A DNA stretch of 32,617 nucleotides. Origin: Clostridia bacterium (lineage in GTDB: Bacteria; Bacillota_A; Clostridia; Christensenellales; Aristaeellaceae). Location of the stretch: contig JAFXSH010000181.1 of NCBI GenBank assembly GCA_017525805.1, positions 1 through 32,617 on the forward strand, in the 5' to 3' direction. Under the pieces are notes generated by a model. It did not search any database, was not told the origin of the DNA, and saw only the letters and a program-made list of their open reading frames with translations. A program made the position numbers and the translations under genes. Below, piece by piece: positions 1 through 32,617 of this stretch (within the stretch, counting starts at the first letter, position 1; every line of letters begins with the position of its first letter).

Positions 1-110
1 GGCCGGTGAACATGCAGGTGGACATCGCCCACATGAGCAAAGCCGACCAGGAGAGGTACGCCCAGCGGATCAAGAATGGGGAAATCATCAATTTTGTGGA
101 CAAGTTCTAA
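1..110 (+). CDS. C-terminal end of an unidentified phage protein (partial)
   Basis: The frame that opens at position 3 runs without a stop to TAA at 108-110 and gives the last 35 residues of a protein, ending in INFVDKF. The start lies outside the window. Codon use matches the capsid gene that follows. In phages with this capsid type a scaffold or head-assembly gene often sits directly upstream of the capsid gene, so that is a reasonable guess, but the fragment carries no motif I can assign. Confidence 0.6.
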   Translation, partial: PVNMQVDIAHMSKADQERYAQRIKNGEIINFVDKF

Positions 111-111
111 A

Positions 112-135
112 GCAGCGCCCTTTTCGCGGCGCTGC
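112..135 (+). other. Hairpin between the upstream gene and the capsid RBS
   Basis: GCAGCGCC at 112-119 pairs perfectly over 8 bp with GGCGCTGC at 128-135, leaving the loop CTTTTCGC. It begins 2 nt after the upstream stop codon and ends just before the Shine-Dalgarno sequence GGAAAGGAG of the capsid gene. There is no downstream T-tract, so it is not a standard terminator. It may protect or process the 5' end of the capsid message, which is inference. Confidence 0.6.
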
Positions 136-150
136 GGAAAGGAGTAAATC

Positions 151-1452
151 ATGTTCGATTTGATTTTTGACCGCAGGATGCTCATGGCGGACAGCGGCGG
201 CCAGGGCGGCTATCCCGTCGCCAATACCGGCAACTATACCAACGCTTACACGGGCGACGTGGTGGCCTTTGACAGCAATAACACCATGGCCCCCCAGATT
301 AAGCAATGGTACAACACCCGCGCCCTGGAGAATGCCAGGAGCAACCACATATTCGCCCAGTTCGCCGATAACGAGCCCCTGCCCGAAAAGCACGGCATGA
401 CGGTGGAAAAGCGCAAGCCCAACACCTTCGGCGACGTGGAGCGCCTGACGGAGGGCGTGATCCCCGAGGGAAAGAAGTTCGGCTATTCCGCCATCACCAT
501 GCAGGTGTATGAGTACGGCCAGTATACCCCCATCGGGCGCAGGCTGATGCGGCACGCGGTGGACCCCGTGGCCCAGGACGCGGCGGAGGAAATGGGCGCC
601 AGCGGCGGCAACACCCAGGACAAGATCGCCCGGGATGTGTGCATGACCGGAAGCAACGTGATGTATTGCAGCAAGTGGAGCGGCAGCACCGAAAACGCCG
701 TCACCAGCCGCAGCGCGCTGGACAAGACCGCCGTGCTGAACCCCACCATGGTGAACCGGGCGGCCACCTGGCTGAAAAAGCACAAGGCCCCCAAGATCAA
801 CGGCAAGTATGTGGCCATCATCCACCCCTCTGTGAGCTATGACATCCGGCAGAGCGCGGATTGGATCGACGCCCACAAATACGCTACCCCCGAAAACATC
901 TACAACGGGGAGATCGGCGAGTTGCACGGCGTGCGCTTCGTGGAGAGCGACAACGCCAAGGTGCTGTGGGGCAAAGACCTGGCCAGCAACAGCCGCACCC
1001 TGCTGGTGAACGGCGCCATTTCCCAGGCGGGCAAGACCATCACCTTTGACGGCGGCACCGTGGCGGAAGACGCCCTGATCGGGCGCAAAATTCTGGTAGG
1101 CACGGTACTCTGTGAAGTGACCGACAACACCGCCAACACCATCACCGTAAAGGACAACGTGAACAACATCGCCGACAATACGGTGATTTATCCCGGCGAA
1201 GGCGGGGCGGGCGGCATTGCCGTGTACCCCTGCATTTTCCTGGGCGCGAAAGCCTTTGCCATGATCGACGTGGCGGGCGGCAGCATGGAAATCATCACCA
1301 AATCCGCCGAGCAGGCGGGCGGGCCGCTGAACCAGTTCGCCACCGTGGGCGTGTACTTCGAGACCGGCGGCGGCATCCAGTACGAGGAACGCGTGCTGCG
1401 CGTGGAGTGCGGCAGCCATTACAGCGACGTGGACGAAGACCCCGACGCCTAA
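151..1452 (+). CDS. Major capsid protein, N4-gp56 family
   Basis: This 433-residue protein is the likely main shell subunit of the phage head. It has the family's recognisable layout: an N-terminal LTEGVIPEG segment, followed by a stretch on the pattern QYGQYTPIGRRL, and a central core with IIHPSVSYDIR, DWIDAHKY and GEIGELHGVRFVES. This HK97-like fold is used by N4-like and many other short-tailed phages and some siphoviruses. ATG 151 is chosen because GGAAAGGAG ends 7 nt upstream; ATGs at 178 and 184 lack such a site. The C-terminal 150 residues include a beta-rich, Gly/Asp/Asn-rich insertion (about 295-350) that may form a surface domain. A long reverse-strand frame across this gene is a codon-bias shadow. 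The family call rests on motif reading. Confidence 0.88.
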   Translation: MFDLIFDRRMLMADSGGQGGYPVANTGNYTNAYTGDVVAFDSNNTMAPQIKQWYNTRALENARSNHIFAQFADNEPLPEKHGMTVEKRKPNTFGDVERLTEGVIPEGKKFGYSAITMQVYEYGQYTPIGRRLMRHAVDPVAQDAAEEMGASGGNTQDKIARDVCMTGSNVMYCSKWSGSTENAVTSRSALDKTAVLNPTMVNRAATWLKKHKAPKINGKYVAIIHPSVSYDIRQSADWIDAHKYATPENIYNGEIGELHGVRFVESDNAKVLWGKDLASNSRTLLVNGAISQAGKTITFDGGTVAEDALIGRKILVGTVLCEVTDNTANTITVKDNVNNIADNTVIYPGEGGAGGIAVYPCIFLGAKAFAMIDVAGGSMEIITKSAEQAGGPLNQFATVGVYFETGGGIQYEERVLRVECGSHYSDVDEDPDA

Positions 1453-1464
1453 ACACACAAAGCC

Positions 1465-1494
1465 ATCCTCCACGGGGGAAACCCCGTGGGGGAT
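1465..1494 (+). other. GAAA-tetraloop hairpin after the capsid gene
   Basis: Positions 1465-1477 pair with 1482-1494 over 13 bp, with one T-G wobble, closed by a GAAA tetraloop (1478-1481). Only TTGG follows, so the T-tract of an intrinsic terminator is missing. It lies 12 nt after the capsid stop and about 30 nt before the next start. It probably stabilises the 3' end of capsid mRNA or reduces read-through to the next genes. Confidence 0.75.
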
Positions 1495-1523
1495 TTGGTG
1501 ATTAAAGGATGGAGGAAAAAACC

Positions 1524-1775
1524 ATGGCAAAAGAAATGGAAGCCTATGATCCCTGGAAGGATATGCGGCCGGTGTACGTGCCCAAGCGCACCAGGACGGA
1601 GCAGGACACTTTGGAAGTAGGCGTGAACGACCGCACCTTCTTTATTCCCAAGGACCAAAGCGTGGACGTGCCCCTGCCGGTGTATGAAGTTGTGCAGGAG
1701 CGCCTGCGGATGGAAAAGGCCTTTGAACAGAACATGAAAAAGAATGAGAACCTGTCGCCCCGGACACAGGGCTAA
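1524..1775 (+). CDS. Small unidentified virion-region protein
   Basis: An 83-residue, charged protein with no signal peptide or membrane segment. ATG 1524 is preferred over the in-frame ATG 1509 because GGAGG at 1511-1515 sits at good distance from it. The middle reads as beta strands (VGVNDRTFFIPKDQSVDVPL), followed by an amphipathic helix rich in Glu, Arg and Lys. A small gene directly after the capsid gene is common in this type of phage head cluster, so a head-associated or head-decoration role is plausible but not shown. I do not recognise the family. Confidence 0.72.
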   Translation: MAKEMEAYDPWKDMRPVYVPKRTRTEQDTLEVGVNDRTFFIPKDQSVDVPLPVYEVVQERLRMEKAFEQNMKKNENLSPRTQG

Positions 1776-1802
1776 CAGGATCAGCCCGCACAGGCGGGCC
1801 AT

Positions 1803-1917
1803 GCGCGGCAAGGCAGGGGCAAAAAATCAAAAATAAGGGGGTGAAAACCTGCTTATGGATGATTCCCGGGATGTGCCAATCCAAGCCCGGCGGGTTCGAT
1901 TCCCGCCCCGCGCGCCA
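1803..1917 (+). other. tRNA-like cloverleaf with a canonical T arm and CCA end
   Basis: The 3' end is a textbook tRNA end: T stem GCGGG/CCCGC (1890-1894 with 1902-1906) around TTCGATT, then acceptor strand CCCGCGC (1907-1913), discriminator G and CCA (1915-1917). Upstream, GCGCGG at 1803-1808 matches the acceptor strand, 1811-1817 pairs with 1848-1854 over 7 bp (D-arm position, 30-nt A-rich loop), and TGGAT 1856-1860 pairs with ATCCA 1879-1883 (anticodon-arm position, 18-nt loop). The D and anticodon loops are far too large for a working tRNA. It is either a decayed tRNA or a tRNA mimic. Only the 3' part is beyond doubt. Confidence 0.5.
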
Positions 1918-1970
1918 TTTGATGAAATACCGGATTTTTATGCGGGCAAGAAGGGAGATCGGATGAACCT

Positions 1971-3698
1971 ATGGCGGAATTCAGGGTAAGCATCGCTGAT
2001 TTCAGCATGACAAGCTCCTGGACAGGCAGCGGAGAGGCCAGCACCGCGGCGGTGGACAAGAGCCCAGACATATCGGCGATTCCGGCGGGTTCGACCGTCA
2101 GCGCGGCGAAATTGAGCTGCGGGCTGAACATCGGTCTGTGGGGCGGAACGGCCAAAATCAACGGAACGGATTTCGAGGGAAACAGCGTAAGCAATCTGGA
2201 TGTAAAAAACTGCGTGAGCGCTTCGGCGTCCGGGTTTGAAATAACGATCCCGTTTAGATACAAGACCAAAAAAGAGGGCTATGTGGACGACGGCCAGCCA
2301 CACAGCAGCACGCTGAACGTGAGCAGCGCGGCCGTGGTGATCGAATACACGCCGCCTTATACCGCATGTACGCCCCCCACCAGCGTGACGGCGGCGAAAA
2401 CGGATGTGGCGCCGGGGGAAAAAGTGCGCGTATCCTGGTCGGGCGCGGCGGGCGGAACGAACAACGCCATCGCGTCCTATACGGTATACCGTTCAGCGGA
2501 CGGAACGATATGGGACGAGCTGAAAAAAGGCGTAACCGCCGCATACCTGGATGTGACGGCCCCGGCTGAAAACGGGGCGGCGTATGAATACAAGGTAAAA
2601 ACGGTGGGCCAGGTGGCAGGGTACGACAGTGAACGATCCACCGCCTACGCAACCGTGACGTGCGTGTTTACCGCGCCCGGCGTATCCGGGGTGCAGATCG
2701 ACGGTTCCGCCGAAACCGTTTACAAGCGGGCGGAGGAGGAAGCGGCCCTTCAATGGACGGGAACGGACGGGACGAACAATCCCATCGAATATTACAAAAT
2801 CCAGAAAAACGGAGAGGATTTTGCGGAACTAACGGGGACGGCGTTTCCCATCGGGGCCAGCAAAACGCCCGGGCAGCACGACGTATATACCGTGATCCCC
2901 GTGGGCGAGTATTCCAGCGGAACGGGGGCGGACAGCCCAGCCCTGTACACCTACAGCGCGCCGAAAGCGCCGGACACGGTAAGCCTGGCAAAGGAAACGG
3001 CGGAACCAGGCGAAACAACGCGGCTTTCCTGGAGCGGGGCGGAGGATGGAGCGTTTTGCGCCATCACCGGATACAAGGTGTACAGTGCAAGAAATGTATC
3101 CGGGGCCTATGAGCTGATCGGCGAAACGGAAAACACATGGTTCGACGTGGCAGCCAGCGAAGCGCGGGGCTATACGCGCTATTTCAAGATCAAAGCCGCG
3201 GGCACAAGGATGGACAGCGGATTCAGCCCGGCGGCCGCGCTGAGGACGGAATGGCCCGCGCCGCCCAGGCCGGAGCCGGACATGCCGCCCCAGGCGGAGG
3301 ACAGGCAGATCACCCTGGAACAGGCCCTGCACACGGTGGACGAGCTGACGCCGAACCAGATCGAGCGTGCACGGAAGATCGACTGGCTGAACCGGCTGGA
3401 CGGGCGGATTTACCGGGAGATATACTGCACTCACGAACGGCGGAACGCGGAGGAAGTGCCGGACGTATGCCCGCGATACACCCAGGCCACACACCCGGAC
3501 ACAGTGCTTTTGGCGCCGGAGCCATACGGGGAAATCTACCGCTTTTATCTGGAAATGCAGATACACTTGGCCAACCAGGACTATGACCGGTATAACAACA
3601 GCGCGGCCCTGTACGCGGAGAAATACGGCGAGTTTGCCAGGATGTGGCACAGGACGCACAAGCCCCTGGGCAGCCGGGGGGCGATTTGGAGGTTTTGA
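1971..3698 (+). CDS. Fibronectin-III protein fused to a head-tail-connector-like domain
   Basis: The protein has 575 residues. After an N-terminal beta-rich domain (1-130) come three fibronectin type III-like repeats at about 131-230, 234-325 and 328-424, each with the pattern GxxxRxSWSGA...I..Y.VYR and the Tyr/Trp core. A Pro-rich hinge (about 430-445) leads to a helical C-terminal domain from residue 447: ITLEQALHTVDEL, WLNRLDGRIYREI, PYGEIYRFYLEMQI, YDRYNNSAALYAEKY. In my recollection that domain is normally a stand-alone small protein near the head-tail joint of Clostridia phages. The likely role is a connector with displayed Ig-like decoration. AAGGGAG at 1951-1957 is 13 nt from ATG 1971 and better placed for ATG 1963, which opens an overlapping 8-codon frame, so translation may be coupled. 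The next gene starts 3 nt after the stop. Confidence 0.75.
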   Translation: MAEFRVSIADFSMTSSWTGSGEASTAAVDKSPDISAIPAGSTVSAAKLSCGLNIGLWGGTAKINGTDFEGNSVSNLDVKNCVSASASGFEITIPFRYKTKKEGYVDDGQPHSSTLNVSSAAVVIEYTPPYTACTPPTSVTAAKTDVAPGEKVRVSWSGAAGGTNNAIASYTVYRSADGTIWDELKKGVTAAYLDVTAPAENGAAYEYKVKTVGQVAGYDSERSTAYATVTCVFTAPGVSGVQIDGSAETVYKRAEEEAALQWTGTDGTNNPIEYYKIQKNGEDFAELTGTAFPIGASKTPGQHDVYTVIPVGEYSSGTGADSPALYTYSAPKAPDTVSLAKETAEPGETTRLSWSGAEDGAFCAITGYKVYSARNVSGAYELIGETENTWFDVAASEARGYTRYFKIKAAGTRMDSGFSPAAALRTEWPAPPRPEPDMPPQAEDRQITLEQALHTVDELTPNQIERARKIDWLNRLDGRIYREIYCTHERRNAEEVPDVCPRYTQATHPDTVLLAPEPYGEIYRFYLEMQIHLANQDYDRYNNSAALYAEKYGEFARMWHRTHKPLGSRGAIWRF

Positions 3699-3701
3699 CC
3701 C

Positions 3702-5474
3702 ATGGCGTATCCACTGCTGAACAGCATCCCAACAAGCCAGGTGTGGACGGAGCAGTTCACCGGCCTGGACAGGCGGCCCCGCACCTATGACGGGACGTTT
3801 AACGCCATGGGCAACATGACCGGGGAGCCCTGGCCCCTGATCGCCAGCCGGAAGAAGCGGGGCTTAGTGGCCGAGCTGGAAAGGCCCCTGGGGATGCTGG
3901 CCATGGAGAAGCTGGCCTGGATCGACGGGAGCACGCTGTATTATGACGGCGCGGCTACGCCCGTCAACAGCCTATCCACGGACGCGGCCATGCTGCCCAA
4001 GCGCATGGCTGGCATGGGGGCCTATATCCTGGTATGGCCAGACAAGATGTATTACAACACGGCAGACCCGACCGATTACGGCAGCATTGACCGGCTGTTT
4101 GCCAGCACGGGGGACGTGGAATTTACGCTGTGCACCCTGGACGGGGTGGACTACCCGGCGGGGGATATAACCGTTTCCGACCTGCCGCCGGAAAACCCAC
4201 AGGACGGGGATTTGTGGATCGACACCAGCAGCAAGCCACACACCCTGAACCGGTACAGCGATTTGTACGGGGATTGGGTGGGCGAACCTTCGGTGTATGT
4301 GAAGATCGCGGCGGCGGGGATCGGCGCGGGACTTGCGCAGCAGGACGGCGTAAGGATCAGCGGCATTGCCTACAATGGCGCGGACGAAGCGCTGAAAGAG
4401 CAGCTGGAAGCGCTGAACACCACCATGATCATCCAGGCGGTGGATAACGACTTTATCGTGGTGGCGGGGATCATCGATGGAAACTACACACAGACAGCGG
4501 GCACGGTGCGGGCCGACCGCAAGGCCCCGGACATGAACCTGATCGTGGAGAACAACAACCGCCTGTGGGGCTGCAAATACGGCGCTGTGGACGGAAAAAC
4601 GGTGAACGAGATATACGCCAGCGCCCTGGGGGATTTCAAAAACTTTGAAAAATTCTTAGGCACGAGCCAGGACAGCTACGCCGCCAGCGTGGGCACGGCG
4701 GGGCCCTTCACCGGGGCGGCGGCCCACCGGGACACGCTGTATTTTTTCAAGGCGGGCTTCGTGCACAAGATGGAAGGCAGCGTGCCGGAATATTACCGGA
4801 TCACCACCACGGCGTGCGAGGGCGTGGCCCCCGGCGCGGAAAACACCCTGACGGTGCACGGCGGCCTGATTTACTATTTGGGCATGACCGGCCCCAAGGT
4901 GTTTGAAACCCTGCCCCAGGACATCGGGAAGCCCCTGGGGGAGGGCATGTTGTCCGGCGGGGCGGCGGGCCCCAACGGCGGGCATTGGATGCTGAGCGCG
5001 CGGGAAGCGGACGGGAGCTGGAGCCTGTACGATTTCGACGCGGAGCGCGGCAGATGGCACCGGCAGGACGGCGCACACGCTCTGGCCTTTGCAAGGCTGA
5101 ACGGGGAAACCTACATGCTGACGGCGGACGGCCTGATTTGGGCGCTGAACGGCACGGCGGGAACGAAGGAACAGGAGGACGTGACCTGGTACGCGGAAAC
5201 CGCGCCCATGGGCTACGAGTACCCGGAGCATAAAAGACTGAGCCGCTTTTTGCTTCGGATGGAGCTGGGGGAAAAAGCGGAGTGCGCCTTTTCCATTCAA
5301 TACGACGGCGAGGGCCCGTGGGAACCCAAGGGACATTTGGAGGGCGCGGGCAAAGTGAAGAGCTATCAGCTGCCCATTCTGCCAAGGCGGTGCGAAAGCG
5401 CGCGCCTGCGGCTGGAGGGACACGGAGATTTTAAACTGTACGGCATAGCCAGAGAGCTGGGGGTGGAGAAATGA
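3702..5474 (+). CDS. Tail stopper/nozzle protein with beta-propeller-like repeats
   Basis: A 590-residue protein with no signal peptide and few long helices. The sequence is dominated by short beta-strand units such as IQAVDNDFIVVAGII, LIVENNNRLWGCKYG, AAHRDTLYFFKAG, LTVHGGLIYYLGMTG and GETYMLTADGLIWAL. These recur at roughly blade-sized spacing, as in the propeller-containing tail hub or nozzle proteins of short-tailed phages. The NNRLWGCKYG and ASALGDFKNFEKF motifs are typical of that group as I know it. It lies between the connector-like gene and an internal virion protein, which fits a tail-tube or stopper component. Its end overlaps the next gene by ATGA (5471-5474), so the two are translationally coupled. 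The fold is inferred from sequence pattern only. Confidence 0.68.
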   Translation: MAYPLLNSIPTSQVWTEQFTGLDRRPRTYDGTFNAMGNMTGEPWPLIASRKKRGLVAELERPLGMLAMEKLAWIDGSTLYYDGAATPVNSLSTDAAMLPKRMAGMGAYILVWPDKMYYNTADPTDYGSIDRLFASTGDVEFTLCTLDGVDYPAGDITVSDLPPENPQDGDLWIDTSSKPHTLNRYSDLYGDWVGEPSVYVKIAAAGIGAGLAQQDGVRISGIAYNGADEALKEQLEALNTTMIIQAVDNDFIVVAGIIDGNYTQTAGTVRADRKAPDMNLIVENNNRLWGCKYGAVDGKTVNEIYASALGDFKNFEKFLGTSQDSYAASVGTAGPFTGAAAHRDTLYFFKAGFVHKMEGSVPEYYRITTTACEGVAPGAENTLTVHGGLIYYLGMTGPKVFETLPQDIGKPLGEGMLSGGAAGPNGGHWMLSAREADGSWSLYDFDAERGRWHRQDGAHALAFARLNGETYMLTADGLIWALNGTAGTKEQEDVTWYAETAPMGYEYPEHKRLSRFLLRMELGEKAECAFSIQYDGEGPWEPKGHLEGAGKVKSYQLPILPRRCESARLRLEGHGDFKLYGIARELGVEK

Positions 5475-6406
5475 CGGAAGAAGAACTGCGCGCGGCGCAA
5501 TTGAAGGAACAATACCAGCAGCAGGGAACAGGCGGCGCCAGCCTGGCCCAGGCCAGCCCCCAGGGGGAAAACGGGGCCAGCTTTGCTTATACGCCAAGCA
5601 GCGCGGTAAGCCAGGCCCAGAGCTATTTGGCGGGGCTGAAAAAAGGGCAGGCCCAGGAATTCACCAGCCCCTACACGGAACAGATCGCGGCCCTGTACGA
5701 CAAGATCATGAACCGGCAGAAGTTCAGCTATGATTCCACCAAGGACCCGCTTTTTCAGGCATACAAAAACCAGTACGTGCGCCAAGGCCAGCAGGCCGCG
5801 CAAAACGTGATCGGCCAGAGCGCGGCCTTAACAGGCGGCTACGGCAACACCTGGGCGGCAACGGCGGGAAGCCAGGCCTATCAAGATTATTTGACGCGGC
5901 TGAACGAGCTGCTGCCGGAAATGGAAGCCCGGGCCTATGAGCGCTATACCGGCGAAGGGGAACAACTGCAAAATCAGCTGAGCGTTGCCAGCGCCCTGGA
6001 AAATCAGGAATATGAACGCTTCCGCAATGCCCTGGCCGATTGGCAGGCCCAGCAAAAGAGCGGGGGCGGGGGAAAGAAAAAGGACGATAAAAAGGAAGAT
6101 AAAAAAACCGGTATCTTTTCCACAATTGCAAATAACGTCAAAGATTTTGTTGATAAATACAACAGACAACAGCAGGAAACAGCAGCCCAAAACGAAACGG
6201 CGCAAAACAATGCAGGTATTTGGGCGGGGTACAGGCCGGATGCGAGCGAGAGCCAGCAGGAAGAAATGGCCGCATTATACAACCAATTAAACAGCAATAA
6301 TCAAAGCAGGACAGATAATCCAATTGAACGAGCAAAAAATATAAACCTTGGGAGAAAGAAACAAACGCAGCAACAACAAACAAAGGATTTTTTGAAAGAA
6401 TATTAA
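5471..6406 (+). CDS. Putative internal virion protein, Gln/Ala-rich
   Basis: A 311-residue protein starting in an ATGA overlap with the preceding gene. Residues 1-60 are Gln/Gly/Ala-rich and disordered. Residues 60-190 are helical with LYDKIMNRQKFSYD, DPLFQAYKNQY and a Gly/Ala segment IGQSAALTGGYGNTWAA, a pattern seen in ejection proteins next to giant virion proteins in Clostridia phages. A Lys/Asp linker (about 197-213) follows, then a hydrophilic C-terminus rich in Gln and Asn. From about 6060 the DNA becomes clearly richer in A and T than the earlier part, so the C-terminal third may have been exchanged. The role is inferred from position: it is the last gene before the polyvalent protein. 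Confidence 0.65.
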   Translation: MTEEELRAAQLKEQYQQQGTGGASLAQASPQGENGASFAYTPSSAVSQAQSYLAGLKKGQAQEFTSPYTEQIAALYDKIMNRQKFSYDSTKDPLFQAYKNQYVRQGQQAAQNVIGQSAALTGGYGNTWAATAGSQAYQDYLTRLNELLPEMEARAYERYTGEGEQLQNQLSVASALENQEYERFRNALADWQAQQKSGGGGKKKDDKKEDKKTGIFSTIANNVKDFVDKYNRQQQETAAQNETAQNNAGIWAGYRPDASESQQEEMAALYNQLNSNNQSRTDNPIERAKNINLGRKKQTQQQQTKDFLKEY

Positions 6407-6437
6407 AAACAGACAACCTAAGCAGGAGGATAACAAA

Positions 6438-9400
6438 ATGAGCGAAAGATTTAAAGATAAGCTGAAAACGCTTTACAAGGACGCGCAAGCAAAGGGCCGG
6501 GGGGCCCTTTCTTTGAATGAAGGAACAAAGGGCACGATATCACCAATGGAAAAAGCCATGCTTGCACAGTTGGAAAAGGATAAGGAGCAGCAGGCCGAAA
6601 AAAAAGAAACGCTGAATATGAATCCGTATAAAACCGTCGGCGTCAACCTGAAATTTCAGAGCATATACAGCAGACTGGAAAGCGCAAAGAAAAAATACGG
6701 CAGTAGTGCTGATATCTATGCGGACGCCATGCGCCTGACGGACGCTTTTGGAAATACCGTAAGAGCAGCCTATAATCTTCACAAAGGATCCGACGCAAAA
6801 AACTATTTAGACATCGCCCAGCGCACCTTGGACACCGAAATGGAAAAGACCCTGCTGGATTATAAATACCGGGGGAAGACGGCGGCGGCCATGGAAGAAG
6901 CGCTGGCAAATTTGGGCTACCAATCCATGAAGCAGGTGGAAGCAAACAACCAGCAGAACGTGATCGCCCGGGCGGCGCAGATGGGCGCGGCGAATCTGCC
7001 AGAAGAACAGCGGCTTTTGATCGACAACCTTTCCCGATTGGCAGAAATTGGGGAAAATGTATATGAAAACGGCGGCGCAATGAGCCTGAATTGGGACGAT
7101 GCTGCTTTATGGCAGTATGCAATGAGACAGCCAGGCACGGAATGGATGGGCACGGGAAGCGCGACTTTGCAGCAATACCAAAATTGGGCAAATGAAGAAG
7201 CCCAGCGCATCAAAAACGGTTATGTTTTGGATTACGACACGGCGGACAAATACATGGAGGGCGTGCCGGGATATGTGTTTGCCCGTGAGCATCAGGGCGA
7301 TTTGACCCCTTACATGACGGCGGCGGGCAATATTTCCGGGCTGATTGATAAGCTGACCGCCAAGGGCTGGGACGCACTGACCGCGCCGGAGCAGGAAGCG
7401 CTTTATCAGGCGCTGGAAAATGTGGACGTGGACGGCGCGAGCCTGGGCCGTTATCCTTTGCCGGAAATGACCAAGGAGCAGATCGCCGAAGCCATGGGCG
7501 GCCTCGACGAAGCGACGCGGGAGAGCCTGAACCAGCAGGGCGCGCAGTGGGCCGAAGCCCTGGACAACGTAAACGGCATTTTCAGCGCATACGCCCCCAC
7601 GAAAGAGCAGCAGGCGCTTTTGGATTTGTACCGGGCCACGCCGGAAGGGGCGCAAGCCTATGTTGAGGACGCAGCGGGGACGAGCGAGGAGCAAAAGGCG
7701 AAGGATAACAACTGGATGGTGGAGCGGCGGGAAAAATTTGCGAAAGTTCCAGAAATGCCAAATTATGCAAGCTATTCTGAACCAGACGAAGATTACCGGC
7801 CCAAGGATAAGTATATCGACAATGTTTATAGAGTAGTCAATGGGTATTGGATTCCTGAAACGGTGGATGAAGCGCGGGAGTATTTGATATACACTCTGAT
7901 GGATGATGAAGAGAAAGGAATATTCAATGCGTTAGCATATACCGGAGAATTCAAGGAAGCAAAAGAATATCTGGAATATATCAAATATGACTTAAATGAA
8001 CGGGCTAATCAAAATGTAGCAAAGTATGTTGAAAAAGATGTAAACAGCGGGACTTGGGGAGCAATAAAGCAGAGCCTGTTTTCCATACTTGCAAGCCTGA
8101 CAAGGCCTGTTGGTGCGCTGGATATATACGCTCAGGAGATGGCCCAGAAAATGGGATGGAAAACAAGCCCCATCGATTATAATAGGGGACAAACCAGCGG
8201 CATTTGGGCAGACACGGCACGGGAAACGGTACAGAAAAATGTGGATTGGGCCGTTAATATTTTGGGCCAGGACGTGGATTTGTTTGATTTCCTGTACGGC
8301 ACGGCCATGAGCGGTGTTGACAGCGCGGCGGCGGGGGCAATCGGCGGCGGCGGATGGCTGGGCGGGGCCATTCTGGGCCTTGGCGCGGCGCAAAGCACCA
8401 TGATGGATATTAAAGAACGGGGCGGCAATGACAGGCAGGTGATCCTTGGCGGCACGCTGGCAGGCATTTTTGAAACGCTGTTTGAAAAAGCCAGCATTGG
8501 GAAATTTTATGATGAGATGAAGCACCTGGGCAGGCGAAGTGGAAAAGAAGCACTGAAAAATGTCCTTGCACAGGCGGGAATCAACTTTTCAGAAGAGTTT
8601 TTCACCGAGCTTGCGGATATGATCGCCGATGAAAAGATCATGGGCGAATTAAGCGAAAACCAAACCAAATATAACGAGTATATACGTCTTGGCATGAGCC
8701 CGGATGAAGCCAGGGCGCAAGTGGCAGGCGACACCGCTCAAAGGCTGCTGGAAGCCGGATTTGGTGGCGCGCTGATGGGCGGCGCTTTCGGGTTGGTTTC
8801 CAATGTGACCAGCGACGTGGCAACCGGGAAAATGGACAAATCCACGGGCGCGGCGATCAAGCCGGACACGCAGGAGACGCTGAAAAAGATTGCGGGGACC
8901 CTAAATGGAAAGGCTAAAACGCTGGCGGACAAATACCAGCCCGGCAAGGCGACGGCGCAGCAGACGGGGGAACTGTTCCGGGAAACCATAAAGGGGCTTT
9001 CGGGAGTATACCGGGAAACGCTGGTGGAACGGGTGGCCCAGGACTTCAAAAAGGACGGCATTTCCAACGACGCGGCCTTTGCCATCGTGGAGATGATGGC
9101 GGGGCAGCAGCTGGACAGCGCGCAGGTGCAAGCCCTGGCACGGGACGGAAAGGCCATGGACGCGCTGTATAAGGCCATGGGCATGCAAAACCCCGCAGCA
9201 AAAACGGCAGCCGATGTAAAGGCAACGGCGCGGACGCAAACGGCCAAGAACGCCGAAAACGTGCTGGACTTTGCGCCCATGCCAGGATTCGAGGAAGAAA
9301 CGGAAGCGACCAGCGCCGTGGAGCAAGCGGCACAGAATGCGCTGCAAAAAACGGCGGCGCGGCAGGCGGAAGCGCAGACAGCGCAGCCTGCCAAACCGGC

Positions 9401-12400
9401 GGCGCAGGAAGCCAAGGCGGAGGCGAAAACGGCACCGGCGCAGCAGCCCCGGGCGGAGCAACAGGAAAGCGGGAAGATGCCCGAAACACTGGAAAAAGCC
9501 TTTTCTTCCATCATCAGCAAATACCGCAACGGCAACATCCTGCGCACGGACGCGGAGGATGCGGCGGCGGAAGCCATCGACAAGCTGGCGAGGCAGACGG
9601 GCGTGAAGGCGTGGAGCTGGGACGAAAAAGCAAAAGGGGATTTCCAGCCCATGAACCGCACGGATGCGGCAGCGCGGATGCAGGAAAAATACGGCGCGGT
9701 TTTCCAGGAAATGCTGGAGGAAGCGGACCGGCAGAACCAGCGGGAGGAAGCGGAAGGCAGAATTCCCGCCGATTTAGAGGAAGCCTTTGCCGGGATCATC
9801 GAGGGCGTGCTGAACGGCGGCATGGACGAACGGGACGCCATGGACAGGGCGGCGGAAGCCATCGATGAAAAGGCAAAGAAAAAGGGCTGGAAGGTTTGGG
9901 ACTGGGACAAAAATTCCCAGGCAGATTTCCCCGCGCTCACGCGCACGCAGGAATCCGCCCAGATGCAGCAGGAATACAGCGCGGCTTTCCAAAGGATGCT
10001 GGAGGACGCGAAGAAAACGGGCAAGGTGGAGCTGGCGCCCCGGGAGAGCGTGACCGTGCCCAAGACCGAAGAAACCCAGGAAACGGCCACCGGCGAGGCT
10101 GACGCGGCCCCTGCTGCGGCAAATGAAGAAGCGGCGGCAAAGATACAGCCCGAAGAAGAAACGCAGCAGGCGGCCCAGGAAGCCCAGGAAACGGAAGCGG
10201 AAACCGCGCAGGAAGAAAACGGCATGGAAGCCATCGGCGAGGAAGCCGCCGCAGAGGAAAGCACCGCCACCGAAACGAAAGGCAATGATACGCTGATGGG
10301 CGGCGTGAAGGAAATCCTGAACGATGCGGAGAGCGGCGCGGCGGAAGCGCGGATGGAGGACGGCAGCACCGTGCCCCTGGAGGAAGCGGGGCTGACCAAG
10401 GATCAGCAGCAGGTGGCGCAGGCGGCGGCGGACTTGCCCCAGGAAGCGCAGGCGGCCATGACGGGAGCGTATACGCCGGGCACAAACGCCCGGGACTACG
10501 CGCGGGGCTTCCGTTCCCTGTACAAGCAGGCGGCGGCGGGGGCAAGCCCGAACAGCATGACCAGCCTGTATGCCGATACCATGACGCAGATTCAGCGGGG
10601 CGCAGCCATCAAAGCGGGGCAAAAGGCCTATGAAAAGGAGCAGGCCCAGGCGGCAGCGGACACCCAAAAGACCCTGGAAAAATTAAAGAAAAAGGGAGCC
10701 GCTTTCCAATTCTTAGCCGACCGGAACCAGAAAGGCAGCGGCGTGTATTTCGCGCGCGTTCGCCAAGGCGTCAGCGATGCGGCGAAAGCCACCCTGATGG
10801 TGGCCGACAAACTGGCGAAACAATACGGCTTTCAGGTGCGGGTGTTCGATCACATGGACGCAAACGGCAGCTATGAAACGGGCAGCAACGTGATCAACGT
10901 GGCGCTTGACGCAGAAGGGAACATGATCGGCCGCACTTTGAGCCATGAGCTGCTCCACTATGTAAAAGAATGGGGCAAGGAATCCGGCGAAAAGCTGCAA
11001 ACCTACATTTTGAACGCCCTGAAAAAGGCCGATGGGTACGATTTCGACGCGAGAAAAGCGGACATCATGCGGCAGTACCGCACGGAAAACGGGCAGCAGC
11101 TAAGCGATGCCGAAGCGGAAGAAGAAATGGCCGCCGAGGGCATGCTGGATGTGATTGACACAGAAGAAAACCTGCGGGACCTGTTCAAAGAAACGCAGGA
11201 CAAGGGCCTGATGGAAAAAATAAGGGACTGGCTGGCGGACGCGGCGCAGAAGATCAAACAGGCGCTGAACGATTTGGCCTGGAGCCACCCAGAAGTCCGC
11301 GCGCTGAAGGATGACGCGGATTATTTCCAGCGCCTTTCCGATATGTTCCGGGCCGCGCTGAACCAGGCTTCGGAAAACTACCGCATGAGCCAGCGCAATC
11401 TTTATGATGCCGCCAAGGCGGACCCGGACGTGCAGGCCTACGTGGAAGCCATGGGGCAGGCTGTGACGCTGGAGGACGCGAAAGCGGAGGCGGACGCGCT
11501 GATCACCAGCATGTACATGAGGGCGGAAAAAAAGTGGATCGAGCAGCACCCGGAGGAATACGAGCAGGGCCTTGATAAATTCCGGGAGGCGCTGCGCCGG
11601 TTCACCAGCGGGCAGGATAAGAGCCTTTTCTTCGCCCTGAACGCCCAGGGCCTACACGTGCCCACCCAGGCGCTCTATCCCGTGCTGGCCTACGCCGGGC
11701 GGCAGATGGTGAGCGCGGAAACCCAGGCGGAGAAAGCCGGGGGCGGGGAGCGCAAGGAGCTGCGGGCCGGGGCCATGGACGCGGAATACATGCGGGCCGT
11801 GGAGAACGAGGACGAGGAAACGAAACAGCGGATCGTGGACGAGGCGGCGGAAAACGCCATGCAAAATTCCAAAATCCGGGACGAAGATGGAAAACTGCTG
11901 CCCGTTTACCATGGAACGTCCGAAACTTTCACCGAGTTTGATATGAGCAAAGGCCGCGCAAACATGGATATACAAGGCGCGTTCTTTTCTCCATGGGATG
12001 ACGACGCGAGAGGCTATGGCGAGAATGTGGGAAAATATTACCTGGATATTAAAAACCCAGCCTCTGAAAGCGTGGGCTATCAGGCGCTGCGCCGGTTCCA
12101 GGGCCAAAACGAGGCAGGGAAAAAGGCAAGGGAATACCTGATCAGCCAGGGCTATGACGGCGTAAATAACGAGGACATGGAATATATTGCTTTCTATCCC
12201 GAGCAAATCAAATCCGCCGACCCGGTGACCTACGACGACAAGGGCGAGGTGATCCCGCCCAGCGAGAGGTTCAACGAGGGGAAGGGGGATATACGGTATA
12301 GCGTAAGAGCGAATATCAATACAAGCGATAAACAAATGGAGGACAACAAAAAAATCGTTGCAAACATGAAATCAGTAAAAGATTTGCAAGGGAATGAATT

Positions 12401-15400
12401 TGTAAAAGGAGAGGATTTACTGGATAATGTAAGTGAATATTATGGAATAAAACCTAATCAACCGGTGATATGGTATAATGATGATATTGGAGATGTAAAT
12501 GTAACAAGACGCGGAATAAGAGATTCAATTTGGCATGGTATTGGAGAAGATAAAGCAGCGGCTTTTGCGGCGATAAAAGATGTAATAGAAAAAGGGCGCT
12601 TAGTTCATTATGAAAAAGACTGGAAAGGAAGGGGATATGATACTTGCGTTATTGCAGCACCAATTACAATAAACAAAGAAAATGGAAAACCAATGGATTA
12701 TATAATGGGAATACAGGTAAAAAGATCGGGAGACACACAAAAATATTATATCCATGAGGTGCTTTTACAAAAAAATGATGGGTCTGAAAGCCGTTCTACC
12801 AGGACGGTCAATACTGATCGCAACCCTGGCGGCGATAGACCCACCATGAATAGTATACTCGAATCCGTAATGAAATACAAGGGGGAAAATGAAGGTCAGA
12901 AAAATAATCCAATGACAAAAGAATCGCGCCGCGCGTCCACGGACGACGCCGAAACCCAGGAAGCGCTGGACGAAGTGACGGAGGATCCCGAGCTGTACGC
13001 ACAGGTGGCGGCGGACGCGGACATCCGGGCGGCGTGGCAGTTACTCATGCGGCTGCACCGGCTGACCACCCAGGGCGGGGAAAACGCGCTGATCCAGAAG
13101 GGCGCTTTTGAAAAACGGCTTTCCGACATCATTCAGAAGATCGCGGACAAGACCGGCACCAAGTACGGGCCCGTGAAGCTGCGGAACGCCCTGCGGAAAA
13201 TCTATCAGGCCATGGAGCAGAGCCAGTACAGCCCCGGAGAAATCCTGCAATACGCCAGGGACTTGATGAAGGACGTGCTGGACGCTTCGCCGGGGGTGCT
13301 GGTGGAGCAGGACGAAACCACAAAGGAAATCCTGGCCGGGCTGAAACGGCGGCGGTTCTACCTGACCGACGACCAGAAGAACGAGATCAAGAACACCTAC
13401 GGAACCATTTCCACCTTTACCAACAAGAACTTCGGAACGCTGCACGTGGTCAAACGGGACGCGAAAACCGCCAGCTTAGAGGACGTATGGCTGGAGGACC
13501 TGGCCCACAAACTGCCGGGCGTGTTCGCGGAGGACACCAGCCCCCTGGACATGCCGGGCATTCTGGACGCATGGCTGGAGACCACGAAGGAAAAGAAGTA
13601 CGCGGGCGAGTTTGGGCACAACATCGGGGCATACGCCACCGATTTGGCGCTGAATGCCATGCTGGACTTTTACGACGTGCCGGGGGCGCTGAAAACCAAA
13701 GCGGATATCCGGGAAGGATTCAAGGAGCGCATTAACCAGCAGCGGGCAGAAATCAACCGCCTGAAAGAAACGGCCCGGGGCGCGGTGGATCAGGCGCGGC
13801 TGCAATATGAGGAGCGTTACCGCCAGCGGGTGGAAAAGGCCCAGGAGCGCAGGTTGGAAACCGAAAAGAAAAAGAAGCTGCGGGGCCAGATCACCCGGGA
13901 CGTGCGGGCCATCAACAGCCTGAACGTGCGAAACAGCGACACCAGCCACGTGCCCCAGGCCATGCAGGCAGCGGCGCTGAAAGCGGTGGAGCCCTTCCTT
14001 TCCGGCAGCGGCGTATTCAGCGGAACGGAAATGCTGCGGCTTGCCAGGGAATACAAGCTGCTGGAGGAACGCAAGGGCGAAATCGGCGGCTTTGACGAAG
14101 ATATTTTGATCACGATCGAAAGCCTGCCCGAAAAACTGAACGGGCGGCGGCTGGCCCAATTGACCGAAGGGGAGCTGCAAGAGCTGGCCGACACCATGGG
14201 CAACCTGCGCAAGATCATTGCCGACGAAAACGAAGCATTCCTGAACGGGCGAAAGACCACCGTGGATGCGCTAAGCGGACGCCTGAAAGCAGACATGCGG
14301 GCCAAGGGCCAGGCGAAGCAGGGCCCCATTGCCAAGGCGGCGCGGATGTTCCAGTACCTGGAGGAAACCCCGGCGTACTTCGCCGACCGGGTGGGCGGCG
14401 TGATCAAGGATATGATCGGCGACTTGTTCAAGGGGGAAACCGAATGGGCGGACGTGATCGACGCGGCTATCAAATACAAAAACGAAATGCTGGAAAAATA
14501 CCACGTGGCGGACTGGATCAACGATAAAAAGCACGCCCGCTTTACGACCCAGCACGGCGACCAGATCGAGCTGAACAAGCAGGAAGCGCTGACCCTGTAC
14601 GCCCAGTGGAAGCGCGAAACCACCAACAAGCTGCAAAACGGCAACCATCTGCGGGTGGGCGGCTTCATGTACGGAAAGGGAACGAAATACGAGGGCGTGG
14701 ACACCCTGCGGCCCCATCCCCTGACCGACAGCGACATGCGGATGATCAAAAGCTATCTGACGGAGGAACAGATGGCATTTGCCGACGAAATGGTGAAGTA
14801 CCTGTCGGAGGACATGTCAAAACTGGGAAACGAAGTGAGCATGCAGCTGTACGGGTACAATAAATTTTCGGAGCCTTATTATTTCCCCTACAGCACGGAC
14901 AAGCGGTATTTGCCCAGCGATTTGACACAGAATGGCGCGGAACCGGTAAAACAGACGAAAAACAAAGGATTCACCAAGGCCCTGATGCAGAACGCGGCCA
15001 CGCCCCTGATCGAGGGCAATTTCATGGACATGTGGGGAAACCACGTGAATGAAATGGCGCTTTACAAGGCCTTTGCAGTGGCACAGGACACCATGAGCCG
15101 GGTGATCAATCAGCGCGTACCGGGGGAAATCCGCACGGACAGCAAAACCGGCGAGGAATTCGTGGTGACGCCGGAAAGCAACAAGATCGAAATGGAACGG
15201 GCGCTGGGCGAGGAGGGCATGAAATACCTGACCACCCTGTTCCGGGACATCAGCGGCGGCGTGCGGGCCGATGAACGGGGCAACATCATGGCAAAGGGCC
15301 TGAGCCTGTTCAAGAAGGGCGCGGTGCTGGGCAACCTTTCCGTGGTGCTTCAGCAGCCCACGGCATACGCCAGGGCCATGAACATGATGAGCCCAATCTA

Positions 15401-17552
15401 TCTGAACCTGGTCTCCAAGGAAACGGCGAACCTTGCCAGGAACGTGAACGAAATGTATCAATACTCCGGCGTGGCGAAAATCAAGAAAATGGGCCGGTTT
15501 GATACGGGCACAGGCAGGAGCGCCATTCAGCTGCTGACCGAAGGAACGGAGGATATGAACGCGGCCCAGAAGGCGCTGGCCGGGATCGACAAATGGGCGG
15601 GCATCGGCGCGGAAAAAGCCGACGAATGGACATGGGGCCTGCTGTGGGGCGCGGTGAAGAAGGAAACGGAACACACCCACCCGGAATTGAAACCGGGCTC
15701 GGAAGCCTTCCTGCGGGCCGCGGGCGAGCGCTTCAACGATATTTGCCGCCATACGCAGGTATACGACAGCGTATTAAGCAAGAGCACATGGATGCGCAGC
15801 AGCAGCCTGATGGATAAATCGGTTACCAGTTTCATGGCGGAGCCGACCCTTTCCCTGAATATGCTGCTGGGGGCCATGCAGAAATACAACCAGCCGGGCG
15901 GAAAGAGAAAGATCGCCTGGGCGGCGGGCACCTACGCGGTGAGCAGCCTGCTGGTGGCGCTGGCAAAATCCATTGCCACGGCAACCAGGCGGAAGAAGGA
16001 CGAGGGCCGCACGTGGCTGGAAAAGTACGTGGCGGAGAGCGCAGGCAATTTCCTGGACGAAATCAGCCCCTTCGGCATTGCGGGCATGATCCCCTACGTG
16101 CGGGACATCATGAGCCTGTTTGAGGGGTACGATGTTCAGCGGAATGATATGGACGCCTGGCAGCAGCTGGCAAAGGGATTCAAAGCCCTGCAAAAGTATG
16201 TAAACGGGGAAACCGATTCGCTGGAGGACACGATTCAGAACGCCCTGGGCCCGGTGGCGAACCTGTTCGGCGTTCCGTTCAAAAATATGTACCGCGATTT
16301 GGAATCCATCATCATGCAGCAGTTCGGCGGGGCCAGCGCGGACGAGCCAACCACGGCGCGGGACCTGAAATACAGCGTGCTGGACAACCTGAAAATCGGC
16401 CCCTTCGACCTGTGGAATGGCGGAAACAAAGCATACTATGAACGCATGGAGCAGGCGTTGATCGCCGGGGACAACGACAAGTACGAGGAGCTGCGGGGGT
16501 ATCTGGAGGAGACCAAAAAGGTGAAGCCCGACGCAATCAACAGCGGGGTAAAGAACCAAATCAAGACCAGCTGCACCGACGGCGCGATCAGCGAAGAAGA
16601 GGCCATGAAGCTGCTTGAAAACAACTTCGGCATGGAACACGACAAAGCCTGGGAAGAAGTGGAAAAATGGAAGCAGCAAGCGGCCCACGAAGATGACGAG
16701 GAATACAGCTATTCCAAATATCGGGAAGTGCTGGACCTGGTAAAGGAAGGGGGAGACATAACAGCGGCATCCCGGAAACTGACGGAGAACACCAGGACCA
16801 CCGAAAAGGACGTGCAAAGCAAAATCCAAAGCCAAATCGGCGAATGGTACAGAAGCGGAGAGCTGACGAGGCAGCAGGCGGAAGAAAAGCTGAAAATGTA
16901 CACAGACGTGAAAAGCAAAGACGATTTGCATTGGATGCTTGACAAGTGGGACTATGAAAAAGATCATCCCGACGACAATTACAGCAAATACGTGGACGTA
17001 TTCGATGCTGTAAAGAACGGTAAGCCCATCGACGCCGCCATGCAGGAAATGACGGATTACGGCTACGAAGAAAAGGACGTGCAAAGCCAAATCCGAAGCA
17101 AGATCAAGGAATGGTATCTTGGCGGAGAGCTGACGAGGCAGCAGGCGGAAAACAAGCTGCAAGAATATGGCAACGTAAAGGACAAGGACGAGCTGTACTG
17201 GACCATGGATCAATACGACTTTGAAAAGCAGAACGCAGGAAAAAAGGACGCCAAATATGAGCGGTACGCTGCTTTCAACGAAGCCGTAGAGACGGGCAAG
17301 GACCTTTCCGCCACCGTAAAAAAGTATACAGATCACGGAGTGGAAAAGAGCACCCTTGCGAGCCAGATCACCAGCCAGTTCAAGCCACAATACCTGGCCA
17401 TGCTGCAAGCGGGAAAGAAAAGCGAGGCTTCGGCGCTGAAAAATCACCTGCTGCGGGCCTATGAAGTGCTGGGCTATGACCGGGCGAAAAAGAGCAAGGA
17501 CATTGACGACTGGATCAAGCAGGAGCAGAAGAAGCAGAGCCAGAAGAAATAA
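6438..17552 (+). CDS. Giant polyvalent virion protein with zincin, ART and BECR-like domains
   Basis: A 3704-residue single frame behind AGGAGG. Domains as read: a helical N-terminus; a Gly/Ala-rich hydrophobic stretch (about 615-662) and a second one (773-792) able to insert in membrane; a tandem 95-residue repeat (1014-1194); an acidic linker (1205-1270); a zincin-type peptidase with SHELLHYV (HExxH at 1503-1507) and a possible third ligand E1567; an ADP-ribosyltransferase-like domain of the polyvalent type (1822-1930, PVYHGTS and YIAFYPEQIKSA); an AT-rich segment with an LPD3/BECR-nuclease-like domain (about 1990-2115, SIWHGIG); a long helical region with coiled coil (2430-2475); C-terminal hydrophobic segments (3158-3232) resembling the LPD38 region; and four helical repeats (3368 to end). 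Polyvalent proteins are thought to be packaged and injected with phage DNA, acting on host targets. I see no RNA polymerase motifs, although the size resembles the N4 virion polymerase. Domain names are motif readings. Confidence 0.8.
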   Translation: MSERFKDKLKTLYKDAQAKGRGALSLNEGTKGTISPMEKAMLAQLEKDKEQQAEKKETLNMNPYKTVGVNLKFQSIYSRLESAKKKYGSSADIYADAMRLTDAFGNTVRAAYNLHKGSDAKNYLDIAQRTLDTEMEKTLLDYKYRGKTAAAMEEALANLGYQSMKQVEANNQQNVIARAAQMGAANLPEEQRLLIDNLSRLAEIGENVYENGGAMSLNWDDAALWQYAMRQPGTEWMGTGSATLQQYQNWANEEAQRIKNGYVLDYDTADKYMEGVPGYVFAREHQGDLTPYMTAAGNISGLIDKLTAKGWDALTAPEQEALYQALENVDVDGASLGRYPLPEMTKEQIAEAMGGLDEATRESLNQQGAQWAEALDNVNGIFSAYAPTKEQQALLDLYRATPEGAQAYVEDAAGTSEEQKAKDNNWMVERREKFAKVPEMPNYASYSEPDEDYRPKDKYIDNVYRVVNGYWIPETVDEAREYLIYTLMDDEEKGIFNALAYTGEFKEAKEYLEYIKYDLNERANQNVAKYVEKDVNSGTWGAIKQSLFSILASLTRPVGALDIYAQEMAQKMGWKTSPIDYNRGQTSGIWADTARETVQKNVDWAVNILGQDVDLFDFLYGTAMSGVDSAAAGAIGGGGWLGGAILGLGAAQSTMMDIKERGGNDRQVILGGTLAGIFETLFEKASIGKFYDEMKHLGRRSGKEALKNVLAQAGINFSEEFFTELADMIADEKIMGELSENQTKYNEYIRLGMSPDEARAQVAGDTAQRLLEAGFGGALMGGAFGLVSNVTSDVATGKMDKSTGAAIKPDTQETLKKIAGTLNGKAKTLADKYQPGKATAQQTGELFRETIKGLSGVYRETLVERVAQDFKKDGISNDAAFAIVEMMAGQQLDSAQVQALARDGKAMDALYKAMGMQNPAAKTAADVKATARTQTAKNAENVLDFAPMPGFEEETEATSAVEQAAQNALQKTAARQAEAQTAQPAKPAAQEAKAEAKTAPAQQPRAEQQESGKMPETLEKAFSSIISKYRNGNILRTDAEDAAAEAIDKLARQTGVKAWSWDEKAKGDFQPMNRTDAAARMQEKYGAVFQEMLEEADRQNQREEAEGRIPADLEEAFAGIIEGVLNGGMDERDAMDRAAEAIDEKAKKKGWKVWDWDKNSQADFPALTRTQESAQMQQEYSAAFQRMLEDAKKTGKVELAPRESVTVPKTEETQETATGEADAAPAAANEEAAAKIQPEEETQQAAQEAQETEAETAQEENGMEAIGEEAAAEESTATETKGNDTLMGGVKEILNDAESGAAEARMEDGSTVPLEEAGLTKDQQQVAQAAADLPQEAQAAMTGAYTPGTNARDYARGFRSLYKQAAAGASPNSMTSLYADTMTQIQRGAAIKAGQKAYEKEQAQAAADTQKTLEKLKKKGAAFQFLADRNQKGSGVYFARVRQGVSDAAKATLMVADKLAKQYGFQVRVFDHMDANGSYETGSNVINVALDAEGNMIGRTLSHELLHYVKEWGKESGEKLQTYILNALKKADGYDFDARKADIMRQYRTENGQQLSDAEAEEEMAAEGMLDVIDTEENLRDLFKETQDKGLMEKIRDWLADAAQKIKQALNDLAWSHPEVRALKDDADYFQRLSDMFRAALNQASENYRMSQRNLYDAAKADPDVQAYVEAMGQAVTLEDAKAEADALITSMYMRAEKKWIEQHPEEYEQGLDKFREALRRFTSGQDKSLFFALNAQGLHVPTQALYPVLAYAGRQMVSAETQAEKAGGGERKELRAGAMDAEYMRAVENEDEETKQRIVDEAAENAMQNSKIRDEDGKLLPVYHGTSETFTEFDMSKGRANMDIQGAFFSPWDDDARGYGENVGKYYLDIKNPASESVGYQALRRFQGQNEAGKKAREYLISQGYDGVNNEDMEYIAFYPEQIKSADPVTYDDKGEVIPPSERFNEGKGDIRYSVRANINTSDKQMEDNKKIVANMKSVKDLQGNEFVKGEDLLDNVSEYYGIKPNQPVIWYNDDIGDVNVTRRGIRDSIWHGIGEDKAAAFAAIKDVIEKGRLVHYEKDWKGRGYDTCVIAAPITINKENGKPMDYIMGIQVKRSGDTQKYYIHEVLLQKNDGSESRSTRTVNTDRNPGGDRPTMNSILESVMKYKGENEGQKNNPMTKESRRASTDDAETQEALDEVTEDPELYAQVAADADIRAAWQLLMRLHRLTTQGGENALIQKGAFEKRLSDIIQKIADKTGTKYGPVKLRNALRKIYQAMEQSQYSPGEILQYARDLMKDVLDASPGVLVEQDETTKEILAGLKRRRFYLTDDQKNEIKNTYGTISTFTNKNFGTLHVVKRDAKTASLEDVWLEDLAHKLPGVFAEDTSPLDMPGILDAWLETTKEKKYAGEFGHNIGAYATDLALNAMLDFYDVPGALKTKADIREGFKERINQQRAEINRLKETARGAVDQARLQYEERYRQRVEKAQERRLETEKKKKLRGQITRDVRAINSLNVRNSDTSHVPQAMQAAALKAVEPFLSGSGVFSGTEMLRLAREYKLLEERKGEIGGFDEDILITIESLPEKLNGRRLAQLTEGELQELADTMGNLRKIIADENEAFLNGRKTTVDALSGRLKADMRAKGQAKQGPIAKAARMFQYLEETPAYFADRVGGVIKDMIGDLFKGETEWADVIDAAIKYKNEMLEKYHVADWINDKKHARFTTQHGDQIELNKQEALTLYAQWKRETTNKLQNGNHLRVGGFMYGKGTKYEGVDTLRPHPLTDSDMRMIKSYLTEEQMAFADEMVKYLSEDMSKLGNEVSMQLYGYNKFSEPYYFPYSTDKRYLPSDLTQNGAEPVKQTKNKGFTKALMQNAATPLIEGNFMDMWGNHVNEMALYKAFAVAQDTMSRVINQRVPGEIRTDSKTGEEFVVTPESNKIEMERALGEEGMKYLTTLFRDISGGVRADERGNIMAKGLSLFKKGAVLGNLSVVLQQPTAYARAMNMMSPIYLNLVSKETANLARNVNEMYQYSGVAKIKKMGRFDTGTGRSAIQLLTEGTEDMNAAQKALAGIDKWAGIGAEKADEWTWGLLWGAVKKETEHTHPELKPGSEAFLRAAGERFNDICRHTQVYDSVLSKSTWMRSSSLMDKSVTSFMAEPTLSLNMLLGAMQKYNQPGGKRKIAWAAGTYAVSSLLVALAKSIATATRRKKDEGRTWLEKYVAESAGNFLDEISPFGIAGMIPYVRDIMSLFEGYDVQRNDMDAWQQLAKGFKALQKYVNGETDSLEDTIQNALGPVANLFGVPFKNMYRDLESIIMQQFGGASADEPTTARDLKYSVLDNLKIGPFDLWNGGNKAYYERMEQALIAGDNDKYEELRGYLEETKKVKPDAINSGVKNQIKTSCTDGAISEEEAMKLLENNFGMEHDKAWEEVEKWKQQAAHEDDEEYSYSKYREVLDLVKEGGDITAASRKLTENTRTTEKDVQSKIQSQIGEWYRSGELTRQQAEEKLKMYTDVKSKDDLHWMLDKWDYEKDHPDDNYSKYVDVFDAVKNGKPIDAAMQEMTDYGYEEKDVQSQIRSKIKEWYLGGELTRQQAENKLQEYGNVKDKDELYWTMDQYDFEKQNAGKKDAKYERYAAFNEAVETGKDLSATVKKYTDHGVEKSTLASQITSQFKPQYLAMLQAGKKSEASALKNHLLRAYEVLGYDRAKKSKDIDDWIKQEQKKQSQKK
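6491..6510 (+). other. Terminator-like hairpin inside the start of the giant gene
   Basis: AAAGGGCC at 6491-6498 pairs perfectly with GGCCCTTT at 6503-6510 around a GGGG loop and is followed by CTTTG. It lies 53 nt inside the giant open frame. It could slow or partly end transcription before the very long gene, or just be coding sequence. No competing anti-terminator was worked out. Confidence 0.4.
9477..10019 (+). repeat. Tandem domain duplication within the giant protein
   Basis: Residues 1014-1099 and 1109-1194 align over their full length at protein level: MPETLEKAFSSII with IPADLEEAFAGII, AAAEAIDKLARQTGVKAWSWD with RAAEAIDEKAKKKGWKVWDWD, and EKYGAVFQEMLEEA with QEYSAAFQRMLEDA. The period is 95 residues (285 nt). 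The DNA has diverged much more than the protein, so the duplication is not recent. Its function is not known to me. Confidence 0.85.
12297..12915 (+). other. AT-rich in-frame insert encoding an effector-like domain
   Basis: Within the GC-rich giant gene, about 620 nt use A/T-ending codons heavily (for example AAT, GAT, ATA, GTA, AGA). Both flanks return to CTG/GCG/GAC usage. The segment encodes residues 1954-2160, including the LPD3/BECR-like domain. The reading frame is kept throughout. The contrast in composition is seen directly; acquisition from another source is inferred. Confidence 0.7.
16539..17540 (+). repeat. Four C-terminal helical repeats of about 90 residues
   Basis: Copies start near residues 3368, 3460, 3549 and 3641 of the giant protein. 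The best matching pair reads GEWYRSGELTRQQAEEKL and KEWYLGGELTRQQAENKL, each followed by a DLHWMLDKWDYEK / ELYWTMDQYDFEK segment and an aromatic YSKYxxVxxAVxxG helix. The outer copies are more diverged and the last is incomplete. The region would form an elongated helical rod, possibly the packaging or docking end of the protein. Confidence 0.85.
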
Positions 17553-17559
17553 CCAGGAA

Positions 17560-17588
17560 AGGGCTCCCATGGCGGGGGCTCTTTTTTT
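17560..17588 (+). terminator. Intrinsic terminator after the giant gene
   Basis: AGGGCTCCC at 17560-17568 pairs with 17574-17582 over 9 bp (two G-T wobbles) around the loop ATGGC, followed by a run of seven T (17582-17588). It begins 8 nt after the stop of the giant gene and separates the head/ejection genes from the tail-spike genes. Confidence 0.85.
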
Positions 17589-17630
17589 GCGCGGGATTTT
17601 GATAAGATGCAGAGGAAAGGGGGCGGACGG

Positions 17631-18173
17631 ATGGCCTACCTGGGCGATATACAGATGGCGGGAACGCCGCAGACGGTGGCGCAGCTTTGGGAGTACGTGC
17701 GGGCCCTGGAGAGGGAAATCCGGCGCGTGACGGAAGACCTGGGCAATGAAAACATCCGGGACGGGGCCATTGCGCAGAAAAAGCTGGAAGAACCGCTGGT
17801 GCGCGGCATGAAAAAAGCCGAGGATACCACGGAGGGCCTGGCCAAGCTGGAAAAGCGCCTGACCGACGCCATCAAGCGCGACCGGGAGAAGATGGACGCG
17901 GCGGGCATGGGCACGAACGGCATGAACCTGGACGCGGCCACGGCCAACCCGCCCATATTCAGCGGCAAAATCAGCATAGACAAAGACGGCGTGAGCGTTA
18001 AGCAGGGCGGGGCCCTGAACGTATTCGACCCCAACGCGGAGCAAATGGTGAATTTTGCGCCAGACGCGGCAAAGCTGCACCGGGGCGGATGGGTGGAAAA
18101 AGCGCAGATCGTAAGCGGCGCCCTGGTGCTGACCCTGAGCGACGGGACAGAGATCACTTATGGAGGGAATTAA
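17631..18173 (+). CDS. Coiled-coil tail-spike-associated protein
   Basis: A 180-residue protein. ATG 17631 is chosen over the in-frame ATG 17607 because AGGAAAGGGGG (about 17613-17623) lies between them at proper spacing for the later codon. Residues 10-95 form a long amphipathic helix (TVAQLWEYVRALEREIRRV, LAKLEKRLTDAIKRDRE), which suggests a trimeric coiled coil. Residues 100-180 are Gly/Asn/Asp-rich beta structure. The stop is directly followed by the ATG of the tail spike gene, with its RBS GGAGG inside this gene, so the two are probably made together. A short adaptor or neck fibre for the spike is the likely role; I do not recognise a named family. Confidence 0.72.
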   Translation: MAYLGDIQMAGTPQTVAQLWEYVRALEREIRRVTEDLGNENIRDGAIAQKKLEEPLVRGMKKAEDTTEGLAKLEKRLTDAIKRDREKMDAAGMGTNGMNLDAATANPPIFSGKISIDKDGVSVKQGGALNVFDPNAEQMVNFAPDAAKLHRGGWVEKAQIVSGALVLTLSDGTEITYGGN

Positions 18174-21100
18174 ATGATAACAATTCGATTTTCCGGGCGC
18201 ATGCCGAGCCCCAATCAGACGCAAATCGGCATGGAAACGGATCAGGGCTGCGAGACGATGCGCTTTCTTTTGCCCCAGGTGGCGGACGGGCAAAGCGCCC
18301 ACCTGATGGCGATTCTGCCGGACGGGACGCCGGAAATGCTGCAAATCCGGGACGGGCTGGCGGTGATCCCCGGCAGCATGACGGAAATACCCGGCCGCAT
18401 TCGATGCTGGGTGGAAATTTTGGGGCCGGGCGGAATTGCATGGAACAGTGAGCTTTTGTATTTGGAGGTGGGCGACCTGCCCCCGATCAGCGAAGAAACG
18501 GAGCGGCAATACCCCACGGCCATTCAGGACGCGCTGGCGGCGGCGGCTGGCGCGGAAGCGGACGCCACGGCGGCGGCGGGATCGGCGGAAAATGCGGCAG
18601 CCAGCGCGGCAGACGCTGCGGCCAGCGCGGAAAAGTGCCAGGAAGCGCAGGACATGATTGCCCCCACGGAAGAAAGCAGCACGGCCAGCGCGGCGCACGC
18701 TACAGGCGAATATTTTATTCTGTCCGGGACGCTGTACAAGGCCACGGCCAATATTGCCCAGGGCGGAACGATCACCCTGAACACCAACTGCGTGGCGGTA
18801 ACTGTCGGGGCGGAAATAAGCGATTTAAAGAGCGCCATCTCCACCGAATACGACCCGCCCTATGCCTACGGAGATTATCTGTTCTATGAGGGGAAACTGC
18901 GTCAGGCGGCACAGGCTATCCCTGCTGACGAAGCGTTCACTTACGGGCATTGGTCGCTCGTCAATGTGGACAGCGGCGCTCCGTTGACGTTCATCAACGA
19001 GTTCGGGCATTGTGTGCCGTATGACCGTAACGGATACCTTGCTCAGACGCAAAAATTACAGGCTTGCAATAACATCGCCGCTCTGCATGTGAATGATGAT
19101 CAATCGCTCACGGATGGGCAGAAGCGTCAGGGCAGGCTCAACATAAATGTGGCTGAAGCCGGGATTTCGCCGGACATGTACGGTGCTGTAGGTGACGGCA
19201 CGACTGATGACACGGACGCTGTAATGACCGCTTTTGTCCTTGCACAACAGGCTGGCGTTCCTGTGGTGTTCGGTTATGGGAAGACCTACTGCGTCAACAA
19301 GGAAATTGACCTCACCAAGCGCATCAATATCTACGGCAACGGTTCGACAATCAAGGCGGTCAATGTAGACACGTCCGAGATGTCCGAGTTCAGCACGTCT
19401 GAATCATACGAAGAGGGCGATAAGGTATTACATGATGGACTCCCGTATATATTCGGTGATGCGCATCCTGCTGGTCCTTGGACTGGTGAGGACGTATACC
19501 GGCTCGGCAATTGGGCGCATGTCTTCTATATCGACATAGACCAAGCACAGTTCCCGTCTACTACGGGCAAAGCGCTTATCAATAACCTGACGATTGACTG
19601 TAACGCATTCTGCAACTACGGCATCTTCGTCCAGACTGTGGGCGGTATGGAGTTCCAGAACATTGACATCTGCGGATTCAACCTGTGCGGTATTTACGCC
19701 ATCGGCGGTTTTGAGTTGTTCTTCGATGATATCCGCATCGCCGGGACGAACAGCGCAAGCACTGTCGGTATCCAGATGTATACCCACGACAGCAACTTCG
19801 CGAACATCGTGACCAAAAATGTCGGTACGGCGATCCACAATGTCGGCGGCAACAACTACTACAACCATGTACACAGTTGGAATACCGAAGCGGCGATCAT
19901 CCCGACCAGCGTGATGTTCGACACCGAGAATGACCTGCATATTACGGACTGCTGTGCCGATACCGTGGCAACGGCGGTAAAGATGCGCGGCGCTTATCAG
20001 GTGACGGCGGTCAACTTCAACATCCTGCACGGCGGCAGTGGTTCGGGCGGCCTGATGCCCCCGTCCGTCATGGGCAGTGTAGTCGCTACGGTGTTCAATG
20101 TTCCGTCGATCGCGGCGACCAAGAATATCCGCTCGTTCGGGATGAACTATCTCAGCACGAGCGAGGAATACAGGCTGTTCAGCATCAATCCTGGTGATGA
20201 GGAATACGATTTTGACTGGTACGCAAACAATGCTTTGACTATCCAGTCGATGAATTATAAGCCAGCTTATATCATATTGGTCAAAGATGTGAGTGACTTA
20301 AAGAGCGCTTTAGCATACACCGAAGACAGCACCACGGCGTCCATGGCGCACGCTACAGGCGACTATTTTATTCTGTCCGGGACGCTGTACAAGGCCACGG
20401 CGGACATTGCCCAGGGCGGAACCATCGTGACCAGCGGCGCGGGCCAGAACTGCGAAGCCACCACCGTAGGCGGGGAGCTTGCGTCCATCGAAAGCGGCGG
20501 CGGCGGCGGATTGGACGGCATCCAGATCGTTGCCAACATGGCCGGTCTTGCTGCTTCCACGGCGGACAAGGTGTTGGTGCTGCATGATGATTCTTCCTGG
20601 GGAACGGGCGGGCCGTGCTGGTTTGAGAAAAGCGCAACATGGAGCACCTACGGCTACCAGCGCAATGACAACAGCTATGTGTTCCCCGTGCCGAATCAGG
20701 CTCCATTGCCGCAAGCCAACGCACCGCGCGAACAACTGGTGGACATCATGCAGACGTGGATCGGCAATCCAAATATGCACCACGGAACCAGCTTCAACAA
20801 TGACCTGTTTTCCGCCAACTGTGCCAGAGACGAAAGCAATCTGTTTGAAATGGACTGCTCCGCCTATGTGAACGCGGTGCTGCTTGGCATTACCTACGCC
20901 AATTCCCGGTACGTGCTTGGGGAAAGCGCAGACAACAAAGAAATGCAGTACATGAGCGATCACATCGGCCCCAGCAAATCGGAATACATGCCAAAGGGCG
21001 GCCTGCAAACGTCCGAGCTTGCCATGTGGTTTGCCCAGCACGGGCGGCTGTTCGATCTTCCGACGGATACGAAAACGGCACGGGACACCCTGCAATTCGG

Positions 21101-21788
21101 AGACATTCTTTTCGGCAGCAGCGGCACGAACCGGCCAAGCGCCTATTACAACATTGAACACTGCATGTTTGTGCTGGGCACAAACAGTGATTATGTAGTT
21201 GTGACCGAATCCGTCAGCGTTACCGGGTCTTTTGAACAGCAGAATTTGAAAATTTCTTTCTACGATCTTTCTACGATCATCGGCCCGGACAAGTATTTCC
21301 GGGTGTTCGCCCGGCCCAAATACGCGCCCCGGATCCAGACCCCGGCCATTACGCCCTATAAGCAGGGCACGTTCAAATACAACGCTTTCCTGCTTCCCAT
21401 CTCTCAGATCAGGCGGCTGACGGACGCCAGCACCGGAACGGCGGTAAACTTTGGCGAACTCTACAATGATTCCCGGTCTATGGCGACGGTGGATTACCTG
21501 CCGGTGATTCCGCTTTCGACGGTGAAGTACATCGGAAACCAGAAAAACCCGCGCAACAATAACTACAATTGGCGCTGCCATGAGTATGACGAGACGATGG
21601 CCCTGGTGAAGTCTACCACCATCGCGTATACGTCCAACGGCGAATACATCCGAACCGAACACGTTCTTGACAGCGGGACAAAATACGTTCGTTTCTCCGC
21701 GAACTACTTATCAGCTACTAATGATACAATTCGTTTTGTAGATGCAAAAGATTTCCTGTTCGAGATCACCCCGCCTGCGGCGACATAA
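18174..21788 (+). CDS. Tail spike with pectate-lyase-like beta-helix and NlpC/P60-like domain
   Basis: This 1204-residue protein is the likely receptor-binding and wall-penetrating spike. Order: an N-terminal beta domain (1-105) for virion attachment, an Ala-rich coiled coil (120-160), a linker module (about 165-222), a carbohydrate-binding-like segment (EYDPPYAYGDYLFYEGKL), a right-handed beta-helix of the Pectate_lyase_3 type (about 335-690, YGAVGDGTTDDTDAV), a second copy of the linker module (about 718-775), an NlpC/P60-like cysteine hydrolase (about 830-1030: MDCSAYV with C895, FGDILF, IEHCMFV with H996), and a C-terminal jelly-roll-like domain (1040-1204). The beta-helix probably cleaves surface polysaccharide and the cysteine domain the peptidoglycan. 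Codon use in the beta-helix part (about 18,840-20,300) is less GC-biased than the flanks, in line with cassette exchange. Enzyme activities are inferred. Confidence 0.82.
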   Translation: MITIRFSGRMPSPNQTQIGMETDQGCETMRFLLPQVADGQSAHLMAILPDGTPEMLQIRDGLAVIPGSMTEIPGRIRCWVEILGPGGIAWNSELLYLEVGDLPPISEETERQYPTAIQDALAAAAGAEADATAAAGSAENAAASAADAAASAEKCQEAQDMIAPTEESSTASAAHATGEYFILSGTLYKATANIAQGGTITLNTNCVAVTVGAEISDLKSAISTEYDPPYAYGDYLFYEGKLRQAAQAIPADEAFTYGHWSLVNVDSGAPLTFINEFGHCVPYDRNGYLAQTQKLQACNNIAALHVNDDQSLTDGQKRQGRLNINVAEAGISPDMYGAVGDGTTDDTDAVMTAFVLAQQAGVPVVFGYGKTYCVNKEIDLTKRINIYGNGSTIKAVNVDTSEMSEFSTSESYEEGDKVLHDGLPYIFGDAHPAGPWTGEDVYRLGNWAHVFYIDIDQAQFPSTTGKALINNLTIDCNAFCNYGIFVQTVGGMEFQNIDICGFNLCGIYAIGGFELFFDDIRIAGTNSASTVGIQMYTHDSNFANIVTKNVGTAIHNVGGNNYYNHVHSWNTEAAIIPTSVMFDTENDLHITDCCADTVATAVKMRGAYQVTAVNFNILHGGSGSGGLMPPSVMGSVVATVFNVPSIAATKNIRSFGMNYLSTSEEYRLFSINPGDEEYDFDWYANNALTIQSMNYKPAYIILVKDVSDLKSALAYTEDSTTASMAHATGDYFILSGTLYKATADIAQGGTIVTSGAGQNCEATTVGGELASIESGGGGGLDGIQIVANMAGLAASTADKVLVLHDDSSWGTGGPCWFEKSATWSTYGYQRNDNSYVFPVPNQAPLPQANAPREQLVDIMQTWIGNPNMHHGTSFNNDLFSANCARDESNLFEMDCSAYVNAVLLGITYANSRYVLGESADNKEMQYMSDHIGPSKSEYMPKGGLQTSELAMWFAQHGRLFDLPTDTKTARDTLQFGDILFGSSGTNRPSAYYNIEHCMFVLGTNSDYVVVTESVSVTGSFEQQNLKISFYDLSTIIGPDKYFRVFARPKYAPRIQTPAITPYKQGTFKYNAFLLPISQIRRLTDASTGTAVNFGELYNDSRSMATVDYLPVIPLSTVKYIGNQKNPRNNNYNWRCHEYDETMALVKSTTIAYTSNGEYIRTEHVLDSGTKYVRFSANYLSATNDTIRFVDAKDFLFEITPPAAT
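18692..18773 (+). repeat. Left copy of direct repeat flanking the beta-helix
   Basis: About 82 nt starting GGCGCACGCTACAGGCGA match 20345-20426 with five mismatches that I count by eye. Both copies encode AHATGxYFILSGTLYKATA and are in frame. Confidence 0.88.
20345..20426 (+). repeat. Right copy of direct repeat flanking the beta-helix
   Basis: Second copy of the 82-nt element at 18692. The short motif SDLKSA occurs next to the beta-helix on both sides (after the left copy, before the right copy). The arrangement is what a module inserted by homologous exchange or tandem duplication would leave. Confidence 0.88.
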
Positions 21789-21802
21789 GAAAGGAGCGCA
21801 AA

Positions 21803-22744
21803 ATGTACACAGCGGATGGAGTGGAAGCCCTGAAAAATCGCCTGAAAGCCGGGGGCAAGAGCAAGGCGGAAATCGTGGTAGCCCTGGCCTGGGCGTGCTT
21901 CGGCTGGCCCTACGTGTGGGGGGCCTGGGGGGCCATGTGTACGCCCGAGGAGCGCAAAACACGGGCCGGGTACAGGCCGGATAAAAAAGAGAACATCTAT
22001 AGGACATGCCCCGTTTTGAGCGGAAAGCAAGCGAGCTGTGAGGGATGCCCATGGCAGGGGACGAGGTGCTTTGACTGCCGAGGCTTTACGGACTGGCTGC
22101 TGAAACAGGTGGGTCTTGATTTGTACGGCGACACCTGCGGGGCGCAGTACGAAAAAGAAAGCAACTGGGCCGTTCGGGGAAATTATGCAGACATGCCCGC
22201 TGGGCTTGTGGGCTGTGTGTTTGAGCGTAAAAACGGCATATGGCAACACACTGGCATGCATGTGGGGATGGGCGTGACCGTCCATTGCAGCGGCACGGTT
22301 CAGAGCGGGGAACGGGACTGGACGGCCTACGGCATACCGGCCGGGCTGTACTCTGACGCCGAGCTGAAAGCGGCTGGAATCGACCCGAAAAACAATCTGC
22401 CCACCCTGCGCCGGGGGAGCAAGGGGGAATTGGTCAAAAGCCTGCAAGAATATTTGAACGATGAAGCCGGGGCTGGGCTGGTCATTGACGGCGCTTTCGG
22501 GGCCAAGACCGAGGAGGCTGTGAAAGCGTTCCAGAAAACCAAAGGACTGACCGCTGACGGTGTGGTAGGCCCCAAGACCTGGGCGGCCATGGGCGGAGCG
22601 CCGGAGAACGATGATTTCCCGGACGAACCGGGGGAAGCGCCGGAGGAAGGAACCGTGCGCGTGCCCGTTGCCATGCTGCTGGCGTGGGTGGACACTTTGG
22701 GGGACATGGCGCTTGATGTTCGGGGCTATGCTGGGGGTGATTGA
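21803..22744 (+). CDS. Endolysin: NlpC/P60-like hydrolase with peptidoglycan-binding domain
   Basis: A 313-residue enzyme that would cut peptidoglycan at the end of infection. The N-terminal domain (about 1-180) carries YVWGAWG, the catalytic FDCRGFTDWLL motif with C92, and HVGMG with H153, as in NlpC/P60 cysteine amidases or endopeptidases. Several extra Cys (CPVLSGKQASCEGCPW) near the active site may form a small structural or metal site. Residues about 195-255 are a PG_binding_1 repeat (LRRGSKGELVKSLQEYL, VIDGAFGAKTEEAVKAFQ, GVVGPKTWAAM). An acidic linker and a C-terminal helix follow. There is no signal peptide, so release depends on the holin downstream. AAGGAG precedes the ATG. The next gene overlaps its stop. 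Confidence 0.88.
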   Translation: MYTADGVEALKNRLKAGGKSKAEIVVALAWACFGWPYVWGAWGAMCTPEERKTRAGYRPDKKENIYRTCPVLSGKQASCEGCPWQGTRCFDCRGFTDWLLKQVGLDLYGDTCGAQYEKESNWAVRGNYADMPAGLVGCVFERKNGIWQHTGMHVGMGVTVHCSGTVQSGERDWTAYGIPAGLYSDAELKAAGIDPKNNLPTLRRGSKGELVKSLQEYLNDEAGAGLVIDGAFGAKTEEAVKAFQKTKGLTADGVVGPKTWAAMGGAPENDDFPDEPGEAPEEGTVRVPVAMLLAWVDTLGDMALDVRGYAGGD

Positions 22745-22938
22745 TTGTGGAGAAAAAGGCGTTAATGTTCATCGTTACGATTATTCTGTTGCTAATGCTG
22801 ATCGTCGCCGTGCTGATCGTGGCCCTGCGGTATATGCGGGAAGAGCCATGGTGGAACCGGGAACCGACACCCATCGTGACCAAAGCGCCGGATGCGGCGC
22901 TGTTGGATAAGCTGGGGCAGAACAGGCCGCCCGGTTGA
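22741..22938 (+). CDS. Small single-span membrane protein in the lysis cassette
   Basis: A 65-residue protein. TTG 22741 overlaps the endolysin stop (TTGA), and GGGGGTG just upstream can serve as RBS; GTG 22747 and ATG 22765 are alternatives. Residues 8-29 are one strong hydrophobic helix (LMFIVTIILLLMLIVAVLIV), followed by a cytoplasmic or external tail with WWNREP and a Pro-rich end. Its place between endolysin and holin suggests a lysis accessory role, such as a second holin or antiholin. No family is recognised. Confidence 0.7.
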   Translation: MIVEKKALMFIVTIILLLMLIVAVLIVALRYMREEPWWNREPTPIVTKAPDAALLDKLGQNRPPG

Positions 22939-22985
22939 TAGGGGCATAAATGTCCTTCAAACCTATCGACCGAAAGGAGAAAACC

Positions 22986-23432
22986 ATGAAGAAAATCACC
23001 GAAGCGCTGGCGGCGGCCCTGGGCGCCGTGGTCAGCTTCTTTACCGGGCTGCCGCCCATCATTTGGGTGCTGGTGGCCGTAATGACCCTGGACTATATCA
23101 CCGGCCTGATGTGCGGAGCCATGGGGAAAAGCCCCAAGACCGAAAACGGGGGACTGTCAAGCAGAACCGCGTTTCAAGGGCTGCTGAAAAAAGTGCTGAT
23201 CCTGATTATCGTGGGCCTGGCCGCGCTGGTGGATCGTGCAATCACAGTGAGCGCCGGAATCCAAGTGGCCGCCGTGACCGGGGCATGCTGCCTGTGGTTC
23301 GTGGCCAGCGAAGGGCTGAGCATCCTGGAAAACGCGGCGGCCATGGGCGTGCCCGTGCCCAAGGTGCTGCTGAAAGCCCTGGAAATCATGCGGGAGAAAG
23401 GCGACGGCGGCGACGAAAGCGGGGAAAAGTGA
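22986..23432 (+). CDS. Phage holin (TcdE/Cph1-type, phage_holin_4 family)
   Basis: A 148-residue membrane protein that would form the holes releasing the endolysin. ATG 22986 is chosen because AAAGGAG lies 6-7 nt upstream; the longer in-frame start at 22950 has no RBS. It has an N-terminal helix, then three or four hydrophobic helices: GLPPIIWVLVAVMTLDYITGL with the family-typical DYITGL, LLKKVLILIIVGLAALVD, and VAAVTGACCLWFVASEGLSILEN with SEGLSILEN. The tail is charged. This layout is that of clostridial toxin-secretion/phage-lysis holins. Confidence 0.9.
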   Translation: MKKITEALAAALGAVVSFFTGLPPIIWVLVAVMTLDYITGLMCGAMGKSPKTENGGLSSRTAFQGLLKKVLILIIVGLAALVDRAITVSAGIQVAAVTGACCLWFVASEGLSILENAAAMGVPVPKVLLKALEIMREKGDGGDESGEK

Positions 23433-23433
23433 A

Positions 23434-23538
23434 ATGAACGAATGCAAGCAGAAAGAGGAGGAACCGGCATGCATCCCGTTTTTCGTGCATGAAAATACGA
23501 TGATGGAGAAACTGCACGCGCAGTATAACGCTATGTGA
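23434..23538 (+). CDS. Short 34-residue protein at the end of the lysis cassette
   Basis: ATG 23434 starts one nt after the holin stop. The product begins MNECKQKEEEPACIPFFVHE and ends MEKLHAQYNAM. The CIPFFVHExxM core resembles a small protein often found near phage lysis genes in Clostridia, which in my recollection continues with a membrane helix. Here a stop comes before any hydrophobic stretch, so it may be a truncated form. GGGGAAAAG upstream could act as a weak RBS. Confidence 0.5.
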   Translation: MNECKQKEEEPACIPFFVHENTMMEKLHAQYNAM

Positions 23539-23566
23539 CCTGACGGAAAAGGAAAAGAAAAAGGAA

Positions 23567-23595
23567 AAGGCCCGCTCTGACGATCGGGCTTTTTT
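23567..23595 (+). terminator. Terminator between lysis cassette and integrase
   Basis: GCCCG at 23570-23574 pairs with CGGGC at 23585-23589, extended by one G-T and two A-T pairs, with a 10-nt loop and six T (23590-23595). On the other strand the A-rich left flank gives a T-rich tail, so it can also end the leftward integrase transcript. Confidence 0.82.
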
Positions 23596-23621
23596 GCAGA
23601 CACTAAAGAATGAAAAATGAA

Positions 23622-25169
23622 TCATTGTTCCTCTGGTGTCGGCAAAAAGGACAAAGAAAGGGAAACGGAATCGCGGGGGTTTTTATCGCGGGTGAGGGGG
23701 CCGGTTTTGGAATAGGTGACGCGGGAGAGGATGGAGCGCAGGAGGGCGTTTTGGTCGGCGGGGGTGGTGGCGTAGGGCCAGGCGTCCAGCACGCGGCGGA
23801 TTTGGGGCAGGGCGCGGATGATCTGCGCGGCCTGGGATTCGGGCGGCTGGGCGGAAGCGGCGGTGAGGCGGGAAATTTCCGCTTCGCTGGCCGCGATTTT
23901 TTCATTCAGGGCGGTGCGGCGCTCTAAAAATTCTTCTATGGAGTAAATGCCTTTTTCCAGCAAATCCTTGGCGGCGGTGAGCTGGCGGCGGGCGGTGGCA
24001 AGGGCCTGGTTGGCGGCGGAAAGCTCCTGGGAGTGATCGACGGGCGCGGGGACGGGCGGGGCGGCCTGGCCCTCGTACTGGATCACATAGCCGCGCAGGG
24101 TGTCCAGGATCACGGAGAGAACCACGTCCATATACGCGGAGGAGCAGGAGCAGACAGGGTTTTTGCAGCAGAGGAAAACGCCACGGGTATTATTGCGGCG
24201 GGTGATGGCATAGCCGCACAGGCCGCATTTGATCAGCCCGGCCAAAGGGTTGGAAATGTGCTTGTTGTCCACATGGGCGATACAGCGGCGGGATTCGGCC
24301 AGGGCGCGCACTTGATCGTATTCCTCGGGCGTGACGATGCCCTCATGCAGGCCCTTGGCCAGAATGTACCGGTCCGACAGGGGCCGGGCGGCCTGGAGCA
24401 CGCCGTCCTTGTACAGAGGCTTGCTTTCGCGCTTCAGCCACTGGACATAGCCGGCATAAATTGGCAGCAAAAGCATCTTGCGAACGGAGTTAGCGTCCCA
24501 AGTGTGGCCGTTATAGGTGGTGCTGCCCATGGCGTTCAGGCGGTTGGCGATGGCAGCCGTGCCTAAGCCATGGTGGAGGTAGTAATCATAGGCCAGCCGG
24601 ACGATGCGGGCTTCCTCCGGGATTTGCTGGAGGGTGTAGCCCTTGCTGCCGGTGCACTTCACCACCTGATAGCCGAAGGGGCGCTTGCCGCCCACGTAAT
24701 GACCCTCCCGGACGGAGGCGGCGCGGCCCGCCTGCATGCGGCGCTTGATGGCCTTGTATTCACGGCGGGCCATGAATAGGGAAAATTCAAAGTATTCTTC
24801 GTCGATTTCGTTATTGGGATCGTAGGTTTTCGCGGGGGTGATGATCCTGGTGCCGCTGACGCGGAACGCCTGGGCCACAATGCCCTGGTCAATGGTGTCG
24901 CCGCGGGCCAGGCGCTCCACTTCGGTGCACAGCACGCCCTCCCACATGCCGCGCTGCACTTCTTCCAAAAGGCGCTGCATCATGGGCCGGGCGGCGATGG
25001 TGTCCCCGGACACGATCTCCCGATAGATGGCGGAGGGCGCCACGTCAATATTCAGGCGGGCGGCCAGGAGCGTGAGGGTGTGCAGATGGCGGGAGAGGGT
25101 TTCGCCCTCGCCGCGGGCTTCCGCTTCCAGATCGGCGCGGGACTTGCGCAGGTACATGCAGTAGGACAT
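23622..25169 (-). CDS. Large serine recombinase (phage integrase)
   Basis: A 515-residue site-specific integrase that would join phage and host att sites. The N-terminal resolvase domain has YLRKSR with the catalytic S10 and the family pattern EVERLARG. A recombinase domain follows with GHYVGGKRPFGYQVV and GTAAIANRLNAMG. A Cys-rich zinc ribbon comes next (IKCGLCGYAITRRNN, FLCCKNPVCSC), and then a coiled coil (residues about 380-450) typical of large serine integrases that controls direction. The start has AGGAG (AGGAGCTGATTCC) in front on the minus strand. It converges on the lysis terminator. The DNA just upstream of the start carries the dyad described as candidate attP. The length is within the usual 450-600 range, with no sign of damage. 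Confidence 0.93.
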   Translation of the reverse strand: MSYCMYLRKSRADLEAEARGEGETLSRHLHTLTLLAARLNIDVAPSAIYREIVSGDTIAARPMMQRLLEEVQRGMWEGVLCTEVERLARGDTIDQGIVAQAFRVSGTRIITPAKTYDPNNEIDEEYFEFSLFMARREYKAIKRRMQAGRAASVREGHYVGGKRPFGYQVVKCTGSKGYTLQQIPEEARIVRLAYDYYLHHGLGTAAIANRLNAMGSTTYNGHTWDANSVRKMLLLPIYAGYVQWLKRESKPLYKDGVLQAARPLSDRYILAKGLHEGIVTPEEYDQVRALAESRRCIAHVDNKHISNPLAGLIKCGLCGYAITRRNNTRGVFLCCKNPVCSCSSAYMDVVLSVILDTLRGYVIQYEGQAAPPVPAPVDHSQELSAANQALATARRQLTAAKDLLEKGIYSIEEFLERRTALNEKIAASEAEISRLTAASAQPPESQAAQIIRALPQIRRVLDAWPYATTPADQNALLRSILSRVTYSKTGPLTRDKNPRDSVSLSLSFLPTPEEQ

Positions 25170-25183
25170 GGAATCAGCTCCTA

Positions 25184-25235
25184 AATTATCTTGTGATAAT
25201 CTTTAGAAAATCATAAGATTATTCCCAAGATTATT
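25184..25235. other. Dyad-symmetric AT-rich element in front of the integrase (candidate attP)
   Basis: Four related 10-mers lie in two opposing pairs: AATTATCTTG (25184-25193) and TGATAATCTT (25194-25203) on the left, TAAGATTATT (25214-25223) and CAAGATTATT (25226-25235) on the right. The centre is near 25209. The total span is about 52 bp, directly upstream of the integrase start, where attP lies in large-serine-integrase phages. It could instead be an operator for the integrase promoter. Confidence 0.45.
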
Positions 25236-25254
25236 TTGAAAATAACTTGCTTAT

Positions 25255-25266
25255 AACTTGCAAGTT
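25255..25266. promoter_or_regulatory. Perfect 12-bp palindrome upstream of hicA
   Basis: AACTTGCAAGTT is self-complementary over all 12 bases. Its left part also occurs as a direct repeat, ATAACTTGC at 25242-25250 and 25253-25261. It is 5 nt from the hicA -35 box, so it is a possible regulator site. Confidence 0.5.
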
Positions 25267-25271
25267 ACCGC

Positions 25272-25300
25272 TTGACATACGTAATGTTACGTAGTATAAT
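25272..25300 (+). promoter_or_regulatory. Consensus promoter of hicAB with operator in the spacer
   Basis: TTGACA (25272-25277) and TATAAT (25295-25300) are both perfect sigma-A boxes with a 17-bp spacer. The spacer holds the inverted repeat TACGTAATGTTACGTA (25278-25293, 7-bp arms). An operator there would be fully covered by a bound repressor, which fits HicB autoregulation through its ribbon-helix-helix domain. HicB binding is inferred. Confidence 0.88.
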
Positions 25301-25322
25301 GAGGGGGCAAGGAGGGAAAAGC

Positions 25323-25508
25323 ATGAGGTGGGCGGAAAAAAAGCGTCAGCTTCGGGAGGCAGGATGCCGAAAAATAGACGAGGGCGGAAACCACGAAATT
25401 TGGTACAGCCCCATTACACAAAAGAAGTTTCCTGTGCCGAGGCATGACACACAGGAGATAGGAAAAGGGATAGAAAAAGCGGTGAACAAGCAGGCGGGGC
25501 TGAAATAA
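25323..25508 (+). CDS. hicA: HicA-type mRNA interferase toxin
   Basis: A 61-residue protein of the usual HicA size. It follows the family pattern: an N-terminal helix (WAEKKRQLREAGCRKI), then GGNHEIWYSP with the catalytic His, a beta strand KKFPVPRH, and the helix EIGKGIEKAVNKQAGL. HicA has a dsRNA-binding-like fold and cuts mRNA when free of HicB. ATG 25323 follows GGAGGG at good spacing and lies 22 nt after the -10 box. hicB follows after 34 nt. Such pairs are common on mobile DNA and could stabilise the prophage or act in anti-phage defence. Confidence 0.9.
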   Translation: MRWAEKKRQLREAGCRKIDEGGNHEIWYSPITQKKFPVPRHDTQEIGKGIEKAVNKQAGLK

Positions 25509-25542
25509 GGGAAGTCCGCGAGACAGAAGGAGGACACAGAAT

Positions 25543-25941
25543 ATGGCAAAGTATTGTTTTCCGGCGATCATCGAGCCGGACGAACCCGGCTTTATGGTGA
25601 CATTCCCCGATATAGAAAATTGCTTTACCAGCGGGGAAAACCTTGTGGACGCGCTGGAAATGGGGGAAGATGTGCTGAACCTGATGCTGACGCATATGGA
25701 AGATCAGAAGGAACCGATTCCCGCGCCCAGCGACCTGAACGCTATACACCCCACGGAAAAAGGGGCGATCGTGACGCTGATCCTGGCGGACACCGTGACC
25801 TACCGCAAAAAGATTTCCAACATGGCGGTAAAGAAAACCCTTTCCATTCCCCAATGGCTGAACACCGCCGCCGAAGCGGCCAACGTGAACTTTTCCCAGA
25901 CCTTGCAGGAGGCCCTGACCGCCAAGCTGGGCATGCAATGA
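25543..25941 (+). CDS. hicB: HicB-type antitoxin
   Basis: A 132-residue partner of HicA. The N-terminal half is the HicB partial RNase H-like domain: YCFPAIIEPDEPGFMVTFPD, then CFTSGENLVDALEMGEDVL, the classical motif that blocks the toxin. The C-terminal half (about 90-132) is a DNA-binding domain, MAVKKTLSIPQWLNTAAEAANVN and FSQTLQEAL, of ribbon-helix-helix type, which should bind the operator in the shared promoter. AAGGAGG precedes the ATG. A strong terminator follows directly. Confidence 0.92.
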   Translation: MAKYCFPAIIEPDEPGFMVTFPDIENCFTSGENLVDALEMGEDVLNLMLTHMEDQKEPIPAPSDLNAIHPTEKGAIVTLILADTVTYRKKISNMAVKKTLSIPQWLNTAAEAANVNFSQTLQEALTAKLGMQ

Positions 25942-25952
25942 CCGCCTTTCCG

Positions 25953-25977
25953 AAAAGCCCCGAGGGGGGCTTTTTTT
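25953..25977 (+). terminator. Terminator after hicAB, usable in both directions
   Basis: AAAAGCCCC (25953-25961) pairs with GGGGCTTTT (25966-25974) around GAGG and runs into seven T (25971-25977). The A-rich left arm supplies a T-tract for the minus strand as well, so it can also stop transcripts of the membrane-protein genes coming from the right. Confidence 0.9.
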
Positions 25978-26001
25978 CATGTGATTTGCTGAATCGGCCG
26001 G

Positions 26002-26376
26002 TTAAGGTTTGCAGCGCTGGCAAGGGCGGTAGCCCATATCAACGACCTGGGCGCGGGTGCCGGTGTAGGTGCGTTTATTGGAATCCTTCATCTGCTTGAC
26101 GCTGGAGCAGGAGGGCTTATGAAAAACTCTGGAGCTTTTATTGAGGATGTAGGTTTTCGTGGCGGGCTTGGCGGTGGGCTTCGGGGATGGCATGGCGGTT
26201 TTTTTCGCGGCAGGCTTTGCGGTTGCCTTGGGCTGGGCGGCGGGCTGATAAACGGAGGCGGAATAGCTGGAGGCCGTTTGAGCGCCGGTGGTTTTGTCCG
26301 GCGATGGTTGGCCTATGAGGATGTAGAAAAGCAGGCCCAGGGCGATGAGGGTGACGACGATGGAATACTTTTTCAT
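26002..26376 (-). CDS. Membrane-anchored protein with C-terminal Cys/His module
   Basis: A 124-residue protein. Residues 5-24 form an N-terminal membrane anchor (YSIVVTLIALGLLFYILIG). A low-complexity Ala/Pro/Lys linker of about 45 residues follows (PKATAKPAAKK, PKPTAKPATK), as in proteins that span the cell wall. The C-terminus (75-124) carries TYILNKSSRVFHKPSC, a YTGTRAQVVDMGY segment and PCQRCKP. This H-x3-C ... C-x2-C pattern is a small Ada-like zinc module that I know from many Clostridia extracytoplasmic proteins. AGGAGG lies before the ATG. It is the last gene of the leftward lysogeny operon, so it may be expressed from the prophage as a surface or exclusion function. Its function is unknown. 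Confidence 0.78.
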   Translation of the reverse strand: MKKYSIVVTLIALGLLFYILIGQPSPDKTTGAQTASSYSASVYQPAAQPKATAKPAAKKTAMPSPKPTAKPATKTYILNKSSRVFHKPSCSSVKQMKDSNKRTYTGTRAQVVDMGYRPCQRCKP

Positions 26377-26405
26377 GCATGGCCTCCTGACCTTGCTTTG
26401 TAATG

Positions 26406-27302
26406 CTATTTCGGCTGCTTGTGCTGAATCAGATAGTCGTTATAAGTTTCGGGATCGACACACTTTGAGCATGGTTTAAGTTTTTGCTGTATCGCATCGC
26501 AAAGGGTGGTTTTGTTTGGAGAAGGAGAATTATCCAAAGAATAGCACCAATAAACAGAATGAAAAGTGGGGTGGGAAGGCAAGAAATAAACATAAGAAGG
26601 ATCAAGAACAGGAAAATGAATCTGTGATTGCTGCTCAGGCGTCAATGTTTTGTAAGGTTTTCCTTTTAAATCCTTCCATGTATCACGCCGAGCGGAAGAT
26701 ATCGCTGCGTGATCAAGGCGAGATTCCTGATTTTCAAAATCGTGCAAGCGTTCAAACAAACTTGTTATATCAGAGGCGCTATACCCAAAAATAGTGGAAT
26801 CCTGTTGATCTTTTAATAATTTTTCGATGATCATTTCTTTATCTGCAAGTTGTAGCTCCAAACTAAAGTTTTCTGCATCTAATTCTTTATTTTCCTGTGA
26901 TAATTCATGATTCCTATCGATAAGAGCATCTGTTTTATTTGAATCCAATCGCTCTTTTGTCTTTTTCGCATGTTCATAATCAAACAGTTTTCGCCTCAAT
27001 TGATCTATTATCTCATCCTTTTTTTCGAGATCCTTTTTCAACTTTTCAATTTCTTCTTTATACTTGTTTGATTCTGAATTTACGAAATTAGAATTATCTA
27101 TTTTGTGCGAATTATTTTCTTTTTGCTGGTTATTCAGATTTTTAGCGGATTCCTCTTTGCGTGCTTCTTCCATTGCCTTCTTGCGTGCTTTTTCTTCTGG
27201 AAGGTATGTCAGATACACGATAAAACATAAAAAGAGAATCAGCGCAAAAATACCGCCAAAAATATACAATGCTTCCATACCTCTATCGCCATACTTTTTC
27301 AT
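26406..27302 (-). CDS. Membrane-anchored coiled-coil protein with C-terminal Cys/His module
   Basis: A 298-residue protein. The N-terminus has one membrane helix (YIFGGIFALILFLCFIVYLTY). Charged and Asn-rich linkers and a long coiled coil (about 75-165: KYKEEIEKLKKDLEKKDEI, DQLRRKLFDYEHA, ENKELDAENFSLELQLADKE) follow. The C-terminal part (about 235-285) has YVYFLPSHPTFHSVYWC, further Cys, and PCSKCVDP, the same H-x4-C / P-C-x2-C-x-P layout as the neighbouring 124-residue protein. ATG 27302 overlaps the repressor stop (ATGA), so it is co-expressed with the repressor; ATG 27278 is an alternative start. The gene is distinctly AT-rich compared with the phage structural genes, which suggests separate acquisition. 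A prophage-encoded surface or exclusion protein is a hypothesis. Confidence 0.75.
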   Translation of the reverse strand: MKKYGDRGMEALYIFGGIFALILFLCFIVYLTYLPEEKARKKAMEEARKEESAKNLNNQQKENNSHKIDNSNFVNSESNKYKEEIEKLKKDLEKKDEIIDQLRRKLFDYEHAKKTKERLDSNKTDALIDRNHELSQENKELDAENFSLELQLADKEMIIEKLLKDQQDSTIFGYSASDITSLFERLHDFENQESRLDHAAISSARRDTWKDLKGKPYKTLTPEQQSQIHFPVLDPSYVYFLPSHPTFHSVYWCYSLDNSPSPNKTTLCDAIQQKLKPCSKCVDPETYNDYLIQHKQPK

Positions 27303-27688
27303 TTCAGCGCATTTGAAGCGGGAAAGGTTTGATTTTTTTCAGAAGCATACAGAACAGAAATATCTGAAACATAAGCAAGAACCTTTTCCCGGCCTTCCAA
27401 AGACAAAGCGCGGTAAGAAACCAAAAGACGAAGTTCATCATTGGAAAGCACCTGATCAAGCCCGGTAGAGTCGCGGGGTTCATTTTTATTGTCATTCATT
27501 CCAAATAGTTGATTTACTGAGCAATCAAAAAGCTCACACATTTTCAGAATAGCCGATTGATCCGGTTCAGCTTTTCCGACTTCCCATTTTGAAACAGCTT
27601 GCGCAGATACACCCAGAATGCGGCCAAGATCGGATTGATACATTCCTGCACGTTCCCGATAGAACCGTATATTTTCAGAAAGCGCCAT
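27299..27688 (-). CDS. CI-like repressor, XRE-family HTH
   Basis: A 129-residue regulator. The HTH is at about 18-39 (QSDLGRILGVSAQAVSKWEVGK), flanked by the usual IRFYRERAGM helix and the SAILKMCELFDCSVNQLFG helix. The C-terminal 55 residues are helical (NDELRLLVSYRALSLEGREKVLAYV), a dimerisation-type tail without a LexA-like peptidase, so control by RecA-triggered self-cleavage is not expected. AAGGAG sits 9 nt before the ATG. It is transcribed leftward from the promoter holding one operator and faces the Cro-like gene. It most likely keeps the lytic genes off in the lysogen. Confidence 0.88.
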   Translation of the reverse strand: MALSENIRFYRERAGMYQSDLGRILGVSAQAVSKWEVGKAEPDQSAILKMCELFDCSVNQLFGMNDNKNEPRDSTGLDQVLSNDELRLLVSYRALSLEGREKVLAYVSDISVLYASEKNQTFPASNALK

Positions 27689-27711
27689 TCACCACAACTC
27701 CTTTTTGATTT

Positions 27712-27740
27712 ATTATACAACTTTTAGTTGTTGCGAACAA
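27712..27740 (-). promoter_or_regulatory. Leftward (repressor) promoter with operator in the spacer
   Basis: Read on the minus strand: TTGTTC (27740-27735), a 17-bp spacer, then TATAAT (27717-27712). The palindrome ACAACTTTTAGTTGT lies at 27717-27731 within the spacer. A further half-site ACAACT occurs at 27694-27699 near the repressor RBS. Confidence 0.75.
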
Positions 27741-27775
27741 GCGAAAAAAAGTTGATTATATTTATAAAACCCCTC

Positions 27776-27805
27776 TTGACAGACAACTTTTGGTTGTGCT
27801 ACAAT
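27776..27805 (+). promoter_or_regulatory. Rightward (early) promoter with operator in the spacer
   Basis: TTGACA (27776-27781) and TACAAT (27800-27805) are separated by 18 bp. The spacer holds ACAACTTTTGGTTGT (27783-27797), one base from the leftward operator. A half-site AGTTGT follows at 27814-27819. Binding by the repressor or the Cro-like protein would block this promoter. Confidence 0.85.
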
Positions 27806-27834
27806 AAACCAGAAGTTGTAAGGGAGGCGGTAAT

Positions 27835-28089
27835 TTGCCAGAAAATATTATTTTTACATTACGGAGCAACAAAAAGTTGAGCCAGACAGAATTGGCAAAG
27901 CTGTGCGGGGTAACACAGCAACATATTCACTGGATCGAAACCGGACAGAAATCGCCGAGCTTAAAGGTTGCAGCTAAAATCGCCTCCGTCCTGGGGGTGA
28001 CCATCGACGAGCTGATCGGAAAGACCCCTCCGGCACTTCGCGCCACCTCCCCTGATAGGGGAGGCCAAGAAAACGAAAAGCCCGCGTGA
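27835..28089 (+). CDS. Cro-like regulator, XRE-family HTH
   Basis: An 84-residue protein starting at TTG 27835 behind GGGAGG. The HTH is clear: NIIFTLRSNKKLSQTELAK, LCGVTQQHIHWIETGQKSP, SLKVAAKIASVLGVTIDELIG. This fills residues 3-62. The last 22 residues (PPALRATSPDRGG and on) are encoded by a GC-rich palindromic element that looks like an inserted repeat rather than part of the fold. It is first in the rightward early operon and lies opposite the repressor, as in the lambda-type switch. Confidence 0.87.
   Translation: MPENIIFTLRSNKKLSQTELAKLCGVTQQHIHWIETGQKSPSLKVAAKIASVLGVTIDELIGKTPPALRATSPDRGGQENEKPA
28023..28066. repeat. REP/MITE-like palindromic element within the cro-like gene
   Basis: The core is a perfect hairpin, CCTCCCC (28046-28052) with GGGGAGG (28058-28064), loop TGATA, preceded by GACCCCTCCGGCACTTCGCG. 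I recall very similar dispersed repeats in gut Clostridia genomes, where they appear between genes and at gene ends. Identity with such a family is from memory. Confidence 0.5.
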
Positions 28090-28096
28090 AGCGGGC
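28080..28096 (+). other. Small hairpin at the end of the cro-like gene
   Basis: GCCCGC (28080-28085) and GCGGGC (28091-28096) pair around GTGAA and cover the cro-like stop codon. The following RBS GGGGAGG begins directly at its right edge, so it may modulate translation of the next gene. Confidence 0.5.
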
Positions 28097-28108
28097 GGGG
28101 AGGAAAAG

Positions 28109-28399
28109 ATGGAAGTATCAGCAAAGGCGTGGCGCGGGTTCACGAGAGCCAGAATCATGCTGCGGCAATGCAGCATAGACGAAATGAGCGTGGCGCTGAA
28201 CTTGCACGCGATTCCAGCCGAAACGCAGGAAGCCATCAAAAAAGAGCTGCCAGTTGGCGCATACACCAATTATTTAGCATGGGAAGCGCTGGAAACCATG
28301 GAAGGGCTGCATGAAATGATGATCGCCGTTCAGACGCTGCACAACCAAGGGGCGCTCACGGTGAAGCAGGACGAGACAGGCGTTCATGTGCCGATTTGA
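28109..28399 (+). CDS. Unidentified early protein, 96 residues
   Basis: ATG 28109 follows GGGGAGGAAAAG, a strong RBS. The product is mostly helical, soluble and without Cys pairs or HTH signature: AWRGFTRARIMLRQCSIDEM, PAETQEAIKKELP, YLAWEALETMEGLHEMMIAVQTL. It ends with a short beta segment (GALTVKQDETGVHVPI). It is the second gene of the rightward early operon and overlaps the longest version of the next frame. No family is recognised. Confidence 0.7.
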   Translation: MEVSAKAWRGFTRARIMLRQCSIDEMSVALNLHAIPAETQEAIKKELPVGAYTNYLAWEALETMEGLHEMMIAVQTLHNQGALTVKQDETGVHVPI

Positions 28400-29762
28400 G
28401 ACAAGCATTACATTCAGGGCAAGAACAGCCCTGATCGCAAGGAAAATTTTCCAGATAGGATTTTTCCGGGCCGTCGGCATCAAAAAATGTGACGACGGGC
28501 AGGGAGAACCTATGGCCGGGGTACAAACGGCATTCGACGGGAAGGGCGGAACGCTCATAAAAGCGGCCATCGCCAAGGGGATGACGCATAGAAACACTTC
28601 CTTTCCAGGCCATTGTAACAGGCCGGAAGGAGAAGAACAACGGGAACGGAAGTTTGCAAAACCACAGGCGCAAAGCCGGGAGGAAAAAGCGGTGGCAAAA
28701 ATTTGGCAGGCAGGACAGAAAAAAGAGACGGAAGCGGAGAAGACCGCACGGGTGGCGCACAACACACAGATGCTTTCTCTGCCATATACGGCAAAGGTAG
28801 CCGTCGCCGAGAGCCGGATTAGGGACTGGCAGACCACATGCGAACAGTACGGGAAGAACTACGCCGTGAGCGTGGGCGGGCTGGACAGCATAACGCTTCT
28901 TGCCCTTTGCCGGGAAGTGCTGGGGCACTGCGACGGTATAAGCGTTTCCATCCTGGAGGATAAGAGCATACAGTCCGTACACAAAGAAATGGGCGTGATC
29001 CCCATTAAGCCGCTGAAATCAAAAGTTCAAGTGTTAAGAGAATACGGGTACCCAATTGTCAGCAAACAGGCCAGCGCGAAGATCAGCCGATTGCAAACAT
29101 CGGGCGACACAAGCCCCATCATCAAGGCATACATGACCGGCGAAGAAGGGGCTTGGGGAAAACACAAAACAAATCTGCGATTTAAGCTCCCGGACAAATG
29201 GGTGAAGCTGTTCGGCGGGCTGTACGGTGAGTTCCGGCCAGACCTTAACTGTCAGGTGGCCCCGTTCAAGGTATCCGATCAGTGCTGTTATTGGCTGAAA
29301 GAAGAACCGGCCAGGCGGTATCAGGAGGAACACAACATTTGGCCGTTCCTGGGCCTGATGCAGAGCGAGGGCGGGCGGCGGCAGTATTCACTGCGGATGC
29401 ACGGATGCAACTATGTGGGGAAAGACACGGCCCGAAGCTGCCCGTTCAACTTTTTCAGCCGACAAGACTTGCTGCAACTCGCGCTGGACTTACACGTGCA
29501 TGTCCCGGAAATTTACGGGGAAATCGTGCGGGACGCGGACGGAACGCTGCGCACAACAAAGGCCCAGAGAACGGGATGCAGCATGTGCGGCTACGGCATC
29601 CACCTGGACAAGAGGCCGCATCACTTCGACCTGCTATATCAGAGAAACCCGGACGAGTGGCGCTTTTGGATGTATGACCAAGGCTGGGGTGAAGTGCTGG
29701 ACTATATCGGGGTCGGCTGGCGGCCCGAGGATTTGCCAGGAGCGCAAAATGGGCAAGCATAG
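28386..29762 (+). CDS. Phage PAPS-reductase-like protein with degenerate PP-loop
   Basis: A 458-residue frame if started at 28386; ATG 28512 (417 residues) has the better RBS (AGGGAG, 6 nt). The family core starts near residue 128: SLPYTAKVAVAESRIRDW as in phage phosphoadenosine-phosphosulfate-reductase-like proteins. The PP-loop, normally SGGKDS, reads VGGLDS (163-168), with the Ser and Lys replaced. Later family signatures are intact: DQCCYWLKEEPARRY, TGCSMCGYGIH (C398, C401) and GEVLDYIGVGW. The N-terminal 120 residues are a basic, Gln/Glu/Lys-rich extension not usual for the family. Such phage proteins have no proven single role; links to DNA sulfur modification (DndC relatives) are by family only. 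The altered loop suggests changed or lost nucleotide chemistry. Confidence 0.78.
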   Translation: MCRFETSITFRARTALIARKIFQIGFFRAVGIKKCDDGQGEPMAGVQTAFDGKGGTLIKAAIAKGMTHRNTSFPGHCNRPEGEEQRERKFAKPQAQSREEKAVAKIWQAGQKKETEAEKTARVAHNTQMLSLPYTAKVAVAESRIRDWQTTCEQYGKNYAVSVGGLDSITLLALCREVLGHCDGISVSILEDKSIQSVHKEMGVIPIKPLKSKVQVLREYGYPIVSKQASAKISRLQTSGDTSPIIKAYMTGEEGAWGKHKTNLRFKLPDKWVKLFGGLYGEFRPDLNCQVAPFKVSDQCCYWLKEEPARRYQEEHNIWPFLGLMQSEGGRRQYSLRMHGCNYVGKDTARSCPFNFFSRQDLLQLALDLHVHVPEIYGEIVRDADGTLRTTKAQRTGCSMCGYGIHLDKRPHHFDLLYQRNPDEWRFWMYDQGWGEVLDYIGVGWRPEDLPGAQNGQA

Positions 29763-29792
29763 ACACATAGGATAGGGCGGGGGGGTGAGCAT

Positions 29793-30155
29793 TTGGCGGA
29801 ATTGATCTGGCAGGCGGCCAACCCGGAGGCCGGGGGGCACGTGGCGACCTACAACAGCGGCGGGGCCAGGGTGGAAATCCTGGTGGAGAAGGAACAGGGC
29901 GGGCGGATGTTATCCGCCCCTGACAAGGGGCAGGCCCCCGAATGGGTGCGGGTGGCCTACGGACTGGCGGAAAAGCGCATCCGGGAATACCTGGAGGAAA
30001 CGGGGCGGATGCCGGGGGAAAAGCTGCTGGAGGATTTTCAGCGGGAAATGGGAAAGCGGCTGGATGATTTCATACGGGAGCCGATGCGATTCCCCTTCCG
30101 GCCCATGGGGCTGGCAGAGTTTGAGAGAGAGTTCAGAGCGGAGAGTGCAAATTAG
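29793..30155 (+). CDS. Unidentified early protein, 120 residues
   Basis: Starts at TTG 29793 behind a G-rich stretch (GGGGGGGTGAG); no better start is in frame nearby. Residues 1-45 read as beta strands (ATYNSGGARVEILVEKE). Residues 50-120 are helical and charged (WVRVAYGLAEKRIREYLEET, LEDFQREMGKRLDDFIREP). There is no membrane segment. It ends exactly where the structured RNA begins. No family is recognised. Confidence 0.65.
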   Translation: MAELIWQAANPEAGGHVATYNSGGARVEILVEKEQGGRMLSAPDKGQAPEWVRVAYGLAEKRIREYLEETGRMPGEKLLEDFQREMGKRLDDFIREPMRFPFRPMGLAEFEREFRAESAN

Positions 30156-30403
30156 GGCGCGGGGCGCCCATCATGCGGGCACATGAAGGCCATGGAAGGA
30201 CGCCGTGGGTCGGTGAGATTCCGACTGCCCGCACCAGCAGGTTAGGACGAACCGCCGATGACTGCCAGTGGCAGGGATTTCATCGGCGGGGAGATCACCC
30301 GAAACGAGCAATCTGCCCATGAAGGGCAGTTGCGACGATTGAGGGTGCGGAAAGCCTGCGAGTCCTCCTATCATTGGCAGCCGGGAAAGACCGGCCCGCG
30401 CCC
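30155..30403 (+). ncRNA. Multi-helix structured RNA candidate upstream of a tRNA
   Basis: A GC-rich region of about 250 nt without a plausible gene, full of perfect complementary segments: closing stem GGGCGCGGG 30155-30163 with CCCGCGCCC 30395-30403 (9 bp); 30174-30181 with 30226-30233 (8 bp) enclosing GTCGG 30209-30213 with CCGAC 30221-30225; CCGCCGATGA 30252-30261 with 30280-30289 (10 bp) enclosing CTGCC/GGCAG (30262-30266, 30270-30274); 30296-30300 with 30343-30347 enclosing 30309-30312/30338-30341 and 30313-30318/30324-30329; GCAGGTT 30237-30243 with 30353-30359 (7 bp, one wobble); GCCGG 30380-30384 with CCGGC 30391-30395. AGGAC 30244-30248 could pair with GTCCT 30362-30366 as a pseudoknot. 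These stems nest into one architecture. I do not recognise the class. Confidence 0.65.
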
Positions 30404-30425
30404 TTTGAGCGGGGGGCGCGGTTAT

Positions 30426-30501
30426 GGGAACGTGGCGCAATGGTAAGCGCATCCGCCCCATAAGCGGCTGGGTCCCGGTTCAAATCCGGGCGTTCCCACC
30501 A
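30426..30501 (+). tRNA. tRNA with CAT anticodon (Met or Ile2 type), CCA encoded
   Basis: Full cloverleaf: acceptor GGGAACG/CGTTCCC (7 bp), D arm GCGC-AATGGTAA-GCGC, anticodon stem CCGC/GCGG with loop CCCATAA (anticodon CAT), T arm CCCGG-TTCAAAT-CCGGG, then A and CCA. Position 33 is C rather than the near-universal T. With CAT it could read AUG as tRNA-Met, or AUA if modified by TilS. It is directly downstream of the structured RNA and probably on the same transcript. Confidence 0.92.
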
Positions 30502-30531
30502 AGGCATTAAATAAGCAGGAGTTGAGGAAAG

Positions 30532-31152
30532 TTGAAAATCGACAAAATCAAAAAGCTGATCCTGGATCAGAAGGGCGTGGCGATTCTGACCGGGGAGCGG
30601 GGCCAGCAGTGGATCGGCGGCAAGGACTGGATGGTGCGGGTGGACGAAGGCCTGCATCTGACGCCCAAAAGCGTGAAGGGGCTGTTTGACTTTTCCGTGG
30701 AGCAGATGGACAAGCTGCGCATTGAGGAAGCGGCCCTGGAAACCTATCCCCTGTGGCCGGTGCTGCGGCGGAACGTGAACAACATGCAGGTTGGCAGCCT
30801 GAACATCGACAATTACGGCGGCATTGAAATGCTGATTTTCAGCGGCAAGGTGTACCTGCTGGAGCAGAAGTATATCCGCTGCGCCGTGGCCCGGGAGGAT
30901 TACCGGGAATACATGCTGGGCTGGGACGCGAAGGATCAGCCGCTGATCGTCATCAACGACGGGATGATTTTTGCCGGGAGCGCCAGGCCCATGCCGGAAA
31001 GCACCTGCCAGCTGCTGCTGGAGCAGATGAAATTCATGTGCAGCCTGCGGCCCGGCGGCACCATGGATCCTTCGCAAGCGCAGGATGACAATTCGCAAGC
31101 GCAGGATGGCATGGACGGCGAACAGCTGGACATGGAACGGCTGGGGCAGTAA
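30532..31152 (+). CDS. Unidentified early protein, 206 residues
   Basis: Starts at TTG 30532, with AGGAG 10 nt upstream, shortly after the tRNA. The first 160 residues are a mixed alpha/beta domain (KKLILDQKGVAILTGERGQQW, IGGKDWMVRVDEGLHLTP, EMLIFSGKVYLLEQKYIRCA), without membrane segments. The C-terminal 40 residues are acidic and Gln-rich, with a short repeat SQAQDDNSQAQDG that comes from a 17-bp DNA repeat. Such acidic tails can mask DNA-binding surfaces, but no function is recognised. It lies in the rightward early gene series. Confidence 0.72.
   Translation: MKIDKIKKLILDQKGVAILTGERGQQWIGGKDWMVRVDEGLHLTPKSVKGLFDFSVEQMDKLRIEEAALETYPLWPVLRRNVNNMQVGSLNIDNYGGIEMLIFSGKVYLLEQKYIRCAVAREDYREYMLGWDAKDQPLIVINDGMIFAGSARPMPESTCQLLLEQMKFMCSLRPGGTMDPSQAQDDNSQAQDGMDGEQLDMERLGQ
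31071..31108 (+). repeat. 17-bp direct repeat in the tail of the 206-residue gene
   Basis: TTCGCAAGCGCAGGATG occurs at 31071-31087 and again at 31092-31108, a 21-bp period that keeps the frame and duplicates SQAQD. It looks like recent slippage. Confidence 0.85.
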
Positions 31153-31178
31153 GCCCGGCGGAAAGGGAGGAACGGACA

Positions 31179-31406
31179 GTGAAGCAAGTGATTCAAAGCG
31201 CGCGGTCCGTCTTTGCCGCGGTGAACGCGGAAAGGGAGCAGCAGGGCCTATACTGGAAAGAGCTTTCCGCCAAGTGCGGGGTGGCCTGGGAGACCATGAA
31301 GGGCTGGAATTCCCGAAGCGGGGCGCGGGTGGACTGCATCGTGGACGCGCTGGACGCGCTGGGGCTGGAACTGGTGATCCGGAGGAAGGGAGAGACAGGA
31401 GAGTGA
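31179..31406 (+). CDS. Small HTH protein
   Basis: A 75-residue protein starting at GTG 31179, 8 nt after GGGAGG. YWKELSAKCGVAWETMKGWN followed by SRSGARVDCIVDALDALGLEL has the layout of an XRE-type HTH with shortened flanks. A role as a small DNA-binding regulator in the early region is plausible. The stop overlaps the GTG start of the next gene (GTGA at 31403-31406). Confidence 0.72.
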   Translation: MKQVIQSARSVFAAVNAEREQQGLYWKELSAKCGVAWETMKGWNSRSGARVDCIVDALDALGLELVIRRKGETGE

Positions 31407-32086
31407 AAGTGCTGGTGGCGTGCGAGGAAAGCCAGACGGTTTGCCTGGCTTTCCGGGAGCGCGGGCATGAAGCGTTCAGCGCGGATATTCAGCATTGTGC
31501 TTTGTATAATCACATCGAATGGCACATTGTAGAGGATGTGAGGAACATCATTTCCGGGAACTGCTCTTTTATAACCGTGGACGGTAAGCCGCATATCATT
31601 ACAGGGCCATGGGATTTGATTATCGCACATCCACCATGCACATATCTTTCCAATCCTGGAGCAAATCATCTGTTTCTCGGCACCGAGCGCATCCAGAGAC
31701 AGAAAGAAACTTTCCGATTGATGAACGAAGAACGGGTACGGTTGGCGATTCAGGCGCGTGATTTTTTCTTTGCCATGCTCAACGCTCCGTGTGAGCATGT
31801 TGCAGTTGAAAATCCAATCCCGAGCACCATCTGGCAGCTTCCGTCTCCTTCACAAGTCATTCAGCCATTTTTCTTCGGTGATCCATTCAAGAAAAAGACC
31901 TATCTCTGGCTACGAGGACTGCCCAAACTCGTCCACACAAACATGGTGGAGCCTACCGGGCTATGGGTAGACGGCGGCCATGCGAAGCAAACAAAGATGC
32001 AGAACTTCGGCTTCCGCGACGCCAAAAAACGCAGTAAAACGTTCCCCGGCATCGCCCAAGCGATGGCTGAGCAATGGGGGGTGTAG
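31403..32086 (+). CDS. Methyltransferase-like phage protein (DNA methylase fold)
   Basis: A 227-residue protein. GTG 31403 overlaps the preceding stop and has AGGAGA upstream, so it is preferred over longer frames. It begins VKVLVACEESQTVCLAFRERGHEAFSADI in parts typical of an SAM-binding Rossmann domain (VLVACEES, acidic D after the second strand), then WDLIIAHPPCTYLSN, where HPPCTYL resembles the catalytic PPC/PPY motif of DNA methyltransferases, and VENPIPSTIW as in the ENP motif of cytosine-C5 enzymes. A FGFRDAKKRSKTFPGIAQAMAEQW tail closes it. It could protect phage DNA from host restriction. The target base is not clear. Codon use is less GC-rich than in its neighbours, suggesting transfer. 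Confidence 0.75.
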   Translation: MKVLVACEESQTVCLAFRERGHEAFSADIQHCALYNHIEWHIVEDVRNIISGNCSFITVDGKPHIITGPWDLIIAHPPCTYLSNPGANHLFLGTERIQRQKETFRLMNEERVRLAIQARDFFFAMLNAPCEHVAVENPIPSTIWQLPSPSQVIQPFFFGDPFKKKTYLWLRGLPKLVHTNMVEPTGLWVDGGHAKQTKMQNFGFRDAKKRSKTFPGIAQAMAEQWGV

Positions 32087-32090
32087 ACAT

Positions 32091-32309
32091 ATGATTTCTG
32101 AATTGATTTGGTTTGCGGTGCTGTTCCTGCTGGTGTGCATCGCGCTGGTGTGGCTGGCGGAAAAGGGCACGCTGGAGGACTATTCGGAAAAGCGGAACGT
32201 GGACAAGCTGGCGGACAGGAGCCGGGGACGGAAAACGCCCACGGCGCGGCGGGCTTGCCGGTATGTAAGCGCAGGGCTGCGCCCCGGAAAGGCGGCGTGG
32301 CATGGATAA
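32091..32309 (+). CDS. Small single-span membrane protein
   Basis: A 72-residue protein from ATG 32091 behind a G-rich RBS. Residues 3-22 are one hydrophobic helix (SELIWFAVLFLLVCIALVWL); the rest is basic (RSRGRKTPTARRACRYV). It overlaps the start of the next, broken, gene by 8 nt. No family is recognised; it could be a membrane-located early function such as superinfection exclusion, which is a guess. Confidence 0.65.
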   Translation: MISELIWFAVLFLLVCIALVWLAEKGTLEDYSEKRNVDKLADRSRGRKTPTARRACRYVSAGLRPGKAAWHG

Positions 32310-32481
32310 GCTGGAAAAGGTGATGAAGGGGCTGGAAGCCTGATCAAACGGGATCATGTGCGGGGAGGATTGCCCGTATGAGGAAACCCACAACAACCCG
32401 GATATGGGGAATTGCATTTCGGTAATGGCGCGGGACGCGCTGGAAGCGATCAAGGAGCTGGAAGACGAGGCAAAGCAATGA
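32302..32481 (+). pseudogene. Small Cys-containing phage protein interrupted by an in-frame TGA
   Basis: From ATG 32302 the frame reads MDKLEKVMKGLEA, then TGA at 32341-32343, then continues without shift as SNGIMCGEDCPYEETHN to NCISVMARDALEAIKELEDE and TGA 32479-32481. The joined product (59 codons) has the layout EKVxKGLE...CxxxCPY...C...DALxxIKELE that I know from a common small Clostridia phage protein. The stop sits where the family often has Cys or another residue. Restart at ATG 32356 would leave a 41-residue fragment. A nonsense mutation, an assembly error or opal read-through are all possible. Confidence 0.6.
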
Positions 32482-32493
32482 TGGAGGCCATAA

Positions 32494-32617
32494 ATGGGAG
32501 ACAAAACGAAAATCGACTGGTGTGACGCCAGTTGGAACCCGGTTACGGGCTGCCTGCATGGGTGCGAATACTGCTATGCGCGAGGCATTGCGAACAGATT
32601 TGGCCTGCCCTATGCGC
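32494..32617 (+). CDS. Phage Gp37/Gp68 (DUF5131) family protein, N-terminal part
   Basis: ATG 32494 follows GGAGG and the frame is open to the window edge. The visible 41 residues carry KIDWCDASWNPVTGC and the cluster CLHGCEYCYAR, with the CxxxCxxC Cys triplet of radical-SAM-like enzymes. This start is characteristic of the Gp37/Gp68 phage family, whose function is not established. The rest of the gene is outside the window. Confidence 0.82.
   Translation, partial: MGDKTKIDWCDASWNPVTGCLHGCEYCYARGIANRFGLPYA

Follow-up and report, generated by a model that had tools for sequence, protein, structure and literature searches.

The window, by which we mean the whole 32,617-nt stretch of DNA analyzed, is, we infer, probably that of a temperate gut phage; its proteins match head, internal virion and lysin-type families, and it also has matches, below curated cut-offs, to serine recombinases and a DicA-like repressor. 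The capsid protein has 10 relatives in IMG/VR, 3 of them at 73–77% identity, and a Clostridia MAG is the named source of one relative of the 120-aa protein encoded immediately upstream of the region studied here. Elsewhere in the window, positions 6438–17552 are a single 3704-aa open frame, and 28386–29762, upstream of the 120-aa gene, matches a phosphoadenosine phosphosulfate reductase PHROG (1.9e-21). Both proteins flanking the region have homologs (24 listed for the upstream and 17 for the downstream protein, each count including the protein itself), and the upstream protein had no match in Pfam, PHROG or NCBIfam. Close metagenomic relatives of the window are represented by proteins on contigs of 5,595, 7,858 and 39,921 bases. 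The features of the locus are as follows:

29793–30155, + strand: upstream gene, 120 aa (ORF list; 30155 is the last base of the stop codon).
30155–30169, + strand: local hairpin of 6 bp with a three-base loop, competing with a 9-bp stem (folding; probability of the inner pair tested, 1.0).
30174–30236, + strand: tRNA-like three-way junction (descriptor, stems and letters; pair probabilities 0.49–0.87).
30237–30374, + strand: middle RNA, 138 nt, for which no homolog was found (10-bp stem 30252–30261/30280–30289; possible pseudoknot).
30375–30395, + strand: conserved hairpin (family scans; predicted pair probability 1.0).
30396–30421, + strand: local hairpin of 8 Watson-Crick bp, separating the conserved hairpin from the tRNA (folding; the minimum-energy fold has 11 pairs here).
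30426–30501, + strand: tRNA-Met, anticodon CAT (ARAGORN; Rfam RF00005, 65.5 bits).
30532–31152, + strand: downstream gene, 206 aa (ORF list).

The initial annotation had described 30155–30403 as a candidate structured RNA of about 250 nt, beginning at the stop of the upstream gene and closed by a perfect 9-bp stem that might switch with alternatives at both ends. The stop codon does end at 30155, the first base of the region, and the following internal stems are present letter by letter (30174–30181/30226–30233, 8 bp; 30190–30195/30203–30208, 6 bp with one G-U; 30209–30213/30221–30225, 5 bp; 30252–30261/30280–30289, 10 bp; 30262–30266/30270–30274, 5 bp; 30380–30384/30391–30395, 5 bp), as are all five pairs of a possible pseudoknot (30244–30248/30362–30366). 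The closing stem (30155–30163/30395–30403) is also perfectly complementary, but the fold prediction gives it a pair probability of 0.0, and imposing it costs 8.1 kcal/mol (from −135.4 to −127.3 kcal/mol), because both ends favor local hairpins; these (30155–30160/30164–30169, 6 bp, and 30396–30403/30414–30421, 8 bp where 6 had been counted) are the proposed alternatives, and they beat the outer stem. With the 9-bp stem not predicted to form, the switch finds no support, and as far as folding predictions go the single closed RNA is probably wrong; the region reads better as a string of separate RNA modules. It folds better than 200 of 200 dinucleotide shuffles (z −4.59; z −4.24 for 30150–30425), but the antisense strand folds equally well (z −4.53), and thus folding energy indicates neither strand nor function. 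All three + frames contain stops across the region, so no protein spans it. In the search against Rfam, the tRNA-Met was the sole match at gathering score, and up to E 10 nothing further in 30000–30600 exceeded any cut-off. The broader suggestion of a structured, noncoding and apparently undescribed element beside a tRNA is supported for the tRNA-like and hairpin modules and unsupported for one RNA.

The tRNA-like module consists of an acceptor-like stem (30174–30181/30226–30233), a second arm (30190–30208) and a T-arm (30209–30225) that stacks on the acceptor stem and has a T-type loop of 7 nt, and it ends in A 30233 and an encoded CCA (30234–30236). Measured as a tRNA, it has a 7-bp acceptor stem with CCA and a 5-bp T-arm with a 7-nt T-loop; it has no D-arm, no normal anticodon arm and no ARAGORN call, and its second arm (6 bp) carries a loop of 7 nt that lacks U where tRNAs usually have it. 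When 281,100 bases were scanned with a descriptor that demands a T-arm stacked on a stem of 6 bp or more, the matches, canonical tRNAs aside, were only the window, locus L034 and locus L001, the last having been fetched via the T-arm letters themselves (it was the one viral-contig match to an 18-base T-arm pattern); five shuffles gave 0, 1, 1, 0 and 1 matches. The tmRNA model yielded only a permuted-tmRNA match at 14.4 bits, under its cut-off of 47 and mostly over the tRNA, and a likeness of the T-arm to the cobalamin riboswitch was rejected, the only cobalamin match (9.9 bits) lying elsewhere. L034 belongs, with L012, to G008, a capsid-linked record in which both end modules are present, the tRNA-like ∼230 nt upstream of the hairpin, and the middle is not shared; it was reached without a hairpin search. 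Five of 10 capsid-linked records gave weak segment matches, which were opened in all five except at L017 and L018, and G008 alone was kept, as a candidate relative of similar layout: the matches in G005, G006 and G007 are by eye one common coding-like stretch, and that in G002 is another.

The conserved hairpin was first noticed through the segment match to G008 (E 0.002, 20 nt, at the 3′ end of the segment). It comprises a 5-nt flank (30375–30379), a stem (30380–30384/30391–30395; 5 of 5 pairs in the window copy) and a loop (30385–30390). Its pattern occurs in at least 120 stretches in IMG/VR and at least 116 in GTDB genome contigs, with hosts among Proteobacteria, Bacteroidota, Clostridia, Spirochaetes, Planctomycetes and others, and additional copies near the fetched ones have different stems and loops. 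In INPHARED, 42 records (ten of them opened) were similar to a 33-base hairpin query at E up to 10; many of these matches have no underlying feature, and some lie inside genes. The exact hairpin was found in 1 of 396 genomes of one order, namely the centre genome, which had been picked for having it. Most loci were fetched with loop and flank fixed, and only a stem-free scan, in which the flank, the last base and the loop plus the pair closing it were kept constant, leaves the other four stem pairs free to vary. Among the matches listed from that scan, with identical contexts merged, all four free pairs were complementary in 89 of 123 distinct matches (71 all Watson-Crick, with 31 stem versions), as compared to 14.7 expected after re-dealing the 3′ sides. 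For the hairpin, then, the stem pairs do covary. G-U wobbles on the sense strand (16) far exceed the mirror A-C mismatches (2). We consider this good evidence that the element is a sense-strand RNA hairpin.

In the loci tested, no Rfam 15 match at gathering score covers the hairpin and none at laxer limits is centered on it; in L163 a hammerhead match of 20.4 bits, under the cut-off of 52, extends over its last bases. A likeness of the flank to the hairpin ribozyme was discarded, as the would-be loop bases are paired here. We found no description of the hairpin in the open-access literature searched, and the motif tables of PMC8040213 could hold it; open-access papers containing a 10-base part of the hairpin look unrelated among the matches listed. 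Hairpin and tRNA-like apparently are undescribed. ORF calls by a naive script placed 93 of 197 hairpins inside a called ORF, 66 of these antisense, and were uninformative.

What neighbors the hairpin was counted for 281 non-redundant copies in 253 loci, after removal of overlapping copies. ARAGORN called 76 tRNAs or tmRNAs in the sense orientation, and none antisense, within 300 nt upstream or 150 nt downstream; 26 of the 41 downstream begin 3–9 nt past the hairpin, whereas in the window 30 nt separate it from the tRNA-Met. A further 59 sense tRNA-likes that ARAGORN did not call were found in 562 windows of 350 nt (24 upstream, 35 downstream), against 1 antisense, and 18 of 32 downstream ones begin 1–6 nt past the hairpin; in the control, 511 distant windows from the 197-hairpin set gave 4 such junctions. 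By hand count the insert is at most 38 nt in 25 of 56 tRNA-likes, compared to 40–42 in canonical tRNAs from the descriptor run. However, tRNAs are common, not necessary, neighbors: for 128 of 197 hairpins, the 170 nt upstream and 110 nt downstream contain no T-arm motif. In the stem-free set such a motif is hardly more frequent beside paired (26 of 89) than beside unpaired matches (5 of 23).

Other neighbors vary. Permuted tmRNA genes lie near the hairpin in Xanthomonas phage Rb1 (L162:512–817) and in an IMG/VR virus (L151:257–517), and one phage locus with the hairpin (L154:5172–5797) contains three tRNA genes whose anticodon ARAGORN left unnamed. HEARO RNA (RF02033) reaches the gathering score in 3 of 20 sources (L180, L190 and L226), with the hairpin downstream in each; the ORFs listed downstream in L180 and L190 are by eye not IscB-like. 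One Thiotrichales genome holds near-repeats (L179, L199, L220, L221, L225, L235 and L245) that by eye are ORF-less, HEARO-like and end in the hairpin; L179, L199, L220, L225 and L235, taken by eye for HEARO, fall below the cut-off. Upstream of the hairpin in L044, L059, L061, L082, L095, L133 and L284 are two T-arm-like hairpins, or one and a variant, ∼20–40 nt apart, an arrangement that is possibly a separate RNA class. No common partner gene was found near the hairpins, the top family (helicase-like by eye) occurring at 13 of 253 loci.

Modules, hairpin covariation, sense orientation to tRNAs and short spacing before some tRNAs and tRNA-likes are all computed directly; beside them we propose, tentatively, that the segment is a composite phage RNA cassette carrying tRNA-type processing signals and the hairpin. 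RNase P requires the acceptor and T stems of its substrate and not the anticodon, and the mimics appear to retain precisely those parts. If the region is transcribed, the phage transcript would carry two cutting signals, the tRNA-Met and, upstream of it, the tRNA-like with its T-arm, acceptor stem and encoded CCA. The tRNA-processing enzymes of the host would act on both, with RNase P cutting at 5′ ends and 3′ trimming taking place at the CCA, and the 138-nt middle RNA, whatever role it might have, would be released. The hairpin would then be the stable 3′ part of that RNA, acting as an exonuclease shield and marking the module boundary; where a mimic follows, a cut at its 5′ end would place the new 3′ end of the upstream RNA a few nt past a GC-rich hairpin, which would slow exonucleases. 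In a broader reading, nearly as likely, phages of many-phylum hosts would share an undescribed system of exchangeable RNA cassettes, in which tRNA mimics (many too short for full arms) and other small structured RNAs are joined and processed via a single 21-nt hairpin, its loop being recognized by a conserved host factor. Against the processing model stand the majority of hairpins without a nearby T-arm, those that follow HEARO RNA without a tRNA, a middle RNA without a homolog and spacers without a common starting helix. Nor does the model account for the 30-nt gap to the tRNA-Met or for tRNA-free hairpins, and a role in exchange or in transcription could therefore be considered.

The hairpin may, though we think it unlikely, work chiefly at the DNA level, marking an exchange boundary: a short site common to phages, perhaps recognized as a folded single strand, where they would trade or take up RNA modules, tRNAs and other elements. 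In three prophage relatives of the 120-aa gene the RNA is absent directly 3′ of the gene (L412 being visible for only ∼114 nt past the stop), and the segment thus behaves like insertable cargo. Those three came from one search of 300 genomes, and another search found the 120-aa family in 0 of 391; the 206-aa protein was found in 1 of 11 genomes at 24% identity and, at a stricter E, in 0 of 396, and neither neighbor protein has a confirmed relative in viral contigs. Prophage locus L411, which holds a relative of the upstream gene and was reached without a hairpin search, has a gene resembling the downstream protein by eye, followed by tRNA-Pro and a tandem pair of hairpins, and after a further 7 nt comes tRNA-Ser; the first hairpin forms 4 of its 5 pairs, and the second forms all 5 but varies in flank and loop. 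Also consistent with exchange, a search of 5,426 E. coli genomes found the mEp390 segment, in pieces, in 35; RefSeq has no feature under the 15 matches listed. Twenty shared blocks were analyzed from the three opened E. coli loci whose hairpin is intact, after setting aside one 21-nt match and three 31-nt matches that were the hairpin itself. Of their 40 edges, 9 lie inside a hairpin or no more than 3 nt from one, where 2.0 were expected by sliding (P 0.00075), although the sample is small, author-chosen (five of the 15 listed loci were opened) and its edges are not independent. Moreover, the strand-specific wobble (16 to 2) and the strict sense orientation to tRNAs (76 to 0) point to RNA, and no recurrent recombinase family is evident near the hairpins. 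In L415 to L419, the 600–900-base unannotated gaps from the early gene to rdgC or others are made of common recombined noncoding blocks, and one such gap in an E. coli prophage (L417:1012–1160) has an RprA-like match of 48.1 bits (cut-off 70).

Alternatively, transcription could be what the hairpin affects: in the nascent RNA it would serve as an antiterminator or pause element and, as put RNA does, protect stretches that are not translated. We regard this as improbable, even though hairpins do occur at untranslated stretches and beside HEARO RNA, have no common partner gene and are found in hosts of many phyla, as expected for a conserved host target. In L043 several tRNA-likes are each preceded by their own copy, which exceeds what antitermination would require, and put RNA, as PMC9378689 describes it, is ∼70 nt with two long stems.

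A decidedly improbable reading is that the tRNA-like is a broken phage tRNA with an incidental fold, as might be suggested by the annotated pseudogenic tRNA-Gly beside a hairpin, just beyond the segment, in one opened E. coli prophage locus, and by the equally good antisense fold. Acceptor stem, T-arm and CCA are, however, intact in the window, 25 of 56 distinct uncalled tRNA-likes elsewhere end in CCA, and the hairpin covaries; because the descriptor requires an intact acceptor stem and T-arm, the CCA alone among the tRNA parts is independent evidence.

Between the two end modules, the middle RNA could form a pseudoknot, with 30237–30241/30355–30359 alongside 30244–30248/30362–30366. The segment as a whole had no DNA relative in the phages or plasmids searched, and an exact 16-base sub-pattern of it had no match in viral contigs. 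That a ribozyme of the theta (HDV-like) type begins at the 3′ end of the tRNA-like is very doubtful. A 7-bp helix (one G-U) does start at 30237, the first base past the CCA, with its partner at 30310–30316, and 30244–30248/30362–30366 would suit as a second helix; phage tRNA 3′ ends are where theta ribozymes start, according to PMC10879173. However, no HDV-type Rfam match appeared up to E 10, the 30310–30316 strand sits in another hairpin in the minimum-energy fold, and the third helix lies ∼20 nt from the partner strand. Nor is such a helix enriched among 37 spacers between a tRNA or tRNA-like and the hairpin: these share no common starting helix, and one of at least 6 bp occurs in 19 of the 37, against a shuffle mean of 15.4. 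A Twister-sister match at 30351–30434 (22.2 bits) is under its cut-off of 34, and past the tRNA-like CCA in L043, L045 and L194 two interleaved helices surround a hairpin by eye, in a similar pseudoknot layout. The faintest prospect is the switchable single RNA first proposed, its 9-bp stem being perfect but 8.1 kcal/mol worse when formed, with a pair probability of 0.0, and its end modules recurring elsewhere without the middle.

If the reading of the segment as a cassette with processing signals is true, phage genomes, among them E. coli prophages, hold a small conserved RNA signal and many tRNA mimics that have escaped notice, and there would be a handle on unannotated phage-genome gaps as well as direct tests of RNase P on the mimics and of a reader of the loop. 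The hairpin recurs unannotated in many viral contigs and prophages, in some just before a tRNA or tRNA-like. Even should the processing idea fail, there would be a covarying hairpin to explain, one that sits beside tRNAs, tmRNA, HEARO RNA and other untranslated stretches.

Several known systems invite comparison. Like the put antiterminator RNA, which is compared by description only, the hairpin would be part of a phage RNA needing no dedicated protein; put RNA differs in its ∼70 nt and two long stems (PMC9378689). GOLLD and ROOL are likewise phage RNAs near tRNAs, but they are far longer (PMC12286853), and for them Rfam gave no match here at gathering score and nothing up to E 10 in 30000–30600. 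Theta ribozymes share the gut-phage setting and the position at a tRNA 3′ end (PMC10879173), whereas here there is no Rfam HDV match and the conserved hairpin is often near the 5′ end of the next RNA. With HEARO, the IscB omega RNA (RF02033), the link is that the same hairpin follows the matches in L180, L190 and L226; the window has no such match, and the common hairpin falls outside the Rfam model. Phage tRNA arrays are cut by host tRNA-processing enzymes, and the tRNAs and tRNA-likes here resemble them in sharing one orientation and in some having an encoded CCA, while differing in the tRNA-likes that ARAGORN does not call and the conserved hairpin before some of them. In 3′-end formation of MALAT1/mascRNA, a tRNA-like serves as the RNase P site and the upstream RNA is left with a protected 3′ end; by analogy, the mechanism proposed here, in which cutting is a proposal, would be the same, in a phage RNA and with a hairpin in place of the triple helix.
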